The position numbers and the translations under genes are program-made. DNA of 64,000 bases from an uncultured SAR116 cluster alpha proteobacterium. GTDB taxonomy: Bacteria; Pseudomonadota; Alphaproteobacteria; Puniceispirillales; Marisalimonadaceae. Location: assembly GCA_902625215.1 (NCBI GenBank), contig CACOAO010000007.1, positions 1-64,000 of the forward strand. Reading direction: 5' to 3'. A model generated the notes under the pieces. That model was given only the letters and a program-made list of their open reading frames with translations. It ran no database searches and had not been told where the DNA came from. Of this stretch, positions 1-64,000 are shown one piece after another. The stretch's first letter is position 1. The number at the start of each line of letters is the position of its first letter.

Positions 1-320
1 ATTGCTTGAGAATTTTCAACAGATACTTCAATAAAAATTTTTTTTATATTTAGTTCTTTCATTTTATTAATTATTAATGAACCGTAACGTTGTCTTTGAT
101 GTGATTTTATAATACCAATTGTTATAATTTCAACTTCGTCAATTACATGATAAAAACACACAAATCCTATAATTTTTTTAGTTGAAATTTTCCATGTTTT
201 AATTGAACCCTTATTTATATAATTTTTTAATTGGTCCCTAAAAATTTGTTCTTCAAAAAGACTCTTTTCAATTTTCATTAATTTTGAATATTCTTTTTTT
301 TTTACAGGCGATATATTCAT
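1..320 (-). CDS. rimI: Ribosomal-protein-alanine N-acetyltransferase RimI-like, C-terminal end beyond the window
   Basis: This is a partial GNAT acetyltransferase reading leftward off the window edge; about 106 residues are visible from the ATG at 320. The visible part contains a QRQRYGS segment, which fits the acetyl-CoA pyrophosphate loop (Q/RxxGxG/A) of GNAT enzymes, and further on EVSVENSQA, the usual 'E-V-x-x-x-N-x-x-A' block of RimI. RimI acetylates the N-terminal alanine of ribosomal protein S18; this role is inferred from family and neighbourhood. Its start codon overlaps the tsaB stop by one base (TAATG), so the two are translationally coupled, as tsaB-rimI pairs often are. Confidence 0.82.
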   Translation of the reverse strand, partial: MNISPVKKKEYSKLMKIEKSLFEEQIFRDQLKNYINKGSIKTWKISTKKIIGFVCFYHVIDEVEIITIGIIKSHQRQRYGSLIINKMKELNIKKIFIEVSVENSQA

Positions 321-1039
321 TATTTTATGTTAATTTGTGCGGGTCGCACGTAAACGGGTTTAAATTTGTTAGAAGCAAAATTAGTTTCATTAATAGTAAT
401 TTTATTTCTTATGAGATATAAAGCAAGTTTTCCAACCCCTAATGAGTCAGGATGTTGTTCCAATTTTTGGGAAATATTCAAGTTAATTAGTTTTTTTGCT
501 ACATTGTATTTATGTCCTATAAATAAGATATCTTTTAAAATTAGTTTGTTAACTACAAAATAATTATATAAATTTTCAATTTTTATACTATCAATATCAT
601 TATTAACAACGAATGGTATCGATTTATTTTTAATGTAATTTATCTTAAATGACTGTATAAATATGTCATCTGTTTTACTGTCAATAGAACTAACAATATA
701 GTTAAGTTTCAAATTTTTAGCTTCATCTAATACGGACATTGCTAAGCCAGCTAAAGAATTAATACCTATACTTTTGATGTGATTATGAGAAATTGTTATG
801 CCTAAACCAGTTGAGATTATTGTACGAATACCTGTAAAACTTCCCGGACCACATCCAATTGCTAAATAAGAAATATCGTTAAAAGATATCGAGTTATCTT
901 GTAAAAACATTTTGATTTTTGGAACAATAATCTCAGATAATTCTTTATTAAAATTTATAGTTCTATGATTAATGATATTATTATCATTGAATAATGTAAG
1001 CGACAATTGTGACGTGCTAGTTTGAATTGAAATAATCAT
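320..1039 (-). CDS. tsaB: tRNA threonylcarbamoyladenosine biosynthesis protein TsaB
   Basis: TsaB is the inactive ASKHA-fold partner of TsaD in the complex that makes N6-threonylcarbamoyladenosine at position 37 of ANN-decoding tRNAs in the cytoplasm. The 239-residue protein has the family's opening (M-I-I-S-I-Q-T-S-T) and the diagnostic GCGPGSFTG block at about residues 62-70, followed by IRTIISTGLG. Length is normal (about 220-240). It is followed by rimI with a one-base overlap. TsaD is not in this window. The upstream 100 bp separate it from a divergently transcribed deacetylase gene. The identification is secure from the motif. Confidence 0.93.
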   Translation of the reverse strand: MIISIQTSTSQLSLTLFNDNNIINHRTINFNKELSEIIVPKIKMFLQDNSISFNDISYLAIGCGPGSFTGIRTIISTGLGITISHNHIKSIGINSLAGLAMSVLDEAKNLKLNYIVSSIDSKTDDIFIQSFKINYIKNKSIPFVVNNDIDSIKIENLYNYFVVNKLILKDILFIGHKYNVAKKLINLNISQKLEQHPDSLGVGKLALYLIRNKITINETNFASNKFKPVYVRPAQINIK

Positions 1040-1089
1040 CGATTTCTTTTTTAATCATAAGAAAATGGTAGTAATTTGTTACATTAACA

Positions 1090-1095
1090 TATAAT
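1090..1095 (+). promoter_or_regulatory. Possible -10 element upstream of the polysaccharide deacetylase gene
   Basis: A perfect TATAAT hexamer lies 45 bp ahead of the deacetylase start. No good -35 at 16-18 bp spacing is visible, and in sequence this A+T-rich such hexamers arise by chance, so this is a weak call. Confidence 0.25.
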
Positions 1096-1139
1096 AAAGT
1101 AACTGATTATAAAATTAATATTTGATCTTTGAGGATAAA

Positions 1140-2165
1140 ATGAAAATACTAATTTCCTTTTTGTTTTTTATTATGCCTTCAATTTCATATTCTCAAATAA
1201 GTGAAAAAAATAAAGTTTTAAATGCAAATTATGCTTCTTTTATAATGTACCATCGATTTGGGGATAGTAGATATCCGTCAACAAATATAAAAAAAGGACA
1301 ATTTATTGAACACATTAATGAATTATTAAAACCTAAATACAACGTAATAGGTATAGAAAAGGCTCTTCTTGCAATTAACAATATTGAGTTAGTAAAAGAT
1401 CGGTCAGTTGTCATTACAATTGATGACGCATATTCATCAGTATACAAATATGCGTGGCCAATATTTAAAAAATACAATCTGCCTTTTACTCTATTCATTT
1501 CAACTGATGTAATTGATAACAAAACACCAGGATATATGAGTTGGGAAGAAATTAGAACCTTAAGAGATAACGGTGTTACTATTGGTAGTCAAACTAAGTC
1601 GCACCCACACATGTTTAAAATGAGTAAAGAAAAGGTAAAAGAAGAATTATCAATTTCTAACAAGAGATTTATTGATGAAATTGGAAGTGCACCCAAAGTA
1701 TTTGCTTATCCATATGGAGAGTATAATTTAGAAGTTTTGGAACAAGTAAAGCTACACGGATTTGTTGCAGCCTTTGGTCAACATTCCGGAGTAGCTCATA
1801 AGAGTTTAGGTATGTATGAACTGCCGAGGTTTGCAATGAATGAAAAATATGGGGGTATGGAGAGGTTTTTACTCGCTGTGAACGCCTTACCTATGCCAAT
1901 ATCTGATCTTTCACCTCAAAATCCAGTTATTTCAATGAATCCACCATCATATGGATTTACGCTTTCTAACAAAATTGAACCAAAAAATGCTGTAAGATGC
2001 TTTGCCAATAATGGTTTGAAAGTTAATACTAAAAGATTAGGTAAAAACAGAATTGAAGTAAGGTTAAGTGGTCCTTTTTTAAAAGGAAGAGGTAGAATAA
2101 ATTGTACTATGGCAGGTAAGGAAAATAGATGGCGTTGGCTTGGAAGACAATTTATAATTAACTAA
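1140..2165 (+). CDS. Secreted polysaccharide deacetylase (NodB-like) family protein
   Basis: This is a predicted exported carbohydrate esterase of the NodB/polysaccharide-deacetylase superfamily. The ATG at 1140 is preferred because a GAGG lies just upstream and it begins directly with a signal peptide (MKILISFLFFIMPSISYS); an in-frame TTG at 1122 exists. The NodB domain spans about residues 35-220, with the TIDD catalytic/metal motif at D95-D96. The second metal motif reads GSQTKSHPHM, with Gln151 where many relatives have His, while His155 and His157 remain. A C-terminal 80-residue tail ends in an R-W-R-W-L-G-R-Q-F segment that I associate with an alphaproteobacterial subgroup. The gene stands alone on the plus strand and overlaps the 3' end of the next gene by 4 bp. 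Substrate is unknown. Confidence 0.82.
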   Translation: MKILISFLFFIMPSISYSQISEKNKVLNANYASFIMYHRFGDSRYPSTNIKKGQFIEHINELLKPKYNVIGIEKALLAINNIELVKDRSVVITIDDAYSSVYKYAWPIFKKYNLPFTLFISTDVIDNKTPGYMSWEEIRTLRDNGVTIGSQTKSHPHMFKMSKEKVKEELSISNKRFIDEIGSAPKVFAYPYGEYNLEVLEQVKLHGFVAAFGQHSGVAHKSLGMYELPRFAMNEKYGGMERFLLAVNALPMPISDLSPQNPVISMNPPSYGFTLSNKIEPKNAVRCFANNGLKVNTKRLGKNRIEVRLSGPFLKGRGRINCTMAGKENRWRWLGRQFIIN

Positions 2166-3136
2166 AAAACTACTAGCTTGGAGTTTGCATACCTACTCAA
2201 TTGATTTCTTTTAATCATATCTTTTACTTTAGTAACATATTGGAAACCAATTTCTGCATATTTTTCAAGAAAATTTGCAACATCAATTCCTCTAACATTT
2301 TTATTCAATTTATATTGTGAAGATCTAAAGTTTCGTAAGCCCTCATAAGCTGGATGCGTGTTTAAATTTAAAATGTATGAGTTAACAGAGTCTAATAAGC
2401 TATCAAAGTTTTTAACTGAAAAGTTCGCATCTAAATTTTCTTTCGGCTTTATTCCATCATTATTTTTCCATGTCCATTGACCAAAAAGTGCATTTCCTTC
2501 TTGAGCAAATCTAGATGACCCCCAACCGCTTTCAATTATTGATTGTGCTAAAATAATTGAGACAGGTATAGTATCAATTTTTTTTAATAATTCTAATTTA
2601 ATCCGTTTCAATTTTAATCTGTTAAGACTACTAAAATTAATATCTTTGAAATTTTGAATTTTATATTTTTTTGAAAAATGTTCTATTTGATAAATATTAT
2701 TTGATGAAAACGCTTTTTTCATCATATTTCTTTCTTCTATAACTAATTCATTTCCTCTTAAAGCTATAGGTAATAAAATAGATATGAATACAGATTTTTT
2801 ATTATTTGTTTCATATTTACTAATATTTTTTGGAACATAAGGAAAATACATGCGTGGAATTGGAACATTATTTTTAACATTATTTAAAATAATCTTAGAC
2901 CATCTAAGCACTGTAGTTTGATCATTAAATTGATCTGAGGATAGGTAATTATTATTAGAATGAAATTTATTTAACCTGTTTATGCTGACCACGGCATTAC
3001 TAAAATTATTTTTTATAACTTTAAAATTAAATTTTGGTTGCGGCACACTCCAAAAGTTTGGTCCCAGAAAGCCAATTAAAAAAAATAGGAAAATAGTTAT
3101 TAGAAACAAAACTTCATAGTAATGACGTAAACTCAT
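2162..3136 (-). CDS. Bax-type N-acetylglucosaminidase (GH73-like), membrane anchored
   Basis: The protein has an N-terminal transmembrane segment (about residues 7-25), a spacer, and a C-terminal glucosaminidase domain of the Bax/FlgJ (GH73) type. The diagnostic block is AQSIIESGWGSSRF at about residues 197-210, with Glu202 as the expected catalytic acid, followed by NALFGQWTW. This family cleaves the glycan strands of peptidoglycan on the outer face of the inner membrane. Length (324) is close to that of Bax. It is followed by nothing on the same strand until tsaB, with the deacetylase gene inserted in opposite orientation. The cell-wall role is inferred from family membership. Confidence 0.85.
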   Translation of the reverse strand: MSLRHYYEVLFLITIFLFFLIGFLGPNFWSVPQPKFNFKVIKNNFSNAVVSINRLNKFHSNNNYLSSDQFNDQTTVLRWSKIILNNVKNNVPIPRMYFPYVPKNISKYETNNKKSVFISILLPIALRGNELVIEERNMMKKAFSSNNIYQIEHFSKKYKIQNFKDINFSSLNRLKLKRIKLELLKKIDTIPVSIILAQSIIESGWGSSRFAQEGNALFGQWTWKNNDGIKPKENLDANFSVKNFDSLLDSVNSYILNLNTHPAYEGLRNFRSSQYKLNKNVRGIDVANFLEKYAEIGFQYVTKVKDMIKRNQLSRYANSKLVVF

Positions 3137-3164
3137 AATATAAATTTTTTGCCCATTAAATTTT

Positions 3165-3722
3165 TTATAATTCTGCAGCTTTTACTTCTGTAACTTCTGG
3201 AATATAATGTCTTAGCATATTTTCAATACCCATTTTCAGGGTAGCTGTACTTGATGGACATCCAGCGCACGCTCCTTTCATTTGAAGAGTGACAACACCT
3301 GATTCAAAAGAGCAAAATGTAATATCCCCTCCATCCATTGCTACAGCTGGTCTAACACGAGTTTCTAACAAATCTTTGATTTGCTTTATAGTTTCTGTAT
3401 CTTCAGCGTTGTTGGCTTCTGAGATTATGTCATCAACTAAATTAATCGCAGGAAGTCCACTGGAGTAATGCTCCATAATTCCTGTTAATATGGATGGCTT
3501 TAGATTATTCCAATCTAATTGAGGATCTTTTGTAACAGAGATAAAATCAGTTGCTAAAAAAACTCTACTAACTCCCTCAATTTCGAATAGTCTTGAAGCC
3601 AAAGGTGAATTTGATGCGACCTCTTTGTTTACAAAATCTGCATTACCTGTTTTAAGGATAATATTACCAGGAATAAATTTTAATGTATCTGGATTTGGTG
3701 TATCTTCAGTTTGAATAAACAT
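3165..3722 (-). CDS. NifU/Nfu-type iron-sulfur cluster carrier protein
   Basis: This 185-residue protein combines an Nfu N-terminal domain (opening MFIQTEDTPNP, about residues 1-90) with a C-terminal NifU domain carrying the cluster-binding CAGC motif (C152 and C155). It matches the alphaproteobacterial/mitochondrial Nfu (HIRIP5, NFU1) architecture. It delivers 4Fe-4S clusters to target apoproteins in the cytoplasm. The gene lies between trpS and bax on the same strand, in the commonly seen trpS-nfu-tsaB-rimI neighbourhood. It is sometimes labelled nfuA, but that symbol belongs to a protein with a different N-terminal domain, so I leave the symbol empty. Confidence 0.93.
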   Translation of the reverse strand: MFIQTEDTPNPDTLKFIPGNIILKTGNADFVNKEVASNSPLASRLFEIEGVSRVFLATDFISVTKDPQLDWNNLKPSILTGIMEHYSSGLPAINLVDDIISEANNAEDTETIKQIKDLLETRVRPAVAMDGGDITFCSFESGVVTLQMKGACAGCPSSTATLKMGIENMLRHYIPEVTEVKAAEL

Positions 3723-3778
3723 AGTTAAACTCCTTATAATTAAATAAGCATAATTTATTAAATTTCTATAAGATAAAC

Positions 3779-4813
3779 TTATATTACAAAGCCTATCAAT
3801 TCTTTTACATGTTTTAATACAGGTTTGGCAATTTTCCTAGCATTGTCTGCTCCATCTCGTAATATTTTTTCAATTTCTGCAGTATTGTCTAATAACTTTC
3901 TCATTTCAGATGAAATTGGGTTTAATGTTTCAATAGCCAAGTCAATTAGCTCAGGTTTAAAAGAAGAGAAACCTTTACCACTAAATTGACTCAGAGTTTG
4001 ATCGATTGTTTGGTTTGACAGTGAGGCATAAATATTTAATAAATTTAAGGCTTCCGGTCTTTCATTAAGATCTTTTATTGTTTCAGGTAAAGGATAGGGA
4101 TCGGTTTTAGCTTTTTTAATTTTATATGCAATTTCTTCTTTTGTGTCAGTCAAGTTTATTCTAGATGCATCGGATGAATCAGATTTACTCATTTTTTTTG
4201 TTCCATCTCTAAGACTCATAACACGTGTTGCTTGACCAAAAATTTGTGGTTCAGGTAAAGTAAAAAAATCTTTGTCATTATCATTTGAAAACATATTGTT
4301 AAAAGAAGAAGCGATATCTCTTGCTAATTCAATATGTTGCTTCTGATCTTCCCCAACAGGAACATGAGTGGCTTTATACAATAAAATATCCGCTGCCATT
4401 AAAACTGGGTATCCATACAAACCAACAGTTGCATTTTCTCTGTTTTTGCCCGCTTTTTCCTTAAATTGTGTCATTCTATTTAACCATCCTATTCTGCAAA
4501 CACAGTTGAATATCCAAGCTAACTCTGCATGTTCTTTCACAGAAGATTGATTAAATACAATTGAATTTTTTGGATCTATACCAGATGCAATAATTGCTGC
4601 TGTTACTTCATGAGTAGAAGATTTGAGCTCTGAAGGTTTTTGAGGTACTGTTATTGCATGCAGATCTACGATTGAAAATATTGAAAAAATATCACTTTGA
4701 AGATTTACCCAATTTTTTATTGCCCCTAAATAATTGCCCAAATGTAAATTACCAGTTGGTTGTATTCCTGAAAATATTCTATTTTTACTCTTTGTTAATT
4801 GAGAATTTATCAT
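3779..4813 (-). CDS. trpS: Tryptophan--tRNA ligase
   Basis: TrpS charges tRNA-Trp with tryptophan using ATP in the cytoplasm. Both class I signature motifs are visible: the HIGH-like HLGN at residues 24-27 (within [13 protein letters not shown]) and KMSKS near residue 208, followed by [11 protein letters not shown]. The central GEDQKQH segment typical of bacterial TrpS is present. Length 344 is normal for the family. It is the next gene after murJ, 4 bp downstream, so murJ-trpS are probably cotranscribed. Confidence 0.97.
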
Positions 4814-4817
4814 ATTT

Positions 4818-6452
4818 TTATTTTTCTTTCTTTAATTTCAAAAATATAGAACGATATATTTCTCGTGGAATATATCTAAATATCCAAGCTGTCAAAATAT
4901 ACATAGAAAAACCAAGTACACACAAACAAGCTAATATAAAAGTTGCGTCTAATTTATTATTCTCTAATGCGTTTTGAACTAATTTCATACTTAAAATCAT
5001 TATACAAGAAATAAATGCGATTTTTAGACCATAAATAATAACTGAAAATAAATTTAATTCTTCTTCTTTTAATGAAAATTTAGGCTTTTTAATTCTTCCA
5101 GATTTTACTAGAAGAGTTGTATAAATTATTGTTCCTATCCAAGATACAATTGAAGTAGCTAAAGCAATTCCAAAATGCTTGAGAAAATACATTAAACTTA
5201 GAGATAAAATTATGTTTATAATTAACAGTATTAAGCCTATATACATTGGGGTTTTTGTGTTACCTTCCGCCAAAAATGCTGGTTGACAAGATTTAAGCAT
5301 AATGAAAGCAGGAACTCCAAATGCATATGCTAATAATGCATGAGAAGTTTGAATTGTGTGTTGAGTACTAAACTCACCTCTCTCAAATAACACATTTATC
5401 AATAGATCACTAAAGTTAATAAACACAAATGCAGAAGGAACTGAAAAAAACAAGCCAATCTTTAATGAAATAATTACTTCTTTGGAAAATTGATTAGCAT
5501 CTTTATTTGCATTTGACTTTGAAAGTGATGTTAAAAGTGTTGTGCCAAGAGCAATACCAATTATACCCAATGGTAACTGAGCAATTCGGTCAGCAAAATA
5601 AAGATAGGAAATAGATCCAAATCCAAGTAAACTTGCTAAAATTGTATCGACTAATAGGTTTATTTGTAAAATGCCACCACCAAATGCAGCTGGTAAAAAT
5701 TTTTTCCAAGTTTGGCTTAATTGAAATTGTATTTGACTGTTTTTGTCACTACGACGAATAAATTTTTCTGTATTTTTAACATCGAAAATTTTAAGTTTTT
5801 TTATCATTGTTGAAATAAATATAATTTGAATTAAACCTCCAAAAATAATCGAAATTGCAAGGGGCAAAGATTTAATAGTCCAATAATCGTTTATAAAAAA
5901 ACATCCCAGTATAATACTTGAGTTTAAAATTGTTGGTGTAAATGCTAAAATCCAAAATTTTCCTGAGACGTTAGTTACAACTCCTAGCAAGGCTACAATT
6001 GAAATCAATGGCATAAAAATTATTGTTATTCTCGAGAGTGTAATTATTTGATTTATAACATCTTCGTTATTAAGAAATCCAGGAGCTAAGAATTGAATTA
6101 AAAATGGCATAATAATTTGAAAAATTATCATTAAAATAATTAATGATATAACAACTTTGTGTAAAACATTTTTGAAATAAATAAAAGCTAAAACTTCACC
6201 GGTTTGTATTTTTAATTTAGAATAGATTGGCAAAACTGCAGAAGTAAGGGCTCCTTCAGCTGTAATTCTTCTAAATAGATTTGGTAACTTAAAGGCTATT
6301 AAAAATATATCTGAAAAAATACCTGCACCTAAAAAAGCTGCAATAAAAATATCTCTTAAAAAACCAGATAAACGACTTATAATTGTAAAGAAAGCAGTTT
6401 GGGTAAATCCTCTTATCAAAAAAGATGTTTTATTTTTTTTTAGATTCCTCAT
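4818..6452 (-). CDS. murJ: Lipid II flippase MurJ (MviN)
   Basis: MurJ moves the lipid-linked peptidoglycan precursor lipid II across the inner membrane. The 544-residue sequence is almost wholly hydrophobic with roughly 14 predicted membrane spans and carries the family hallmarks near the N terminus ([19 protein letters not shown]) and the [16 protein letters not shown] block near residue 60, plus the [19 protein letters not shown] segment in the middle. It starts inside the glnD stop (ATGA, 6449-6452), indicating translational coupling. The glnD-murJ-trpS order is common in alphaproteobacteria. Confidence 0.96.
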
Positions 6453-9319
6453 GAGATTGATTTATTCAGTAAATATTTTTCCTCTAATATTTTTAAAATT
6501 GAATTCTTTATTTTCTCTATTGTTCTTTCATCATAAACTTTAGAACCAAATGCATTTTTAATATAAAAAATATCTACAACTCTATCGCCATATGTAGAAA
6601 CAGATGCTGTGTTTATTTGGACACCTAAACTTGTTAAAGTTTTTGTAATTTTATATAAAACTCCAGGGGCATTTTTGCATTTAACATCTAAAATAGTAAA
6701 TTTTTCACTTTTTTTATTATCAAATTTTATTCTTACAGGAGCTTTTACAGCTCTAAAACGTGCTGGAATTTCTTCCCATTTTTTATGTAATGCTTTTTCT
6801 ATATTAAAGTTTCCTTCCAGACCTAAGGAGATAGTTTTTATTAGTTTTTTTCTAAGATAATCTTCAGTAATTGGTTTTTTATCCTTGTTTTGAATAAAGA
6901 ATGTATCTAAAGCATATCCATCAGATCTTGTAATAATTTTAGCACTTACGACATCATAACCAGATGCAGCTACTAAGCCAGATATAAGAGAAAATAAACC
7001 ATGATGATCCGGCGCAATAACAATTAGCTCAGTCGCTTGCAAATCACTTCCATCAGAAACATAAATCTTAAATTTCTTTTTGTGCTGCTCCATTTCTTTA
7101 AAAAGATAGTAGTGATTTAAAATTGTCTGCAAATTGAATATTTCCCAGTAATTTTTATAATAATTTTGGCAGTATTGTTTTACCACTGCGTCATCAATTC
7201 CATTGTTTAATAAATCACTTTTAAATAATTGCTTAGTTGTTTCAATGCTTTCAATTATATTTTTTTCTACAAAATTACTTCTTTGAAGAATATCAAGAGA
7301 CTTTATATACAAGTCTGAAATAAGGGCACCTTTCCAATCGTTCCAAATCTCTGGCCCAACACCTTTAATATCTGCTACAGTCAAAACTAATAATAATTTT
7401 AATTTTTCAACGGTTTTTATATTATCAGCAAAATCTTTTATGATTTTTGGGTCACTTAATTCATATCTGAAGGCTGTTTTACTCAACAACAAATGATTAA
7501 ATACTAACCATTTTACAATATATGTTTCATCTTTACTTAAACCCAGTCTATGACAAACAGTTGATGCGATTCTTGAGCCATTTACAGAATGGTCTCCTTT
7601 TTTCCCTTTTGCAATATCATGAAGTAACATTGCGACAAACAGACATTTATAAGAACTTATTTCAAGTATTACCTTACTAGCGAGAGGAGCGAAGCTTTTA
7701 AATTTTCCGTTTTTCAAGGAATGTAAATTTGAAATAGTAAAAATTGTATGTTCGTCAACTGTATAAGAGTGATACATATCAAATTGCATTAGACAAACAA
7801 TTTTTTGAAATTCAGGAATAAATTTACCTAATACATTAGATTCATTCATTAGCCTTAATGTTCTTGTTGAATCTTGCTCGCTTGTTAAAATATCCAAAAA
7901 CATCTTATTGGCCTCATAATCATGCCTGACTTCAGTACCAATTAGCTTTGTTAAACTATTAACTAGTCTCAATGTCACAGGATGTATGTCTATATTTTTT
8001 TTATGAGAAGTAAAAAAGAGTCTGATTATATTTACAGGGTTTTCAATCAATATTTTTTTATCTTTTATATATAAACGGCCCAATTCAATACTAAACGGAT
8101 TTACATTTTCACTTTTTTTAAAACTTAAAAAACTTAATCTCAATGGCTTGTTAAACTCTGTTTCAATAGCTGCACAAAATATTCTTGTTAGATTTCCAAC
8201 TGTCTTTGTAGCCAGAAAGTATCTTTTCATAAACCTTTCAACATTTATATGAGTAATAGTATTTTTAAAATTCATGCTTTTAGCAATTTCTAATTGTGCA
8301 TCCATTGCTAATCTATCATCTTCTCTTTCAGCTCTATAATGAAGGTGACATCTTACTGAAAGCAAAAAGCGTTGTGCATCAGCAAAAACCACGGCCTCAT
8401 TTTTAGATAAAGCGCCCATTTTAATTAACTTAGATATAGAATCGACCTTATAAGCAAATTTTAGAATCCAAATTAAAGTATGAAGGTCTCTTAATCCACC
8501 TTTGCCATCTTTAACATTAGGTTCAACAACATAACGAGATCCTCCAAACTTTTTATGCCTTAAATCAGATTCTTCTAATTTTGCCTTTACAAAATTTAAC
8601 GTTTTCGTATTTGCAATGTAAGCATTAAATTTAGTATTTAGTAAATCAAATATGTGTTCATTACCTGCTATGAACCTTTTTTCCAACAAACTTGTCGATA
8701 TGGTTAGATCTAACTTACTTTTTTTTATGCATTCTAAAATAGTTCTAGTAGAATGACCAACCTTGTACCCTAGATCCCATAATACATAAAGAATTAATTG
8801 AATAAGATCTTCAATATTTTTAGTTTCATTTTTATTTAAATCATCCGGAATAAGAAATAATAAATCTAAATCAGAATGAGGTGCAAGCTCACCTCTACCA
8901 TATCCTCCAACAGCTATAATTGATAATTTATAATTTATATTTCCAAAAACATGTTGATGAGCGTTATTTATAATTTCTGTTAACATACTATCTATTAAAA
9001 TTACATTTAAGCCAACATTCAAAGAACCATCAGATGTCTTTAAAAATTCTTGTTTTATTTTTTTCTTAAGTTGATCAAGTTGTTTTTTTAAATTATTAAA
9101 AAGCAGTTCTTTAAAAACTTTTGAATCTTTATGTTTAGTTTTTATATTTTTGAATACATATAATTTCTTTCCATTTTTTTTAGCGTAGGTTACCGGTTCC
9201 ATACTTTGGAACCATGTTGCGCTAGTATCAATATTTTCTAATTCATAAGTATTATTTGAGTCATTTGACTTAGGTTTCTTAAAAAATGAAAACTTATTTT
9301 TTAAATTTACTTTTACCAT
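6449..9319 (-). CDS. glnD: [Protein-PII] uridylyltransferase / uridylyl-removing enzyme
   Basis: GlnD senses glutamine and reversibly uridylylates PII signal proteins, setting nitrogen assimilation. The 956-residue protein has the complete architecture: nucleotidyltransferase domain with GGYGRGELAPHSDLDLLF at about residues 138-156 (catalytic D150 and D152), central uridylyl-removing HD domain with LLHDIAKG near residue 566, and two C-terminal ACT domains (about 765-845 and 876-950) that bind glutamine. The presence of an intact GlnD is notable because some streamlined marine alphaproteobacteria have lost it. The gene begins 26 bp inside the 3' end of mutS, and its stop overlaps the murJ start. 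Confidence 0.96.
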   Translation of the reverse strand: MVKVNLKNKFSFFKKPKSNDSNNTYELENIDTSATWFQSMEPVTYAKKNGKKLYVFKNIKTKHKDSKVFKELLFNNLKKQLDQLKKKIKQEFLKTSDGSLNVGLNVILIDSMLTEIINNAHQHVFGNINYKLSIIAVGGYGRGELAPHSDLDLLFLIPDDLNKNETKNIEDLIQLILYVLWDLGYKVGHSTRTILECIKKSKLDLTISTSLLEKRFIAGNEHIFDLLNTKFNAYIANTKTLNFVKAKLEESDLRHKKFGGSRYVVEPNVKDGKGGLRDLHTLIWILKFAYKVDSISKLIKMGALSKNEAVVFADAQRFLLSVRCHLHYRAEREDDRLAMDAQLEIAKSMNFKNTITHINVERFMKRYFLATKTVGNLTRIFCAAIETEFNKPLRLSFLSFKKSENVNPFSIELGRLYIKDKKILIENPVNIIRLFFTSHKKNIDIHPVTLRLVNSLTKLIGTEVRHDYEANKMFLDILTSEQDSTRTLRLMNESNVLGKFIPEFQKIVCLMQFDMYHSYTVDEHTIFTISNLHSLKNGKFKSFAPLASKVILEISSYKCLFVAMLLHDIAKGKKGDHSVNGSRIASTVCHRLGLSKDETYIVKWLVFNHLLLSKTAFRYELSDPKIIKDFADNIKTVEKLKLLLVLTVADIKGVGPEIWNDWKGALISDLYIKSLDILQRSNFVEKNIIESIETTKQLFKSDLLNNGIDDAVVKQYCQNYYKNYWEIFNLQTILNHYYLFKEMEQHKKKFKIYVSDGSDLQATELIVIAPDHHGLFSLISGLVAASGYDVVSAKIITRSDGYALDTFFIQNKDKKPITEDYLRKKLIKTISLGLEGNFNIEKALHKKWEEIPARFRAVKAPVRIKFDNKKSEKFTILDVKCKNAPGVLYKITKTLTSLGVQINTASVSTYGDRVVDIFYIKNAFGSKVYDERTIEKIKNSILKILEEKYLLNKSIS

Positions 9320-11930
9320 TACTCTGTCTCATTGATTTGAGTTTATATAAAAAATCTAGAGACTGACGTGGACTTATTTCATCAACATCTATTTTATCAA
9401 ACTCCTCTAAAAAATTCTCAATTTCTTTATAATTGACTGTGACTACTTCCTTGTTATAACTTTTCTTTTTTTGTTTTTTACTTTTTAGATCAGATAAAAT
9501 TTTAGCAGCACTATCAGTTACTACGGATGGAATTCCTGCTAATTTTGCAACGTGAATTCCATAAGATTTATCTGCCTCGCCATCTAAAATTTTATGCATA
9601 AAAATTATTGAATTGTTCCATTCTTTAACAGACATTTTATGGCATGATAAATTTTTTAGATTATCTTTTAAAGCTGTTAATTCGTGATAATGAGTTGCAA
9701 ATAATGTTATTGGTTTAATTTTATTATGTAAATACTCTAAAACTGACCAAGCAATTGCTAAACCGTCAAATGTAGATGTGCCTCTTCCAATTTCATCAAG
9801 AATTACTAGGGAATTTTCAGAAGATGTATTTAAAATTAGTGATGTTTCTATCATTTCAATCATAAATGTAGATTGTCCTTTTGCCAAATCGTCTGAAGCT
9901 CCTACTCTAGAAAATATTTTGTCAAACAAACCTATTTTTACTTTTTTTGCTGGTACAAATAAACCTGCTTGTGCCATTATAGCTATTAGTGCATTTTGTC
10001 TAAGATATGTAGATTTTCCTGCCATATTAGGACCAGTTATTAACCAGATGAAATCTTCATTATTTAATTTACAATCATTTGAAATAAATGAATCCTCTGA
10101 AAGTCTCATCTGATGTTCTACAACAGGATGTCTTCCACCAGTAATTTCTAATATTTTATCTTTGGAAATACGAGGACAAACATAATTTCTAGATACTGAC
10201 TGATTAGCTACCATAAATGAAATATCTAATTCAGAAATAGCGTTTACAACATATAGAATTTCTTTGCCTTTTTGTAATATTTGATTAGCAAAATCATTAA
10301 AAATTTCTAACTCTATTTTAATTGCTTTTTCGAACGAGTTTAGTATTTGTATTTCAATATCAACAAGTTCATTTGTTGTAAATCTTGATGCCTGAGCCGT
10401 GGTTTGCCTATGAATAAACAAATCAATATTTCTAATTGATTGATCGTGCATAGCTCTAACCTCTACGTGATAGCCGAGCATTCTATTGTGTTTGATTTTC
10501 AATGAATTAATTTTTGTAAGTTCAGAGTACTTCGTTTGTAGTTTCATTATTTGATTTAATTCATTTTTTCTAAGATTTCTCAAAAAATCTAGTTTTGCAT
10601 TAAAACCATCTTTTATAAATCCACCTTCTTTAGCAATTAGGGATACATCTGATTTTAAAGCTTTTGTAATATTCACAAAAAGGCTATAATCAACATTTAG
10701 CCTATCCAGAACTGATTTAAGCAACTTCGGTTTTAAGTTTTTTTGCCTATTTAACATCAAGCTTTCGTAAATTTCTTTTGCATCAAGCAGGCCTCTAGAA
10801 ATTAATAGCAAGTCCCGCGGACTACCTCTTGATAATGAAATTCTCGAGAGTGATCTTTCAAGATCTGGTATACCCTTCAAAATATCTTGATAATTATTTA
10901 CATCAATTTTATTTTCTAATATCCAATTGATTATATCATACCTGTCTTGTATGAGTTTGATATCATAAAATGGCTCAATTATTCTCTGCTTTAGTAACCT
11001 TGCACCACTAGCAGTTTTTGTTTCATCTAAACAAGAAATTAAACTACCTTCATTATTTCCTGACAAATCTTTAAGAATTTCAAGTGATTTTTGGGTAAAA
11101 TAATCAATCTCTAAAAAATCATTAATATTTTCAGACTTAATCATTGAAAGAAATGGTAATTTCCCACATTGAGTTAATTTTAAGTAATATAACAAAACTC
11201 CAGCAGCAATAATTTCTCCCTTACTAAATGAGCCAATACCATCTAATGAAACAACCGAATAGTAAGAACAAATCTGGTCAAAGCAAGATTGATAGTGGAA
11301 TAAACTAGGGGATTGTTTTTTAATTATAGGATGCCATTCATCAATTAGATAATCCATATTCATATCGTCAGAGATTAGTATTTCTGAAAAATCTTTTCGT
11401 AACATAAAATTGGTTAATAATTGTTTTTGATTTGAATTATTTCCTTTACCAATAAGTCTTGATTTAAAACATCCTGTCGAGACATCTACCCATGCAACAG
11501 AAATTGAACCATTAAATATTGATATAGCCCCTAAATAATTATTATTTTTTCTCTGTAACAAATTATCTTCAGTTAAAGTGCCTGGTGATATTATTCGTAC
11601 AACTTCTCTTTTAAGGGGTCCTTTTTTTAAGTTAAGTTTAGCCTCCTCAGCAGTTTCTGTTTGTTCACATACAGCAACATTAAAACCTTTTTTAATTAAT
11701 TTTGGTAAATAGTTATCAGCTGAATGAAAAGGAACACCACACATCGGAATATCTTTTCCATTAGATTTGCCTCTTTTAGTTAAAGCAATGTCCAATGCGT
11801 CTGAAGCTATAATTGCATCTTCAAAAAATAGCTCATAAAAATCTCCCATCCTATAAAACAATAAGGCGTCTTTATATTTATTCTTAATATTTAAATATTG
11901 CTCCATCATTGGAGTATGTATTTTTTTCAC
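9294..11930 (-). CDS. mutS: DNA mismatch repair protein MutS
   Basis: MutS recognises mismatches and small loops and starts methyl-directed or strand-directed repair. The mismatch-reading Phe-X-Glu motif is at residues 31-33 (GDFYELF), the clamp and lever regions fill the middle, and the ATPase domain has Walker A GPNMAGKST (about residue 635) and Walker B LVILDEIGRGTSTFDG (about residue 710). Length 878 is typical of MutS1. It is the first gene of a leftward mutS-glnD-murJ-trpS run and is divergent from maeB over a 139-bp spacer. MutL is not in this window. Confidence 0.97.
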   Translation of the reverse strand: MKKIHTPMMEQYLNIKNKYKDALLFYRMGDFYELFFEDAIIASDALDIALTKRGKSNGKDIPMCGVPFHSADNYLPKLIKKGFNVAVCEQTETAEEAKLNLKKGPLKREVVRIISPGTLTEDNLLQRKNNNYLGAISIFNGSISVAWVDVSTGCFKSRLIGKGNNSNQKQLLTNFMLRKDFSEILISDDMNMDYLIDEWHPIIKKQSPSLFHYQSCFDQICSYYSVVSLDGIGSFSKGEIIAAGVLLYYLKLTQCGKLPFLSMIKSENINDFLEIDYFTQKSLEILKDLSGNNEGSLISCLDETKTASGARLLKQRIIEPFYDIKLIQDRYDIINWILENKIDVNNYQDILKGIPDLERSLSRISLSRGSPRDLLLISRGLLDAKEIYESLMLNRQKNLKPKLLKSVLDRLNVDYSLFVNITKALKSDVSLIAKEGGFIKDGFNAKLDFLRNLRKNELNQIMKLQTKYSELTKINSLKIKHNRMLGYHVEVRAMHDQSIRNIDLFIHRQTTAQASRFTTNELVDIEIQILNSFEKAIKIELEIFNDFANQILQKGKEILYVVNAISELDISFMVANQSVSRNYVCPRISKDKILEITGGRHPVVEHQMRLSEDSFISNDCKLNNEDFIWLITGPNMAGKSTYLRQNALIAIMAQAGLFVPAKKVKIGLFDKIFSRVGASDDLAKGQSTFMIEMIETSLILNTSSENSLVILDEIGRGTSTFDGLAIAWSVLEYLHNKIKPITLFATHYHELTALKDNLKNLSCHKMSVKEWNNSIIFMHKILDGEADKSYGIHVAKLAGIPSVVTDSAAKILSDLKSKKQKKKSYNKEVVTVNYKEIENFLEEFDKIDVDEISPRQSLDFLYKLKSMRQSNGKSKFKK

Positions 11931-12069
11931 AATAAAATAATTTTCCTTAAAAACTAAATTTACTTTTACTTATAATCGAAATATTTTTAATAAAATACAA
12001 TTTATTAAGATCTTTTAAAAAATTTAAGTTATAGTTTAAAATTCACAATCTTAAGTTTTTGAGGAAAAA

Positions 12070-14358
12070 ATGTCTACTACCAATAAAGATGCTAATAACA
12101 AATCCAACCTTGAAAAAGAAGCCTTGGAGTATCACAACAAAGGTCGCCCCGGAAAATTAGAAATAACACCGACAACACCTCTTATAAGTTCTAACGATTT
12201 GTCTTTAGCATATTCCCCTGGTGTGGCAACGCCGTGTCTTGAAATTGAAAAAAATCCTGACACAATTTATGATTACACATCAAAAGGAAATATTGTTGCA
12301 GTTATCTCTAATGGTACTGCAGTGTTAGGGCTTGGAAACATTGGAGCTGCTGCATCAAAACCAGTTATGGAGGGAAAGTCAGTATTATTCAAAAAATTTG
12401 CAGATGTTGATGGAATAGACCTAGAATTAAATACAGAAGACACAGAAAAATTTGTTGATGCCGTCTCTTTACTAGAACCTAGCTTTGGGGGAATTAATTT
12501 AGAAGATATTAAAGCTCCTGATTGTTTTATAATTGAACAAAGATTAAGAGAAAAAATGAATATTCCTGTGTTTCATGATGATCAACATGGCACAGCAATT
12601 GTAACTGCGGCAGGAATAATAAATGCTCTTCATTTAACTAATAGAAAAATAAAAAACACAAAGTTTGTATGTAATGGTGCTGGCGCTGCTTCCATAGCTT
12701 GTGTTGAACTATTAAAAGCGATGGGAGCACAAAATGATAATATAATTTTGGTTGATAGAGACGGTGTTTTATATAAAGGAAGAAAAAGTAATATGAATCA
12801 ATGGAAATCTGGTCATACCGTTAATACAAAATCAAGAACTTTAGAAGACGCTCTAAAAAATGCAGATGTTTTTTTAGGTTTATCAGTTCCAGGATCAGTA
12901 ACAAAAAAAATGGTTAAAAGTATGTCTGAAAAACCAATAATATTTGCAATGGCTAATCCTATTCCTGAAATTATGCCCGAAGATGTTAAAAGCGTAAGAT
13001 CCGATGCGATCATTGCTACTGGTAGGTCAGATTACCCAAATCAAGTTAATAATGTATTGGGCTTTCCATATATTTTTAGAGGTGCTCTAGATGTGAGAGC
13101 AACAGCAATTAATGAGGAAATGAAAATTGCTGCAGCTAATGCTATAGCTGAATTAGCCAGAGAGGATGTGCCAGATGAAGTAAATGCTGCTTATCATGGT
13201 GTTCAACTTCATTATGGCAATGATTATATAATACCAGCTCCCTTTGATCCAAGATTGATTTCATCGGTTTCATCAGCAGTTGCTAAAGCGGCAATGGACA
13301 GTGGAGTAGCAAAAAACCCAATTAAAAATTTAGATGATTATAAAAGAGAATTAGAAGGTAGAACTAATCCTATAGCTTCTATTTTAGAACCAATTAAAGC
13401 AAGAATAAAAGGTAAAAAACAAAGGGTTGTTTTTGCAGAGGGAGAAGAAGAGAAAACAATAAGAGCAGCTTTGTCATTTTATAACTCAGGATTTGGAATA
13501 CCAATATTGATTGGTAGAGAAAATCGTATTAGGGAAACTATGGAAAGGGTAAATTTAGAGGGACTTAACGAGCTTATTATACACAATGCTAGTCTCAGTA
13601 AGAATAATCAAAAATACATAGATAATTTATATAATTTACTACATAGAGACGGTCACGTAAGAAGAGATTGTCAAAGACTGATTAACCAAGACAGGAACGT
13701 GTTTGCAGCCTCTATGGTATCTTCTGGAGATGCAGATGCAATGGTCACTGGAGTTACTAGACCATTTGGTAGATGCTTTAATGACATTACCAAAGTAATA
13801 TCATCAAAGAGTGATCAAAGTTTTTTATCTATGTCTATGATGGTATCAAAAGAAAGAACCGTTTTTATTGGAGATGTAAATATACATGACACACCAAATG
13901 CTGAACAATTAGCTAATATAGCAACAGGTATTGCTAGTATAGTTAAAGACCTTGGTTACAAACCTCGTGTAGCTTTATTATCATTTTCTAATTTTGGAAG
14001 CTTATCTAGACCTAGTTCTAAAGAATTAAAAGAAGCAGTAAATATACTTGACAATAAACAAGTTGATTTTGAGTTTGATGGTGAAATGACACCAGAGGTC
14101 GCATTAGATTATGGTCTAATTAAGGAAAATTATCCATTTTGTAGACTGTCAGGTCCAGCTAACGTTTTAATAATGCCAAGCCTTCTAGCAGCAAATATTT
14201 CCTTTAAATTATTACAAAAACTGGGTGGTGGGTCAATTTTGGGCCCTCTTATGATTGGTGGAGAAAAACCTTTTCAAATTGTTCAAATGGGCTCATCTGT
14301 CTCTGATATTGTAAACTCTGCATCAATAGCTACATATAATGCAATATTTTCAAAATAA
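12070..14358 (+). CDS. maeB: NADP-dependent malic enzyme with C-terminal phosphotransacetylase-like domain
   Basis: MaeB oxidatively decarboxylates malate to pyruvate with reduction of NADP. The N-terminal malic enzyme domain (about residues 20-420) contains the SLAYSPGVA and FHDDQHGTAIV blocks and a Rossmann GAGAAS motif. The C-terminal part (about 430-760) is homologous to phosphate acetyltransferase and usually acts as an acetyl-CoA-responsive regulatory and oligomerisation module rather than as an enzyme. Length 762 matches the standard MaeB fusion. A GAGG ribosome-binding site lies 7 bases before the ATG. Its stop is 4 bp from the convergent kinase gene. Confidence 0.96.
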   Translation: MSTTNKDANNKSNLEKEALEYHNKGRPGKLEITPTTPLISSNDLSLAYSPGVATPCLEIEKNPDTIYDYTSKGNIVAVISNGTAVLGLGNIGAAASKPVMEGKSVLFKKFADVDGIDLELNTEDTEKFVDAVSLLEPSFGGINLEDIKAPDCFIIEQRLREKMNIPVFHDDQHGTAIVTAAGIINALHLTNRKIKNTKFVCNGAGAASIACVELLKAMGAQNDNIILVDRDGVLYKGRKSNMNQWKSGHTVNTKSRTLEDALKNADVFLGLSVPGSVTKKMVKSMSEKPIIFAMANPIPEIMPEDVKSVRSDAIIATGRSDYPNQVNNVLGFPYIFRGALDVRATAINEEMKIAAANAIAELAREDVPDEVNAAYHGVQLHYGNDYIIPAPFDPRLISSVSSAVAKAAMDSGVAKNPIKNLDDYKRELEGRTNPIASILEPIKARIKGKKQRVVFAEGEEEKTIRAALSFYNSGFGIPILIGRENRIRETMERVNLEGLNELIIHNASLSKNNQKYIDNLYNLLHRDGHVRRDCQRLINQDRNVFAASMVSSGDADAMVTGVTRPFGRCFNDITKVISSKSDQSFLSMSMMVSKERTVFIGDVNIHDTPNAEQLANIATGIASIVKDLGYKPRVALLSFSNFGSLSRPSSKELKEAVNILDNKQVDFEFDGEMTPEVALDYGLIKENYPFCRLSGPANVLIMPSLLAANISFKLLQKLGGGSILGPLMIGGEKPFQIVQMGSSVSDIVNSASIATYNAIFSK

Positions 14359-14362
14359 ATCA

Positions 14363-15337
14363 TTACAAAATTGATTTAAGAGAAAGCTTTGGACGAGCTC
14401 CAATATATTTTATAATTTCTGAAGCTGCTTTATTTCCTAAATATCCGCACTTTTGAATTGAGTATTTATTTGTTAGACCAAACAAAAAACCAGATGCAAA
14501 TAAATCACCTGCACCAGTCGTGTCAACTAGTTCTGCCACACTAATTGGATCTACACGGTATTCAAGTTTGTTTTCAAATACAACAGAGCCATTTGACCCA
14601 AGCGTAATAGCCCCAATATAAACATTGTTTTTAATATAATTTATGCTTGCTTTCAATTCTGATTGATACAAACTTTTTATTTCATCTTCATTTGCAAAAA
14701 TAATATCAACATATTTATTAATTAAATTAAGAAAATCTATTCTGTGCCTATCAACACAAAATAAATCTGATAAGCTTAGGGCAACTTTTCTATCATAAGA
14801 TTTTGCTAATTTACAACAGTGATAAATTGCCTCTTTTGCCTCAGGTTGGTCAAACAAGTATCCTTCAATATAAATCATTCTACTATCAATAATAAATTGT
14901 TCTTCGAAAGAGTTGATATTGAATTTATTACTAGCACCTAAAAACGTGTTCATACTTCTTTCTGCATCAGGAGTAACCAAAATAATACTTTTTGAAGTTT
15001 TTTCTTTAACTTGAAAATCTTTATATTTGAAACATATACCAGAATTATTTAGGTCTTTTGAAAACATTTCACCAAATTTATCATTACCAATTTGTCCTAT
15101 AAAGGAACATTTGCCTCCGAATGATTTAAATCCTACAGCAGTATTAGCCGCACTTCCTCCAGAAATAATTGTTGAATCTTGAATATGTTTTAAAATTTTG
15201 TCTGATAATTCTTCATCAACAAGCTGCATTGCCCCCTTAGGTATTTGAAGTTCATCGAGTGTTTCGAAACTAACCTTGGATAAAATGTCTACTATTGCAT
15301 TACCAATAAAACAGATTTCTACTTTAGAGTTTTTCAT
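14363..15337 (-). CDS. PfkB-family kinase, probably adenosine kinase
   Basis: The protein belongs to the ribokinase/PfkB family: it has the N-terminal FIGNAIVDIL segment, the GGSAANTA block near residue 60 and the C-terminal anion-hole motif DTTGAGD near residues 269-275 with its catalytic Asp. The N-terminal portion with G-A-M-Q-L-V-D matches the group annotated as adenosine kinase in alphaproteobacteria, which makes AMP from adenosine and ATP. A different nucleoside or sugar substrate cannot be excluded. Length 324 is normal. The gene is monocistronic between the convergent maeB and a divergent lipoprotein gene. Confidence 0.85.
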   Translation of the reverse strand: MKNSKVEICFIGNAIVDILSKVSFETLDELQIPKGAMQLVDEELSDKILKHIQDSTIISGGSAANTAVGFKSFGGKCSFIGQIGNDKFGEMFSKDLNNSGICFKYKDFQVKEKTSKSIILVTPDAERSMNTFLGASNKFNINSFEEQFIIDSRMIYIEGYLFDQPEAKEAIYHCCKLAKSYDRKVALSLSDLFCVDRHRIDFLNLINKYVDIIFANEDEIKSLYQSELKASINYIKNNVYIGAITLGSNGSVVFENKLEYRVDPISVAELVDTTGAGDLFASGFLFGLTNKYSIQKCGYLGNKAASEIIKYIGARPKLSLKSIL

Positions 15338-15399
15338 TTAATCCTCAAAATTATTTTTTCAATAGACTTCTTAACTAACAATATTTATGTATATTGTTT

Positions 15400-15924
15400 A
15401 TGAATTCTATTCTTATTAAAATTATCTTTAGTGTTTGTATAGTTATTTCTATGAATGCATGTCACACCTTTGAACATCAAAACATTTTTATTCAAGATGT
15501 TAATAAAATATCAAAAAAGGATTTTTTTGATAAAGAAAATAAAAAGTCAAAAATTAGTGAAAAAAAATCTGAAGAAATTGAGAAAATGGCTCCAATTGAT
15601 ATGCCTAAGCGAACACAAAAAGTTCAAAAGCTCGCTTTACAGAAAAAAGTTAAAGTACCAAATCATAAGGAATTTAGTATTAAAAATTTTATAAATTTGA
15701 ATGAAGAAAAAATAATCACAATACTTGGTAAAAGTGATTTTATAAAAAAAGAGGGAAAGTTAAAAAATTATCAATATTATTTTGACAAATGTTTTTTGGA
15801 TGTGTTTTTGATTAAAAAGAATAACGAATATATTGTAAACTATATTGAAACAAGACCTACAAGATTAAATGGTGCCATTAACATTAATGAATGTCTTAAA
15901 GAAATAAAGTCAATTATTAATTAA
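15400..15924 (+). CDS. Small predicted lipoprotein, alphaproteobacterial family of unknown function
   Basis: I do not recognise a named family with certainty. The ATG at 15400 is chosen over an in-frame TTG at 15394 because it begins a clean lipoprotein signal (hydrophobic residues 3-17, then S-M-N-A-C with Cys21 as lipidation site). A lysine-rich linker (about residues 30-95) leads to a C-terminal domain of about 70 residues, with an I-T-I-L-G-K segment, the tract Y-Q-Y-Y-F-D-K-C-F-L-D-V-F-L and a second Cys near the end. That pattern resembles small periplasmic domains of the BamE/SmpA sort, but this is only an impression. The gene is convergent with dapB with a 2-bp gap. Confidence 0.7.
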   Translation: MNSILIKIIFSVCIVISMNACHTFEHQNIFIQDVNKISKKDFFDKENKKSKISEKKSEEIEKMAPIDMPKRTQKVQKLALQKKVKVPNHKEFSIKNFINLNEEKIITILGKSDFIKKEGKLKNYQYYFDKCFLDVFLIKKNNEYIVNYIETRPTRLNGAININECLKEIKSIIN

Positions 15925-15926
15925 TT

Positions 15927-16739
15927 TTATCCACCATTTTCTAAAACATCTGCAAGAGAATACAAACCTGGTTCTGCATTCGCGGCCCAATAAGATGCAC
16001 GCAAAGCTCCAGAAGCAAAAATTGACCTGTCTGTAGCTTTATGAGCTAACTCTATTCTCTCTCCAGAATTACAAAATAATACTGAGTGTTCTCCAACAAC
16101 ATCACCACCCCTTAAAACTGCAAAACCTATTTCATCTGCTTTTCTCTTTCCAACTAACCCATCACGTGAAACAGATTTTACATTTGACAATTCTTTATGC
16201 CTTGCGTCTGCTGCTGATTTTCCAAGTAATAAAGCTGTTCCTGAAGGAGAATCAACCTTATGTTTATGATGCATCTCTAATACTTCAATATCCCAATCGA
16301 ACCCAAGTGTTTTTGTAGCTTTTGAAACTAAACTAGACAATAAAGTCACACCTATTGAAAAATTTGCCGAATAAACAATAGGTATTCTTTTTGATAATAA
16401 AAGTAATTCCTTTTCTTGATCGTCATTTAAACCGGTTGTGCCAATTACAATTGACATTTTGTTGTCATAACATTGTTTTGCATGAAACATTGTTGCATCT
16501 GGAGCAGTAAAATCGATAAGTACATGAGCGTTTTTAAACAATGACAATGGATCAGAACTAATTACCTTATTAATTTTACTTTTACCGGCAAACAAACCAA
16601 TATTTATTCCAACTTCGTCTTCATTAGGTAAACATGTTGCTGATGCTAATTCGTATTTAGAATTTTCTAATATGAGGCTGAGAAGAGTTTTACCCATTCT
16701 GCCATTACAACCAGGAATGGAAATAGATATTTTATTCAT
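15927..16739 (-). CDS. dapB: 4-hydroxy-tetrahydrodipicolinate reductase
   Basis: DapB reduces 4-hydroxy-tetrahydrodipicolinate with NAD(P)H in the lysine/meso-diaminopimelate pathway. The N-terminal dinucleotide-binding loop reads IPGCNGRMGKTL, and the substrate-binding block EMHHKHKVDSPSGTAL lies near residues 155-170 with the catalytic His-His and Lys of the family. Length 270 is normal. It lies 48 bp downstream of dnaJ on the same strand, the dnaK-dnaJ-dapB order being common in alphaproteobacteria, so it may share the heat-shock transcript. Confidence 0.96.
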   Translation of the reverse strand: MNKISISIPGCNGRMGKTLLSLILENSKYELASATCLPNEDEVGINIGLFAGKSKINKVISSDPLSLFKNAHVLIDFTAPDATMFHAKQCYDNKMSIVIGTTGLNDDQEKELLLLSKRIPIVYSANFSIGVTLLSSLVSKATKTLGFDWDIEVLEMHHKHKVDSPSGTALLLGKSAADARHKELSNVKSVSRDGLVGKRKADEIGFAVLRGGDVVGEHSVLFCNSGERIELAHKATDRSIFASGALRASYWAANAEPGLYSLADVLENGG

Positions 16740-16787
16740 TGTTATCTCTTTTATTATGTCACTAGTTAAGTATAAACAAATTTAAAA

Positions 16788-17888
16788 TTACTGAATTAAT
16801 TTTTTAAACCTATTTGTCTTGGGACTAATTTTTTCCAAGCCTAAATCCTTGATTTGATTGAATAATTCTTCCTGTTTTCGTGAGAGGCCAACTGGCGTTT
16901 CAACATTAATTTGTACATATTGATCACCTCTAGTTCCGCCACGCAATCCAGGCATGCCTTTTCCTTTCATCCGTAAACGAGTCCCACTTTGTGTCCCAGC
17001 ACTTAAATTCATTTTTGCTTTAGACCCATCAATACAAGGAACTTGGATTGAATTACCTAAAACGGCGTCAATAAAATTAACTGGCACCTCAATAAATGTG
17101 TCCTTACCATCTCTTTGAAAAAGAGAATGATCTTTTATATCAATGAAGATATATAAATCACCAGCAGAGGATCCTCTTGGACCAGCTTCTCCTTCACCAG
17201 AAAGGCGAATGCGCGTACCGTTATCTACACCAGCTGGTACATTTACTGATAGCTTTTTATTTTTATTTATTCGCCCCTGACCTTTACATGATCTGCATGG
17301 ATCACCAATAATTTCTCCCGCACCTGAGCAGGATGCACAAGTTCTTTCTATTGTAAAAAATCCTTGTTGTGCTCGTACTTTTCCATAACCCCCACATTGA
17401 CCACATTGTTTTGGTTGTGAGCCTTTATTAGCTCCTGTTCCATTACATGATTCACATTTTCCGGGAACTGTTAAAGAAATCTCAACTTGATCTCCAGAAA
17501 AGGCCTGTTCAAGAGAAATAGATAAATCATACCTTAAATCTGATCCAGTAGAAGCGGATCTTCTTCTTGAGTCACCACCCATACCAAACATATCTTCAAA
17601 AATATCTGAAAAACCACCAGTTCCAAAACCTGAAAATCCACCTCCTGGACTTCCTCCACCACCTTGGGAAAATGCAGCGTGTCCATATTGATCGTAGGCA
17701 GCTTTTTTTTGTGGGTCTTTTAAAATCTCATAGGATTCTGATATTTCTTTAAATTTCTCTTCAGCTTTTTTATCACCAGGGTTTCTGTCGGGATGATACT
17801 TCATAGCTAATTTACGGTAGGAAGATTTTATTTCACTATCTGACGCAGATTTAGATAAACCAAGTATATCGTAATAATCACGTGCCAT
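16788..17888 (-). CDS. dnaJ: Chaperone protein DnaJ
   Basis: DnaJ is the J-domain co-chaperone that delivers substrates to DnaK and stimulates its ATPase. The order is J domain (residues 1-70, HPD at 32-34), Gly/Phe-rich linker, zinc domain with four CxxCxGxG repeats (CESCNGTG, CGQCGGYG, CASCSGAG, CRSCKGQG) and the C-terminal substrate-binding domain. Length 366 is typical of class I DnaJ. It lies 30 bp after dnaK on the same strand and is very probably cotranscribed. Confidence 0.97.
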   Translation of the reverse strand: MARDYYDILGLSKSASDSEIKSSYRKLAMKYHPDRNPGDKKAEEKFKEISESYEILKDPQKKAAYDQYGHAAFSQGGGGSPGGGFSGFGTGGFSDIFEDMFGMGGDSRRRSASTGSDLRYDLSISLEQAFSGDQVEISLTVPGKCESCNGTGANKGSQPKQCGQCGGYGKVRAQQGFFTIERTCASCSGAGEIIGDPCRSCKGQGRINKNKKLSVNVPAGVDNGTRIRLSGEGEAGPRGSSAGDLYIFIDIKDHSLFQRDGKDTFIEVPVNFIDAVLGNSIQVPCIDGSKAKMNLSAGTQSGTRLRMKGKGMPGLRGGTRGDQYVQINVETPVGLSRKQEELFNQIKDLGLEKISPKTNRFKKLIQ

Positions 17889-17918
17889 AAATTAAGCCTT
17901 AAGTTTTTTTATTCTTTT

Positions 17919-19838
17919 TTAAGAAGCGTCTTTTTTTTCTTCGTTATCCTTAACTTCTTCGAAATCGGCATCTACAACATCTTCTTTACTTTCACCTGAA
18001 TTATCTGTTGTTTCTGCACTCTCAGCATTGTTTGCTTCATTTGCTTTATATGCTGCTTCACCCATTTTCATCATAACTGATGATAAAGATGCTGTTTTTT
18101 CTTTTATAATTGCAACGTCTTCGCCTTCTAAAACAGTTTTGAGCTCAGCAACTGCGTCTTCTACCTCTTTTTTTGCACCTTCTTCAGCCTTTTCACCTAA
18201 ATCAGACAATGATTTTTCGGCTCCATGAATCATGGATTCTGCTTGATTTCTAGTATCGATTGCTTCTCTTTTTTCTTTATCCGCTTCAGCATTATCCTCT
18301 GCTTCTTTTACCATTCTTTCTATTTCATTGTCATCAAGGCCACCAGATGCTTGTATTGTAATGTTATGAGCTTTTCCAGTTGCTTTATCTTGTGCGCTTA
18401 CGTTAACTATACCATTTGCGTCAATATCAAACGTTACTTCAATTTGGGGGACTCCTCTTTGAGCTGGTGCAATACCTTCCAAGTTAAACTCGCCCAAAGA
18501 TTTATTGTCTGACGCCATCTCTCTTTCACCCTGAGAAACTCTAATTGTAACAGCAGATTGATTATCTTCAGCAGTTGAGAATATTTGAGATTTTTTGGAG
18601 GGAATAGTTGTGTTTCTATCTATTAACCTCGTAAATACACCACCTAATGTTTCAATACCTAAGGACAATGGGGTAACGTCTAATAAAAGAACATCTTTCA
18701 CATCTCCCATCAAAACTCCACCCTGAATTGCTGCGCCTGAAGCAACGACTTCGTCAGGGTTAACACCTCTATGAGGTTCTGTCTTAAAAAAAGAAGTTAC
18801 AGCTTCAACAATTTTTGGCATTCTAGTCATACCGCCTACAAGAATAACCTCATTAATATCACTTGCATTAATACCAGCATCTTTCAAAGCAGCCTTGCAT
18901 GGTTTAATGCTTTTAGTAATTAAATCATCTACAATACTTTCAAACTGTGATCTTGTTAATTTTACATTAAGGTGTTTTGGACCACTTGCATCAGCGGTTA
19001 CAAAAGGAAGATTAATGTCAGTTTGAGCTGCACTAGAAAGTTCTATTTTAGCTTTTTCTGCAGCCTCTTTCATTCTTTGTAGAGCTAATTTATCCGTCCT
19101 TAAGTCAATTCCATTTTCTTTTTTGAATTGTTCCGCAATGTAGTCTATTATTCTTTGGTCAAAATCCTCACCACCTAGAAATGTGTCTCCATTGGTCGAC
19201 TTTACCTCAAATACACCATCTCCAACCTCTAGAATTGAAACATCGAAAGTTCCACCTCCTAAATCATAAACTGCGATTGTACCACTTTCTTTTTTATCTA
19301 AACCATAGGCCAGTGCTGCTGCAGTTGGTTCATTTATGATTCTAAGAACCTCTAGACCAGCAATTTTTCCAGCATCTTTTGTGGCTTGTCTTTGTGCATC
19401 ATTGAAATAAGCAGGCACCGTGATTACAGCTTTTTCAACTTTTTCTCCTAGGAATGCCTCAGCATCTTCTTTAAGTTTTCTTAAGATAAAGCTAGAGACT
19501 TCAGAAGGTGCGTAATCTTGTCCATTAGCTTGAACCCAAGCGTCGCCATTTTTTGCTGATATTATTTTGTATGGAACTAATTCTGAAAATTTTTTGGAAT
19601 ATTCGTCATCATGTCTTCGTCCTATTAATCTTTTAATTGCAAATAAAGTGTTTTCAGGGTTTGTAACTGCCTGTCTTTTTGCTGGTTGACCAACCAAACG
19701 TTCATCATCCGTAATTCCGACCATGGATGGTGTTGTTCTAGCACCTTCACTGTTTTCTATAATTTTTGGTGACTTGCCATCCATAACAGATACACACGAA
19801 TTAGTTGTACCTAAATCAATACCAATAACTTTTGCCAT
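17919..19838 (-). CDS. dnaK: Chaperone protein DnaK (Hsp70)
   Basis: DnaK is the ATP-dependent Hsp70 chaperone. It opens with the phosphate-1 motif [12 protein letters not shown], contains the linker and phosphate-2 region ([18 protein letters not shown]) and ends in the acidic [10 protein letters not shown] tail typical of proteobacterial DnaK. Length 639 is normal. It is preceded by a sigma-32-like promoter (19899-19926) and followed by dnaJ. grpE lies 112 bp upstream on the same strand, so a second, internal heat-shock promoter can uncouple DnaK/DnaJ from GrpE levels. Confidence 0.98.
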
Positions 19839-19898
19839 TAATTAACTCCCTAGACACTGAATTTCTTTTTTTAATGCATTCTTTAATATTAAAATGTT

Positions 19899-19926
19899 AT
19901 ATGGGTTAAGTTGTTGAATTTACAAG
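19899..19926 (-). promoter_or_regulatory. Sigma-32 (RpoH) type heat-shock promoter of dnaK
   Basis: Read on the minus strand, CTTGTAA (19926-19920) and ACCCATAT (19906-19899) are separated by 13 bases. Against the E. coli sigma-32 consensus (CTTGAAA, 13-17 bases, CCCCATNT) this matches 6 of 7 and 7 of 8 positions, in the right place about 60 bp before dnaK. No CIRCE element was seen. Confidence 0.65.
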
Positions 19927-19950
19927 ATTATAAATAAAAATTATTTCTAT

Positions 19951-20607
19951 TTACTTAACTTCGTTATTTTGTTCGGTGGATACATCGTCGGGTTTTTTTG
20001 ATATACCTACCATTGCTGGCCTAACTAACCTATCATGTAAAATGTATCCTATTTGCGACACCTCAACTACAAATCCTGGATCCTTTTCGATTGTTGGTAC
20101 CTCAAACATTGCTTGATGGAGATTATAATCAAATTTTTCATTTAAAGGATATATTTCAATTAAGTTATGTTTTTTAAATGTATTTGTGATTTCTTTCTCA
20201 ACAATTTCTAATCCTATAATCAAATTTTTTACTGGCTCAGAAAGTTGTGACCTATCTTCTGGCACTGCCTTTAACGCTCTTTGAAGATTATCAACTGACG
20301 AAACTAAATCTCTTACAAAAGAAATATGACTATACTTTTTTGCATCTAAAATTTCTTTTGTAGTCCTTTTTCTTAAGTTTTCGCTATCAGCTAAGCTTCT
20401 CAATAGTTGGTCTTTAAGCTCTTCGATCTCTTTTTTTTGGTTTTCAACAGTATCTTCAATAGAAATATCTGCGTCCCCATTTTTATCTAAATTAACTGCT
20501 AGAGTATCCGTTTCTGGTTCAGTTCTGACAATTTCTTCTTCCAAAGAGTTTGTATCTTTTTTATCTTTATTAGATGACACTTTGTTTTTAGACAATTTAG
20601 ACTCCAA
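19951..20607 (-). CDS. grpE: Nucleotide exchange factor GrpE
   Basis: GrpE releases ADP from DnaK. After a charged, low-complexity N terminus (about 60 residues) comes a long coiled coil (E-K-x-E-E-L-K-D-Q-L-L-R-S-L-A-D) and the beta domain with HDRLVRPAMVGISK near the C terminus, which is the family signature. Length 218 is normal. The promoter spacer shared with rph has a CTTGTAA on the minus strand similar to the dnaK -35, but no convincing sigma-32 -10. It is the first gene of the grpE-dnaK-dnaJ-dapB leftward block. Confidence 0.95.
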   Translation of the reverse strand: MESKLSKNKVSSNKDKKDTNSLEEEIVRTEPETDTLAVNLDKNGDADISIEDTVENQKKEIEELKDQLLRSLADSENLRKRTTKEILDAKKYSHISFVRDLVSSVDNLQRALKAVPEDRSQLSEPVKNLIIGLEIVEKEITNTFKKHNLIEIYPLNEKFDYNLHQAMFEVPTIEKDPGFVVEVSQIGYILHDRLVRPAMVGISKKPDDVSTEQNNEVK

Positions 20608-20735
20608 ATGTATTTATATGTTTGACATAATAAATATTGTGTTGATTTACAAGAGTTAAAAAATTATAAAGCTAAAATATTGTTTTTATTAAATTTTGAT
20701 AAAACGTAAGCTAACTGAACTAACTGTAAATATTT

Positions 20736-21461
20736 ATGTTTAAAAGACCATCAAATAGAAATTTCGACGAATTAAGAAATATAGTGCTTGAAGCTAATAT
20801 TTCACCTTACGCTGAGGGTTCATGCATTGTAAAATTTGGAAATACTCATGTTTTATGCACTGCTAGTGTTGAAAGCAAGTTACCATTGTGGTTAAGAAAT
20901 TCAGGTAAAGGTTGGATTACTGCAGAGTATGGAATGCTTCCAAGATCAACGCATACTAGGGTAGATAGAGAAGTAAACAAAGGAAAACCATCTGGACGAA
21001 CACAAGAAATTCAAAGATTAATTGGGCGATCACTAAGATCAGTTGTTGATTTAAGAAAAATGTCTGAATATCAAATTAAAATTGACTGTGATGTAATACA
21101 AGCGGATGGTGGTACTAGAACAGCATCAATCACTGGTGCTTGGGTTGCATTATATCAATCAGTTAACTTTTTACTTAAATCAGGTAAATTAATAGAAAAT
21201 CCAATATTTGACCAAGTTGCGGCAATATCATGTGGTGTTTGTGAAAATCAAGAGTTGGTTGATTTGGATTATGAAGAAGATAGTAATGCAGAAACTGATG
21301 GAAATTTCGTAATGACTGCAACCAATAAAATTGTAGAAATACAAACAACAGCTGAAGAAAAACCTTTTAATAAAGAGCAATTTCTTAAACTTTTAAATAT
21401 AGCTGAATTAAGCACCAAAAAGTTATTTAAAATTCAAAAAGAAGCGTTGGGTATAATATAA
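20736..21461 (+). CDS. rph: Ribonuclease PH
   Basis: RNase PH is a phosphate-dependent 3'-5' exoribonuclease that trims tRNA precursors. The 241-residue sequence has the hallmark [14 protein letters not shown] block, the [15 protein letters not shown] phosphate-binding region near residues 86-100, and the [18 protein letters not shown] segment with catalytic acidic residues. Length is typical. It is divergent from grpE and leads a three-gene set rph-rdgB-hemW; rph-rdgB-hemW next to grpE is a recurrent alphaproteobacterial arrangement (usually with hrcA, which is not present here). Confidence 0.97.
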
Positions 21462-21466
21462 TTTCA

Positions 21467-22084
21467 ATGAATAAAAACATTTTTGATGGAAATAAATTAA
21501 TTATAGCCAGTCATAATAAAGGTAAGATAAAGGAAATTAAAATTTTGTTAGAGCCTCTAAAAATTGAGGTCTTATCTGCACATGATTTTAATTTAAAAGA
21601 ACCAATTGAAAATGGTTCTTCATTCGAAGAAAATGCTCTAATAAAATCATCTTATGTTTCGAAAAGTACTGGTATTCCAAGTATTTCTGATGATAGTGGA
21701 ATTTGTTTTTCAGATCTTAATAATGAACCAGGTATTTATTCTGCTCGTTGGGCAGGAAATGATAAAAATTTTAAATTGGCAATGAGTAAAATTAATGATT
21801 CACTAAAAAAAATAAAAAAGCCTAGTTATAATTGTTTTTTTGTTTGTGCTTTATCCCTTTGCTGGCCTAATGGAAACAATATAAATGTTTCTGGAAAAGT
21901 TAATGGAAAGTTTTCATGGCCACCTAAAGGTAATTATGGTTTTGGATATGATCCAATTTTTAGACCCTTGGAATATGATAAGACTTTTGGTGAAATGAAA
22001 CCAGAGTTTAAGCATAGTATTAGTCATAGGGCTTTAGCTTTTAAAAAATTAATAAATGTATGTTTTCCAAGTTTAAAAAGTTGA
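21467..22084 (+). CDS. rdgB: Non-canonical purine NTP pyrophosphatase (RdgB/HAM1)
   Basis: RdgB hydrolyses dITP, XTP and ITP to the monophosphates, keeping deaminated purines out of DNA and RNA. The N-terminal substrate-binding SHNKGKIKEIK, the central SDDSGICF and EPGIYSARWAG motifs and the C-terminal GFGYDPIF and K-H-S-I-S-H-R-A blocks are all present. Length 205 is normal. It starts 5 bp after rph and its 3' end overlaps hemW by 25 bp, so the three genes are tightly coupled. Confidence 0.97.
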   Translation: MNKNIFDGNKLIIASHNKGKIKEIKILLEPLKIEVLSAHDFNLKEPIENGSSFEENALIKSSYVSKSTGIPSISDDSGICFSDLNNEPGIYSARWAGNDKNFKLAMSKINDSLKKIKKPSYNCFFVCALSLCWPNGNNINVSGKVNGKFSWPPKGNYGFGYDPIFRPLEYDKTFGEMKPEFKHSISHRALAFKKLINVCFPSLKS

Positions 22085-23253
22085 TTAAAAATAATGAAAA
22101 TCTTTTAAGTTTATATGTTCATTGGCCTTATTGTGAATCAAAATGTCCATATTGTGATTTTAACTCTCATGTAAATGAAACAATTGAAATAAAAAAATGG
22201 ATTAAATCCTATAAAAATCAAATGACCTCAATGAAAAATGAATTAGTTAAAAGAAATATTAGTTTTAAAAATTTGAACACAATTTTTTTTGGTGGTGGTA
22301 CACCTTCTTTAATGCCTGTAGAAATAGTAGAAAGTATTATTACTTTGTCTGATCATATTTTTGGATTTTGCAATGATATTGAAATTTCCCTTGAAGCAAA
22401 TCCAAGTTCTTATGATAGTAAAAGGTTTAAAAATTTTAATCGTGCAGGAGTTAATAGATTATCAATAGGTGTGCAATCTTTAAATAATAAGTATTTAGAG
22501 TTTTTAGGTAGACTGCATAAAATTGAGGATATAGAGATTAGTTTAAAAGACGCCTCCAACACATATGAAAATATATCTGTGGATTTTATGTATGCTTTTC
22601 ATGGCCAAAATCTAAATGATTGGTCAAATGAATTAAAAAGTTTCCTAAATGCAAACAACTTACAACATTTATCTCTTTATCAACTAACAATTGAAGAAGG
22701 CACAAAATTTTTTAAAGACCACAAAAATGGTCTTATTAATATAATAGATAATGACACAGCTGCCGAGTTCTATAAAATCTCAAACGAATTACTTAATGAT
22801 TATAGTTTTTATAATTATGAAGTTTCCAACTACGCAAAAAGTGGTTTTAAATGCAGACATAATTTAAACTATTGGAATTCTGAAAATTGGATTGGTATTG
22901 GACCAGGTGCATATGGAAGACTGTGGACATCTGACTTATATAAAAATCGAATTGAATATCAAAATTATAAGAATCCAAAGACTTGGCTATCTAAAAATTT
23001 ATACCAAACTGAATTCGAAAAAATCACTTCTTTAAATAACTATGTTTCTGATACTGATACGTTATCAATGGGATTAAGATTGTATGACGGTATAAACATT
23101 TCTAAGCTGAGTAACAAATCTATAATTAACTCTAATTCTCTTAAGGTTTTACAAGATAAAAATATAGTATCATTTAAAAATGATATTTTAAAAGTAAATA
23201 AAAAGCACATGTTAAAATTAAATAGTATTCTTAATTATCTAATTAATTCATAA
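22060..23253 (+). CDS. hemW: Radical SAM heme chaperone HemW (coproporphyrinogen III oxidase-like)
   Basis: This protein resembles oxygen-independent coproporphyrinogen oxidase but belongs to the HemW branch, which binds heme and is thought to act as a heme chaperone. The radical-SAM cluster motif CESKCPYC has C25, C29 and C32, with DFNSH following; the GGGTPSLM block and the E-A-N-P-S strand are also present. It lacks the N-terminal extension of true HemN. Length 397 is typical. It overlaps rdgB by 25 bp. It ends 1 bp from the convergent lipoprotein gene. Confidence 0.93.
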   Translation: MFSKFKKLIKNNENLLSLYVHWPYCESKCPYCDFNSHVNETIEIKKWIKSYKNQMTSMKNELVKRNISFKNLNTIFFGGGTPSLMPVEIVESIITLSDHIFGFCNDIEISLEANPSSYDSKRFKNFNRAGVNRLSIGVQSLNNKYLEFLGRLHKIEDIEISLKDASNTYENISVDFMYAFHGQNLNDWSNELKSFLNANNLQHLSLYQLTIEEGTKFFKDHKNGLINIIDNDTAAEFYKISNELLNDYSFYNYEVSNYAKSGFKCRHNLNYWNSENWIGIGPGAYGRLWTSDLYKNRIEYQNYKNPKTWLSKNLYQTEFEKITSLNNYVSDTDTLSMGLRLYDGINISKLSNKSIINSNSLKVLQDKNIVSFKNDILKVNKKHMLKLNSILNYLINS

Positions 23254-23254
23254 C

Positions 23255-24712
23255 TTAACTACATTTTTGAATTTTAGTTAATTTTTCTAGATCATCTATT
23301 TGCATTACTTGAATTGGTTTTTTTACATAACCACTAGTATCGAAAATTAATCCTGTTACTGATCCCTCAACATTGGCTAAATATTGAAGTCTATTTTTTG
23401 AATTATTAATATAATCTATAGCAATTATACCAGCATCAAAACCGGCATTGGAAAAATAATTATTAGTATCTGACCATGTGTTTTTCCAAAGAGTTAAGAA
23501 TTGATCATTGTTTTTACTTAAGATTATCGGAAACCACGATTTTTCTAATGACGGTTCATTTTTAATTTCCTTACTGTTATAGGTTTCAGTACCTAAAATT
23601 TTTACATATCTTGAATCTACATTGAAGAAAGCCAATAAAGGTGCTATCTCTAATATAAATTCTTTACTTCCACCTAAAAGTATGGCGTCAAATCTTGTAT
23701 GTGTTTCTTTAGTCTCTGAATATTGCAAAAAATTTTTTAGAAGCGAGTAAAGTTTGGTTTTGTTATTTAAATCTTCATTAGAGAGAAAAATAGAGCTGTT
23801 GTAATTTTTCTTATCAGTGGAAATTAAATCTATTGAATGTCGAGAAATTATTTTACCATACAAACTATCTGGTGCAATTATACCAAATCTATTGTAACCA
23901 TGAATTAAAGCACACGAAATAACACTTTCGACCTGTTCTTCTGGGGAAAAACCTAGTGACCACACATTATTTTCTACCATTGCGATGTCATTTGAAAATG
24001 TAAGCATAGGTAATTTCTCTGCCTTTGCGAGTGGTTTGATTTTTAACAGTACTTCCCTCGTAAATGGTCCAATTATGAATCTAGGTTTTAATTTTGCAAA
24101 TAAACTAGTTATGGCTTGTTGATCTAGTGTTTGTCCTGTGTCAAAGTAAAATAATTTAATCTCATCATTACCGAAGTTTAAAACACTTAAATCAAGAGAT
24201 TTTCTAATTTTATTTCCAAAATTTGAATATTTTCCCGTAAAGGGTAGAAATACTAGTATATGTTGATAATTTAGAGTTTTGCTTGCTTCAGAAATATATC
24301 TATTCAAAATTGGAATGTTTTCATCTTTTTTTAGGTTAAGTAAGTTATTATTAGAGCTTACATTTTTATTGAACATTTTTTGGACAGCTGACAATGCTAG
24401 TTTAGTCTTTTTTTCTTCATTTTTATTAGAAATATTCCTACCCTGAAGTAATCTTTCGTTCCTAAACTCAAAAATAACGTCATTATTTTTCATATAGTTT
24501 GGTAAAAATTTATTATTATCAGATATAGTATTTTTTATTACTTTTTTCTTCAGATAGTTTTTATTGATGTTTGGTTTATTAGATTTATCTTCTATTTTTT
24601 CTATTTTTTTATTTTCAATAATTAATTTACTGTTTTCCTTATTACATGCGTTAATCGATAATAATATACAAAAAAGTATAATAAGATTATGTTTAATATT
24701 ATTGGAAAACAT
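23255..24712 (-). CDS. Penicillin-binding protein activator-like lipoprotein (LpoA / periplasmic binding fold)
   Basis: The product is a lipoprotein (hydrophobic signal 8-19, lipobox I-N-A-C with Cys23), followed by an Asn/Lys-rich linker to about residue 150 and then a periplasmic-binding type I fold similar to branched-chain amino-acid receptors (segment HILVFLPFTGKYSNFG, later FIIGPFTREVL and FDAILLGGSKEF). In alphaproteobacteria such proteins upstream of rsmI are annotated as LpoA-type activators of penicillin-binding proteins, acting on peptidoglycan synthesis from the outer membrane. The activator role is inferred from position and fold. It is divergent from rsmI by only 42 bp. Confidence 0.75.
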   Translation of the reverse strand: MFSNNIKHNLIILFCILLSINACNKENSKLIIENKKIEKIEDKSNKPNINKNYLKKKVIKNTISDNNKFLPNYMKNNDVIFEFRNERLLQGRNISNKNEEKKTKLALSAVQKMFNKNVSSNNNLLNLKKDENIPILNRYISEASKTLNYQHILVFLPFTGKYSNFGNKIRKSLDLSVLNFGNDEIKLFYFDTGQTLDQQAITSLFAKLKPRFIIGPFTREVLLKIKPLAKAEKLPMLTFSNDIAMVENNVWSLGFSPEEQVESVISCALIHGYNRFGIIAPDSLYGKIISRHSIDLISTDKKNYNSSIFLSNEDLNNKTKLYSLLKNFLQYSETKETHTRFDAILLGGSKEFILEIAPLLAFFNVDSRYVKILGTETYNSKEIKNEPSLEKSWFPIILSKNNDQFLTLWKNTWSDTNNYFSNAGFDAGIIAIDYINNSKNRLQYLANVEGSVTGLIFDTSGYVKKPIQVMQIDDLEKLTKIQKCS

Positions 24713-24754
24713 AATAACTCACTAAATATTAAAAATAAAATTTAGGTTAATGTA

Positions 24755-25657
24755 TTGAAAAAGTTAAGTAAAGAAGATCTGAAAAATTATAATAAAGATG
24801 TTCATGGATGTTTATATATAATTTCTACCCCTATAGGTAACTTCGATGATATAAGTCTTAAAGCTATTAAATTATTAGAAACTGTAAACATTTTGCTTTG
24901 TGAGGATACTAGAAAAACAAAAAAGTTGTTAACACATCTTAATATTAATCGAAAAAACCTTATGTCTTATAATGACAATAATGCTTCTAGAAAGAGGCCA
25001 TATATTATTCGTAAGCTCCTTTCAGGTATAAGAATAGGAATAGTCAGTGATGCAGGAACACCTTTAATATCAGACCCAGGTTTTAAGCTTGTACGAGAAT
25101 GCCATTTTAATAACATTCACGTGACACATGCACCTGGACCTTGTTCAGTTATAAGTGGATTAATTTTATCTGGTCTTCCAACAGATCAATTTTATTTTGG
25201 AGGATTTATTTCCTCTAAAAATAATTTAAAAAAAAAACAGTTCCTTTCAGTTAAAACAAATATTATGACTGGTATATGGTTCGACACATGTTTAAGAATT
25301 AAGAACACTCTACGGATAATGCATGATGTTTTTGGAAATAGAAAAATTTCAATTGCCAGAGAACTCACAAAAACCTATGAGGAAATAATAACTAGTGATT
25401 TGAATAATATTATAGAAATTATTGATAGGAGGGAAAAAAACAACACTCCTCTCAAAGGGGAACTTGTATTAATTATAGAAGGTTGTGGTAAAGAAGAATT
25501 TGATGTTGAAACACTCAGTAACACCATAAAATATAAACTTAAAAAACTATCTCTTCGTGACGCAGTAGATGAGATCATAATTGAGACAAATTTGCCACGT
25601 AGAAAGATTTATAATGAGGCTATAAAAATAAAAAATAATAGGAAAACTCTTAATTAA
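24755..25657 (+). CDS. rsmI: 16S rRNA (cytidine(1402)-2'-O)-methyltransferase
   Basis: RsmI methylates the ribose of C1402 in 16S rRNA in the decoding centre. The SAM-binding tetrapyrrole-methylase fold shows ISTPIGNFDD (about residues 23-32), LCEDTRKTKKLL and the VSDAGTPLISDPGFKLV block near residue 90. Length is 300. The start is a TTG at 24755: the nearer ATG at 24750 runs directly into a stop, and an AGG lies about 10 bases ahead of the TTG. The following gene in most alphaproteobacteria is yraN; here it is a BON lipoprotein. Confidence 0.95.
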   Translation: MKKLSKEDLKNYNKDVHGCLYIISTPIGNFDDISLKAIKLLETVNILLCEDTRKTKKLLTHLNINRKNLMSYNDNNASRKRPYIIRKLLSGIRIGIVSDAGTPLISDPGFKLVRECHFNNIHVTHAPGPCSVISGLILSGLPTDQFYFGGFISSKNNLKKKQFLSVKTNIMTGIWFDTCLRIKNTLRIMHDVFGNRKISIARELTKTYEEIITSDLNNIIEIIDRREKNNTPLKGELVLIIEGCGKEEFDVETLSNTIKYKLKKLSLRDAVDEIIIETNLPRRKIYNEAIKIKNNRKTLN

Positions 25658-25711
25658 CAATGACAATTTTTATTTTTGATTTATTGTTTTATTTTATGAA
25701 AGGATATTGAT

Positions 25712-26287
25712 GTGAAAAAATTAATCTATATTTCATGTATTGCTCTAATTTTACAATCATGCGCACCGATAATTGGCACTGTTGGTATGGTTTCTCTAGG
25801 TGCCGCGACCAAAGAAAAGGGTTTAGGAACGTCAATAAATGATAACATTATAAAAACAAAAATCTCAAATCTAATTTATAAATTTAACAAGAATTTAATA
25901 GCAGATACAAAAGTTTTTATTAATAATGGTTCAGTTTTATTTACAGGAAAAGTAAAAAACCCAAATGAAAAAATTGAATTTACAAAGTTAGCATGGACTG
26001 TAAGAGGTGTTAAAGAAGTTAATAATGAAATCCAGATAACTGACAAAAGCTCTATAAAAAACATTGCAAGAGACATGGCCTCTTTAGGTGAAATAAGAGC
26101 ACGCATAATTTCAGATAAATCAATTAATAGTATTAATTTTTCAGTTGATGTAGTTAACGACAAAGCTTATATAAGCGGAATTGCTAGTAATGAGGTTGAG
26201 ATAAATCTTGTAAAAAATCATGCTTTGAGTGCAAAATTTGTTAAAGAAGTTTATAATTATATAATTTTAAACAAAGATACAAGATGA
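25712..26287 (+). CDS. BON-domain lipoprotein
   Basis: The protein is a predicted outer-membrane lipoprotein (signal 1-16, L-Q-S-C lipobox with Cys17) with two consecutive BON domains (about residues 45-110 and 120-185), the second containing VDVVNDKAYISGIASN. The architecture equals that of OsmY/DolP (YraP)-type envelope-stability proteins; DolP itself supports outer-membrane assembly. The start is GTG at 25712 with AAAGGA about 7 bases ahead. The gene overlaps gshB by ATGA and lies 54 bp after rsmI, in the slot usually held by yraN. The function is inferred only from the domains. Confidence 0.85.
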   Translation: MKKLIYISCIALILQSCAPIIGTVGMVSLGAATKEKGLGTSINDNIIKTKISNLIYKFNKNLIADTKVFINNGSVLFTGKVKNPNEKIEFTKLAWTVRGVKEVNNEIQITDKSSIKNIARDMASLGEIRARIISDKSINSINFSVDVVNDKAYISGIASNEVEINLVKNHALSAKFVKEVYNYIILNKDTR

Positions 26288-27240
26288 GTAAATGTCTCAA
26301 TATAGCATTCCTAATGGATCCATTGGAGAGGCTTGACCTTAAGGGTGATACAACTTATGCACTTGCATTCGAAGCACAAAGAAGAGATCACAATATAAGC
26401 TTTTTTAAACCTGACGATTTATCATTAAAAAACAACAAGGTTTTAGCAAATACATGTAAACTAGAATTGTATTCATCCAATAATTCACATGAATTTAAGT
26501 ATCACGATTCATCTGTAAAACCATTAAAGGAATATGATGTAATCATGATGCGACAAGATCCTCCTTTTGACATGGCTTATGTAACTGCAACTCATATTCT
26601 TGAGAAATTACCTAGCACAACATTAGTAGTAAACAACCCTTTTGAGGTAAGAAATTCGCCAGAAAAAATTTTTGTTACAAATTTTTCACACTTAATGCCA
26701 AGAACTCTAATAAGCAGAAATATAAATGAAATTAAAGAATTTAGAAATGAATTTAAAGACATTATCATTAAACCACTTTATGGAAATGGCGGACAAGGTA
26801 TATTTCATGTGCTTCCAGAGGATGAAAATTTTAATTCGATACTAGAAACTTTTTTTAATCTAAATAGAGAACCCTTAATGATACAACAATATCTAAAAGA
26901 GGTTAGAAATGGAGATAAAAGAATAATCTTGTTAAATGGAGAAGCAGTAGGTGCAGTTAACAGAATTCCTAAATTAGGTGAAAGTAGATCCAACATGCAT
27001 GTAGGAGGGAAGCCTGAGAAAACGAAATTAACTAAACGAGATAGGTTCATATGTAAGGAAATTTCAGGTGCACTAAAATCAAAAGGACTTTACTTTGTAG
27101 GAGTAGATATAATCGGTGACTATATCACCGAAATAAATGTTACTTCACCGACCGGAATCAGAGAAATTAAAAATTTAGACTCAGTTTCAATTGAAGAATT
27201 GTTTTGGAATTTTGTCGAAAATAAATTGATGAACAGTTAA
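26284..27240 (+). CDS. gshB: Glutathione synthetase
   Basis: GshB ligates glycine to gamma-glutamylcysteine with ATP to form glutathione. The ATP-grasp architecture is complete: N-terminal FLMDPLERLDLKGDTT, the MRQDPPFDMAY block near residue 96, IIIKPLYGNGGQGIF (ATP-binding) near 160, and the GVDIIGDYITEINVTSPTG end of the active site. Length 318 is normal. It is translationally coupled to the BON lipoprotein gene (ATGA) and abuts the convergent HIT gene with no gap. The partner gshA is not in the window. Confidence 0.97.
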   Translation: MSKCLNIAFLMDPLERLDLKGDTTYALAFEAQRRDHNISFFKPDDLSLKNNKVLANTCKLELYSSNNSHEFKYHDSSVKPLKEYDVIMMRQDPPFDMAYVTATHILEKLPSTTLVVNNPFEVRNSPEKIFVTNFSHLMPRTLISRNINEIKEFRNEFKDIIIKPLYGNGGQGIFHVLPEDENFNSILETFFNLNREPLMIQQYLKEVRNGDKRIILLNGEAVGAVNRIPKLGESRSNMHVGGKPEKTKLTKRDRFICKEISGALKSKGLYFVGVDIIGDYITEINVTSPTGIREIKNLDSVSIEELFWNFVENKLMNS

Positions 27241-27603
27241 TTATTTTATCATTCTGCCCAAATTATTACCTCCAAGCAAATGAACATGAAAATGGGGTAC
27301 ATCTTGGTTTCCATTTTTTCCTGAATTCGTTATAATTCGAAAACCTTCTTCATCAACTGCAGTATATTCAATAACATCATTTACGAGTTTCCAAAAACTT
27401 TCTACTTCTATAAGTGAAGCATTTTTTGTAAAATCATTAAAATTTAAATAAGGTTTTTTTGGGATAATTAAAATGTGAATTTTAGCTTGGGGATTGATAT
27501 CAGAAAATGCTATAGAATTTTCATTTTCCAATATTTTATTGCAAGGAATTTCAGATCTTAATATTTTGGCAAAAATATTATTTTGGTCATACAATTTATT
27601 CAT
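27241..27603 (-). CDS. Histidine triad (HIT) family nucleotide hydrolase, HinT-like
   Basis: This is a HinT-type nucleotide phosphoramidase or hydrolase of 120 residues. The catalytic triad motif HFHVH is at residues 104-108, followed by LLGG. The N-terminal NIFAKILRSEIPCNKILEN is the family's usual opening. Its start overlaps the hisE stop (ATGA), making it the last gene of the leftward histidine operon. Whether it participates in histidine synthesis is unknown; HinT substrates are generally AMP-lysine or AMP-like conjugates. Confidence 0.92.
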   Translation of the reverse strand: MNKLYDQNNIFAKILRSEIPCNKILENENSIAFSDINPQAKIHILIIPKKPYLNFNDFTKNASLIEVESFWKLVNDVIEYTAVDEEGFRIITNSGKNGNQDVPHFHVHLLGGNNLGRMIK

Positions 27604-27920
27604 TTGTTACCTCTGTTTTTTTTCTCTTCGAAACCAGACTTAGACTTTCTAGATGATAACTCGATCCATATTTCTTTTGGATCAATGCCCATAGTAATCC
27701 AAACCACAAGCATATGATAAATTAAGTCAGCAGATTCTCTTATTACACCCTTCTTATTTTTTTTTATATAATCTATAATTAACTCTGCAGATTCCTCTCC
27801 AATTTTTTTGGCGAGAAATTCTGGATTTTTGATGAGATGAGAAGTATAAGAGATTTCTTCATTAAGTTTTTCTCTTTTTATTAAAGTTGAAAATAAGTCT
27901 TTTATAATTTGTTCATTCAT
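27600..27920 (-). CDS. hisE: Phosphoribosyl-ATP pyrophosphatase
   Basis: HisE hydrolyses phosphoribosyl-ATP to phosphoribosyl-AMP, the second step of histidine synthesis. The MazG-like fold is visible in KKIGEESAELIIDYIKK (metal-binding Glu residues) and ESADLIYHMLVVW. The ATG at 27920 is preferred over an in-frame GTG at 27932, because it follows the hisF stop by one base and gives the family's usual length (106). It is coupled to the HIT gene downstream. HisI, the partner hydrolase, is not fused and not in the window. Confidence 0.94.
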   Translation of the reverse strand: MNEQIIKDLFSTLIKREKLNEEISYTSHLIKNPEFLAKKIGEESAELIIDYIKKNKKGVIRESADLIYHMLVVWITMGIDPKEIWIELSSRKSKSGFEEKKNRGNK

Positions 27921-27921
27921 T

Positions 27922-28695
27922 TTAATTATCACAGTCTCTTGTTAATATTCCATTTTCAGACATTTCTTTTTTCACTGAGTGTATTGAGTGAATGCCATAA
28001 TGAAAAATTGAAGCAGCTAAGACAGCTGATGCACCTGCTTTAAGCACTACTTCCACCATATCTTTTGGACCTCCGGCTCCACCAGAAGCTATTACAGGAA
28101 CAGCAACATTCTCAGAAATTAATTTCGTAAGTTTTAAGTTATAACCTTTTTTAGTTCCATCTGAATTCATTGATGTTAACAAGATTTCTCCTGCTCCATT
28201 TCTCACACCTTGTTTAGCCCATTTAAGAGCATCTATATTTGTTTTTTTTCTTCCTCCATGAGTTGTAACCTCGTACCCACTAGGAAAACTTTTGTTTTCA
28301 ACTGCATCGATTGCTAAAACAACACACTGATTACCAAATTTTTCAGATGAATCCTTAATAATTTTTGGATTGTAAACCGCAGATGAATTAATTGATACCT
28401 TATCTGCCCCGGAATTTAATAAATCTCTAAAATCTTGAAGATTTTTTACACCTCCACCTACAGTAAGAGGTACAAAGCAAGACTCAGCAGTTTTGGAAAT
28501 TACATCAAACATAGTATTTCTCTTTTCATAAGTTGCAGAAATATCTAAAAAGCATATTTCGTCAGCTCCTAGAGCACTATATTCTTTTGCTTGTTCAACT
28601 GGATCACCTGCATCTTTTAAATTAATAAAATTTATACCTTTGACTGTTCTTCCGTTATGTACATCCAAACACGCAATGACCCTAGTAGTGAGCAT
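27922..28695 (-). CDS. hisF: Imidazole glycerol phosphate synthase, cyclase subunit
   Basis: HisF is the (beta-alpha)8-barrel cyclase that, with ammonia from HisH, converts PRFAR to imidazole glycerol phosphate and AICAR. The active-site VIACLDVHNGRTVKG segment at residues 6-20 and VLAIDAVE around residue 130 carry the two catalytic Asp. The ATG at 28695 is chosen over one 15 bases upstream, because the protein then opens MLTTRVIACLDV as in relatives and a GAGG sits at suitable distance. It overlaps the end of hisA by 14 bp. Confidence 0.96.
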   Translation of the reverse strand: MLTTRVIACLDVHNGRTVKGINFINLKDAGDPVEQAKEYSALGADEICFLDISATYEKRNTMFDVISKTAESCFVPLTVGGGVKNLQDFRDLLNSGADKVSINSSAVYNPKIIKDSSEKFGNQCVVLAIDAVENKSFPSGYEVTTHGGRKKTNIDALKWAKQGVRNGAGEILLTSMNSDGTKKGYNLKLTKLISENVAVPVIASGGAGGPKDMVEVVLKAGASAVLAASIFHYGIHSIHSVKKEMSENGILTRDCDN

Positions 28696-29452
28696 CAGAT
28701 CTAACCTCATTTATTTTTTGTAATGCGTCTGAAAATGTGAATTTTTTGTCATATAACGCTCTACCAATTATAACTCCTTGTACTCCGTTTGAAATTTCAT
28801 TAGACAATTTTGAAATATCATTTAATGATGAAACTCCACCAGAAGCAATTACTGGATGTGGAATTGATTTGGCAAAATTAACAGTTTGATTTAAACTAAT
28901 ACCTTTCAAACTTCCATCTTTGGCTATGTCAGTATAAATTACAGAATTAACGATTGAAGAATTTAGAGTTTTGATTAAATCCACTGCCATTATATCAGTC
29001 TGTTTTTTCCAACCATGCGTAGCAATTTTTCCATCCCTAACATCTGCCCCTACAACAATTTTTTTTGAATATTGTTTATCGAGTTGATTTATAAATTTAG
29101 GATTCTCAAGGGCTAATGTTCCTAAAATAACTCTACTGACTGAATTTTGTAACCAAAAGTCAATATCATTAAGATTCCTAATACCTCCACCAATTTGAAT
29201 TTTTATTTTGTTTTGAAGTTTGTTTAAAATTTTAATTATTACTGCTTTGTTTGCATTAATGCCCTTAACTGCACCGTCTAAATCTACAATGTGTAACCAT
29301 TCTGCTCCTTGATCGAGAAACCACAATGCTTGATCTAATGGGTCATTATTATAAACTGTTTCTTTTTCCATTTTGCCAAAAAGTAATCTCACACACTTTC
29401 CATCTTTTATGTCAATAGCAGGATAAAGTGTAAATAAATTATTTTTCATCAT
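28682..29452 (-). CDS. hisA: ProFAR isomerase (HisA)
   Basis: HisA is the (beta-alpha)8-barrel isomerase converting ProFAR to PRFAR in histidine synthesis. It has the active-site LYPAIDIKDGKCVRL near the N terminus, IQIGGGIRN in the phosphate-binding half, and VIASGGVSS near residue 195. Length 256 is normal. Its ATG overlaps the GNAT stop (ATGA), and its 3' end overlaps hisF by 14 bp, so the operon is strongly coupled. Confidence 0.96.
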   Translation of the reverse strand: MMKNNLFTLYPAIDIKDGKCVRLLFGKMEKETVYNNDPLDQALWFLDQGAEWLHIVDLDGAVKGINANKAVIIKILNKLQNKIKIQIGGGIRNLNDIDFWLQNSVSRVILGTLALENPKFINQLDKQYSKKIVVGADVRDGKIATHGWKKQTDIMAVDLIKTLNSSIVNSVIYTDIAKDGSLKGISLNQTVNFAKSIPHPVIASGGVSSLNDISKLSNEISNGVQGVIIGRALYDKKFTFSDALQKINEVRSDAHY

Positions 29453-29985
29453 TTTAATTCTTTGTAATAGTAATAACCAGCTATATATTTTCCATCTATT
29501 AAAACTGATTTTGGATTAATACCTGATCTAATATATCCAGCTTGTTCATATAGTTGAATTGCTCTCAACTGTGTTTCTCTTACTTCCAGATTAATTACTT
29601 TAAAACCATCGTCTTTAGCTTTTAATTCAGCTTTTTCAAATACAGCTTTAGCAAGACCAAATCCCCTAGCCCAAGATGCAAAGAAAAAAGTACTTAATAT
29701 ACAAGAATGGGATTGAGCTTCGTTATTTTTAGCAGGTTTGATGAGCTGTGCAGAACCGGCTATAACATTATCTAGTTTACCAACTATAAGCACTCTTTCC
29801 GGTATTAGCAATACACCCTTCCAGTAATTTTGTAATGTTTTAAGAGATGGCGGTGAAATCCATCCAAAACCCCCGCCAGCTAAAATTGCTTCCTCAGTTG
29901 CATCGCATAATTCTTGTAAATCAATTTTACTTAAGTTTTTGCATAATTCAGCTTTGACGTTATATTTTTTAAATTTCATTTCCAT
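29449..29985 (-). CDS. GNAT-family N-acetyltransferase embedded in the histidine operon
   Basis: A 178-residue GNAT acetyltransferase. The acetyl-CoA loop lies around A-R-G-F-G-L-A (about residues 117-123) and the later NLEVRETQLRAIQLYEQAGY block is the conserved beta5-alpha4 region ending in the typical Y-E-Q-A-G-Y. The N-terminal half, GGGFGWISPPS, is distinctive. The substrate is unknown. It lies between hisH (16 bp upstream) and hisA (4-bp ATGA overlap), so it is cotranscribed and coupled with the histidine genes. A role in modifying a histidine intermediate or a regulatory protein would be speculation; it could simply be a passenger. Confidence 0.85.
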   Translation of the reverse strand: MEMKFKKYNVKAELCKNLSKIDLQELCDATEEAILAGGGFGWISPPSLKTLQNYWKGVLLIPERVLIVGKLDNVIAGSAQLIKPAKNNEAQSHSCILSTFFFASWARGFGLAKAVFEKAELKAKDDGFKVINLEVRETQLRAIQLYEQAGYIRSGINPKSVLIDGKYIAGYYYYKELK

Positions 29986-30000
29986 TTTTAAACTCTGATA

Positions 30001-30660
30001 TCATGGTATCCATTTTAGCCAATTGTATATAAATTTTTGACCGGAATTTCCACTTTTTTCTGGATGAAATTGTACTCCTACATAATTGTCTTTACCAATA
30101 ATTGCAGGAATCTTCTGATTATAAATTGTATAAGCAATTATTTGATTAGTTTTAGCATTATCTAAAGCATAAGAATGTACAAAATAATATTGTTCGTTTC
30201 CTGTAATATTATCTAAAATAGGATGATTTTTATTTTGAATCTGTAAATTATTCCAACCCATGTGAGGAATTTTATAATTTCTGCCAAGATAATCTAGACC
30301 ATTTGTTTTAATTTTTTTAAAATTACCACAAAGCCAACCAAAACCTGATGTTAGTTTTTTTTCTCTGCTATAATTAGCCATCAATTGCATACCTACGCAA
30401 ATTCCAAGAAATTTTTTTTTCTTATTTATCACTTCATCAGTTAATAAATCAATTAAACCGCTAATTTTCTGCAAACCTTTCTTACAATCTGGAAAGGAAC
30501 CAACACCTGGCAGAACTAAGTGATCTGCTTTTGAAATTAAGTCTAATTTGTTAGTAACTTTAATTGTAAACTTTAATTTATTAGTATAAACACAATTTTT
30601 GAAAGCATTTTCAACAGACTTTAGATTTCCAGAACCAAAATCAATAATTATTAATTTCAT
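30001..30660 (-). CDS. hisH: Imidazole glycerol phosphate synthase, glutamine amidotransferase subunit
   Basis: HisH hydrolyses glutamine and channels ammonia to HisF. It is a class I amidotransferase: opening IIIDFGSGNLKSVENAF, nucleophile Cys88 in FLGICVGMQLM, and His199/Glu201 in VQFHPEKS. The ATG at 30660 is chosen over an upstream in-frame ATG (30702) because the latter adds 14 residues unlike the family and lies inside hisB; the chosen ATG is preceded by TAA of hisB. Length 219 is normal for the family. Confidence 0.96.
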   Translation of the reverse strand: MKLIIIDFGSGNLKSVENAFKNCVYTNKLKFTIKVTNKLDLISKADHLVLPGVGSFPDCKKGLQKISGLIDLLTDEVINKKKKFLGICVGMQLMANYSREKKLTSGFGWLCGNFKKIKTNGLDYLGRNYKIPHMGWNNLQIQNKNHPILDNITGNEQYYFVHSYALDNAKTNQIIAYTIYNQKIPAIIGKDNYVGVQFHPEKSGNSGQKFIYNWLKWIP

Positions 30661-30661
30661 A

Positions 30662-31279
30662 TTATTTATTACCAGTAAGAGTTCCTTTTGTAGAAGGCAC
30701 ACTTTCTAAGTTTCTTAAATCTAAACTGATCGCATTTCTCAGAGAAATCGCGAGAGACTTAAAACACGATTCAATTATATGATGCGTATTTTTACCATAA
30801 ATATTTTCAATATGTATAGTTAAGCCTGCAGATTGTGAAAAAGACTGAAAAAATTCTCTAAATATTTCTGTTTCAATTTTATTGATTTCTATATTTGGCA
30901 AAAATACGCTCCAGACCAACCACGGTCGTCCTGATATATCAATGCAACATCTAGTTAGACACTCGTCCATAGGTAAATATATGAAGCTGTATCTTTTTAT
31001 TCCTTTTTTGTCACCTAGTGCATCATTTATTGCTTTCCCAAGCGCCCATCCAACATCTTCTATTGTATGATGTGAATCTACGTGAAGATCGCCCTTACAT
31101 TTTAAGTTAATATTTATAAGACTATGTTTGGAAAGCTGTTGTATCATGTGGTCAAAAAAAGGTAACCCTGTTTTCACTTGGTTTAAACCATTTCCGTCTA
31201 AGTTAACATTTACTTTGATCTGAGTTTCTTTGGTTCGTCTCTCTACATAAGATACTCTTTCATAGTTCTTTTTAATCAT
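30662..31279 (-). CDS. hisB: Imidazoleglycerol-phosphate dehydratase
   Basis: HisB removes water from imidazole glycerol phosphate to give imidazole acetol phosphate. The duplicated metal-binding motifs are visible: FFDHMIQQLSKH and DSHHTIEDVGWALG in the first half and the FFQSFSQSAGLTIHI and G-K-N-T-H-H-I-I-E-S region in the second. It is the monofunctional dehydratase (205 residues) without the phosphatase domain of E. coli HisB. It is the first gene of the hisB-hisH-GNAT-hisA-hisF-hisE-HIT run. Confidence 0.97.
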   Translation of the reverse strand: MIKKNYERVSYVERRTKETQIKVNVNLDGNGLNQVKTGLPFFDHMIQQLSKHSLININLKCKGDLHVDSHHTIEDVGWALGKAINDALGDKKGIKRYSFIYLPMDECLTRCCIDISGRPWLVWSVFLPNIEINKIETEIFREFFQSFSQSAGLTIHIENIYGKNTHHIIESCFKSLAISLRNAISLDLRNLESVPSTKGTLTGNK

Positions 31280-31300
31280 CTTTTATCCAAAATTATTTAC

Positions 31301-31765
31301 CTAGTTTTTTTTGAATCTGTTCTTTATTCTAATTAATAAGGCTCCTTCACCACCAAAATGATTTGGAGCAAAATTGATACTTACTAAATACCTATTGAGA
31401 TATTTATCGTTAAGCCATTTTGGTACCTCTTCTTTCAATACACCTTTATTCTTTCTCCCTTTTCCAGTTATAATTAAGATATTCCTTATATTTTTATCAT
31501 AACAATTTATAATATATTTGTTTAAGATTATTTTTGCAGAGTATAAAGTATGACCGTGAAGATCTAATACTACATTCGGTTTAACTCCTTTTTTCTTAAA
31601 AGGTTTAGTATAAATTGAAGGACTATCCTTTTTATAAATGTTTGGGTTATAAGAATTATTTTTGGGAATGGTTCTATCATTAACCTGTGGAACAAAAACA
31701 TACTGTTCAAAATTTGAGACATAGTTTTTCCATATATTTTTGTCATTTTTAGATATTAAAACCAT
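31301..31765 (-). CDS. Smr-domain protein
   Basis: A 154-residue protein with a C-terminal Smr (small MutS-related) domain, defined by LDLHG at residues 67-71 and ITGKGRKNKGVL from residue 99. Smr domains are nucleases or nucleic-acid-binding modules; stand-alone members have been linked to mRNA cleavage on collided ribosomes and to recombination control. The N-terminal 60 residues are basic and unstructured in appearance. It follows the Tim44-like gene by 4 bp, a recurrent alphaproteobacterial pairing near the replication origin. Confidence 0.9.
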   Translation of the reverse strand: MVLISKNDKNIWKNYVSNFEQYVFVPQVNDRTIPKNNSYNPNIYKKDSPSIYTKPFKKKGVKPNVVLDLHGHTLYSAKIILNKYIINCYDKNIRNILIITGKGRKNKGVLKEEVPKWLNDKYLNRYLVSINFAPNHFGGEGALLIRIKNRFKKN

Positions 31766-31769
31766 CTTA

Positions 31770-32399
31770 CTAATTACTTTTGGTTTCCACTAATGTCCAA
31801 TTTGGATTATCATCTTTTGCTTTTTTTTCAAAAACCCATTCATCATAGACAAGAATTTCTTTTTCAGTGTCGCCATCGATAATTTTGTCATTTTTGTCCA
31901 TTAAAGCTCTTATTTGTAGTGACTCAAACTTAACATTAATCTTTATAGATGTTTTCGTTAAGGTTGATTTACTTATCTCATTTTTCTGAATTGATTTTAA
32001 ATCAATTATTAATGTTTCCTGTTCTTTATCTCTTTCTTCGATGGCAACTTTAAAACTTTTAAGAACTGAAGGTTTTGTAAAATTTTTTATAGTTTCAAGA
32101 TTGCCACTGACAAAACTTTCTAGCACCATCTTAAAAAAAGTTTGTGATCCAGTTAAAAAATCATTTATGTTAAAGTTTGGGTCAACTTCTAAAATTTTAC
32201 TTAGTTCTAAGTCACTTTCATTATCTTTGCTAGATTTTAAGGGCACAACATTTGTAAATTGTTTTTCCTGTCCTTTTTTATTAAGATTTGTTTCTTCAAA
32301 ACCTGTTTTAGTGCCTAGTATGTTTTTAAGTCTAAAAATAAGAAAGATTGCTATTACGCCGAAAATTAGAATGTCAATGTACGGAAAACTGTTTTGCAT
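31770..32399 (-). CDS. Tim44/TimA domain inner-membrane protein
   Basis: The protein starts with a single transmembrane segment (about residues 8-25, IDILIFGVIAIFLIFRLKNILGT) and a linker, then carries a Tim44-like domain (about residues 85-205, ending W-T-L-V-E-T-K). It is the bacterial homologue of the C-terminal domain of mitochondrial Tim44, called TimA in alphaproteobacteria, presumed to act at the inner membrane, possibly with protein export or assembly. It is divergent from secB, an association seen in many alphaproteobacteria. Confidence 0.88.
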   Translation of the reverse strand: MQNSFPYIDILIFGVIAIFLIFRLKNILGTKTGFEETNLNKKGQEKQFTNVVPLKSSKDNESDLELSKILEVDPNFNINDFLTGSQTFFKMVLESFVSGNLETIKNFTKPSVLKSFKVAIEERDKEQETLIIDLKSIQKNEISKSTLTKTSIKINVKFESLQIRALMDKNDKIIDGDTEKEILVYDEWVFEKKAKDDNPNWTLVETKSN

Positions 32400-32527
32400 G
32401 TTTCTTAACCACCATAGTTATAATATAATTTGTTAATACAATTCTATTATACAAAAAAAAACAAAAATTAATATTCATTATTGATTATTTCATATATATA
32501 AGAAGAATTTATTACTTAGAGAACTAA

Positions 32528-32959
32528 ATGAATATTGTAAATAAAAATGAGTATTCTAAAATTAAGATGATTAGAGAATATATCAAAGACTTATCATTTG
32601 AAAATCCCCAGAATATTAATGAAAATAATTTTTCTAACAATAATAATAGTAACGTTGATGTTAAAATGAATGTTGTTTACAAACCTTACAACGACAATAA
32701 TTTTTTTAGTTTAGTTTTAAGATATAACGTTGATTGTTCTTCAAATGACAGCAAGAAAAAATTATTTAATCTTGAATTAGATTACTTTGGTTTTTTTGAA
32801 ATTCTAGATAAAGAAAATCATGATCAAGAAGTTTTGACAAAAATTGGTTTAAAATTAATGCTTCCATCTGTTAAAGACATTGTGGAAATCATAAGTAAAA
32901 AAGGTGGGAGTTTGCCAATATCATTAAATGATGTGGATTTTAGTCTAACCAAAAATTAA
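32528..32959 (+). CDS. secB: Protein-export chaperone SecB
   Basis: SecB is a cytoplasmic homotetrameric chaperone that holds preproteins unfolded and passes them to SecA. The SecB fold is recognisable from YIKDLSFENPQ near the N terminus and from the order of strands in the 143-residue chain (D-V-K-M-N-V-V-Y-K, then the Phe-rich E-L-D-Y-F-G-F-F-E-I) and the C-terminal L-P-S-V-K-D-I-V-E-I-I block. It is a diverged but complete member, slightly shorter than the E. coli protein. It overlaps the convergent dnaQ by 4 bp and is divergent from the Tim44-like gene. Confidence 0.88.
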   Translation: MNIVNKNEYSKIKMIREYIKDLSFENPQNINENNFSNNNNSNVDVKMNVVYKPYNDNNFFSLVLRYNVDCSSNDSKKKLFNLELDYFGFFEILDKENHDQEVLTKIGLKLMLPSVKDIVEIISKKGGSLPISLNDVDFSLTKN

Positions 32960-33669
32960 CTATTTATTTTTTTCCAAATACTGTTTTTTATTTGTTCTAT
33001 ACATTTCAAATGTAATGCATAATCATCCTGGTTAATTAAACTATTATTAATATATTTTACAGAGCTATTGTTATAATACTCATCTATGTCAAAAATATTA
33101 TTATCTTCAATATTATTACCTTTATTGACTGAAATCTCAAAGTTAAGTTTTGATTGTCTCCCTCCTATGAGTTCTAAGTAAACCTGTGATAAAAGTTTGG
33201 CGTCTTTTAGAGCACCGTGCATCTCTCTTCCTGATAAGTCAATATCATATTTTCTACATAAAGAGTCTAAGCTAACTGATTGACCTATAAACTTTTTTTT
33301 TGCAAGTAACATCGTGTCTATGACAGCATTCTGTTCTAATTTTTTCATATTACATCTCTCTAATTCGGCGTTTATGAAACCAATATCAAAAGACGCATTA
33401 TGAATTATAATTTTGCTATCTGATATATAATTTATAAATTCCTGAGCTATGTCAGAAAACTTAGGCTTATCGTTTAAAAACTCTCTACTTAAACCATGAA
33501 TTTCTTTAGCTCTAATGTCGGAATTTCTTTCAGGGTTTAAATAATAATGAAAATAATCTCCTGTTGGTAAATGATTTTCAAGTTCTATTATTCCGATCTC
33601 TACAAGCCTGTGACCATCTTCATAACTCAAACCAGTAGTCTCAGTGTCTAAAACTATTTCTCTAATCAT
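32956..33669 (-). CDS. dnaQ: DNA polymerase III subunit epsilon (proofreading exonuclease)
   Basis: DnaQ is the 3'-5' proofreading subunit of the replicative polymerase. The three exonuclease motifs are present: Exo I DTETTG at residues 8-13 (D8, E10), Exo II HNASFDIGF near residue 95, and Exo III HGALKDAKLL near residue 160. The ATG at 33669 is chosen because it yields the usual MIREIVLDTETTG opening; an ATG four codons upstream would lie deeper inside coaE. It overlaps coaE by 8 bp. The C terminus, which binds the alpha subunit, is diverged as in most DnaQ proteins. Confidence 0.95.
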   Translation of the reverse strand: MIREIVLDTETTGLSYEDGHRLVEIGIIELENHLPTGDYFHYYLNPERNSDIRAKEIHGLSREFLNDKPKFSDIAQEFINYISDSKIIIHNASFDIGFINAELERCNMKKLEQNAVIDTMLLAKKKFIGQSVSLDSLCRKYDIDLSGREMHGALKDAKLLSQVYLELIGGRQSKLNFEISVNKGNNIEDNNIFDIDEYYNNSSVKYINNSLINQDDYALHLKCIEQIKNSIWKKINS

Positions 33670-34273
33670 TTTTTTTCCCACATATTGCTATTTTAAACAA
33701 ATATTTCAGAATGACAAAGAAACTAAACACTCTTCCAAACGAGGTGCTAACAATCCATGGATGTTCTTTTTTTTTCTTTTTAAAATCCCATTGTGAATTG
33801 TTTATAAGATCAAATTTTGTCTCAGTCATATTTTCCCTGGATAAAACTCTTTTTTTTTGAATTCTCTTTGATGTATTAACTAAAAAAACATAATCACATA
33901 TTTTATCGGCCCCAGTTTCATACAACAATGGTACATCTAAGCCAACAATACTAAAATGCTTATGTTTTTTTAAGAAGAGATTCCTCTCTTTCTCAACAAT
34001 AGGGTGTATTATTTTTTCCAATTTGTTTTTGCTTTCGGTGTCGTTAAATATTATATCACTTAATGCTGTTTTATTTACAATTTTTTTGCTTTTTGAAATA
34101 TAAATTGTCTCAGGCCATGTTTTATAAATTTTGTCTATGACTTCATAATTCTTTTCCAAAATATTTTTTACTTTTTTGTCTGAGTCAAAAACAGGAATGT
34201 TCATAAATCTCAACATACAAGAAACTGTAGTTTTTCCCATCCCTATAGAGCCTGTAATTCCAATGATTATCAT
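33662..34273 (-). CDS. coaE: Dephospho-CoA kinase
   Basis: CoaE phosphorylates the 3'-hydroxyl of dephospho-CoA in the last step of coenzyme A synthesis. The P-loop GSIGMGKT is at residues 8-15, followed by the FDSDKKV substrate region and VGLDVPLLYETG near residue 108. The last 45 residues (after Q-W-D-F-K-K-K-K) are unusually hydrophobic and divergent, but the total length of 203 is normal, so I read it as intact. It is the gene directly left of the putative oriC; in Caulobacter-like genomes several genes lie between. Confidence 0.92.
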   Translation of the reverse strand: MIIIGITGSIGMGKTTVSCMLRFMNIPVFDSDKKVKNILEKNYEVIDKIYKTWPETIYISKSKKIVNKTALSDIIFNDTESKNKLEKIIHPIVEKERNLFLKKHKHFSIVGLDVPLLYETGADKICDYVFLVNTSKRIQKKRVLSRENMTETKFDLINNSQWDFKKKKKEHPWIVSTSFGRVFSFFVILKYLFKIAICGKKND

Positions 34274-34297
34274 AAATATTTTTTCTTGTTAGTAATA

Positions 34298-34306
34298 TGT
34301 TGATAA
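34298..34306 (-). promoter_or_regulatory. DnaA box-like site 1 in the oriC candidate
   Basis: The sequence TGTTGATAA differs from TGTGGATAA at one position. Confidence 0.5.
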
Positions 34307-34374
34307 AAGTTATTTTTCTATAATATATTCTTAATTAATTTTAAATGAAAATAGTTATACCGAATTTAAATACA

Positions 34375-34383
34375 TGTTGATAA
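34375..34383 (-). promoter_or_regulatory. DnaA box-like site 2 in the oriC candidate
   Basis: A second copy of TGTTGATAA, same orientation and same single mismatch as site 1, 77 bp further on. Confidence 0.5.
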
Positions 34384-34459
34384 TTCTTAATGATAAAATT
34401 ATAGTTTGTTAATAAGTCTTATTTATCTAATAAATTAACTATAAACTTTTTTAATAAGA

Positions 34460-34468
34460 TGTGGATAA
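34460..34468 (-). promoter_or_regulatory. Perfect DnaA box in the oriC candidate
   Basis: TGTGGATAA is an exact match (reverse complement TTATCCACA) to the bacterial DnaA box. By eye, only one other perfect copy occurs in the window, ahead of ccrM at 56718. Confidence 0.75.
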
Positions 34469-34484
34469 AATGTTCTTAATTGTA

Positions 34485-34493
34485 TTATTCACA
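34485..34493 (+). promoter_or_regulatory. DnaA box-like site 4 in the oriC candidate
   Basis: TTATTCACA fits the relaxed consensus TTATNCACA exactly and lies in opposite orientation to the three other sites, 16 bp from the perfect box. Confidence 0.55.
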
Positions 34494-34543
34494 GAATTAT
34501 AAACTACATCTACATCAAAATAATTTTATAAGGTATTATTTTT

Positions 34544-35575
34544 ATGAATAATAATTTAATAAATAAAGCTTTAAAAAGTAAAATAGCTAATGTTCCTATC
34601 TGGTTTCTAAGACAAGCTGGCAGACACATACCTGAATATTATAATATAAGAAGAAAAGAAAAAAATTTCATTGATTTTTGTTTGAATGAAGATCTTGTGA
34701 TCAAGTGTACAAAATTACCATTAAAATATTATGATCTTGATGCAGCTATTGTTTTTTCTGATATATTAATGATACCTTGGGCAATGAAAAGAAACGTTAA
34801 GTTTTGTAAAAATTATGGCCCGTCTTTAGATCCTATGATACCTGAAGAAACTAAAATATTACAAAATATATCTATAATAAACGAACTTACACCGCTTAAA
34901 AATTCGATTATGTGTCTGAGGAAAGAATTACCAAGCTCAATATGTTTAATAGGTTTTGCTGGTGCACCTTGGACATTAGCTTGTTATCTGATAGAAGGCA
35001 GGGGAAGTAAAGACTTTATAAATACTAGGAAAGCCCTTTGGAGTTCTCGTAAATGGTTCATGAAACTTATAGATACTTTAATAGTCTATATTTCTCAAAA
35101 GTTAGAAATGCAAGCTAATGCTGGTGCTAATGTATTAATGTTATTTGATACTTGGTCTCATATGATACCAAATAATTTCTTTAAAGACTGTGCAATAACA
35201 CCTGTTTCAAAAATAGTAAAAATTTTAAGATCTAAGAAAATTTATACCCCCATTATTGGATTGCCATTTAAAGCAGGCCCATCAATAATAGACTATTCAT
35301 ATGAAAGTTTAGTTGATTGTATTGCATTAGATTGGTCAATAGAATTAAAATGGGCAACAAAAAATATAAATAATGAAATAGCTATTCAAGGTAATCTTGA
35401 TCCTGCTTCATTAATTCCAAATGATAGTAATAATCTTGAAAAAAATGTTGTATCTATTTTGGATTCAATGAAAGAGAGAAAGTTTATCTTCAATGTAGGT
35501 CACGGTTTAACACCAGAATGTAAAATTGAAAATGTAAAAAAAGTTATAAATATTGTAAGAAATTATCAGCGATAG
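34544..35575 (+). CDS. hemE: Uroporphyrinogen decarboxylase
   Basis: HemE decarboxylates the four acetate side chains of uroporphyrinogen III to give coproporphyrinogen III in heme synthesis. The N-terminal signature appears as WFLRQAGRHIPEY (residues 21-33; the more usual form has Met and Tyr), with FSDILMIPWAM near 73, GFAGAPWTLACYLIEG near 135, LFDTWSHMI near 203 and FNVGHGLTPEC near the C terminus. Length 343 is normal. It is the first gene rightward of the putative origin, as in Caulobacter, and is followed by an unusually long 426-bp non-coding gap. Confidence 0.95.
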   Translation: MNNNLINKALKSKIANVPIWFLRQAGRHIPEYYNIRRKEKNFIDFCLNEDLVIKCTKLPLKYYDLDAAIVFSDILMIPWAMKRNVKFCKNYGPSLDPMIPEETKILQNISIINELTPLKNSIMCLRKELPSSICLIGFAGAPWTLACYLIEGRGSKDFINTRKALWSSRKWFMKLIDTLIVYISQKLEMQANAGANVLMLFDTWSHMIPNNFFKDCAITPVSKIVKILRSKKIYTPIIGLPFKAGPSIIDYSYESLVDCIALDWSIELKWATKNINNEIAIQGNLDPASLIPNDSNNLEKNVVSILDSMKERKFIFNVGHGLTPECKIENVKKVINIVRNYQR

Positions 35576-36001
35576 ATATAACAACTACTTTATCTTAAAT
35601 CACAATTATTGCATTTAGCCATAATACTTCTCTGAATGTTAGGTTTTATCTATTCGCAAAACTTTTTGGATATTAGAATGATACAAAAATCTGGGGAGAT
35701 ATAGATAAAAATTTTTCGTCATTGAGTCATAACAAATTTACGATACAACGATATCGATTTTTCTTAAAATATATTTGATTTATAAAATCAATTTAAGTTA
35801 AATATAGTTTTATATTTTTAACAATATTTCATTTCTATTTATCAATTCTTTACAAAAATTTTAAAAAAGGTTATAGAGTAAATATAAGAAAATTTTATAG
35901 ACATATAAATGAAATTCCTACATTATTTACTGTTCAAACTAATTTTTTGATATTTGTTAAACTTAACATACAAATTATTTAAAACTCCCCATGAGAAATA
36001 A
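35576..36001. other. Longest non-coding gap of the window (hemE-rho)
   Basis: No reading frame, tRNA or repeat was found in this 426-bp A+T-rich stretch. It may hold the hemE terminator (see 35741) and a long rho leader. In other alphaproteobacteria hemH or hemJ may occupy this slot, so it could also be the remains of a lost gene. One GANTC (GAGTC, 35724) is present. Confidence 0.6.
35741..35764 (+). terminator. Weak terminator-like hairpin after hemE
   Basis: CGATA and TATCG form a 5-bp stem around the loop CAACGA, followed by ATTTTTCTT. It is 165 bp past the hemE stop and the stem is short, so it is only a candidate. Confidence 0.25.
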
Positions 36002-37261
36002 ATGCACTTAAAAGATCTTAAAGCTAAAAACCCATCTGATTTATTAACTTATGCTGAGAGCTTAGATATTGAAAATGCAAGCACACTTAGAAAACAAGAT
36101 ATGATGTTTGCTTGTTTGAAAAAGCTTGCTGACAACGAAATTGCAATATACGGTGACGGAGTACTTGAGGTTTTGTCCGATGGATTTGGTTTTTTAAGAT
36201 CACCTGAATCTAATTATCTTGCCGGACCTGATGATATTTACATATCACCAAATCAAGTTAGAAAGTTTGGTCTAAGAACAGGAGACACAGTAGAAGGTCA
36301 AATACGAGCACCTAAGGATGGTGAAAGATATTTCGCTCTTCTTAAAGTTGAAAGTATAAATTTCGAAGCACCAGATTCTGTGCGACACAGAATTAATTTT
36401 GATAATTTAACACCTCTTTATCCTCAAGCAAAAATAAATTTTGAAACTGAATTTGATCCTAACAATAAAGACATTACAACAAGAGTTGTCGAAATGGTTG
36501 CACCGATGGGTAAAGGACAACGAGGCTTGATTGTTGCGCCACCAAGAACAGGTAAAACAATGATGTTACAATCTGTTGCTCAAGCTATATCAAAAAATCA
36601 CCCTGAGATTTATCTTATAGTTCTATTAATTGACGAAAGGCCCGAAGAAGTTACGGACATGCAAAGATCAGTAAATGGTGAAGTCATAAGCTCAACTTTT
36701 GATGAACCTGCGTCTCGTCACGTGCAGGTTACTGACATGGTCATCGAAAAAGCAAAAAGGCTAGTTGAACACAAAAGAGATGTTGTTATTTTACTTGATT
36801 CTATAACGAGATTAGCTAGAGCATATAACACCGTAATACCATCAAGTGGCAAAGTTTTAACAGGTGGTGTAGACGCAAATGCATTACAAAGACCAAAAAG
36901 ATTTTTTGGGGCTGCAAGAAACATAGAGGACGGTGGGTCGTTAACAATTATAGCTACGGCTTTGGTCGAGACTGGCTCAAGAATGGATGAAGTAATTTTC
37001 GAAGAATTTAAAGGCACAGGAAACAGTGAAGTGATACTTGATAGAAAATTGTCAGATAAACGAACTTTTCCAGCAATTGACGTAACTAAATCTGGAACAC
37101 GAAAAGAAGAACTTTTAGTTGAAAAAGACACTTTGTCAAGAATGTGGGTATTGCGCAGAATATTAATGCAAATGGGCCCAGTAGATGCAATGGATTTTCT
37201 TTCAGACAAACTTAAACAAAGCAAGTCGAACGAAGATTTTTTTAGAGCGATGAATAAATAA
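36002..37261 (+). CDS. rho: Transcription termination factor Rho
   Basis: Rho is the hexameric RNA helicase that ends transcription at unstructured C-rich transcripts. The N-terminal helix bundle and the cold-shock-like RNA-binding domain ([13 protein letters not shown] near residue 62) are followed by the ATPase core with Walker [10 protein letters not shown] near residue 180 and the Q-loop [10 protein letters not shown] region. Length 419 is typical. It starts at the ATG at 36002 after GAGA. It leads the conserved rho-mnmE-mnmG-rsmG-parA-parB run. With almost no intrinsic terminators visible in the window, Rho is likely to carry much of the termination load. Confidence 0.98.
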
Positions 37262-37267
37262 ACACTG

Positions 37268-37283
37268 TGTTTCACGTGAAACA
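37268..37283. promoter_or_regulatory. parS site 1 (ParB-binding centromere)
   Basis: The 16-bp palindrome TGTTTCACGTGAAACA matches the bacterial parS consensus at all positions. It lies in the short rho-mnmE spacer, about 2.8 kb right of the putative origin. ParB nucleates here and spreads to organise the origin region for segregation by ParA. Confidence 0.93.
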
Positions 37284-37307
37284 AATATTAATAAAAAGAA
37301 TATAAAA

Positions 37308-38606
37308 TTGGACACAATTTTTTCTTCTGCATCAAATGTACAAAAAAGTGCTATAAAAATTATCAGAATTTCTGGAGCTTCTGCCAAGAAAGCGTCAAAA
37401 ATATTTTCATTTAAGCCAACAAAGCCACGCGTCGCATCTTTAAGAAAAATATATGACGAAGAAAATAATATTATAGATAATGCAATAGTAATTTTTTTTC
37501 CTAAACCTCACACTGTTACTGGAGAAGATATAATAGAGCTTCACATACATGGGAGCCAAATGGTTGAGAAAAAAATTTATAATGTCCTTAGCAAAACAAA
37601 AACTTTTCGTATTGCAGACAAGGGAGAGTTTACCAAAAGAGCTTTTTTAAATGGTATTTTAGATCTCACACAAGCAGAGGGTTTAAATGACTTAATTAAT
37701 TCAGAAACTGAAAACCAATTCAAGGTATCTATGTCACAGTATGAAGGTAGTCTCTCGAGTAAAATTAACTTTTGGAGAAACGAAATCGTGTATCTATTAT
37801 CAAAATTAGAAGCATTAATTGATTTTTCAGATGAAGAACTTCCAATCGATATTGTAGAAATTTTCAATGACAAAATATCAGATTTGTTACAAGAAATGAC
37901 AAAATCTATAAAATATAGTAAATTTGGTGAGAGAATCCGTAGTGGTTTTGTCATTACTATCATTGGGCGACCAAATGTTGGAAAAAGCTCGCTAATCAAT
38001 TATTTGTCAAATAAAAAAGTAGCAATAGTAACCAATGAGGCGGGAACTACTCGAGATATTTTAGAGGTATCAATGGATTTTGATGGATTTCCTGTTATTT
38101 TAAATGATACTGCAGGTATTAGAGACGCGAAATCAAAAGTAGAAAAAATTGGTGTAGATAAAGCTATAGAAAAAGCAGAAAATTCAGACTTAATTTTAAT
38201 TTTATCCGATAACGAAGATTTTTCTTATCCAGACTTAAAAACCACATGTAGAAAGATTTTAGTACATACAAAGTCAGATTTGGGAAAAATATCTAACAAA
38301 AAAGTTTGTAATATCTCAGTCAAAGAAAACGTAGGTATCGACAAATTAATAAAATTAGTTGTTAATCATTTAAATTCTTTAGCGCCAAAAGATGCTGTGC
38401 TTCTTACTAGAAAAAGGCATATGAATTCTATTAAAAAATCTATAAATGCTCTAAACGAAATTAAAAAAATTGATTTAAATTTTAGTCCCGAACTAGCATC
38501 AGAGAATTTGAGAATAGTTGCAAAAGAAATTGGAAATATAACTAATGTTATTGACGTTGAAGAAATATTAGACGATATATTCAGTAGCTTTTGTATTGGT
38601 AAATAA
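37308..38606 (+). CDS. mnmE: tRNA uridine-5-carboxymethylaminomethyl modification GTPase MnmE
   Basis: MnmE works with MnmG to install the carboxymethylaminomethyl group at wobble uridine 34 of several tRNAs. The start is TTG at 37308, giving the family's opening M-D-T-I-F; there is no alternative ATG nearby. The folate-binding N-terminal domain and helical domain surround a GTPase domain with GRPNVGKSS near residue 221 and DTAGI, and the C terminus ends in the diagnostic CIGK. Length 432 is normal. A parS site sits immediately upstream. Confidence 0.97.
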   Translation: MDTIFSSASNVQKSAIKIIRISGASAKKASKIFSFKPTKPRVASLRKIYDEENNIIDNAIVIFFPKPHTVTGEDIIELHIHGSQMVEKKIYNVLSKTKTFRIADKGEFTKRAFLNGILDLTQAEGLNDLINSETENQFKVSMSQYEGSLSSKINFWRNEIVYLLSKLEALIDFSDEELPIDIVEIFNDKISDLLQEMTKSIKYSKFGERIRSGFVITIIGRPNVGKSSLINYLSNKKVAIVTNEAGTTRDILEVSMDFDGFPVILNDTAGIRDAKSKVEKIGVDKAIEKAENSDLILILSDNEDFSYPDLKTTCRKILVHTKSDLGKISNKKVCNISVKENVGIDKLIKLVVNHLNSLAPKDAVLLTRKRHMNSIKKSINALNEIKKIDLNFSPELASENLRIVAKEIGNITNVIDVEEILDDIFSSFCIGK

Positions 38607-38621
38607 ATTTTGATAAATAAC

Positions 38622-40496
38622 ATGAATGATTTTGATGTAATAGTTATTGGCGGAGGTCATGCCGGAATAGAAGCGGCGTCAGCCGCTTCAAGGATGGGGG
38701 CCAAAACCATTCTGATAACTATGAAAATTAACACAATTGGAGAAATGTCTTGTAATCCAGCAATAGGTGGTTTAGGAAAAGGTCATTTAGTTAGAGAAAT
38801 TGATGCTCTTGACGGAATAATGGCTAAGGCAATTGACTGTTCTGGTATTCAATTTAGAATGCTTAATCGTTCTCGAGGTCCAGCAGTCCATGGGCCAAGA
38901 TCACAAGCAGATCGTGAATTATACAAAAAAGCTGTTACAAAACTTTTAGAATCTACCCAAAATTTAACTATATTTGAAGGAACAATCAAAGATCTTAATA
39001 TTGTAAATCACGAAATAAATGGAGTAGTATTAGAAAACGGAACTTTTTTTAGAGCAAAATCAGTAGTTTTAACAACCGGCACCTTTTTGGGTGGCATTAT
39101 TCACATTGGGGATGAAAGGTTTCCAGCAGGTAGAATGGGAGACGAGCCATCTAACCAGTTATCCAAGAGAATTAGAGATTTAAATCTCCCAATAGGCAGG
39201 CTAAAAACAGGCACACCACCTAGATTATTAAAAAAAAGCATCAATTGGAAAAAAGTTGAAATGCAGTCTGCGGACAGCAACCCAATTCCATTTTCTTATT
39301 TAACTAAAAACATAAAAATTAAGCAAATTAAATGTGGGATAACAAGAACAAATGGATATACACACAAAATAATTTCAGATAACCTCAATTCATCTCCTGT
39401 GTATTCAGGCTCAATTCAAGGTTCGGGGCCCAGGTATTGCCCTAGTATTGAAGACAAAGTTAAAAGATTTTTTGAAAAAGATTCACATCAGATTTTTCTT
39501 GAGCCAGAAGGCTTAAATAGCCCTTTAGTTTACCCCAACGGAATATCTACAAGTTTGCCAAAAGCAATACAGGATGAGTTTTTGAAAACAATTCTTGGTC
39601 TGGAGAAAGCTATCATAAAACAATATGGATATGCGATAGAATATGATTATATGGACCCTAGAGCTTTAAAAGAAACTTTAGAGACAAAAAAAATAAAAGG
39701 ACTTTTTTTTGCTGGTCAAATAAATGGCACAACTGGATATGAAGAAGCGGCAGCGCAAGGATTAATTGCAGGAATAAATTCGACAATAAATCTAAATACA
39801 AATCCTAAATGGTTTACACTTGATAGGTCTGAAGCATATATTGGAGTAATGATTAATGATTTGATTAATAGAGGTGCTCCTGAGCCATATAGAATGTTTA
39901 CATCAAGAGCGGAGTTTAGATTACTTTTGAGATCTGACAATGCTGACCAGAGATTAACAGATAAAGGCATAAAATTTGGTATAATTGGTCAAGAAAGAAA
40001 AAAATTATGGAAAGAAAAGAAACAAAATTTAGAACAATCTTACAGAATCATTGATAATTTAAGAGCCAAGCCAAGTTTATTAAAAAAATATAACCTACCA
40101 ACCACCAGGACTGGAAAAACAAGGACACCAAAAGACATTTTGTCTTCTGGAAGATATACTATTAAAAATCTTTTTAAAATTTGGCCAAATCTAAAAGAAA
40201 TTCCTAAAGCATTACACAAGCAGATAGAAGTAGACTGTATATACAACGTTTACCTAAAAAGACAACAAGAAGATATAAAAATGTATAAACAAGAAAATAA
40301 AATCAAAATTCCCACAGATTTTGATTTTAACAATATTAAAGGGCTATCAAATGAAATAAAGGATATTCTTAAGCACGTTAAACCTAGAACAGTTGCTCAA
40401 GCATCTAATCTTCCAGGATTTACTCCAACGGCAGCCCTGTTGCTCCTAAGACATCTAAAACGAGAGAAGAAGTATAAAATTGCTCATGAATATTGA
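38622..40496 (+). CDS. mnmG: tRNA uridine-5-carboxymethylaminomethyl modification enzyme MnmG (GidA)
   Basis: MnmG is the FAD- and NADH-dependent partner of MnmE in wobble uridine modification. It opens with the FAD-binding motif [13 protein letters not shown] (G10-G12), and has the family signatures [21 protein letters not shown] and [23 protein letters not shown] (about residues 367-389). The ATG at 38622 is chosen over an in-frame TTG 12 bases upstream. Length 624 is typical. It overlaps the rsmG start by 11 bp. Confidence 0.98.
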
Positions 40497-41130
40497 AACT
40501 TACAATGGATTTTGTTCACAGATATTTGTTTCACGTGAAACATTTGAAAAATTATCTGTTTTTCATAACACTCTTCTTAAATGGCAAAATTCAATAAACC
40601 TTATAAGTAGAAGTACTATTAATAATATTTGGGAAAGACATATCTTAGATTCTGCACAATTATTTAAGTTTGTTAGAGATATAGATGGAAATATCTTAGA
40701 CTTTGGTTCTGGGGCAGGATTTCCAGGCTTAGTGTTAGCTATAATGGGTAAAAAGAATGTTCATCTAGTTGAATCAGATCATAAGAAATGCGTTTTTTTA
40801 AAAGAAATTTCTATGTTAACTGAAATAGATATAACTATACACAACTGTAGAATAGAAAATTTACGCTTTATAAATGTTGACTTAGTAACTTGCAGAGCAT
40901 TAGCACCGCTAAATAAATTAATACAGTATGTAGAAACATATATAAGAAAGTCATCAAAGCATAATCATCTCTTTCCTAAGTTGTTGTTTTTAAAAGGAAA
41001 ATCCTACAAAAGTGAGCTTTCACAATTAAATAAAAAAATACATTTTAAAGAATTTCCTTCTATAACAGACAAAGATAGTAAAATCTTATATGTTAATAAG
41101 TTGGATATGTTAAACGTTATAAATGAATAA
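40486..41130 (+). CDS. rsmG: 16S rRNA (guanine(527)-N7)-methyltransferase RsmG (GidB)
   Basis: RsmG methylates N7 of G527 in 16S rRNA. The Rossmann methyltransferase motif [15 protein letters not shown] is near residues 66-80, and the N-terminal [12 protein letters not shown] and E-R-H-I-L-D-S-A blocks are typical. The ATG at 40486 is preferred over a TTG two codons earlier. Length is 214. A perfect parS palindrome is embedded in codons 14-19 and is read as part of F-V-S-R-E-T, so the DNA has a double role. It overlaps parA by 8 bp. Confidence 0.96.
40527..40542. promoter_or_regulatory. parS site 2, inside rsmG
   Basis: A second exact TGTTTCACGTGAAACA, within the 5' coding part of rsmG and about 600 bp upstream of parA. 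Having two identical 16-mers 3.3 kb apart is far beyond chance and marks this region as the ParB loading zone. Confidence 0.93.
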
Positions 41131-41908
41131 TAAAACTACAAATATTATTGCTATAGCAAATCAAAAAGGAGGTGTGGGAAAAACCACTACTGTGATAAAC
41201 TTAGCAACAGCAATGGCAGCATGCGATAAAAAAACATTGATTGTCGATGCTGATCCACAGGGTAATGCAAGTACAGGTTTTGGTATAAAATATGATGAAA
41301 GAGATAAAGACTTATATTCTGTAATTTGTGGTAAAAATGATATAAATAGATCAATTAGAAATACTCTGATACCAAAGCTTAATATTATACCTACTTCACC
41401 AAATTTATCAGTTCTTGAGCAAGAATTAGTTGATGTAGACGATAGAGAATTTAAAATTCGAGACCTAATAGAAGATATTAACGATATATATGATTATATT
41501 TTTATTGATTGCCCGCCATCATTAGGATTAATTACATTAAACGCATTATGCGCAGCAAAATTCTTAATAGTGCCTTTGCAAACAGAGTTTTATGCTTTGG
41601 AAGGATTAACTCAACTCATGAAAACATTAGATTCTATAAAAAATAATTTTAATAATGAAATTAGGCTTCAAGGTATTCTTCTTACAATGTACGACAAAAG
41701 AAACAAAATATGTGAGATGGTATCAAACGACGTAAAAAATCACTTTGGTGATAAAGTTTTTAAAACGATAATTCCAAGAAATGTTAGAGTTTCCGAAGCA
41801 CCGAGTTATGGTCAACCAGTTTTAATGTATGATATTTCTTGCCCTGGATCACAAGCATACGCTTCATTAGCTGGCGAAATAATAAATCAAGAGAAAGATT
41901 TAAAATGA
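41123..41908 (+). CDS. parA: Chromosome partitioning ATPase ParA
   Basis: ParA is the Walker-type ATPase that moves ParB-bound origins. The deviant Walker A motif KGGVGKTT is at residues 15-22 with the signature Lys15, Walker A' is FIDCPPSLGLITLNA near residue 131, and VDADPQGNASTGFG lies near residue 43. Length 261 is right for chromosomal (Soj-type) ParA without an N-terminal HTH. It starts inside rsmG (8-bp overlap) and its stop overlaps the parB start (ATGA, 41905-41908). Confidence 0.97.
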   Translation: MNNKTTNIIAIANQKGGVGKTTTVINLATAMAACDKKTLIVDADPQGNASTGFGIKYDERDKDLYSVICGKNDINRSIRNTLIPKLNIIPTSPNLSVLEQELVDVDDREFKIRDLIEDINDIYDYIFIDCPPSLGLITLNALCAAKFLIVPLQTEFYALEGLTQLMKTLDSIKNNFNNEIRLQGILLTMYDKRNKICEMVSNDVKNHFGDKVFKTIIPRNVRVSEAPSYGQPVLMYDISCPGSQAYASLAGEIINQEKDLK

Positions 41909-42762
41909 AACAAAAGAAAAACAACAGAGCGATAGGCCTGGGTAGCGGACTTTCTAGTCTTTTAGGTGCTGAGGCAGAAAAAAAATCAGAAAATTTTAGA
42001 ATGGTTCCAATAGAATTTATTAAGCCTGGTCCCTGGCAACCAAGAAAAGACTTCGATAAAAAAGATTTGGAGGCTTTGTCAACTTCTATAAGCAGACAAG
42101 GAATAATTCAGCCAATAGTTTTAAAATCAAATAAAAATCAAAAAAATCAATATTTTATAATTGCTGGTGAAAGAAGATGGAGAGCTTGTCAATTAGCAAA
42201 AATACACGAGATACCAGCTTTTATAAGAGATGATATAAAAGATGATAGAGTTGCAGAATTGTCTTTAGTTGAAAACATACAACGATCTGAATTAAACCCC
42301 ATTGAAGAAGCAGAAGGTTATCACTCTTTAATTAACAAATACAATTATACACAAGAAGATATTTCAAAAGCTGTTGGAAAATCTCGTTCTTATATAGCTA
42401 ATATTATTAGATTATTATTACTATCAGATATGGCTAAAGAATTACTGTTAAAAAAGAAACTTAGTATTGGACAATTAAGACCGCTTATAGGTCACAAAGA
42501 TGCTGATCAATATCTACAAATAATTTTAAAAAATAAAATGAATTCTAGAGATATTGAAAAACTTATTAAAAAAGGAAATGTTAAGAAACACAAAATTAAA
42601 ACTAAAAGTGCAGATATTACTAACTTGGAAAAAGAATTATCAGATATAACAGGATTGAAAATTGATATTAATTTTGATAGTTCAAATCAAAAAGGTAATT
42701 TAAATATAAAATGTAAAAACTTGTCAGAATTTAATTATGTTATTGAAAAAATCAAGACTTAA
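41905..42762 (+). CDS. parB: Chromosome partitioning protein ParB
   Basis: ParB is the CTP-dependent clamp that loads at parS. It has an N-terminal GLGSGLSSLLG segment, the CTP-binding motif GERRWRA at residues 88-94, LVENIQRSELNPIEEAEGY, and the DNA-reading helix-turn-helix (T-Q-E-D-I-S-K-A-V-G-K-S-R-S-Y-I-A-N, about residues 143-160), plus a C-terminal dimer domain. The ATG at 41905 is chosen because it overlaps the parA stop and gives the expected N terminus; an upstream in-frame TTG lies within parA. Two parS sites are nearby. It overlaps convergent holA by 11 bp. Confidence 0.97.
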   Translation: MKQKKNNRAIGLGSGLSSLLGAEAEKKSENFRMVPIEFIKPGPWQPRKDFDKKDLEALSTSISRQGIIQPIVLKSNKNQKNQYFIIAGERRWRACQLAKIHEIPAFIRDDIKDDRVAELSLVENIQRSELNPIEEAEGYHSLINKYNYTQEDISKAVGKSRSYIANIIRLLLLSDMAKELLLKKKLSIGQLRPLIGHKDADQYLQIILKNKMNSRDIEKLIKKGNVKKHKIKTKSADITNLEKELSDITGLKIDINFDSSNQKGNLNIKCKNLSEFNYVIEKIKT

Positions 42763-43792
42763 TTCTTGTTCTTGCAAGTAAAGACGTTGACAATATAAAT
42801 TGTGATAGTAAAGTTTTTTCAGTAATATTATTTAGTTTGCACTTTAATTCTAGCTCAATTAAACGATACAACATAATTTTAATTAATTTTAAATTCCATA
42901 CTTTGCATTGAAAAATAACAAATTCTTTTTTTCTAAAAAAAATTGGTGGGCGCATGTTTTCAATAACAATATTCAAATTCTTTTTTGTTTCAAAAAGCAA
43001 TAGTATTTTTTCTATTAATTTGAAGTGATTTACAAACATTCTTATCAAAGAAATACTTGTACCTTGGTTTTCATAAATATTTTCAAAATACATCAGGGCC
43101 TCACTAACATTACCATTAGTGCAATATTCAACAACTTTATTTAAATTAATATCTTCATTTCTTGAAATAAGTTTTAAGATCATTTCTTCGGTAACATCCT
43201 TATTATTTGTTAAAAAAACATCGAGTTTTTCAATTTCCATTTTATTAGTAAGTGAGTCCGAATTAAATTTTATAGTTAAATCCTCTATAAAATTACTTTT
43301 AAAATTAAGTTTATGTTTAGAAAATAAATTATAGATTCGAGAATAAATTGCCTCTGACTTTTCTTCATAGCAGGGGACTAAAATAGAATTATTAGTATTT
43401 TGAAAGAATTTTAGAAAAGTACTTTGTTTTAAGACACCGGCCTTAATTAAAAGTAAATAATTATTATCATTTTTTCTAACAGCTTGTAAAATAATATTCT
43501 CTATATTTTTAGTAAGAGAAACATGCACAAGGTCTAAATATATAAATCTTCTTTGTGAAAACATACTTATTGTATTAATGTTATCTAAAAGTACCGACGG
43601 ATTATTTTTAAACTCCTCACCATCTATTCTTGATACACAAAATGGGTCACTATCATCAATTCCAATTAATTTTGATGTTTTTTTGTACAAAAGTTCAATT
43701 AGGCCAATGTTAGTGCCATACAGAAAAATTATGTTAATATTTTCGAAATTAGTCCTAAGATTATTAAGGTAAATATCTGGACTTATTTTCAA
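42752..43792 (-). CDS. holA: DNA polymerase III subunit delta
   Basis: HolA is the clamp-opening delta subunit of the replicative clamp loader. The sequence is diverged, as HolA usually is, but the fold-bearing elements are seen: N-terminal I-F-L-Y-G-T-N-I-G-L, the S-M-F-S-Q-R-R-F-I-Y-L-D-L stretch near residue 75 and the C-terminal helical domain with S-L-I-R-M-F-V-N-H-F. Length 346 is normal and the leuS-lptE-holA order beside parB is characteristic of alphaproteobacteria, which supports the call. Its start overlaps lptE by 4 bp. Confidence 0.92.
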   Translation of the reverse strand: MKISPDIYLNNLRTNFENINIIFLYGTNIGLIELLYKKTSKLIGIDDSDPFCVSRIDGEEFKNNPSVLLDNINTISMFSQRRFIYLDLVHVSLTKNIENIILQAVRKNDNNYLLLIKAGVLKQSTFLKFFQNTNNSILVPCYEEKSEAIYSRIYNLFSKHKLNFKSNFIEDLTIKFNSDSLTNKMEIEKLDVFLTNNKDVTEEMILKLISRNEDINLNKVVEYCTNGNVSEALMYFENIYENQGTSISLIRMFVNHFKLIEKILLLFETKKNLNIVIENMRPPIFFRKKEFVIFQCKVWNLKLIKIMLYRLIELELKCKLNNITEKTLLSQFILSTSLLARTRIKS

Positions 43793-44271
43793 CTTAGTCT
43801 TCTTAATATAATAATAATTTTCATATAAAGTGAATTCGCCGATTTTTTTGTTAATCTTTCTTTAATATGCTCGATACTTTTTTCACTACTGTACAATGAG
43901 CTTGAAGAAGAACTAAGAGATGGAAAAGTGTCAATAGAACCAGACTTAATTATCAAGTTTGTTTCTTTATTTCTTAGCACATAATTGATTTTAGCTTTAG
44001 TAAGTTTTAGAATATTTAGTCCACTTACAGACAATGTCTCTGTTGATTGAAAAGTAATTGTGGTTTCAAGTGAGAAAGGTCTATTTCCATTATCTTTATT
44101 ATAAAAAAGACGTCTAAGATGTTCTTTAAAAAATGTGTTGTACTTATCACCAGGAGTTTCAATTTCAATAGAAAAATCACTTTTGTTTGCAGGTTTAATA
44201 AAGTTGTTGAAAGAGCAACTACTTATTAAAAAAATCAAAATTAAAAAAATTAATTTTTTAAAAACACACAT
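43789..44271 (-). CDS. lptE: LPS-assembly lipoprotein LptE
   Basis: LptE plugs the LptD barrel that places lipopolysaccharide in the outer leaflet of the outer membrane. The protein has a lipoprotein signal with lipobox I-S-S-C (Cys19), then a 140-residue domain with the LptE alternation of strands and two helices (S-V-S-G-L-N-I-L-K-L-T-K-A, S-I-E-H-I-K-E-R-L). Sequence similarity in this family is low, so the call rests mainly on size, lipobox and the conserved leuS-lptE-holA order. Confidence 0.85.
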   Translation of the reverse strand: MCVFKKLIFLILIFLISSCSFNNFIKPANKSDFSIEIETPGDKYNTFFKEHLRRLFYNKDNGNRPFSLETTITFQSTETLSVSGLNILKLTKAKINYVLRNKETNLIIKSGSIDTFPSLSSSSSSLYSSEKSIEHIKERLTKKSANSLYMKIIIILRRLS

Positions 44272-44283
44272 TCTACGAACTAT

Positions 44284-46809
44284 TTAAATTACAAAATTTA
44301 CAATACGGTTAGGTATTACTATAACTTTTTTTGGATTAGGGTTCAAAAATTTTAATACATTTTGTTCTTTACGGGCAATTAACTCTATTTCTTTTTCACT
44401 TAAATTCATGGGAACTTCAATTACAGCCCTCACTTTTCCATTAACTTGAACAGGTATTTTTATATTTTTTTTTGTAATATATTTTAGATCAACTTTTGGC
44501 CAATTTTCTCTTGAAATTGTATTTTTATTACCCAGATAATTCCACAGCTCTTCTGCTAAATGAGGTGTCATTGGATTAATTAAAATTAAAAGGTTTTTTA
44601 TTACATATATAATAACCTTAGTATCATTATCATTTTCAATTTTAAAAGCAGATAAAGAGTTAAATAGACTTCTAATAGACGCAACAGCAATATTGAAATG
44701 AAAATCGTCAATTGATTTAGTAACATCACTTATAGTCGTATTCATAATCGTCAAAAGAGCTCTGTTTCTTTCAGTAAGTTTTGCTGGTAATTCATTACAA
44801 GTTTTATGGTTTGGTAAATTATTAACAAATTTCCATAATTTATTTAAAAAACGCCAAGATCCTTCCACTCCAGATTCTGACCATTCCATATCTCTGTCTG
44901 GTGGGGAATCAGACAATATAAAAAAACGAGCAGTGTCAGCACCATAATTTTCAATTATTTGCTGAGGGTCAACAACATTTTTTTTTGATTTGCTCATTTT
45001 TTCTGTTCTTCCAGCAAAAATTGTCTCTTTTGTGTCTATATGAATAAACTTATTACCTTTTTTTTCTATTTCGGTTGGAAAAACCCATTGATCTTTATTG
45101 TTCTTAAATGTTCGGTGACATACCATTCCTTGTGTTTGTAGTGAAGTGAAAGGCTCTTCAATATTTATACAATCTAGATATTTTAATGCTCTCATAAAAA
45201 ATCTTGAATAAAGGAGATGCATAACGGCATGTTCAACACCTCCAATATATTGGTCTACGGGTAACCAATATTTTATAGCCTCATCGGTAAAAGCATTAGA
45301 TGAATTGAGGTCTGTAAATCTCGCAAAGTACCAACTTGATTCAAAAAAAGTGTCAAATGTATCAGTTTCACGAGTAGCATTTTTTTTACATACAGGACAT
45401 TTTACATGTTTCCAAGTCGGATGATATTCAAGAGGGTTACCCTTGTTATTAAAATTTATATCTTCAGGCAGAGTAATTGGCAATTGTTCTCTAGGTACTG
45501 GTACTTCGCCACATTCATTACAGAATATAATTGGAATGGGGCAACCCCAATATCTTTGTCGAGAAACACCCCAGTCTCGTATTCTATATGTAACTTTCTC
45601 TTTTCCAATCTTTAAATTGTTTAATTTTTCAATACATAATCTTTTTGCATCTTCAATATTTAAATGATTTAAAAATTCCGAGTTTATATGAATACCATCA
45701 CCTGTATATGGAAGTTTCTCTTTTGTTTTTATAACTGGGATAATATCTATAGAATATTTAACTGCAAAATCATAATCCCTTTGATCATGAGCTGGACATC
45801 CAAAAATTGCTCCTGTTCCGTATTCCATTAATATAAAATTTGCTATAAAAATTTTTAATGATAAGTTTTTTTTAAATGGATGTGAAACTGAAAAATTTGT
45901 TTGGTATCCATATTTTTCAGCCTTTTCGATGTCAGCCTCTTTAATAGAATTTTTATCACAAAATTTGATAAAATTAGAAACCTCAGTGTCTTTTTTGGCA
46001 ATTTTTTTTGCAAATGGATGTTGAGGGGAGATTGCTATAAAAGTTGCCCCAAAGATTGTATCAGGTCTTGTGGTAAAAACTTCTATTTTTTCAGATGAAT
46101 TTTTTATTGAAAATTGAATTGTAGCTCCAAAGCTTTTTCCTATCCAATTTCTTTGCATTGTTTTAACTTTTTCAGGCCACTCTACCAAATTATCAATCTC
46201 ATTAAGTAAATCATCTGCAAAATCGGAAATTTTTAGAAACCATCCCTTCATTTTTTTCTTTTCAACTTCAGCTCCAGATCTCCAACCACGCCCATCAACA
46301 ACTTGTTCATTCGCTAACACGGTATTTTCAATTGGATCCCAATTAACTAAAGTTTCCTTCTTGTAAGCAATTCCAGCTTTATAGAAATCTAAAAACATTT
46401 TCTGCTCAAATTTATAATAATCTGGGTCACATGTTTTTAACTCTCTGTCCCAGTCATAAGATAAGCCCATTTGTTTCAATTGGATTTTCATACTTTCAAT
46501 ATTTGAGTCGGTCCACTTAGAAGGATGTGTTTTATTTTCTATTGCCGCATTCTCTGCTGGCAGGCCAAATGCATCCCATCCCATGGGATGAAGCACGTTA
46601 AATCCTTTGGCTTTCTTGTATCGAGCGATTAAATCTCCTAAAGTATAGTTACGGACATGACCCATATGAATTGCACCGGACGGATATGGAAACATCTCCA
46701 ATACATAATATTTAGTTTTTGTGTGATCAATTTCAGCTTTAAAAATCTCTAGCTCAGACCATTTCCTTTGCCATTTTTTTTCAATTAGAGATGGATTATA
46801 CTTCATCAT
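44284..46809 (-). CDS. leuS: Leucine--tRNA ligase
   Basis: LeuS charges tRNA-Leu and edits mischarged amino acids. The HIGH-type motif HMGH is at residues 48-51 (in YPSGAIHMGHVRNY), the editing domain holds TTRPDTIFGATF, the zinc-binding-like CPVCKKNATRETDTFDTF segment lies near residue 470, and KMSKS is at about residue 604 in EKMSKSKKNVVDP. Length 841 is normal. The gene is downstream of the DUF3576 lipoprotein by 5 bp and upstream of lptE-holA, the standard alphaproteobacterial array. Confidence 0.98.
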   Translation of the reverse strand: MMKYNPSLIEKKWQRKWSELEIFKAEIDHTKTKYYVLEMFPYPSGAIHMGHVRNYTLGDLIARYKKAKGFNVLHPMGWDAFGLPAENAAIENKTHPSKWTDSNIESMKIQLKQMGLSYDWDRELKTCDPDYYKFEQKMFLDFYKAGIAYKKETLVNWDPIENTVLANEQVVDGRGWRSGAEVEKKKMKGWFLKISDFADDLLNEIDNLVEWPEKVKTMQRNWIGKSFGATIQFSIKNSSEKIEVFTTRPDTIFGATFIAISPQHPFAKKIAKKDTEVSNFIKFCDKNSIKEADIEKAEKYGYQTNFSVSHPFKKNLSLKIFIANFILMEYGTGAIFGCPAHDQRDYDFAVKYSIDIIPVIKTKEKLPYTGDGIHINSEFLNHLNIEDAKRLCIEKLNNLKIGKEKVTYRIRDWGVSRQRYWGCPIPIIFCNECGEVPVPREQLPITLPEDINFNNKGNPLEYHPTWKHVKCPVCKKNATRETDTFDTFFESSWYFARFTDLNSSNAFTDEAIKYWLPVDQYIGGVEHAVMHLLYSRFFMRALKYLDCINIEEPFTSLQTQGMVCHRTFKNNKDQWVFPTEIEKKGNKFIHIDTKETIFAGRTEKMSKSKKNVVDPQQIIENYGADTARFFILSDSPPDRDMEWSESGVEGSWRFLNKLWKFVNNLPNHKTCNELPAKLTERNRALLTIMNTTISDVTKSIDDFHFNIAVASIRSLFNSLSAFKIENDNDTKVIIYVIKNLLILINPMTPHLAEELWNYLGNKNTISRENWPKVDLKYITKKNIKIPVQVNGKVRAVIEVPMNLSEKEIELIARKEQNVLKFLNPNPKKVIVIPNRIVNFVI

Positions 46810-46814
46810 TAAAA

Positions 46815-47315
46815 TTATTTATTTGATTTAATTCTTAAGTTTCTAGCTTCATATAATATGTTGTTTTCAATTTTTTTAGCCAAATCACTGTCAGTATAAG
46901 TCCCAGACCAAATACTATTGGTAAGTTCTTGTACGTGGACCTTAACTTTTATTCCATCGGACCTTAATTCGCTAGTTCTTATATAAGCTGAAATCTTTAT
47001 TCTTTTGTTTTTAATATTTTTATTTACATACCAATCAGTAATAATTGTACCACCAAGCGCATCTGTTGAGATTAAAGGAGCAATTGATAATACATCCAAA
47101 GACGCTCGCCATAAATATCCATTTACATTAATATTATTTGAAGAAGACATGTTTGGATTAATAATATCAGATATTGAAATTCCCTTATTTGAGTCTTTAG
47201 AAAACAAACCAGGAACTTTTTCTTCGTCAGTGATAGTATTATTAACACTTGAATTATTTGTTGAACACGCTGAACTAAATATTAAGATGTATGCTAATAA
47301 AATATATCTAAACAT
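46815..47315 (-). CDS. DUF3576-family lipoprotein
   Basis: A 166-residue predicted lipoprotein (signal 1-16, S-S-A-C lipobox with Cys17). The conserved domain begins with V-N-G-Y-L-W-R-A-S-L-D near residue 62 and continues with the strongly conserved D-A-L-G-G-T-I-I-T-D-W-Y stretch, which I recognise as the DUF3576 family found upstream of leuS in alphaproteobacteria. The function is unknown; the coupling with leuS-lptE suggests an outer-membrane assembly role, but this is inference. It is divergent from yggS across a 309-bp gap. Confidence 0.85.
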   Translation of the reverse strand: MFRYILLAYILIFSSACSTNNSSVNNTITDEEKVPGLFSKDSNKGISISDIINPNMSSSNNINVNGYLWRASLDVLSIAPLISTDALGGTIITDWYVNKNIKNKRIKISAYIRTSELRSDGIKVKVHVQELTNSIWSGTYTDSDLAKKIENNILYEARNLRIKSNK

Positions 47316-47624
47316 AAAAAAACCTTTTTGATATTATGTTAATCTTTTATCAGTATTTCACAATACATCAAATAATTTATAAAAAAATTGGTTGCCAAAA
47401 TTAGTTAGAAATTAATTTGCTTCAGAGAAATTTGATTTATATCTGTATTTTGATTTTGTGCATAATAGCATTTAAATTTAAAATCTTCACTTCAAATTTT
47501 ACTGACACTTAATATTGAACAACTAAAAAATTGTAGAACAGCATAGATTTTAATTTTTTATTTAATATTTTATTATTTAATAATGTACTAATATTGTTAC
47601 CATACCTTTGTCAGGAGTAATTTT
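47316..47624. other. 309-bp non-coding gap between the DUF3576 gene and yggS
   Basis: This divergent spacer is about three times longer than most in the window. I see no reading frame, tRNA or convincing hairpin. It contains a 12-bp A/T palindrome (TTTAAATTTAAA, around 47471) and a strong AGGAG ribosome-binding site for yggS at its right end (about 47613). Confidence 0.5.
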
Positions 47625-48296
47625 TTGGAAAACATCAAAAAAAATAGAGCTTTAATTTTATCTAAAATAAACAATATTCATAAAACAAGCTTCTTTTCGA
47701 AAAGTAATGTCCCAAAATTGGTTGCTGTTTCAAAAAAACAGGATGATTATAAAATAGATTTATCAATTGCATCTGGACAAAGAATTTTTGGTGAAAATAG
47801 GGTACAAGAAGCTATTGATAGATGGACAAATAGAATAGAAATTCATAAAGACTTAGAGCTAAGGCTCATAGGACAACTTCAAACTAATAAAGTAAAGCAA
47901 TCTTTAAATTTTTTTCATATTATTGAAACTATAGATAGAGAAAAGTTGGCTATAGAAATAGCAAAAAATTTTAACGTAAATTCTAAAACTAAGAATTTCT
48001 ATATTCAGGTTAATACAGGCAGTGAACCCCAAAAGAGTGGTATAGACCCAATACAGGCGGATTCATTTATCAAATATTGTATTGAAGATTTAAATCTACC
48101 AATAATTGGATTAATGTGCATACCGCCAATAAATGAAGAACCGTCAATGCACTTCCTTTTATTACAAAATATTGCAAATAGAAACAATTTACCAGAATTG
48201 TCAATGGGTATGAGTAATGACTACGAAGATGCGATAAAATTTGGTGCTACTTCAGTGCGAATTGGCTCACTTTTATTTGGTGAAAGAAAAGCGTGA
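47625..48296 (+). CDS. YggS-family pyridoxal phosphate homeostasis protein
   Basis: This alanine-racemase-fold protein binds PLP and keeps vitamin B6 and amino/keto acid pools balanced. The Schiff-base lysine is K37 in LVAVSKKQ, and the conserved FGENRVQEA and HLIGQLQ-like (RLIGQLQTNKVK) blocks follow; SMGMSNDYEDAI and R-I-G-S are at the C terminus. Length 223 is typical. The start is TTG at 47625, supported by AGGAG eight bases upstream. It ends directly at the end of the convergent ribA. Confidence 0.93.
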   Translation: MENIKKNRALILSKINNIHKTSFFSKSNVPKLVAVSKKQDDYKIDLSIASGQRIFGENRVQEAIDRWTNRIEIHKDLELRLIGQLQTNKVKQSLNFFHIIETIDREKLAIEIAKNFNVNSKTKNFYIQVNTGSEPQKSGIDPIQADSFIKYCIEDLNLPIIGLMCIPPINEEPSMHFLLLQNIANRNNLPELSMGMSNDYEDAIKFGATSVRIGSLLFGERKA

Positions 48297-49409
48297 TTAG
48301 AGAAGATGACCTGATTTATTGGTCTTAGTCTCAAGATATTTTTTGTTGTGTTTATTAGGGCTTATTTTAATAGGAACTCGTTTAACTATATTAATTCCTA
48401 AATTTTTGAGATGCTCTACTTTCTTAGGATTATTCGTAATTAATTTTACATTTTTGATCTTTAGTTGTTTTAAAATTTCTTTAGCGGGGTAGTATAGCCT
48501 TTCATCATCATTAAAACCTAGGTCTTCGTTAGCTTCAACTGTGTCCATGCCATTTTCTTGAAGAGAATAAGCCCTGAGTTTATTTAACAAACCAATATCC
48601 CTTCCTTCTTGAGCGAGATAAATCAAGACACCCTCATCAGCATCTGCCATTAATTTGATTGTTTTTTTTAATTGTTGACCACAATCACACTTAAGGCTGT
48701 CTAGAACATCCCCGGTAATACATTGGCTATGAATTCTCACTAAACTGTTGTCTCTATCCAGAGCTCTATTTTTTCCAAATACTAAACAAAAGTGTTCGTT
48801 TCCGCCATCCTTTGGTCTAAAAATAAGAATTTCACAATTTTCAGTATATGCAAGAGGTACTTTAGCTTTAACTGCCATAGTCAAATTATTAGAATTTTCT
48901 TTTTCATAAGATTTAATGTCAGAAGTATTTACATGGATTAGGTTGTTATCAAAGGCCCATTTATTTATATTTTCGACTTGAACATTTGAAATTATGGTCA
49001 TTAATCCGGCAGGAAGAAGTCTTGATTGTCTTAAAAGCAAAATACATGAAGATACAATACCTTTATTGCTTTCTGGCAAAGCTCCATCAATTTTAGGTGT
49101 TTTGTGACCAGTAAGTGGCATACATAAAGACAAAATATCATTGTTTGTCCAATCACTCTTTATTAAAATTGAGCATGGCCCAATTGCATCTTTAATGCCA
49201 ACTGCATTACAACGATTTTTTGACAAGATAATACTTGGTCTTGATAAAGCTAGTCCAGATAACATCTCAACTGTATTGATTTCTATAAGTTCAGAGGCCA
49301 CAAGTAAAACGGACATTCCTGAATTTATGTCTGAAATTACTAGTTTACCTCCTCTTCTGAGTTCAGATATTGCTCTTTCTATTTTAAGTGTTAAACTATT
49401 ATTATTCAT
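48297..49409 (-). CDS. ribA: GTP cyclohydrolase II with degenerate DHBP-synthase-like N-terminal domain
   Basis: The C-terminal half (about residues 180-365) is GTP cyclohydrolase II, which opens GTP in the first committed step of riboflavin synthesis. It has zinc ligands C230, C241 and C243 (LKCDCGQQL), AQEGRDIGL and the TNNPKKVEHL end. The N-terminal 170 residues align in length with 3,4-dihydroxy-2-butanone-4-phosphate synthase, but the acidic D-E/R-E-N-E-G-D substrate loop is not present, so only the GTP cyclohydrolase activity is expected. Such RibA proteins occur in many alphaproteobacteria, with a separate RibB elsewhere. Confidence 0.9.
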   Translation of the reverse strand: MNNNSLTLKIERAISELRRGGKLVISDINSGMSVLLVASELIEINTVEMLSGLALSRPSIILSKNRCNAVGIKDAIGPCSILIKSDWTNNDILSLCMPLTGHKTPKIDGALPESNKGIVSSCILLLRQSRLLPAGLMTIISNVQVENINKWAFDNNLIHVNTSDIKSYEKENSNNLTMAVKAKVPLAYTENCEILIFRPKDGGNEHFCLVFGKNRALDRDNSLVRIHSQCITGDVLDSLKCDCGQQLKKTIKLMADADEGVLIYLAQEGRDIGLLNKLRAYSLQENGMDTVEANEDLGFNDDERLYYPAKEILKQLKIKNVKLITNNPKKVEHLKNLGINIVKRVPIKISPNKHNKKYLETKTNKSGHLL

Positions 49410-49453
49410 TTGATACCTTCATTACCTTGTTTATCAAAATTAAAGGTGAAATT

Positions 49454-50149
49454 TTGAAAAAAAATTTATCTATACTGATATATGAAAAGGAAAAAATCTT
49501 AAACTCTATTTTGTATCATCAAATTTTAAATTATAACAATCATACTGTATTATCCACTAAAAATCATGAAGAATTTATTGAAATTTTAGCTACAAGAAAA
49601 TTTGATACAATTATCACAAATTTAAATTATTTGGTTGCTGAATACGATAGTATTACAGAAATTTTTAAAAGCAAAAATAAATACGTAAATATCATAGCCT
49701 TTCATGATCCCAAATTAAATATACTTGCACAAAATATAAGAAATATGAGAAAATTATATCTATTAGAAAAACCTTTTAAACTTAAAAATTTACTAAAGTA
49801 CCTTGATAAAATAAATACATCAAAAAATTTTCATTCTTCAAAATATTTAATGAATCATATTATTTTTTCTCCATCAAAAAAAATAATTTCTAATTTAGAA
49901 ACAAATAATATAGAGCATTTAACAGAAAAAGAGAATAATCTTTTAATTTACCTCTATAATAAAAAAAATGAAGAAGTATTAAAAAACGATTTACTGAGAA
50001 AGATATGGGGCGTTTCTGATAAAATTAATACTCACACTTTAGAAACACATATATACAGGTTAAAACAAAAATTATACAAACTAGATAAAAATTTATCATT
50101 GTCGCTGACTAACAGAAATGGATTGTATAGTCTAAAATATACTAACTAA
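49454..50149 (+). CDS. Response-regulator-like transcription factor with degenerate receiver domain
   Basis: The C-terminal 95 residues form an OmpR/PhoB-type winged helix (L-T-E-K-E-N-N-L-L-I-Y-L, then W-G-V-S-D-K-I-N-T-H-T-L-E-T-H-I-Y-R-L-K-Q-K-L), so this should bind DNA. The N-terminal 120 residues have the spacing of a receiver domain: the phosphoacceptor position reads T-N-L (Asn instead of Asp), the acidic pair near the N terminus is replaced by Y-E-K-E, but the KPF lysine remains (L-E-K-P-F). The start is TTG at 49454 with AAAGGTGA ahead. It probably acts without classical phosphorylation. Target genes are unknown; it is divergent from ribA by 44 bp. Confidence 0.78.
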   Translation: MKKNLSILIYEKEKILNSILYHQILNYNNHTVLSTKNHEEFIEILATRKFDTIITNLNYLVAEYDSITEIFKSKNKYVNIIAFHDPKLNILAQNIRNMRKLYLLEKPFKLKNLLKYLDKINTSKNFHSSKYLMNHIIFSPSKKIISNLETNNIEHLTEKENNLLIYLYNKKNEEVLKNDLLRKIWGVSDKINTHTLETHIYRLKQKLYKLDKNLSLSLTNRNGLYSLKYTN

Positions 50150-50179
50150 AAGTTCATTTAATCTTCATAGTTACGCAAT

Positions 50180-50193
50180 TTTCTCATGAGAAA
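50180..50193. repeat. 14-bp perfect palindrome downstream of tRNA-Gln
   Basis: TTTCTCATGAGAAA lies in the 53-bp space between the regulator stop (50149) and the 3' end of tRNA-Gln (50203), the one convergent junction in the window with room. It lacks a terminal loop and a long T-run, so it might be a protein-binding palindrome or part of a weak bidirectional terminator. Confidence 0.35.
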
Positions 50194-50202
50194 CAATTTA
50201 GA

Positions 50203-50277
50203 TGGCTGGGGCGGTAGGATTCGAACCTACGGTACACGAGATCAAAACCCGATGCCTTACCACTTGGCTACACCCCA
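50203..50277 (-). tRNA. tRNA-Gln (anticodon TTG)
   Basis: The minus strand folds as a complete 75-nt tRNA. The acceptor stem pairs TGGGGTG with CGCCCCA, the anticodon loop is TTTTGAT within C-G-G-G-stem, giving anticodon TTG (glutamine), and the T-arm carries GGTTCGAATCC. The 3' CCA is encoded. It is the only tRNA I found in the window and lies 22 bp ahead of ispE on the same strand. Confidence 0.97.
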
Positions 50278-50299
50278 TTATTAAGATGAATTACATTAT

Positions 50300-51193
50300 T
50301 TAAAAATTATTTTCAAGCATTTTAGAACAATGTACCCTGCTTATTTTATAATCAACTTTTTGCCCACACCAAACAAAATATTTACTATTGATATATTTAT
50401 TTAAATCCGAAATATCATCTAGATTTCTGAATATACCAAAACACGTTGAACCACTTCCAGACATACCATATGCAACAATTCTTGGAATTTTTTCTAGATT
50501 AACTATTAAATCTGAAATTTCTGGATACAGAACAGTTGCTGAAAATAAAAGAGAGTTAAAAATTTTAATATTTTCAAAAAAAATTTCTTTTGATTGATGT
50601 TTTAATATTTTATTTTTGTTAAAACTTTTAAACACAGATTTGGTAGATAATTCAATATTTGGATAAATTATAAGAAAATAATAATTATTAGGAAATTTCT
50701 TTCTTTTTATCTCTTTACCGTACCCCATTAATCTAAGATCTTTACTGATAATACATGAAGGTATATCTGAACCTAATTCACTTCCTATATCAATAATTCT
50801 AGAAAGAGGTATTTTATCATCACTTCTATCTTTATTAAAGAGTTGTCTTAAGAGTATTAATGTTGCTGCTGCATCAGCTGAACCTCCACCTAAACCAGCA
50901 CCAATTGGGATATTTTTATCTAAATAAATTTCAAAACATTTGTCCCATTTTGTATAATATCTAAATTTATCTACAGCTCTTATAATTAGGTTATCGTTAC
51001 CATTTATCATAAATAAATTATTTTGATTTTGATAAAAAGCATCTTTTTTACTAAATTTAAAAGATAATTTGTCAGCTAATTTTAAGAAACACATATCGCT
51101 TTGTATAAAATGGAGGTCATTTAATTTTTTTTCACCGACAAATAGATTCAAGTTAAGTTTTGCAGGCGCAAATATGTTATAATAAATGCTCAT
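50300..51193 (-). CDS. ispE: 4-diphosphocytidyl-2-C-methyl-D-erythritol kinase
   Basis: IspE phosphorylates CDP-methylerythritol in the non-mevalonate isoprenoid pathway. It is a GHMP kinase: N-terminal APAKLNLNLFVGEK (residues 9-22, with substrate Lys), ATP-binding PIGAGLGGGSADAAATL near residues 91-107, and the C-terminal MSGSGSTCFG glycine motif near 243. Length 297 is normal. It overlaps the TPR gene end by 17 bp and is followed by tRNA-Gln. Confidence 0.96.
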   Translation of the reverse strand: MSIYYNIFAPAKLNLNLFVGEKKLNDLHFIQSDMCFLKLADKLSFKFSKKDAFYQNQNNLFMINGNDNLIIRAVDKFRYYTKWDKCFEIYLDKNIPIGAGLGGGSADAAATLILLRQLFNKDRSDDKIPLSRIIDIGSELGSDIPSCIISKDLRLMGYGKEIKRKKFPNNYYFLIIYPNIELSTKSVFKSFNKNKILKHQSKEIFFENIKIFNSLLFSATVLYPEISDLIVNLEKIPRIVAYGMSGSGSTCFGIFRNLDDISDLNKYINSKYFVWCGQKVDYKISRVHCSKMLENNF

Positions 51194-52814
51194 ATTTTCT
51201 AATTTTATCTTTTATATTTTTTATTATACTTTCATCAGTCTCATATCTAAGAGCTTTCTTCCATTCAAATAAAGCTTCCCTTTTCCTATCTAGCAATAGA
51301 TAACAATCACCAAGATGATCTATAACTTCAGCACTCCTAGGAAGTATAGAGACTGATTTTTCTAAAAAGAAAACTGCAGAATTATAATTCTTTCTTTTAA
51401 ATTCTACCCATCCAAGAGTATCTAAAAAGTAGCCATTATTAGGATCTATAAATAGGGCTTTCTCTATTAAATCTAAAGCTAGGTCTAAGTCTTGATTTTT
51501 TAATGCTAATTTGTAAGAGACATAGTTTAATGTATATGTATCTTCTGGGTTCTTTTTTAAAAGTTGTAAAAATAAAACTTTTGCTTGTTTCCATTTTCCA
51601 ATTTTATCTAAGTTTGAGGCATATAGAAATAAGTCACGGTCATTATATTTATGTCGATCTAAAATATCTTTATAAATTTTTAAAGATTTATAGAATTGTT
51701 TTTTAGATTTATAGTAACTTGCAAGCCTATACAACACTAATTTATTTTTAGGCCATAAATCTACAACTTTTTCAAGCGAGCTTTTGTATTTTATATCAAT
51801 TTCAAAAGATTTAATTATACTTAATTTTTTTAGATTTGCTGCTAGAGAAAAAAAAGATCTGTCAGGTATAGATTCTAACTTTTCAATTGCAATTTTAGAT
51901 ATTTTTTCAGAGTTATATATCTCAGCTAAAGCATATTTAGAAATATCCATTCGAGGTTCCAAGAAAAGACTGAATTCTAACAAAATTTTCTGATAAAGAT
52001 TGAATTTGTTTATCTTTTCATTATTTTCATTCACAAAATTATATAACTTAGATGCTAATATAGTTTTTAGTTTTTGTAACTTACTAAACATATTATTTAC
52101 GTTAGAAAAATTGTTAATTATACTATTTTTATCAAATTGATTCGACAATTTTGTATTTATAATTTCTTTTGATCTTTCGAAATTATTAACTCTGAAGTAA
52201 AATCCTGCTAAAAATAATGATTCAAGACTATTTAAATTTTTTCCTTTATAAATAGCATCAGCAATTCCTATTAATTTATTTGAATTATGAAAATTTTCCA
52301 ATATCAACAACTTATGTATTGATGTGTTAAGATAATGCCTTTCGGATAAATAATCTTTTTTGTTTTCTTCTTCCTCGATCCATAATTTCATTAAATCATT
52401 CAAATTACCTACATTGAAGAACAGTTTTTGATCTTTAAAAAGCTGCAAACTTTCTTTGAAATTGTTATCCTTAATTTTTAATACATATTTAGGTAAATCA
52501 TATAAAATATTAGTCTTGTTTTTATTTTTTAATTTTTTGGCAACTATATCTGCAGTATTGAACTTTCCACTCACAAGATTTGAAAAAAACTTTATTTCTA
52601 AAAGTTTATCATTATGCATTCTTTTATTGAGAATTTGACTTGCAGTATAAACATCACCATTTTTAATTAAATAATTAGCTGAAAGATAATTTGCGGCATA
52701 AAAATTATTATTTTTTTGATCAAAATTACTTTGGGAGATATTTGGGACTACTCTATTTATATTACAACTGGTAAAAATTAGTGTAATTAAAGAAATAATT
52801 ATAGCCTGATTCAT
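51177..52814 (-). CDS. TPR-repeat lipoprotein
   Basis: A 545-residue protein with a lipoprotein signal (I-F-T-S-C, Cys17). The N-terminal 350 residues contain irregular helical repeats; the C-terminal 200 residues hold clear tetratricopeptide repeats (for example A-L-D-L-I-E-K-A-L-F-I-D-P-N-N-G-Y-F-L-D and A-V-F-F-L-E-K-S-V-S-I-L-P-R-S-A-E-V). TPR proteins of this layout are common directly upstream of ispE in alphaproteobacteria. The function is unknown; an envelope assembly or scaffold role is likely by analogy. It overlaps ispE by 17 bp. Confidence 0.82.
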   Translation of the reverse strand: MNQAIIISLITLIFTSCNINRVVPNISQSNFDQKNNNFYAANYLSANYLIKNGDVYTASQILNKRMHNDKLLEIKFFSNLVSGKFNTADIVAKKLKNKNKTNILYDLPKYVLKIKDNNFKESLQLFKDQKLFFNVGNLNDLMKLWIEEEENKKDYLSERHYLNTSIHKLLILENFHNSNKLIGIADAIYKGKNLNSLESLFLAGFYFRVNNFERSKEIINTKLSNQFDKNSIINNFSNVNNMFSKLQKLKTILASKLYNFVNENNEKINKFNLYQKILLEFSLFLEPRMDISKYALAEIYNSEKISKIAIEKLESIPDRSFFSLAANLKKLSIIKSFEIDIKYKSSLEKVVDLWPKNKLVLYRLASYYKSKKQFYKSLKIYKDILDRHKYNDRDLFLYASNLDKIGKWKQAKVLFLQLLKKNPEDTYTLNYVSYKLALKNQDLDLALDLIEKALFIDPNNGYFLDTLGWVEFKRKNYNSAVFFLEKSVSILPRSAEVIDHLGDCYLLLDRKREALFEWKKALRYETDESIIKNIKDKIRKYEHLL

Positions 52815-52905
52815 TCAATTTACCAATTATTAGTTGTCGATGTTATTAAGAAATAATACTATCTAGTTTATAGTTGTTAAATGAAATTTAATAGGAAATT
52901 TTTAT

Positions 52906-53625
52906 TTGAGAAAATCAGAGACGGAAAATAAAAATCTAATTATAAATTTTTTAAATTTTTACAAAGAAATTGGAATTGATATATCTATTAATAACAAAAC
53001 GAGTAATAGAGAAAATAGCAAATCAAAAAAAAATGTTTGTTTGAAAAACAAAGAAAAAAACATTAGAGAATTAGAACAATCATTTAAAAATTTTAATGGC
53101 TGCAATTTAAAAAAAACTTCTGCGAATTTTGTAAGTTTTTTTGGAAATACAAGCTCCAAAGTGCTGATAATTGACGGCCCTCCGGATGAAAAGGAAGATA
53201 GGGCAGGTAGTTCTTTTGTATCAGATAAAGGTGAACTTTTCGAAAAAATGCTTAATGCGATTAAACTAAAAAAAAATGATATTTTTTTGGTAAAAAGTAT
53301 TCCTTGGAGGCCTCCAGGCAATAGATACCCAAGCATTGAAGAAATAAAAAACTGTAGACCCTTTATTATTAATTTGATAAATTTAATTCAACCTAAAATT
53401 ATAGTCTGTTTAGGAGAAGTTCCCACTAATCAAATTTTTGAAAATAATGAGAGCATTATAAAAACTAGGGGAAAATGGTGCATCTTTAAATCTAATGAAT
53501 TAAATTATGAAATTTTTGTTCTTCCTACTTTAAATATCTCACATTTGTTAATCAGACCAGAATTAAAACGGAATGCTTGGGAAGACATAAAATTATTAAG
53601 AGACAAAATAGAAGAAATTTTTTAG
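52906..53625 (+). CDS. Uracil-DNA glycosylase family 4-like protein with altered active-site motifs
   Basis: The core (about residues 58-235) follows the family-4 uracil-DNA glycosylase pattern: G-C-N-L-K-K-T near 65, the E-D-R-A-G-S-S-F-V block near 97, WRPPGNRYPS near 134, N-C-R-P-F (C150), and I-V-C-L-G. However the canonical GEAPG reads D-G-P-P-D (90-94), the Asn before the RPP block is Lys130, and the His of the H-P motif aligns to Asn210. The 50-residue N terminus is basic and variable. The start is TTG at 52906 with AGGAAA 13 bases earlier. It precedes slt-moaB-rnhB-ccrM. Activity is doubtful. Confidence 0.78.
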   Translation: MRKSETENKNLIINFLNFYKEIGIDISINNKTSNRENSKSKKNVCLKNKEKNIRELEQSFKNFNGCNLKKTSANFVSFFGNTSSKVLIIDGPPDEKEDRAGSSFVSDKGELFEKMLNAIKLKKNDIFLVKSIPWRPPGNRYPSIEEIKNCRPFIINLINLIQPKIIVCLGEVPTNQIFENNESIIKTRGKWCIFKSNELNYEIFVLPTLNISHLLIRPELKRNAWEDIKLLRDKIEEIF

Positions 53626-53628
53626 AAT

Positions 53629-55404
53629 ATGAAAATTAAAATAAACAAACTTATACTTTTTATATTTGTTTTCTTAAGTTCACTAATACTTTATAATTTT
53701 TCATTTGCAAAAACTCATAAAACTAAAAACATCCTTACTAAAAGTGATGTAAAAATTTATAAACAAATTTTTGAAATTCATAAACTTCCAATAAAAAACA
53801 AAAAATCTAAGGAATGGAAAAAAGTAGATAATTTAATCAAGCAGTTAAATAATAAAATATTATTAGGTAATGTGTATGCCGAAAGATTTTTGCATCCCAC
53901 AGGTTGGAGAAGCTCATATAGTGATTTAAAAAATTGGCTTGATAAATATAATGATCATCCAGATGCTACTAGAATTACACGAATAGCTCTTAGGAGAAAA
54001 CCAAATAATTTTAAAAGTCCAAAAAAACCAACACCTGGTTTCTTAAACGGTTATGGAACTTACAAAGCAAATGTACTAAAACCAAAATTTCCTTTAGATA
54101 ATAATAAATACAAAAAGTTTTCATATTCCACATCAATTAAATTTAGGAGAGCGATTAATAAAAGACAAACTTCCTACGCTGAAAATTTGATAAATTCTAA
54201 AAAAGTAAAAAAATATTTGACTAAAAATGAGTTGTCACAGATTAGAGCTGAATTTTCACACGCACTTTTTATTTTCGGCAAAGATCATCAATCAATAAGA
54301 CAAGCTAGACTTTCTCTAAGCCTATCAGAAAAACCTAATCCCCTAGCATTGTGGGCAGGTGGTTTGGCTTCTTGGAGAATAAAAGATATTACATTATCAA
54401 AATATTTCTTTAATAAATTATCAGACATCGAAGAACCTGAGGGAATAAACGCTGGTGGAGGTTATTGGTCAGCACGGATTTCATATTTATTAGGAAACGC
54501 CAAGGAAGCAAATTATTTCTTGAAAAAAGCAGCAAAAAACGAGCGAACATTTTATGGCTCATTAGCTATGGCCTCTTTAGGTTATAAATATAAACCAAAT
54601 TTTGATTTACCCAAATATGATCAGGATTTAATAAATAAAATTACTAAACATAAGGGGGGTGTTAGAGCTTTAGCATTGTTAGAAATAAATGAATTTCACA
54701 AAGCTGCAAGAGAATTTAGAAAGATTATTCCTAAATTTGACATAAAAGACTATACCAAATTATTATCATTTACATCCCAAAATAACATGCCTGGCTTGAC
54801 TTTTAGGTTAGCTGCTATTTTGAGAAATGATCATAATAAAATATTGTTAGGTGGTTTGTATCCTATTCCATCTTGGAACATCGATACATCTGATTTGAAA
54901 GATAAAGCTCTTCTCTACGCTATAGCAAGACAAGAATCAGGTTTCAATCCCAGAGCTAAGAGTTCATCAAAGGCTATGGGTGTTTTACAAATAATTCCAT
55001 CAACAGCAGCATTTGTGATGAAAAATAGAGAATATAGACTTAGAAGAAGCAAAAATCATTTACTTTATAACCCCCCCCACAATATTTATATCGGTTCAAA
55101 ATATATTAAATTTCTTTTTAATTTACCAATAGTAAATAATGATTTGATGTGGATGTTAGCAAGTTACAATGCTGGACCTGGAAACTTTAAAAAATGGACT
55201 AAAGACAAAAATTATAAATATAAAGATACTTTACTAATGTTAGAAAGTTTGCCTGCTAGAGAAACTAGAAATTATATAAAGTTGGTGCTTACAAATTTAT
55301 GGGTATACAAGATCAGATTTAATCAAGATAACACAGTACTGCTTTCACTTGCATCTGGAAAATCTATAGCTTCAAAAGTTTTTTTCAAAAATACAGGAAG
55401 TTAA
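53629..55404 (+). CDS. Soluble lytic murein transglycosylase (Slt family)
   Basis: This exported enzyme cleaves peptidoglycan glycan strands, leaving 1,6-anhydro ends. It has an N-terminal signal (about residues 7-28), a long superhelical middle domain, and a C-terminal SLT domain with catalytic Glu436 in IARQESGFNPRAKSSSKAMG, followed by QIIPSTA and LASYNAGPGNFKKW near 512. Length 591 is typical of Slt70-like proteins. It follows the uracil-glycosylase-like gene by 3 bp and precedes moaB by 8 bp, so they form one transcription unit. Confidence 0.94.
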   Translation: MKIKINKLILFIFVFLSSLILYNFSFAKTHKTKNILTKSDVKIYKQIFEIHKLPIKNKKSKEWKKVDNLIKQLNNKILLGNVYAERFLHPTGWRSSYSDLKNWLDKYNDHPDATRITRIALRRKPNNFKSPKKPTPGFLNGYGTYKANVLKPKFPLDNNKYKKFSYSTSIKFRRAINKRQTSYAENLINSKKVKKYLTKNELSQIRAEFSHALFIFGKDHQSIRQARLSLSLSEKPNPLALWAGGLASWRIKDITLSKYFFNKLSDIEEPEGINAGGGYWSARISYLLGNAKEANYFLKKAAKNERTFYGSLAMASLGYKYKPNFDLPKYDQDLINKITKHKGGVRALALLEINEFHKAAREFRKIIPKFDIKDYTKLLSFTSQNNMPGLTFRLAAILRNDHNKILLGGLYPIPSWNIDTSDLKDKALLYAIARQESGFNPRAKSSSKAMGVLQIIPSTAAFVMKNREYRLRRSKNHLLYNPPHNIYIGSKYIKFLFNLPIVNNDLMWMLASYNAGPGNFKKWTKDKNYKYKDTLLMLESLPARETRNYIKLVLTNLWVYKIRFNQDNTVLLSLASGKSIASKVFFKNTGS

Positions 55405-55412
55405 AATTAATA

Positions 55413-55952
55413 ATGGTAGAAAATGAATTTATTTCTATAAATATTGCAGTTGTGACTATTTCGGACACAAGGGAATTAAAAAACGATAAGTCAGGTGAGA
55501 CTTTGCAAAATAGAATTACTCAATTTGGGCACAAAGTAATAATAAGAGAAATAGTAAAAGACGATTTTAATGAAATTTCTGATTTATTTAAAAAGTTACT
55601 GAAAAATAAAAATATAGATGTCATAATTTCTACCGGTGGTACTGGACTTACAGGAAGAGATATTACACCAGAAGTAATGGAAACACTTTTTGAAAAAACT
55701 ATAGATGGTTTTGGAGAAATGTTTCGTTGGTTATCATTTAAAAAAATTAATACATCAGCATTACAATCACGAGCACTTGCTGGAGTTGCATGTGGTAAAT
55801 ATATTTTCTGTTTACCTGGTTCTCCTTCTGCATGTAAAGATGGATGGGATGAAATATTGAAATATCAATTGGATATAAGACATAAACCATGTAACTTTGT
55901 AGAAATTATGCCTAGATTACAAGAGCATAAATTTTTCCGTTCTAAAAATTAA
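55413..55952 (+). CDS. moaB: Molybdenum cofactor biosynthesis protein MoaB
   Basis: MoaB/Mog-type protein of the MPT-binding family: it has the conserved VVTISDTRELKNDKSG opening, the ISTGGTGLTGRDITPE block near residues 72-87, and the CLPGSPSACKDGW end. In the molybdenum cofactor pathway relatives bind molybdopterin for adenylation. Length 179 is right. No other molybdenum genes are in the window; moaB beside slt and rnhB is a usual alphaproteobacterial arrangement. It overlaps the rnhB start by one base (TAATG). Confidence 0.92.
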   Translation: MVENEFISINIAVVTISDTRELKNDKSGETLQNRITQFGHKVIIREIVKDDFNEISDLFKKLLKNKNIDVIISTGGTGLTGRDITPEVMETLFEKTIDGFGEMFRWLSFKKINTSALQSRALAGVACGKYIFCLPGSPSACKDGWDEILKYQLDIRHKPCNFVEIMPRLQEHKFFRSKN

Positions 55953-56647
55953 TGATAAGTTTTGATATAGAAAGAGACTTATATAAAAAAAATATAATTA
56001 TGATAGGAGTTGATGAAGCTGGAAGAGGTTCGTGGGCTGGTCCATTAGTATCGACTGCATGTTGGTTTGATTTTACCAAATATAAATCTTTGCATACAGA
56101 GATCGATGATAGCAAAAAATTAAAATCTTCTAAGCGAAAAGAAATAATATTATCATTAGATAATTTTGTTAAATATTCTTCTTCTATTGCTAGCGTAGTT
56201 GAAATTGATAAGTATGGTCTTACATATGCAAATGCAATTGCTATGAAGAGATCTATTTTTTCACTAACTCAAAAATTAAAAAAACACTCACAAATATATA
56301 TAAATAAAAATTTTTGTATTTATGTTGATGGTAAATTTAAACCGGATTTTGAAAATTTGGATAATTTTTTACAACTTAACAAATTACAATTAGATAACTA
56401 TTCAATTGAAGCTCTTGTTAAGGGTGATAGTCTTTGCAAAACTATTGCGTTAGCAAGTATTATTTCTAAAGAAACAAGAGATACTGTGATGAGGCAATGG
56501 TCAAAAAAATACCCATCTTACTTGTTTGACAGTAATTTTGGATATGGGACCAAAAAGCATAAAATTGCTATTTTAAAAAATGGTATTTTAGATTTACATA
56601 GAAAATCTTTCAAGCCTATTGCTACTATATGTAGTAAGATGAATTAA
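55952..56647 (+). CDS. rnhB: Ribonuclease HII
   Basis: RNase HII cuts RNA in RNA-DNA hybrids and removes single misincorporated ribonucleotides. The first catalytic motif is GVDEAGRGSWAGP with D21 and E22, with the I-Y-V-D-G third acidic site in the middle and K-G-D-S near residue 155, then A-S-I-I-S-K-E-T-R-D (D of motif 4). Length 231 is slightly above average owing to an insert near residues 105-115. It lies 117 bp before ccrM on the same strand, the rnhB-ccrM pair being typical of alphaproteobacteria. Confidence 0.95.
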   Translation: MISFDIERDLYKKNIIMIGVDEAGRGSWAGPLVSTACWFDFTKYKSLHTEIDDSKKLKSSKRKEIILSLDNFVKYSSSIASVVEIDKYGLTYANAIAMKRSIFSLTQKLKKHSQIYINKNFCIYVDGKFKPDFENLDNFLQLNKLQLDNYSIEALVKGDSLCKTIALASIISKETRDTVMRQWSKKYPSYLFDSNFGYGTKKHKIAILKNGILDLHRKSFKPIATICSKMN

Positions 56648-56670
56648 TAAATATACACATATTGTATATT

Positions 56671-56726
56671 TTAAATTAATTTAACTAAGTAATTGACTTT
56701 ATTGAATAATTATCATTTTATCCACA
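56671..56726. promoter_or_regulatory. ccrM upstream control region with perfect DnaA box
   Basis: The 117-bp rnhB-ccrM spacer has TTGACT (56693) as a possible -35, and 56718-56726 is an exact TTATCCACA DnaA box 39 bp ahead of the ccrM start, overlapping a possible -10 (TTTTAT, 56716-56721). A TTAA-N6-TTAAC (56671-56685) is one base short of the CtrA consensus TTAA-N7-TTAA. The DnaA box is certain as sequence, its function is inference. Confidence 0.55.
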
Positions 56727-56746
56727 GTATATAAATAAGATATTAA

Positions 56747-59999
<3,253 letters not shown>

Positions 60000-60043
60000 T
60001 TTTATCCCCAATATATGTTTTAATTAAAAATTATTATCACTAT

Positions 60044-61453
60044 TTAGTAATTATCTAAAGTTAATCCTTCATTTTTCAAAAGATTTTTTACTTCCAAAAA
60101 TAACTCTTTTTTACCTCTTTCAGATTTACCTTCAAACCTAACTACGAGTGCTTCTTCTGTATTACTTGCGCGTATTAACCACCAACCATGATTATTTTTA
60201 ACTCTTAAGCCGTCTAATGTAATGACATCATTGGAATTATATTTTTCAAACACTTTTTTAGATATATTACCTATAGTTAAAAATTTAATCTCATCAGAAC
60301 AAAAAACTTTGATTTCAGGTGAAACAAATGTTTCAGGCAAAGTTGACATGAATTTATCTAATTCAACATTATTAGCCGTTAAGGAAAGCAGCCTTATAGC
60401 TGCATAAAGTGCATCATCATAACCAAAATAGGTGTCACCAAAGAAAATGTGACCAGACATTTCGCCAGCTAATGGGGATTTTATTTCTTTAATCCTTTTT
60501 TTGATGTTTGAATGTCCTGTTTTTCCAATTTCTGCTTTAAAACCTAAAGACATAATATTCTCATATGCTACATAACTTGACTTAATATCTAAAATTATTG
60601 TTTGATTATTTTTATCATTTTTAGCAATTGAATTTGCAAGAAATGCAGTTAACAAATCACCAGCAACTGCTCTTCCTTGTTTGTCAATAACACCTATTCT
60701 GTCTCCATCACCATCAAAGGCTATTCCAAGTTCAGCATCTACCTTTTTCATTTTATTAAACATAATTTTCAAAGTAGATTCATCAGTCGGATCAGGATGG
60801 TGATTTGGAAAATTACCATCAACTTTAGAATATAAAACAACATGTTTTCCAGGAATTTTTTTGGTTAACATTTCAACTGAAGGACCAGATGCACCATTAC
60901 CACAATCCCAAACTATTGTTTTTTTTTGAAGCTCCCTATCAATGTTTTTTAGGGGCTTTGTGATCTCATCGATATATTCACTTCTTATTTCAACAGGTTT
61001 AGAAAAACCATTATATGTTTTTGAATAGCCCTTATTTGCAAGATGACCTAGTTTTTGAATATTTTCACCAAAGAAAGAGTTTTGATTTAAAACTATTTTA
61101 AAACCGTTATAATCTTTCGGATTATGACTGCCAGTGACTTGTATAGCTCCATCTGCTTTATAATAATGACTTGCAAAATAAAGCATTGGTGTTGGTCCCA
61201 ATCCAATTCTGTAAATTTCACACCCAGAATTTTCCAGTCCCTTATTAAGTTTTTCCTCTAGTATTGGGCTAGATAATCTTCCATCCATTCCAATTACAAT
61301 TAATGGATTTTTTTTTCTTGGATTTTCTTTTCTGACGGTAATGCCAAAGAAAAAACCAAGCATGAAAGCATCTTCTTCTAATAATGTTTTTCCATAAATA
61401 CCTCTAATGTCGTATGATCTAAGTATTGTGTTATCAAAAGTGTGCTTATACAT
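60044..61453 (-). CDS. Phosphomannomutase/phosphoglucomutase (AlgC/ManB family)
   Basis: This alpha-D-phosphohexomutase converts sugar 6-phosphates to 1-phosphates for nucleotide-sugar synthesis. The catalytic phosphoserine is S109 in TGSHNPKDYNG, the metal loop DGDGDRIGV is near residue 247, and the sugar-binding G-E-M-S-G-H-I-F-F loop lies near 335. Length 469 suits the AlgC/PMM-PGM group. It starts at a TAATG junction with galU, so the pair is coupled. It probably supplies glucose-1-phosphate or mannose-1-phosphate; which one cannot be told from the sequence. Confidence 0.92.
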   Translation of the reverse strand: MYKHTFDNTILRSYDIRGIYGKTLLEEDAFMLGFFFGITVRKENPRKKNPLIVIGMDGRLSSPILEEKLNKGLENSGCEIYRIGLGPTPMLYFASHYYKADGAIQVTGSHNPKDYNGFKIVLNQNSFFGENIQKLGHLANKGYSKTYNGFSKPVEIRSEYIDEITKPLKNIDRELQKKTIVWDCGNGASGPSVEMLTKKIPGKHVVLYSKVDGNFPNHHPDPTDESTLKIMFNKMKKVDAELGIAFDGDGDRIGVIDKQGRAVAGDLLTAFLANSIAKNDKNNQTIILDIKSSYVAYENIMSLGFKAEIGKTGHSNIKKRIKEIKSPLAGEMSGHIFFGDTYFGYDDALYAAIRLLSLTANNVELDKFMSTLPETFVSPEIKVFCSDEIKFLTIGNISKKVFEKYNSNDVITLDGLRVKNNHGWWLIRASNTEEALVVRFEGKSERGKKELFLEVKNLLKNEGLTLDNY

Positions 61454-62322
61454 TAACTATTACTAATAATTTCATCTATTAGCCAATTTTTAAGATTTTG
61501 TTTCATTTCTGGCCTTTCAATAGAAAAGCGAATGTTAGCTTGTATAAATCCCAATTTAGACCCACAATCAAATCGCTCCTCTGAAAATTTATATCCCACA
61601 CAATTTGACACACCTATTCTACTTGCTATAGCGTCTGTAAGCTGAATTTCATTGCTAGCACCTATATTTTGTTGTTCTAAGACTTCAAAGACGGCTGGTT
61701 CTATAATATATCTTCCGACAACAGCCATATTACTAGGTGCTTTCTTTGTGGAGGGTTTTTCAACAAGACCTAAAATTTCAGTAATATTATTATTTATTGT
61801 CTTTCCTGGAGATATTACTCCATATGAAGATACTTCTTTTTTGTCAACATCCATTACAGCAAGCATGTTGCCAGAATTATAATTAGCAATCATTTCTTTA
61901 ATTGTATTACCACCATAAATTAAGTCATCAGCAAGAATTATAGCCACCGGCTCATCTCCAATCAAATGCCTTGCACACCAAACAGCATGACCAAGACCAG
62001 CTGGTTCTTGTTGTCTTACATAAGCAAAAGATCCAGGGATTTTTAGCATTTCCTGCGCAGTTTTGAGAGTTTGTCTTTTACCTTTTGAAAGTAAGTTATT
62101 TTCCAATTCAAATGAATGATCAAAGTGATTTTCTATCGCTGATTTGCCTCGACTAGTAACAAAAATAAATTGGTCAATACCTGCATTAGCAGCTTCTTCT
62201 ACTGCATATTGTATAAGGGGTTTATCAACTATCGGAAGCATTTCTTTGGGCATTGATTTGGTTGCAGGAAGAAATCTTGTACCTAATCCACCTACTGGGA
62301 ATATTGCCTTCTTAATTTTCAT
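61453..62322 (-). CDS. galU: UTP--glucose-1-phosphate uridylyltransferase
   Basis: GalU makes UDP-glucose from UTP and glucose-1-phosphate. The nucleotidyl-transfer motif G-G-L-G-T-R-F-L-P-A-T-K is at residues 11-22, followed by K-E-M-L-P-I, and the catalytic or binding blocks G-L-G-H-A-V and V-A-I-I-L-A-D-D are near residues 107 and 127. Length 289 is normal. It is the first gene of galU-phosphohexomutase-glcB and is divergent from ugd, which uses its product. Confidence 0.96.
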   Translation of the reverse strand: MKIKKAIFPVGGLGTRFLPATKSMPKEMLPIVDKPLIQYAVEEAANAGIDQFIFVTSRGKSAIENHFDHSFELENNLLSKGKRQTLKTAQEMLKIPGSFAYVRQQEPAGLGHAVWCARHLIGDEPVAIILADDLIYGGNTIKEMIANYNSGNMLAVMDVDKKEVSSYGVISPGKTINNNITEILGLVEKPSTKKAPSNMAVVGRYIIEPAVFEVLEQQNIGASNEIQLTDAIASRIGVSNCVGYKFSEERFDCGSKLGFIQANIRFSIERPEMKQNLKNWLIDEIISNS

Positions 62323-62423
62323 TCACAAATCCTATAAATTAGTATAGTAGTTGATATGGTTATTATTTTTTTATTTTCAATCAGCTAATAACTTTATGTT
62401 TCTCAAATTTAAGAGGATATAAC

Positions 62424-63743
62424 ATGAAAATAACAATGTTAGGAACTGGCTATGTTGGATTAGTCTCTGGAACTTGTTTTTCAGAGTTTGGTTTTGATGT
62501 TTGTTGTGTTGACAAAGATAAAGGTAAGATTACAAACTTAGAAAAAAATATAATACCTATTTATGAACCTGGTCTTGAAAATTTAGTTAAAAAAAACAAG
62601 GATGCTAATCGGCTTACTTTCAGTATTGATTTAAAAAACAATATAGCAGATGCAGATGTTATCTTTATTGCTGTGGGAACACCTGCCAGGCGTGGTAATG
62701 GTCATGCTGATCTATCATATATTTATAAAGCTGCAGAAGAAATAGCAAAAAATTTAAATGGTTATACAGTAGTTGTTACTAAGTCTACGGTACCTGTTGG
62801 AACAGGAAACGAAATTAAAAATATAATAAGTAAAACAAATCCCAAAGCTAAATTTGATGTGGTCTCAAATCCAGAATTTTTGAGAGAAGGCAATGCTATT
62901 GAAGACTTTATGAGACCAGATAGGGTGGTTGTTGGATGTGAAACTGAAAAAGCTAGAGAAGTAATATCAAAAATATACAAACCACTGTACTTAATTGAAA
63001 CGCCAATTTTATTTACTGATTTAAAAACAGCAGAGTTAATTAAATATGCTGGTAATGCATTTCTGGCTCTTAAAATATCTTATATTAATCAGATGGCTGA
63101 TTTATGTGAAAAAGTTGGGGCTGATGTCCATGACGTTTCACGAGGAATTGGTCTAGACAAAAGAATTGGTAGTAAATTTTTGCATCCTGGTCCAGGATAC
63201 GGTGGATCTTGTTTTCCAAAAGACACTCAGGCTCTTGTAAAAACAGCCAATCATTATGGTTCAAATATTTCCTTAGTGGAAAATGTTATCAATTACAACG
63301 CTCAAAGAAAAATAGATATGGCAGAAAAGATAATTTCTACCATAGGAAAAGATTATAATAATAAAAAAGTTTCTATTTTAGGGTTAGCATTTAAACCAGA
63401 AACGGACGATATGAGAGAAAGTCCATGTCTAGATATTATTCCAAAACTTCAAGAAAAAAATATACAAATTTCAGCATTTGACCCAGTTGCCATGGATGAA
63501 GCAAAAAAATTATTAAAAAATATCCAATTTTCAGATAGCATAGAAAATTGTATTAAAGGTAGTGATGCATTAGTAATCCTGACTGAATGGAATGAGTTTC
63601 GAAGTCTATCACCGCAAAGATTAAAAAAAAATATGAGAGGAAATATTTTAATCGATTTAAGGAATGCTCTTAACCCAGATAGTTTTCGTAAAAGTGGATT
63701 TACGTTAATTCAAGTTGGTAGGCCTAATATTTTTATCCAGTAA
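62424..63743 (+). CDS. ugd: UDP-glucose 6-dehydrogenase
   Basis: Ugd oxidises UDP-glucose to UDP-glucuronate with two NAD. It has the N-terminal nucleotide-binding GTGYVGLVSG at residues 7-16, A-V-G-T-P (about 86), N-P-E-F-L-R-E-G-N-A-I-E-D-F near 152, the catalytic Cys263 in GPGYGGSCFPKD, and the C-terminal F-K-P-E-T-D-D-M-R-E-S-P segment. Length 439 is typical. It is divergent from galU over 101 bp, linking synthesis and use of UDP-glucose for envelope polysaccharide. Its end overlaps the convergent proV fragment by 11 bp. Confidence 0.96.
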   Translation: MKITMLGTGYVGLVSGTCFSEFGFDVCCVDKDKGKITNLEKNIIPIYEPGLENLVKKNKDANRLTFSIDLKNNIADADVIFIAVGTPARRGNGHADLSYIYKAAEEIAKNLNGYTVVVTKSTVPVGTGNEIKNIISKTNPKAKFDVVSNPEFLREGNAIEDFMRPDRVVVGCETEKAREVISKIYKPLYLIETPILFTDLKTAELIKYAGNAFLALKISYINQMADLCEKVGADVHDVSRGIGLDKRIGSKFLHPGPGYGGSCFPKDTQALVKTANHYGSNISLVENVINYNAQRKIDMAEKIISTIGKDYNNKKVSILGLAFKPETDDMRESPCLDIIPKLQEKNIQISAFDPVAMDEAKKLLKNIQFSDSIENCIKGSDALVILTEWNEFRSLSPQRLKKNMRGNILIDLRNALNPDSFRKSGFTLIQVGRPNIFIQ

Positions 63744-64000
63744 TATTTGTTCCAAGTGATTTTGGTCTTTTCATACCCTCAACCAAATTTACCATTTCAA
63801 TCTTTCCAGTGATTTTACCTTTTGAGTTTTCTATAGTAACTGGTTTTGTAGGTGCTTCTGACATTATTTGAAGTATGTCCTCTAATACCATATCTTCTTT
63901 AACTGTAGCACCTGAACTTTTAGAATTTGTTGGTGTCATTATTGATTTTGCTTGTATTACTCTAGCCCTATTAATGTCTTTAATGAAATCAGAAACATAT
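63733..64000 (-). CDS. Glycine betaine/proline ABC transporter ATP-binding protein, C-terminal fragment
   Basis: The reading frame stays open to the window edge (88 residues visible up to the stop), so this is the 3' end of a longer gene. The visible part starts with Y-V-S-D-F-I-K-D-I-N-R-A-R-V-I, a segment I associate with the end of the ATPase domain of ProV/OpuAA-type betaine/proline importers, followed by a CBS-like regulatory tail (about 65 residues, V-L-E-D-I-L-Q-I-M-S). Such proteins take up osmoprotectants. The ATPase motifs themselves lie beyond the window, so the call rests on this tail. Confidence 0.72.
   Translation of the reverse strand, partial: YVSDFIKDINRARVIQAKSIMTPTNSKSSGATVKEDMVLEDILQIMSEAPTKPVTIENSKGKITGKIEMVNLVEGMKRPKSLGTNITG

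Follow-up and report, generated by a model that had tools for sequence, protein, structure and literature searches.

Is the spacer between the divergent coaE and hemE genes of an uncultured SAR116 cluster alphaproteobacterium the origin of chromosome replication and, if so, which part of it would be opened by DnaA? The sequence studied, referred to here as the window, covers bases 1-64000 of the 76.6-kb contig C7, from a genome of 2.0 Mb in 66 contigs with an estimated completeness of 88.84%. The spacer, at 34274-34543, is very likely the chromosomal origin, as predicted from its sequence and setting. An origin beside hemE is the expected one for the class of this bacterium, and in this respect it is an ordinary oriC; the part meriting experiment is a variant of the DnaA-trio array that lies next to one of its DnaA boxes.

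The spacer and its chromosomal setting

The initial annotation had described a divergent spacer of 270 bp, and this was borne out at 34274-34543 (15.6% G+C). It is flanked on the left by coaE (33662..34273, minus strand; PF01121, E 1.2e-33) and on the right by hemE (34544..35575, plus strand; PF01208, E 3.9e-85). Pfam matches supported the identification of CoaE, URO-D (HemE), a DnaQ-type exonuclease, SecB, Tim44, Smr, Rho, ParA and ParB in the window, with parA and parB located at 41123..42762 on the plus strand (AAA_31 and ParB_N/HTH_ParB). Three further ORFs, judged by eye from their translations, are presumably mnmE, mnmG and rsmG. As called mechanically, the minus-strand ORFs of coaE and of the dnaQ-like gene share 20 bp (33662-33681).

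Adjacency of coaE and hemE was found in 26 of 28 same-genus loci, the other two running off the contig edge, and the 26 spacers (own included) keep their place and a similar size, 259-289 bp. A HemE scan of the named genomes gave 24 loci, 20 of them in the SAR116 cluster, with an identity of 62-74% for 23 and 39% for Micavibrio. The hemE matches at G038:C15:12260-13234 and G044:C2:188803-189777, from two genomes of one genus, contain one in-frame TAA each.

The Caulobacter crescentus origin, Cori, was located experimentally beside hemE, and for Rickettsia, Wolbachia and others, origins flanked by hemE have been predicted (PMC1914354). As described in the portions of that paper used here, these origins share with the present spacer a position adjoining hemE, several DnaA boxes, an A+T content above that of the genome and a turn in GC skew. 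The spacer differs in having coaE on its other flank, not COG1806 (DUF299) or COG1253; COG1806 holds that place in Caulobacter and Rickettsia, and Wolbachia and its kin have a different gene there, so the flank is not a defining character (PMC1914354). Nor are CtrA sites of the form TTAA-N7-TTAA, which according to the same portions are usual at hemE-linked origins and missing in some. The window holds seven full sites of this kind and the interval 34274-34543 none, and Caulobacter-style CtrA control was rejected on this ground. An origin adjoining dnaA was likewise rejected, since dnaA lies approximately 63-126 kb from hemE in the 14 relatives with both genes on one contig; dnaA of the own genome sits on a different contig (C9).

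The only two perfect parS sites in the genome, both TGTTTCACGTGAAACA, were found at 37268..37283 and 40527..40542, 2.7 and 6.0 kb from the spacer; the next-best matches have two mismatches. Perfect parS sites were present in 22/22 relatives searched. The 18 same-genus genomes among them carry one or two each, always on the hemE contig except in G020, where one of the two is found on another contig. The arrangement is that of known ParABS segregation loci, with perfect 16-bp parS near parA-parB and the predicted origin, and shows no notable difference from them, the perfect sites here numbering only two.

A minimum of cumulative GC skew at the spacer had been named by the initial annotation as a check. 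With the own genome in 66 contigs, skew was read within the window, and relatives were sampled in stretches. Within the window, the sign of the running skew changes from minus to plus at 34-35 kb, with near-equal dips at approximately 52 and 62 kb. The same minus-to-plus change across the spacer was seen in all four longer same-genus contigs (stretches of about 20 kb: G011, -0.021/+0.089; G008, -0.034/+0.082; G022, -0.084/+0.028; G014, -0.098/+0.029), and single stretches went the opposite way at 1-20 kb in G008 (+0.095) and at 75-95 kb in G022 (-0.023). Four order relatives assembled in a single contig, each sampled in 20 stretches of 10 kb, gave a sign turn at hemE in G042 (-0.075/+0.084), G048 (-0.078/+0.043) and G043 (-0.083/+0.016, then +0.140); in G037, the turn came no more than about 70 kb away (-0.036/-0.012, then +0.049 some 70 kb further). 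The window and the relatives thus show a change of sign at hemE or close to it, but the interpolated cumulative skew of G011 (24 stretches) speaks against the spacer, with its minimum at 222 kb (-3069, versus -2534 at the spacer). Plain summing of the sampled stretches of G011 makes the spacer the lowest point (-2666 versus -2099). Its region 205-242 kb holds only two scattered TTATNCACA sites, as against three within 84 bp at the spacer beside hemE, the densest TTATNCACA group of that genome. GC skew in the genus tracks gene orientation. In G011:C1, a block of about 170 kb (approximately 222-390 kb) has a skew sign opposite to that of its neighbours, and at 333-353 kb the long frames are one-stranded; an inversion or rearrangement, an operon effect and an assembly fault are possible explanations of this block.

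The initial annotation had also pointed to a 76-bp block of 13% G+C. Such a block is present at 34384-34459 (13.2%) and is unremarkable by itself: 453 of the 76-bp windows in the window, amounting to 29 non-overlapping blocks, have a G+C content no higher than this. Because 29 non-overlapping blocks are equally AT-rich, AT-richness was dropped as evidence for an origin.

DnaA boxes and the period-3 array

The four DnaA boxes named by the initial annotation were found exactly where it had put them, at 34298, 34375, 34460 and 34485. It had overlooked a well-conserved box-like site at 34407, a weak one at 34287 and a period-3 array beside 34485. From left to right, the six sites are referred to as A to F, and the first five are read on the minus strand. 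Site A (TGTTAGTAA, 34287..34295) is weak and is within two mismatches of TGTGGATAA in 18/26 species. Sites B (34298..34306) and C (34375..34383) are both TTATCAACA, or TGTTGATAA on the plus strand, and are found with up to two mismatches in 20 and 19 of the 26 species, respectively. Site D (34407..34415) is TGTTAATAA here and TGTGAATAA or similar elsewhere, and all 26 species are within two mismatches of TGTGGATAA; the same conservation (26/26, up to two mismatches) applies to box E (34460..34468), a perfect TTATCCACA that reads TGTGGATAA on the plus strand. Box F (TTATTCACA, 34485..34493) is on the plus strand, faces the period-3 array and is the proposed loading box; it is within two mismatches of TTATCCACA in 24/26 species.

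Alignment of the 26 same-genus spacers placed boxes A-F in a fixed order with similar spacing, and little conservation is apparent in the sequence that separates them. Three of the spacers (L011, L023 and L026) had no box meeting the exact box patterns. In the same alignment, a short stretch immediately to the left of site C, at about 34362-34374 and leading into ACATG or ACATC, is conserved outside the DnaA boxes and is possibly a site for another factor.

Box motifs of this kind are frequent in the genome. TTATNCACA occurs 73 times (reversed control, 86) and TTATCAACA 75 times (reversed control, 46). Four of these 148 two-motif sites lie within 196 bp in the spacer, and the best 270-bp window elsewhere holds two; a denser cluster of the two motifs, which the initial annotation had proposed to look for, was not present in the own genome at its estimated completeness of 88.84%. 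When sites were placed at random on one 2.0-Mb line, a four-site cluster arose in 3 of 20,000 trials, a figure that is flattering because TTATCAACA was picked after the spacer had been inspected. For TTATNCACA alone, a chance pair within 25 bp appeared somewhere in 1,330 of 20,000 trials. What decides that the cluster is more than chance, as judged from the aligned sequences, is the conservation of the box array, which is independent evidence. A rival site pair at C17:1870/1889 was set aside as it falls within a 390-aa mechanical ORF. A further motif-site pair of the own genome is located at C11:48392/48528.

The array at 34504..34518 consists of CTACATCTACATCAA, which starts 10 bp after box F and has C at each third base, five times (34504-34516). 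On the plus strand it reads CTA CAT CTA CAT CAA, which is 3'-GAT GTA GAT GTA GTT-5' on the minus strand and resembles a series of DnaA-trios. The corresponding region of other same-genus species contains CTACTACTACTACTA, CAACAACAACAA, CATCATCATCATCAA and mixtures of these. In 23/26 species, the pattern (CWW)4 lies 10-14 bp beyond box F, whereas shuffled tails would give 0.01, the species being related and thus not independent trials. The absentees were L024, in which the array is present and box F is weak, L027, which has three repeats, and L028, which is weak. In the own genome, a box followed after 10-14 bp by (CWW)4 occurs once, in the spacer, and the reversed control of this pattern gave no match. 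With gaps of 0-19 bp allowed, the distance from box F to the array was 10-14 bp in all 26 spacers, with a mode of 13 bp (the value for L024 is spurious). From the array to the hemE ATG, the distance was 34-54 bp in 25 same-genus spacers, 59 bp in L028, which has no real array, and approximately 35-77 bp in 18 loci of the order, depending on the start codon.

Read 3' to 5' away from box F, the 103 triplets counted were GAT (36), GTT (36), GTA (28), GAA (2) and GCA (1); in L024 the script took another place, and the sole GCA comes from there. Repeats of GTA shifted by one base become TAG, with a middle A, as in L005. The all-GTT arrays (L018, L022 and L024) lack A in all three frames, and three consecutive GAT triplets occur within the same alignment region in 6/26 species. 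The AT-rich stretch beyond the array, 34519..34543 up to the hemE start, is proposed as a continuation of the unwinding region, and a TATA-rich stretch was recognised by eye at the corresponding place after the array in order relatives. On these sequence features, the period-3 array is the likely unwinding element.

Relation to the Bacillus DnaA-trios and reach of the pattern

In Bacillus subtilis, as set out in the passages of the literature drawn on here, the basal unwinding system (BUS) of oriC is composed of DnaA-boxes 6/7, a short spacer and DnaA-trios of sequence 3'-GAT-5', with a box-to-trio gap that peaks at 10-13 bp and has a mode of 13 (PMC6669920; PMC8287927; PMC10721633). The trios are read on the strand running 3' to 5' away from the box (PMC6669920). 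Asn187 of DnaA reads the middle A and Arg202 and Glu228 read the G, and trios with a middle T initiate more poorly in vivo (PMC10721633, in the passages used).

The coaE-hemE spacer resembles the BUS in having a box that faces the array, a gap of 10-14 bp, a trinucleotide period, the same strand, G as the first base and AT-rich DNA beyond. It differs in the middle base, which is A or T here and A in B. subtilis, and in the second box in the gap, which by eye was not recognised here. A DnaA box does lie within 16 bp of the array (box F, at 10 bp). At least three consecutive 3'-NAN-5' trios, the published search rule, are absent from the own spacer, so that by this rule its element is classed not as a BUS but as one that would function in a similar way. 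Eleven of the 26 same-genus spacers satisfy the rule, six of them with three GAT triplets and some only through other sequence near the box, and 15 fall outside it.

DnaA proteins from 30 of the 52 genomes with a DnaA match (the own genome, 28 same-genus genomes and one from the order) were aligned with B. subtilis DnaA (8btg). All 30 have Tyr at the position equivalent to Asn187, Lys at that of Arg202 and Glu at that of Glu228; Glu183 and Glu228 of B. subtilis are retained. DnaA from 30 genomes of the class has Tyr in 29 and Phe in one at the 187-equivalent, with Lys and Glu in 30/30. Within one SAR116 genus, the array varies between all-GAT and all-GTT, with residues 187, 202 and 228 unchanged in the species compared. 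Since the pocket residues are identical between GAT and GTT species, the pocket does not explain the trio letters of a species and only fits a relaxed middle position. We tentatively suggest, at a little below even chances, that the DnaA-trio code of Alphaproteobacteria differs from that of Bacillus: the G would be kept and the middle base would be A or T, the middle-base pocket having changed from Asn187 to Tyr, with Lys in place of Arg202 and Glu228 kept, so that one pocket would read both the all-GAT and the all-GTT arrays of the genus. Variation of the middle base is mildly surprising, as the textbook rule does not predict it. Among the titles and abstract openings of the literature surveyed, no mention of a T-middle trio in Alphaproteobacteria was found.

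The reach of the pattern was examined in the order and in the class. From the order, 18 of 20 spacers were used (L143 and L151 were left out as too short). Their best period-3 segment lies, by eye, mostly just before an AT-rich, TATA-like stretch, and the best period-3 C segment beats shuffles singly (p ≤0.05) in six of the 18 loci. The class loci were the best 30 of 204 genomes with hemE matches rather than a random draw, and the corresponding segment beats shuffles (p ≤0.05) in ten of them; in several others the best segment is away from the expected place, and L224 has by eye no such region. A strict pattern of box, gap (8-14 bp) and array was matched in 8/241 class genomes. Three of the eight matches are beside hemE (the own genome, G184 and G253). 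The match in G206 is on a contig other than that of hemE, G158, G201 and G247 have no hemE match among those listed, and for G257 the place is not listed. A strict class-wide rule of box, gap and array was rejected, as it matched these eight genomes only, with three known to be beside hemE. Given 8/241 genomes by the strict pattern and 10/30 and 6/18 loci by the loose one, the DNA evidence for extending the claim to the whole class is weak, and only the DnaA residues give it a firmer footing.

Competing readings and a proposed course of initiation

The spacer could instead be a shared regulatory region of coaE and hemE, in which the boxes are DnaA-responsive promoter sites, the array is an element of the hemE 5' leader such as an ACA-rich translation enhancer, and oriC lies elsewhere. 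The array would fall within the likely leader, its distance from the hemE ATG being 34-54 bp in 25 same-genus spacers, and promoter-like sites are present on both strands, although their number (16, versus 10.8 in shuffles, sd 4.1) is no clear excess. However, the gap between box F and the array (10-14 bp) varies less than the distance to the ATG (34-54 bp for the genus, about 35-77 bp for the order), a modest contrast, and parS and skew indicate the place of the spacer. We consider this reading very improbable. Slightly less credible still is an origin outside the spacer, in the neighbourhood of rho, mnmE, mnmG, rsmG and parAB, with the spacer acting as a DnaA titration or regulatory cluster. 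Both parS sites do lie rightward of the spacer, by 2.7 and 6.0 kb, and the skew resolves the origin more coarsely than a few kb, but neither the window nor the genome as assembled has a second two-motif cluster, and the box-plus-array pattern is unique to the spacer in that assembly.

A question of a different kind is whether the spacer is oriC and the array an unrelated conserved sequence and not a DnaA-trio equivalent, opening taking place in the AT-rich tract alone. This is unlikely, although it deserves far more weight than the two readings above. The 3'-NAN-5' rule does not describe the own spacer and applies to 11/26, partly through other sequence, and in B. subtilis middle-T trios initiate less well in vivo (PMC10721633, in the passages used). 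Against this, the position, strand, gap (mode 13 bp) and period of the array match those of the BUS trios, three GAT triplets occupy the same alignment region in 6/26 species, and the residue of DnaA that would read the middle base differs from that of B. subtilis in the aligned proteins. The identification of the spacer as oriC, made by the initial annotation, is well supported by the box cluster, the conserved array, the proximity of both perfect parS sites and, among relatives, the change of skew sign.

On the reading of the spacer as oriC with a trio-like array, DnaA would bind the minus-strand sites B, C, D and E together with the right-facing box F. A DnaA filament would then extend from box F onto the minus strand of the array at 34504-34518, and the duplex would open at the array and the AT-rich stretch up to hemE, the opened DNA allowing the helicase to load. 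ParB acting at the two nearby parS sites would help to separate the new origins.

The predicted origin provides a base-level map for a marine group with mostly uncultured records, and is useful for coverage-based estimates of growth rate from metagenomes. The 26 spacers also form a natural experiment, with one layout, varied trio letters and DnaA residues 187, 202 and 228 constant in the species compared, by which the reading of single-stranded origin DNA by DnaA becomes directly testable outside Bacillus.

The number of perfect parS sites was highest in G042, a single-contig order relative, which has 18, compared with one to four in the other 21 genomes searched. Eight of the 18 cluster within approximately 5 kb, at 3-8 kb from hemE; the remaining ten are scattered round the chromosome.
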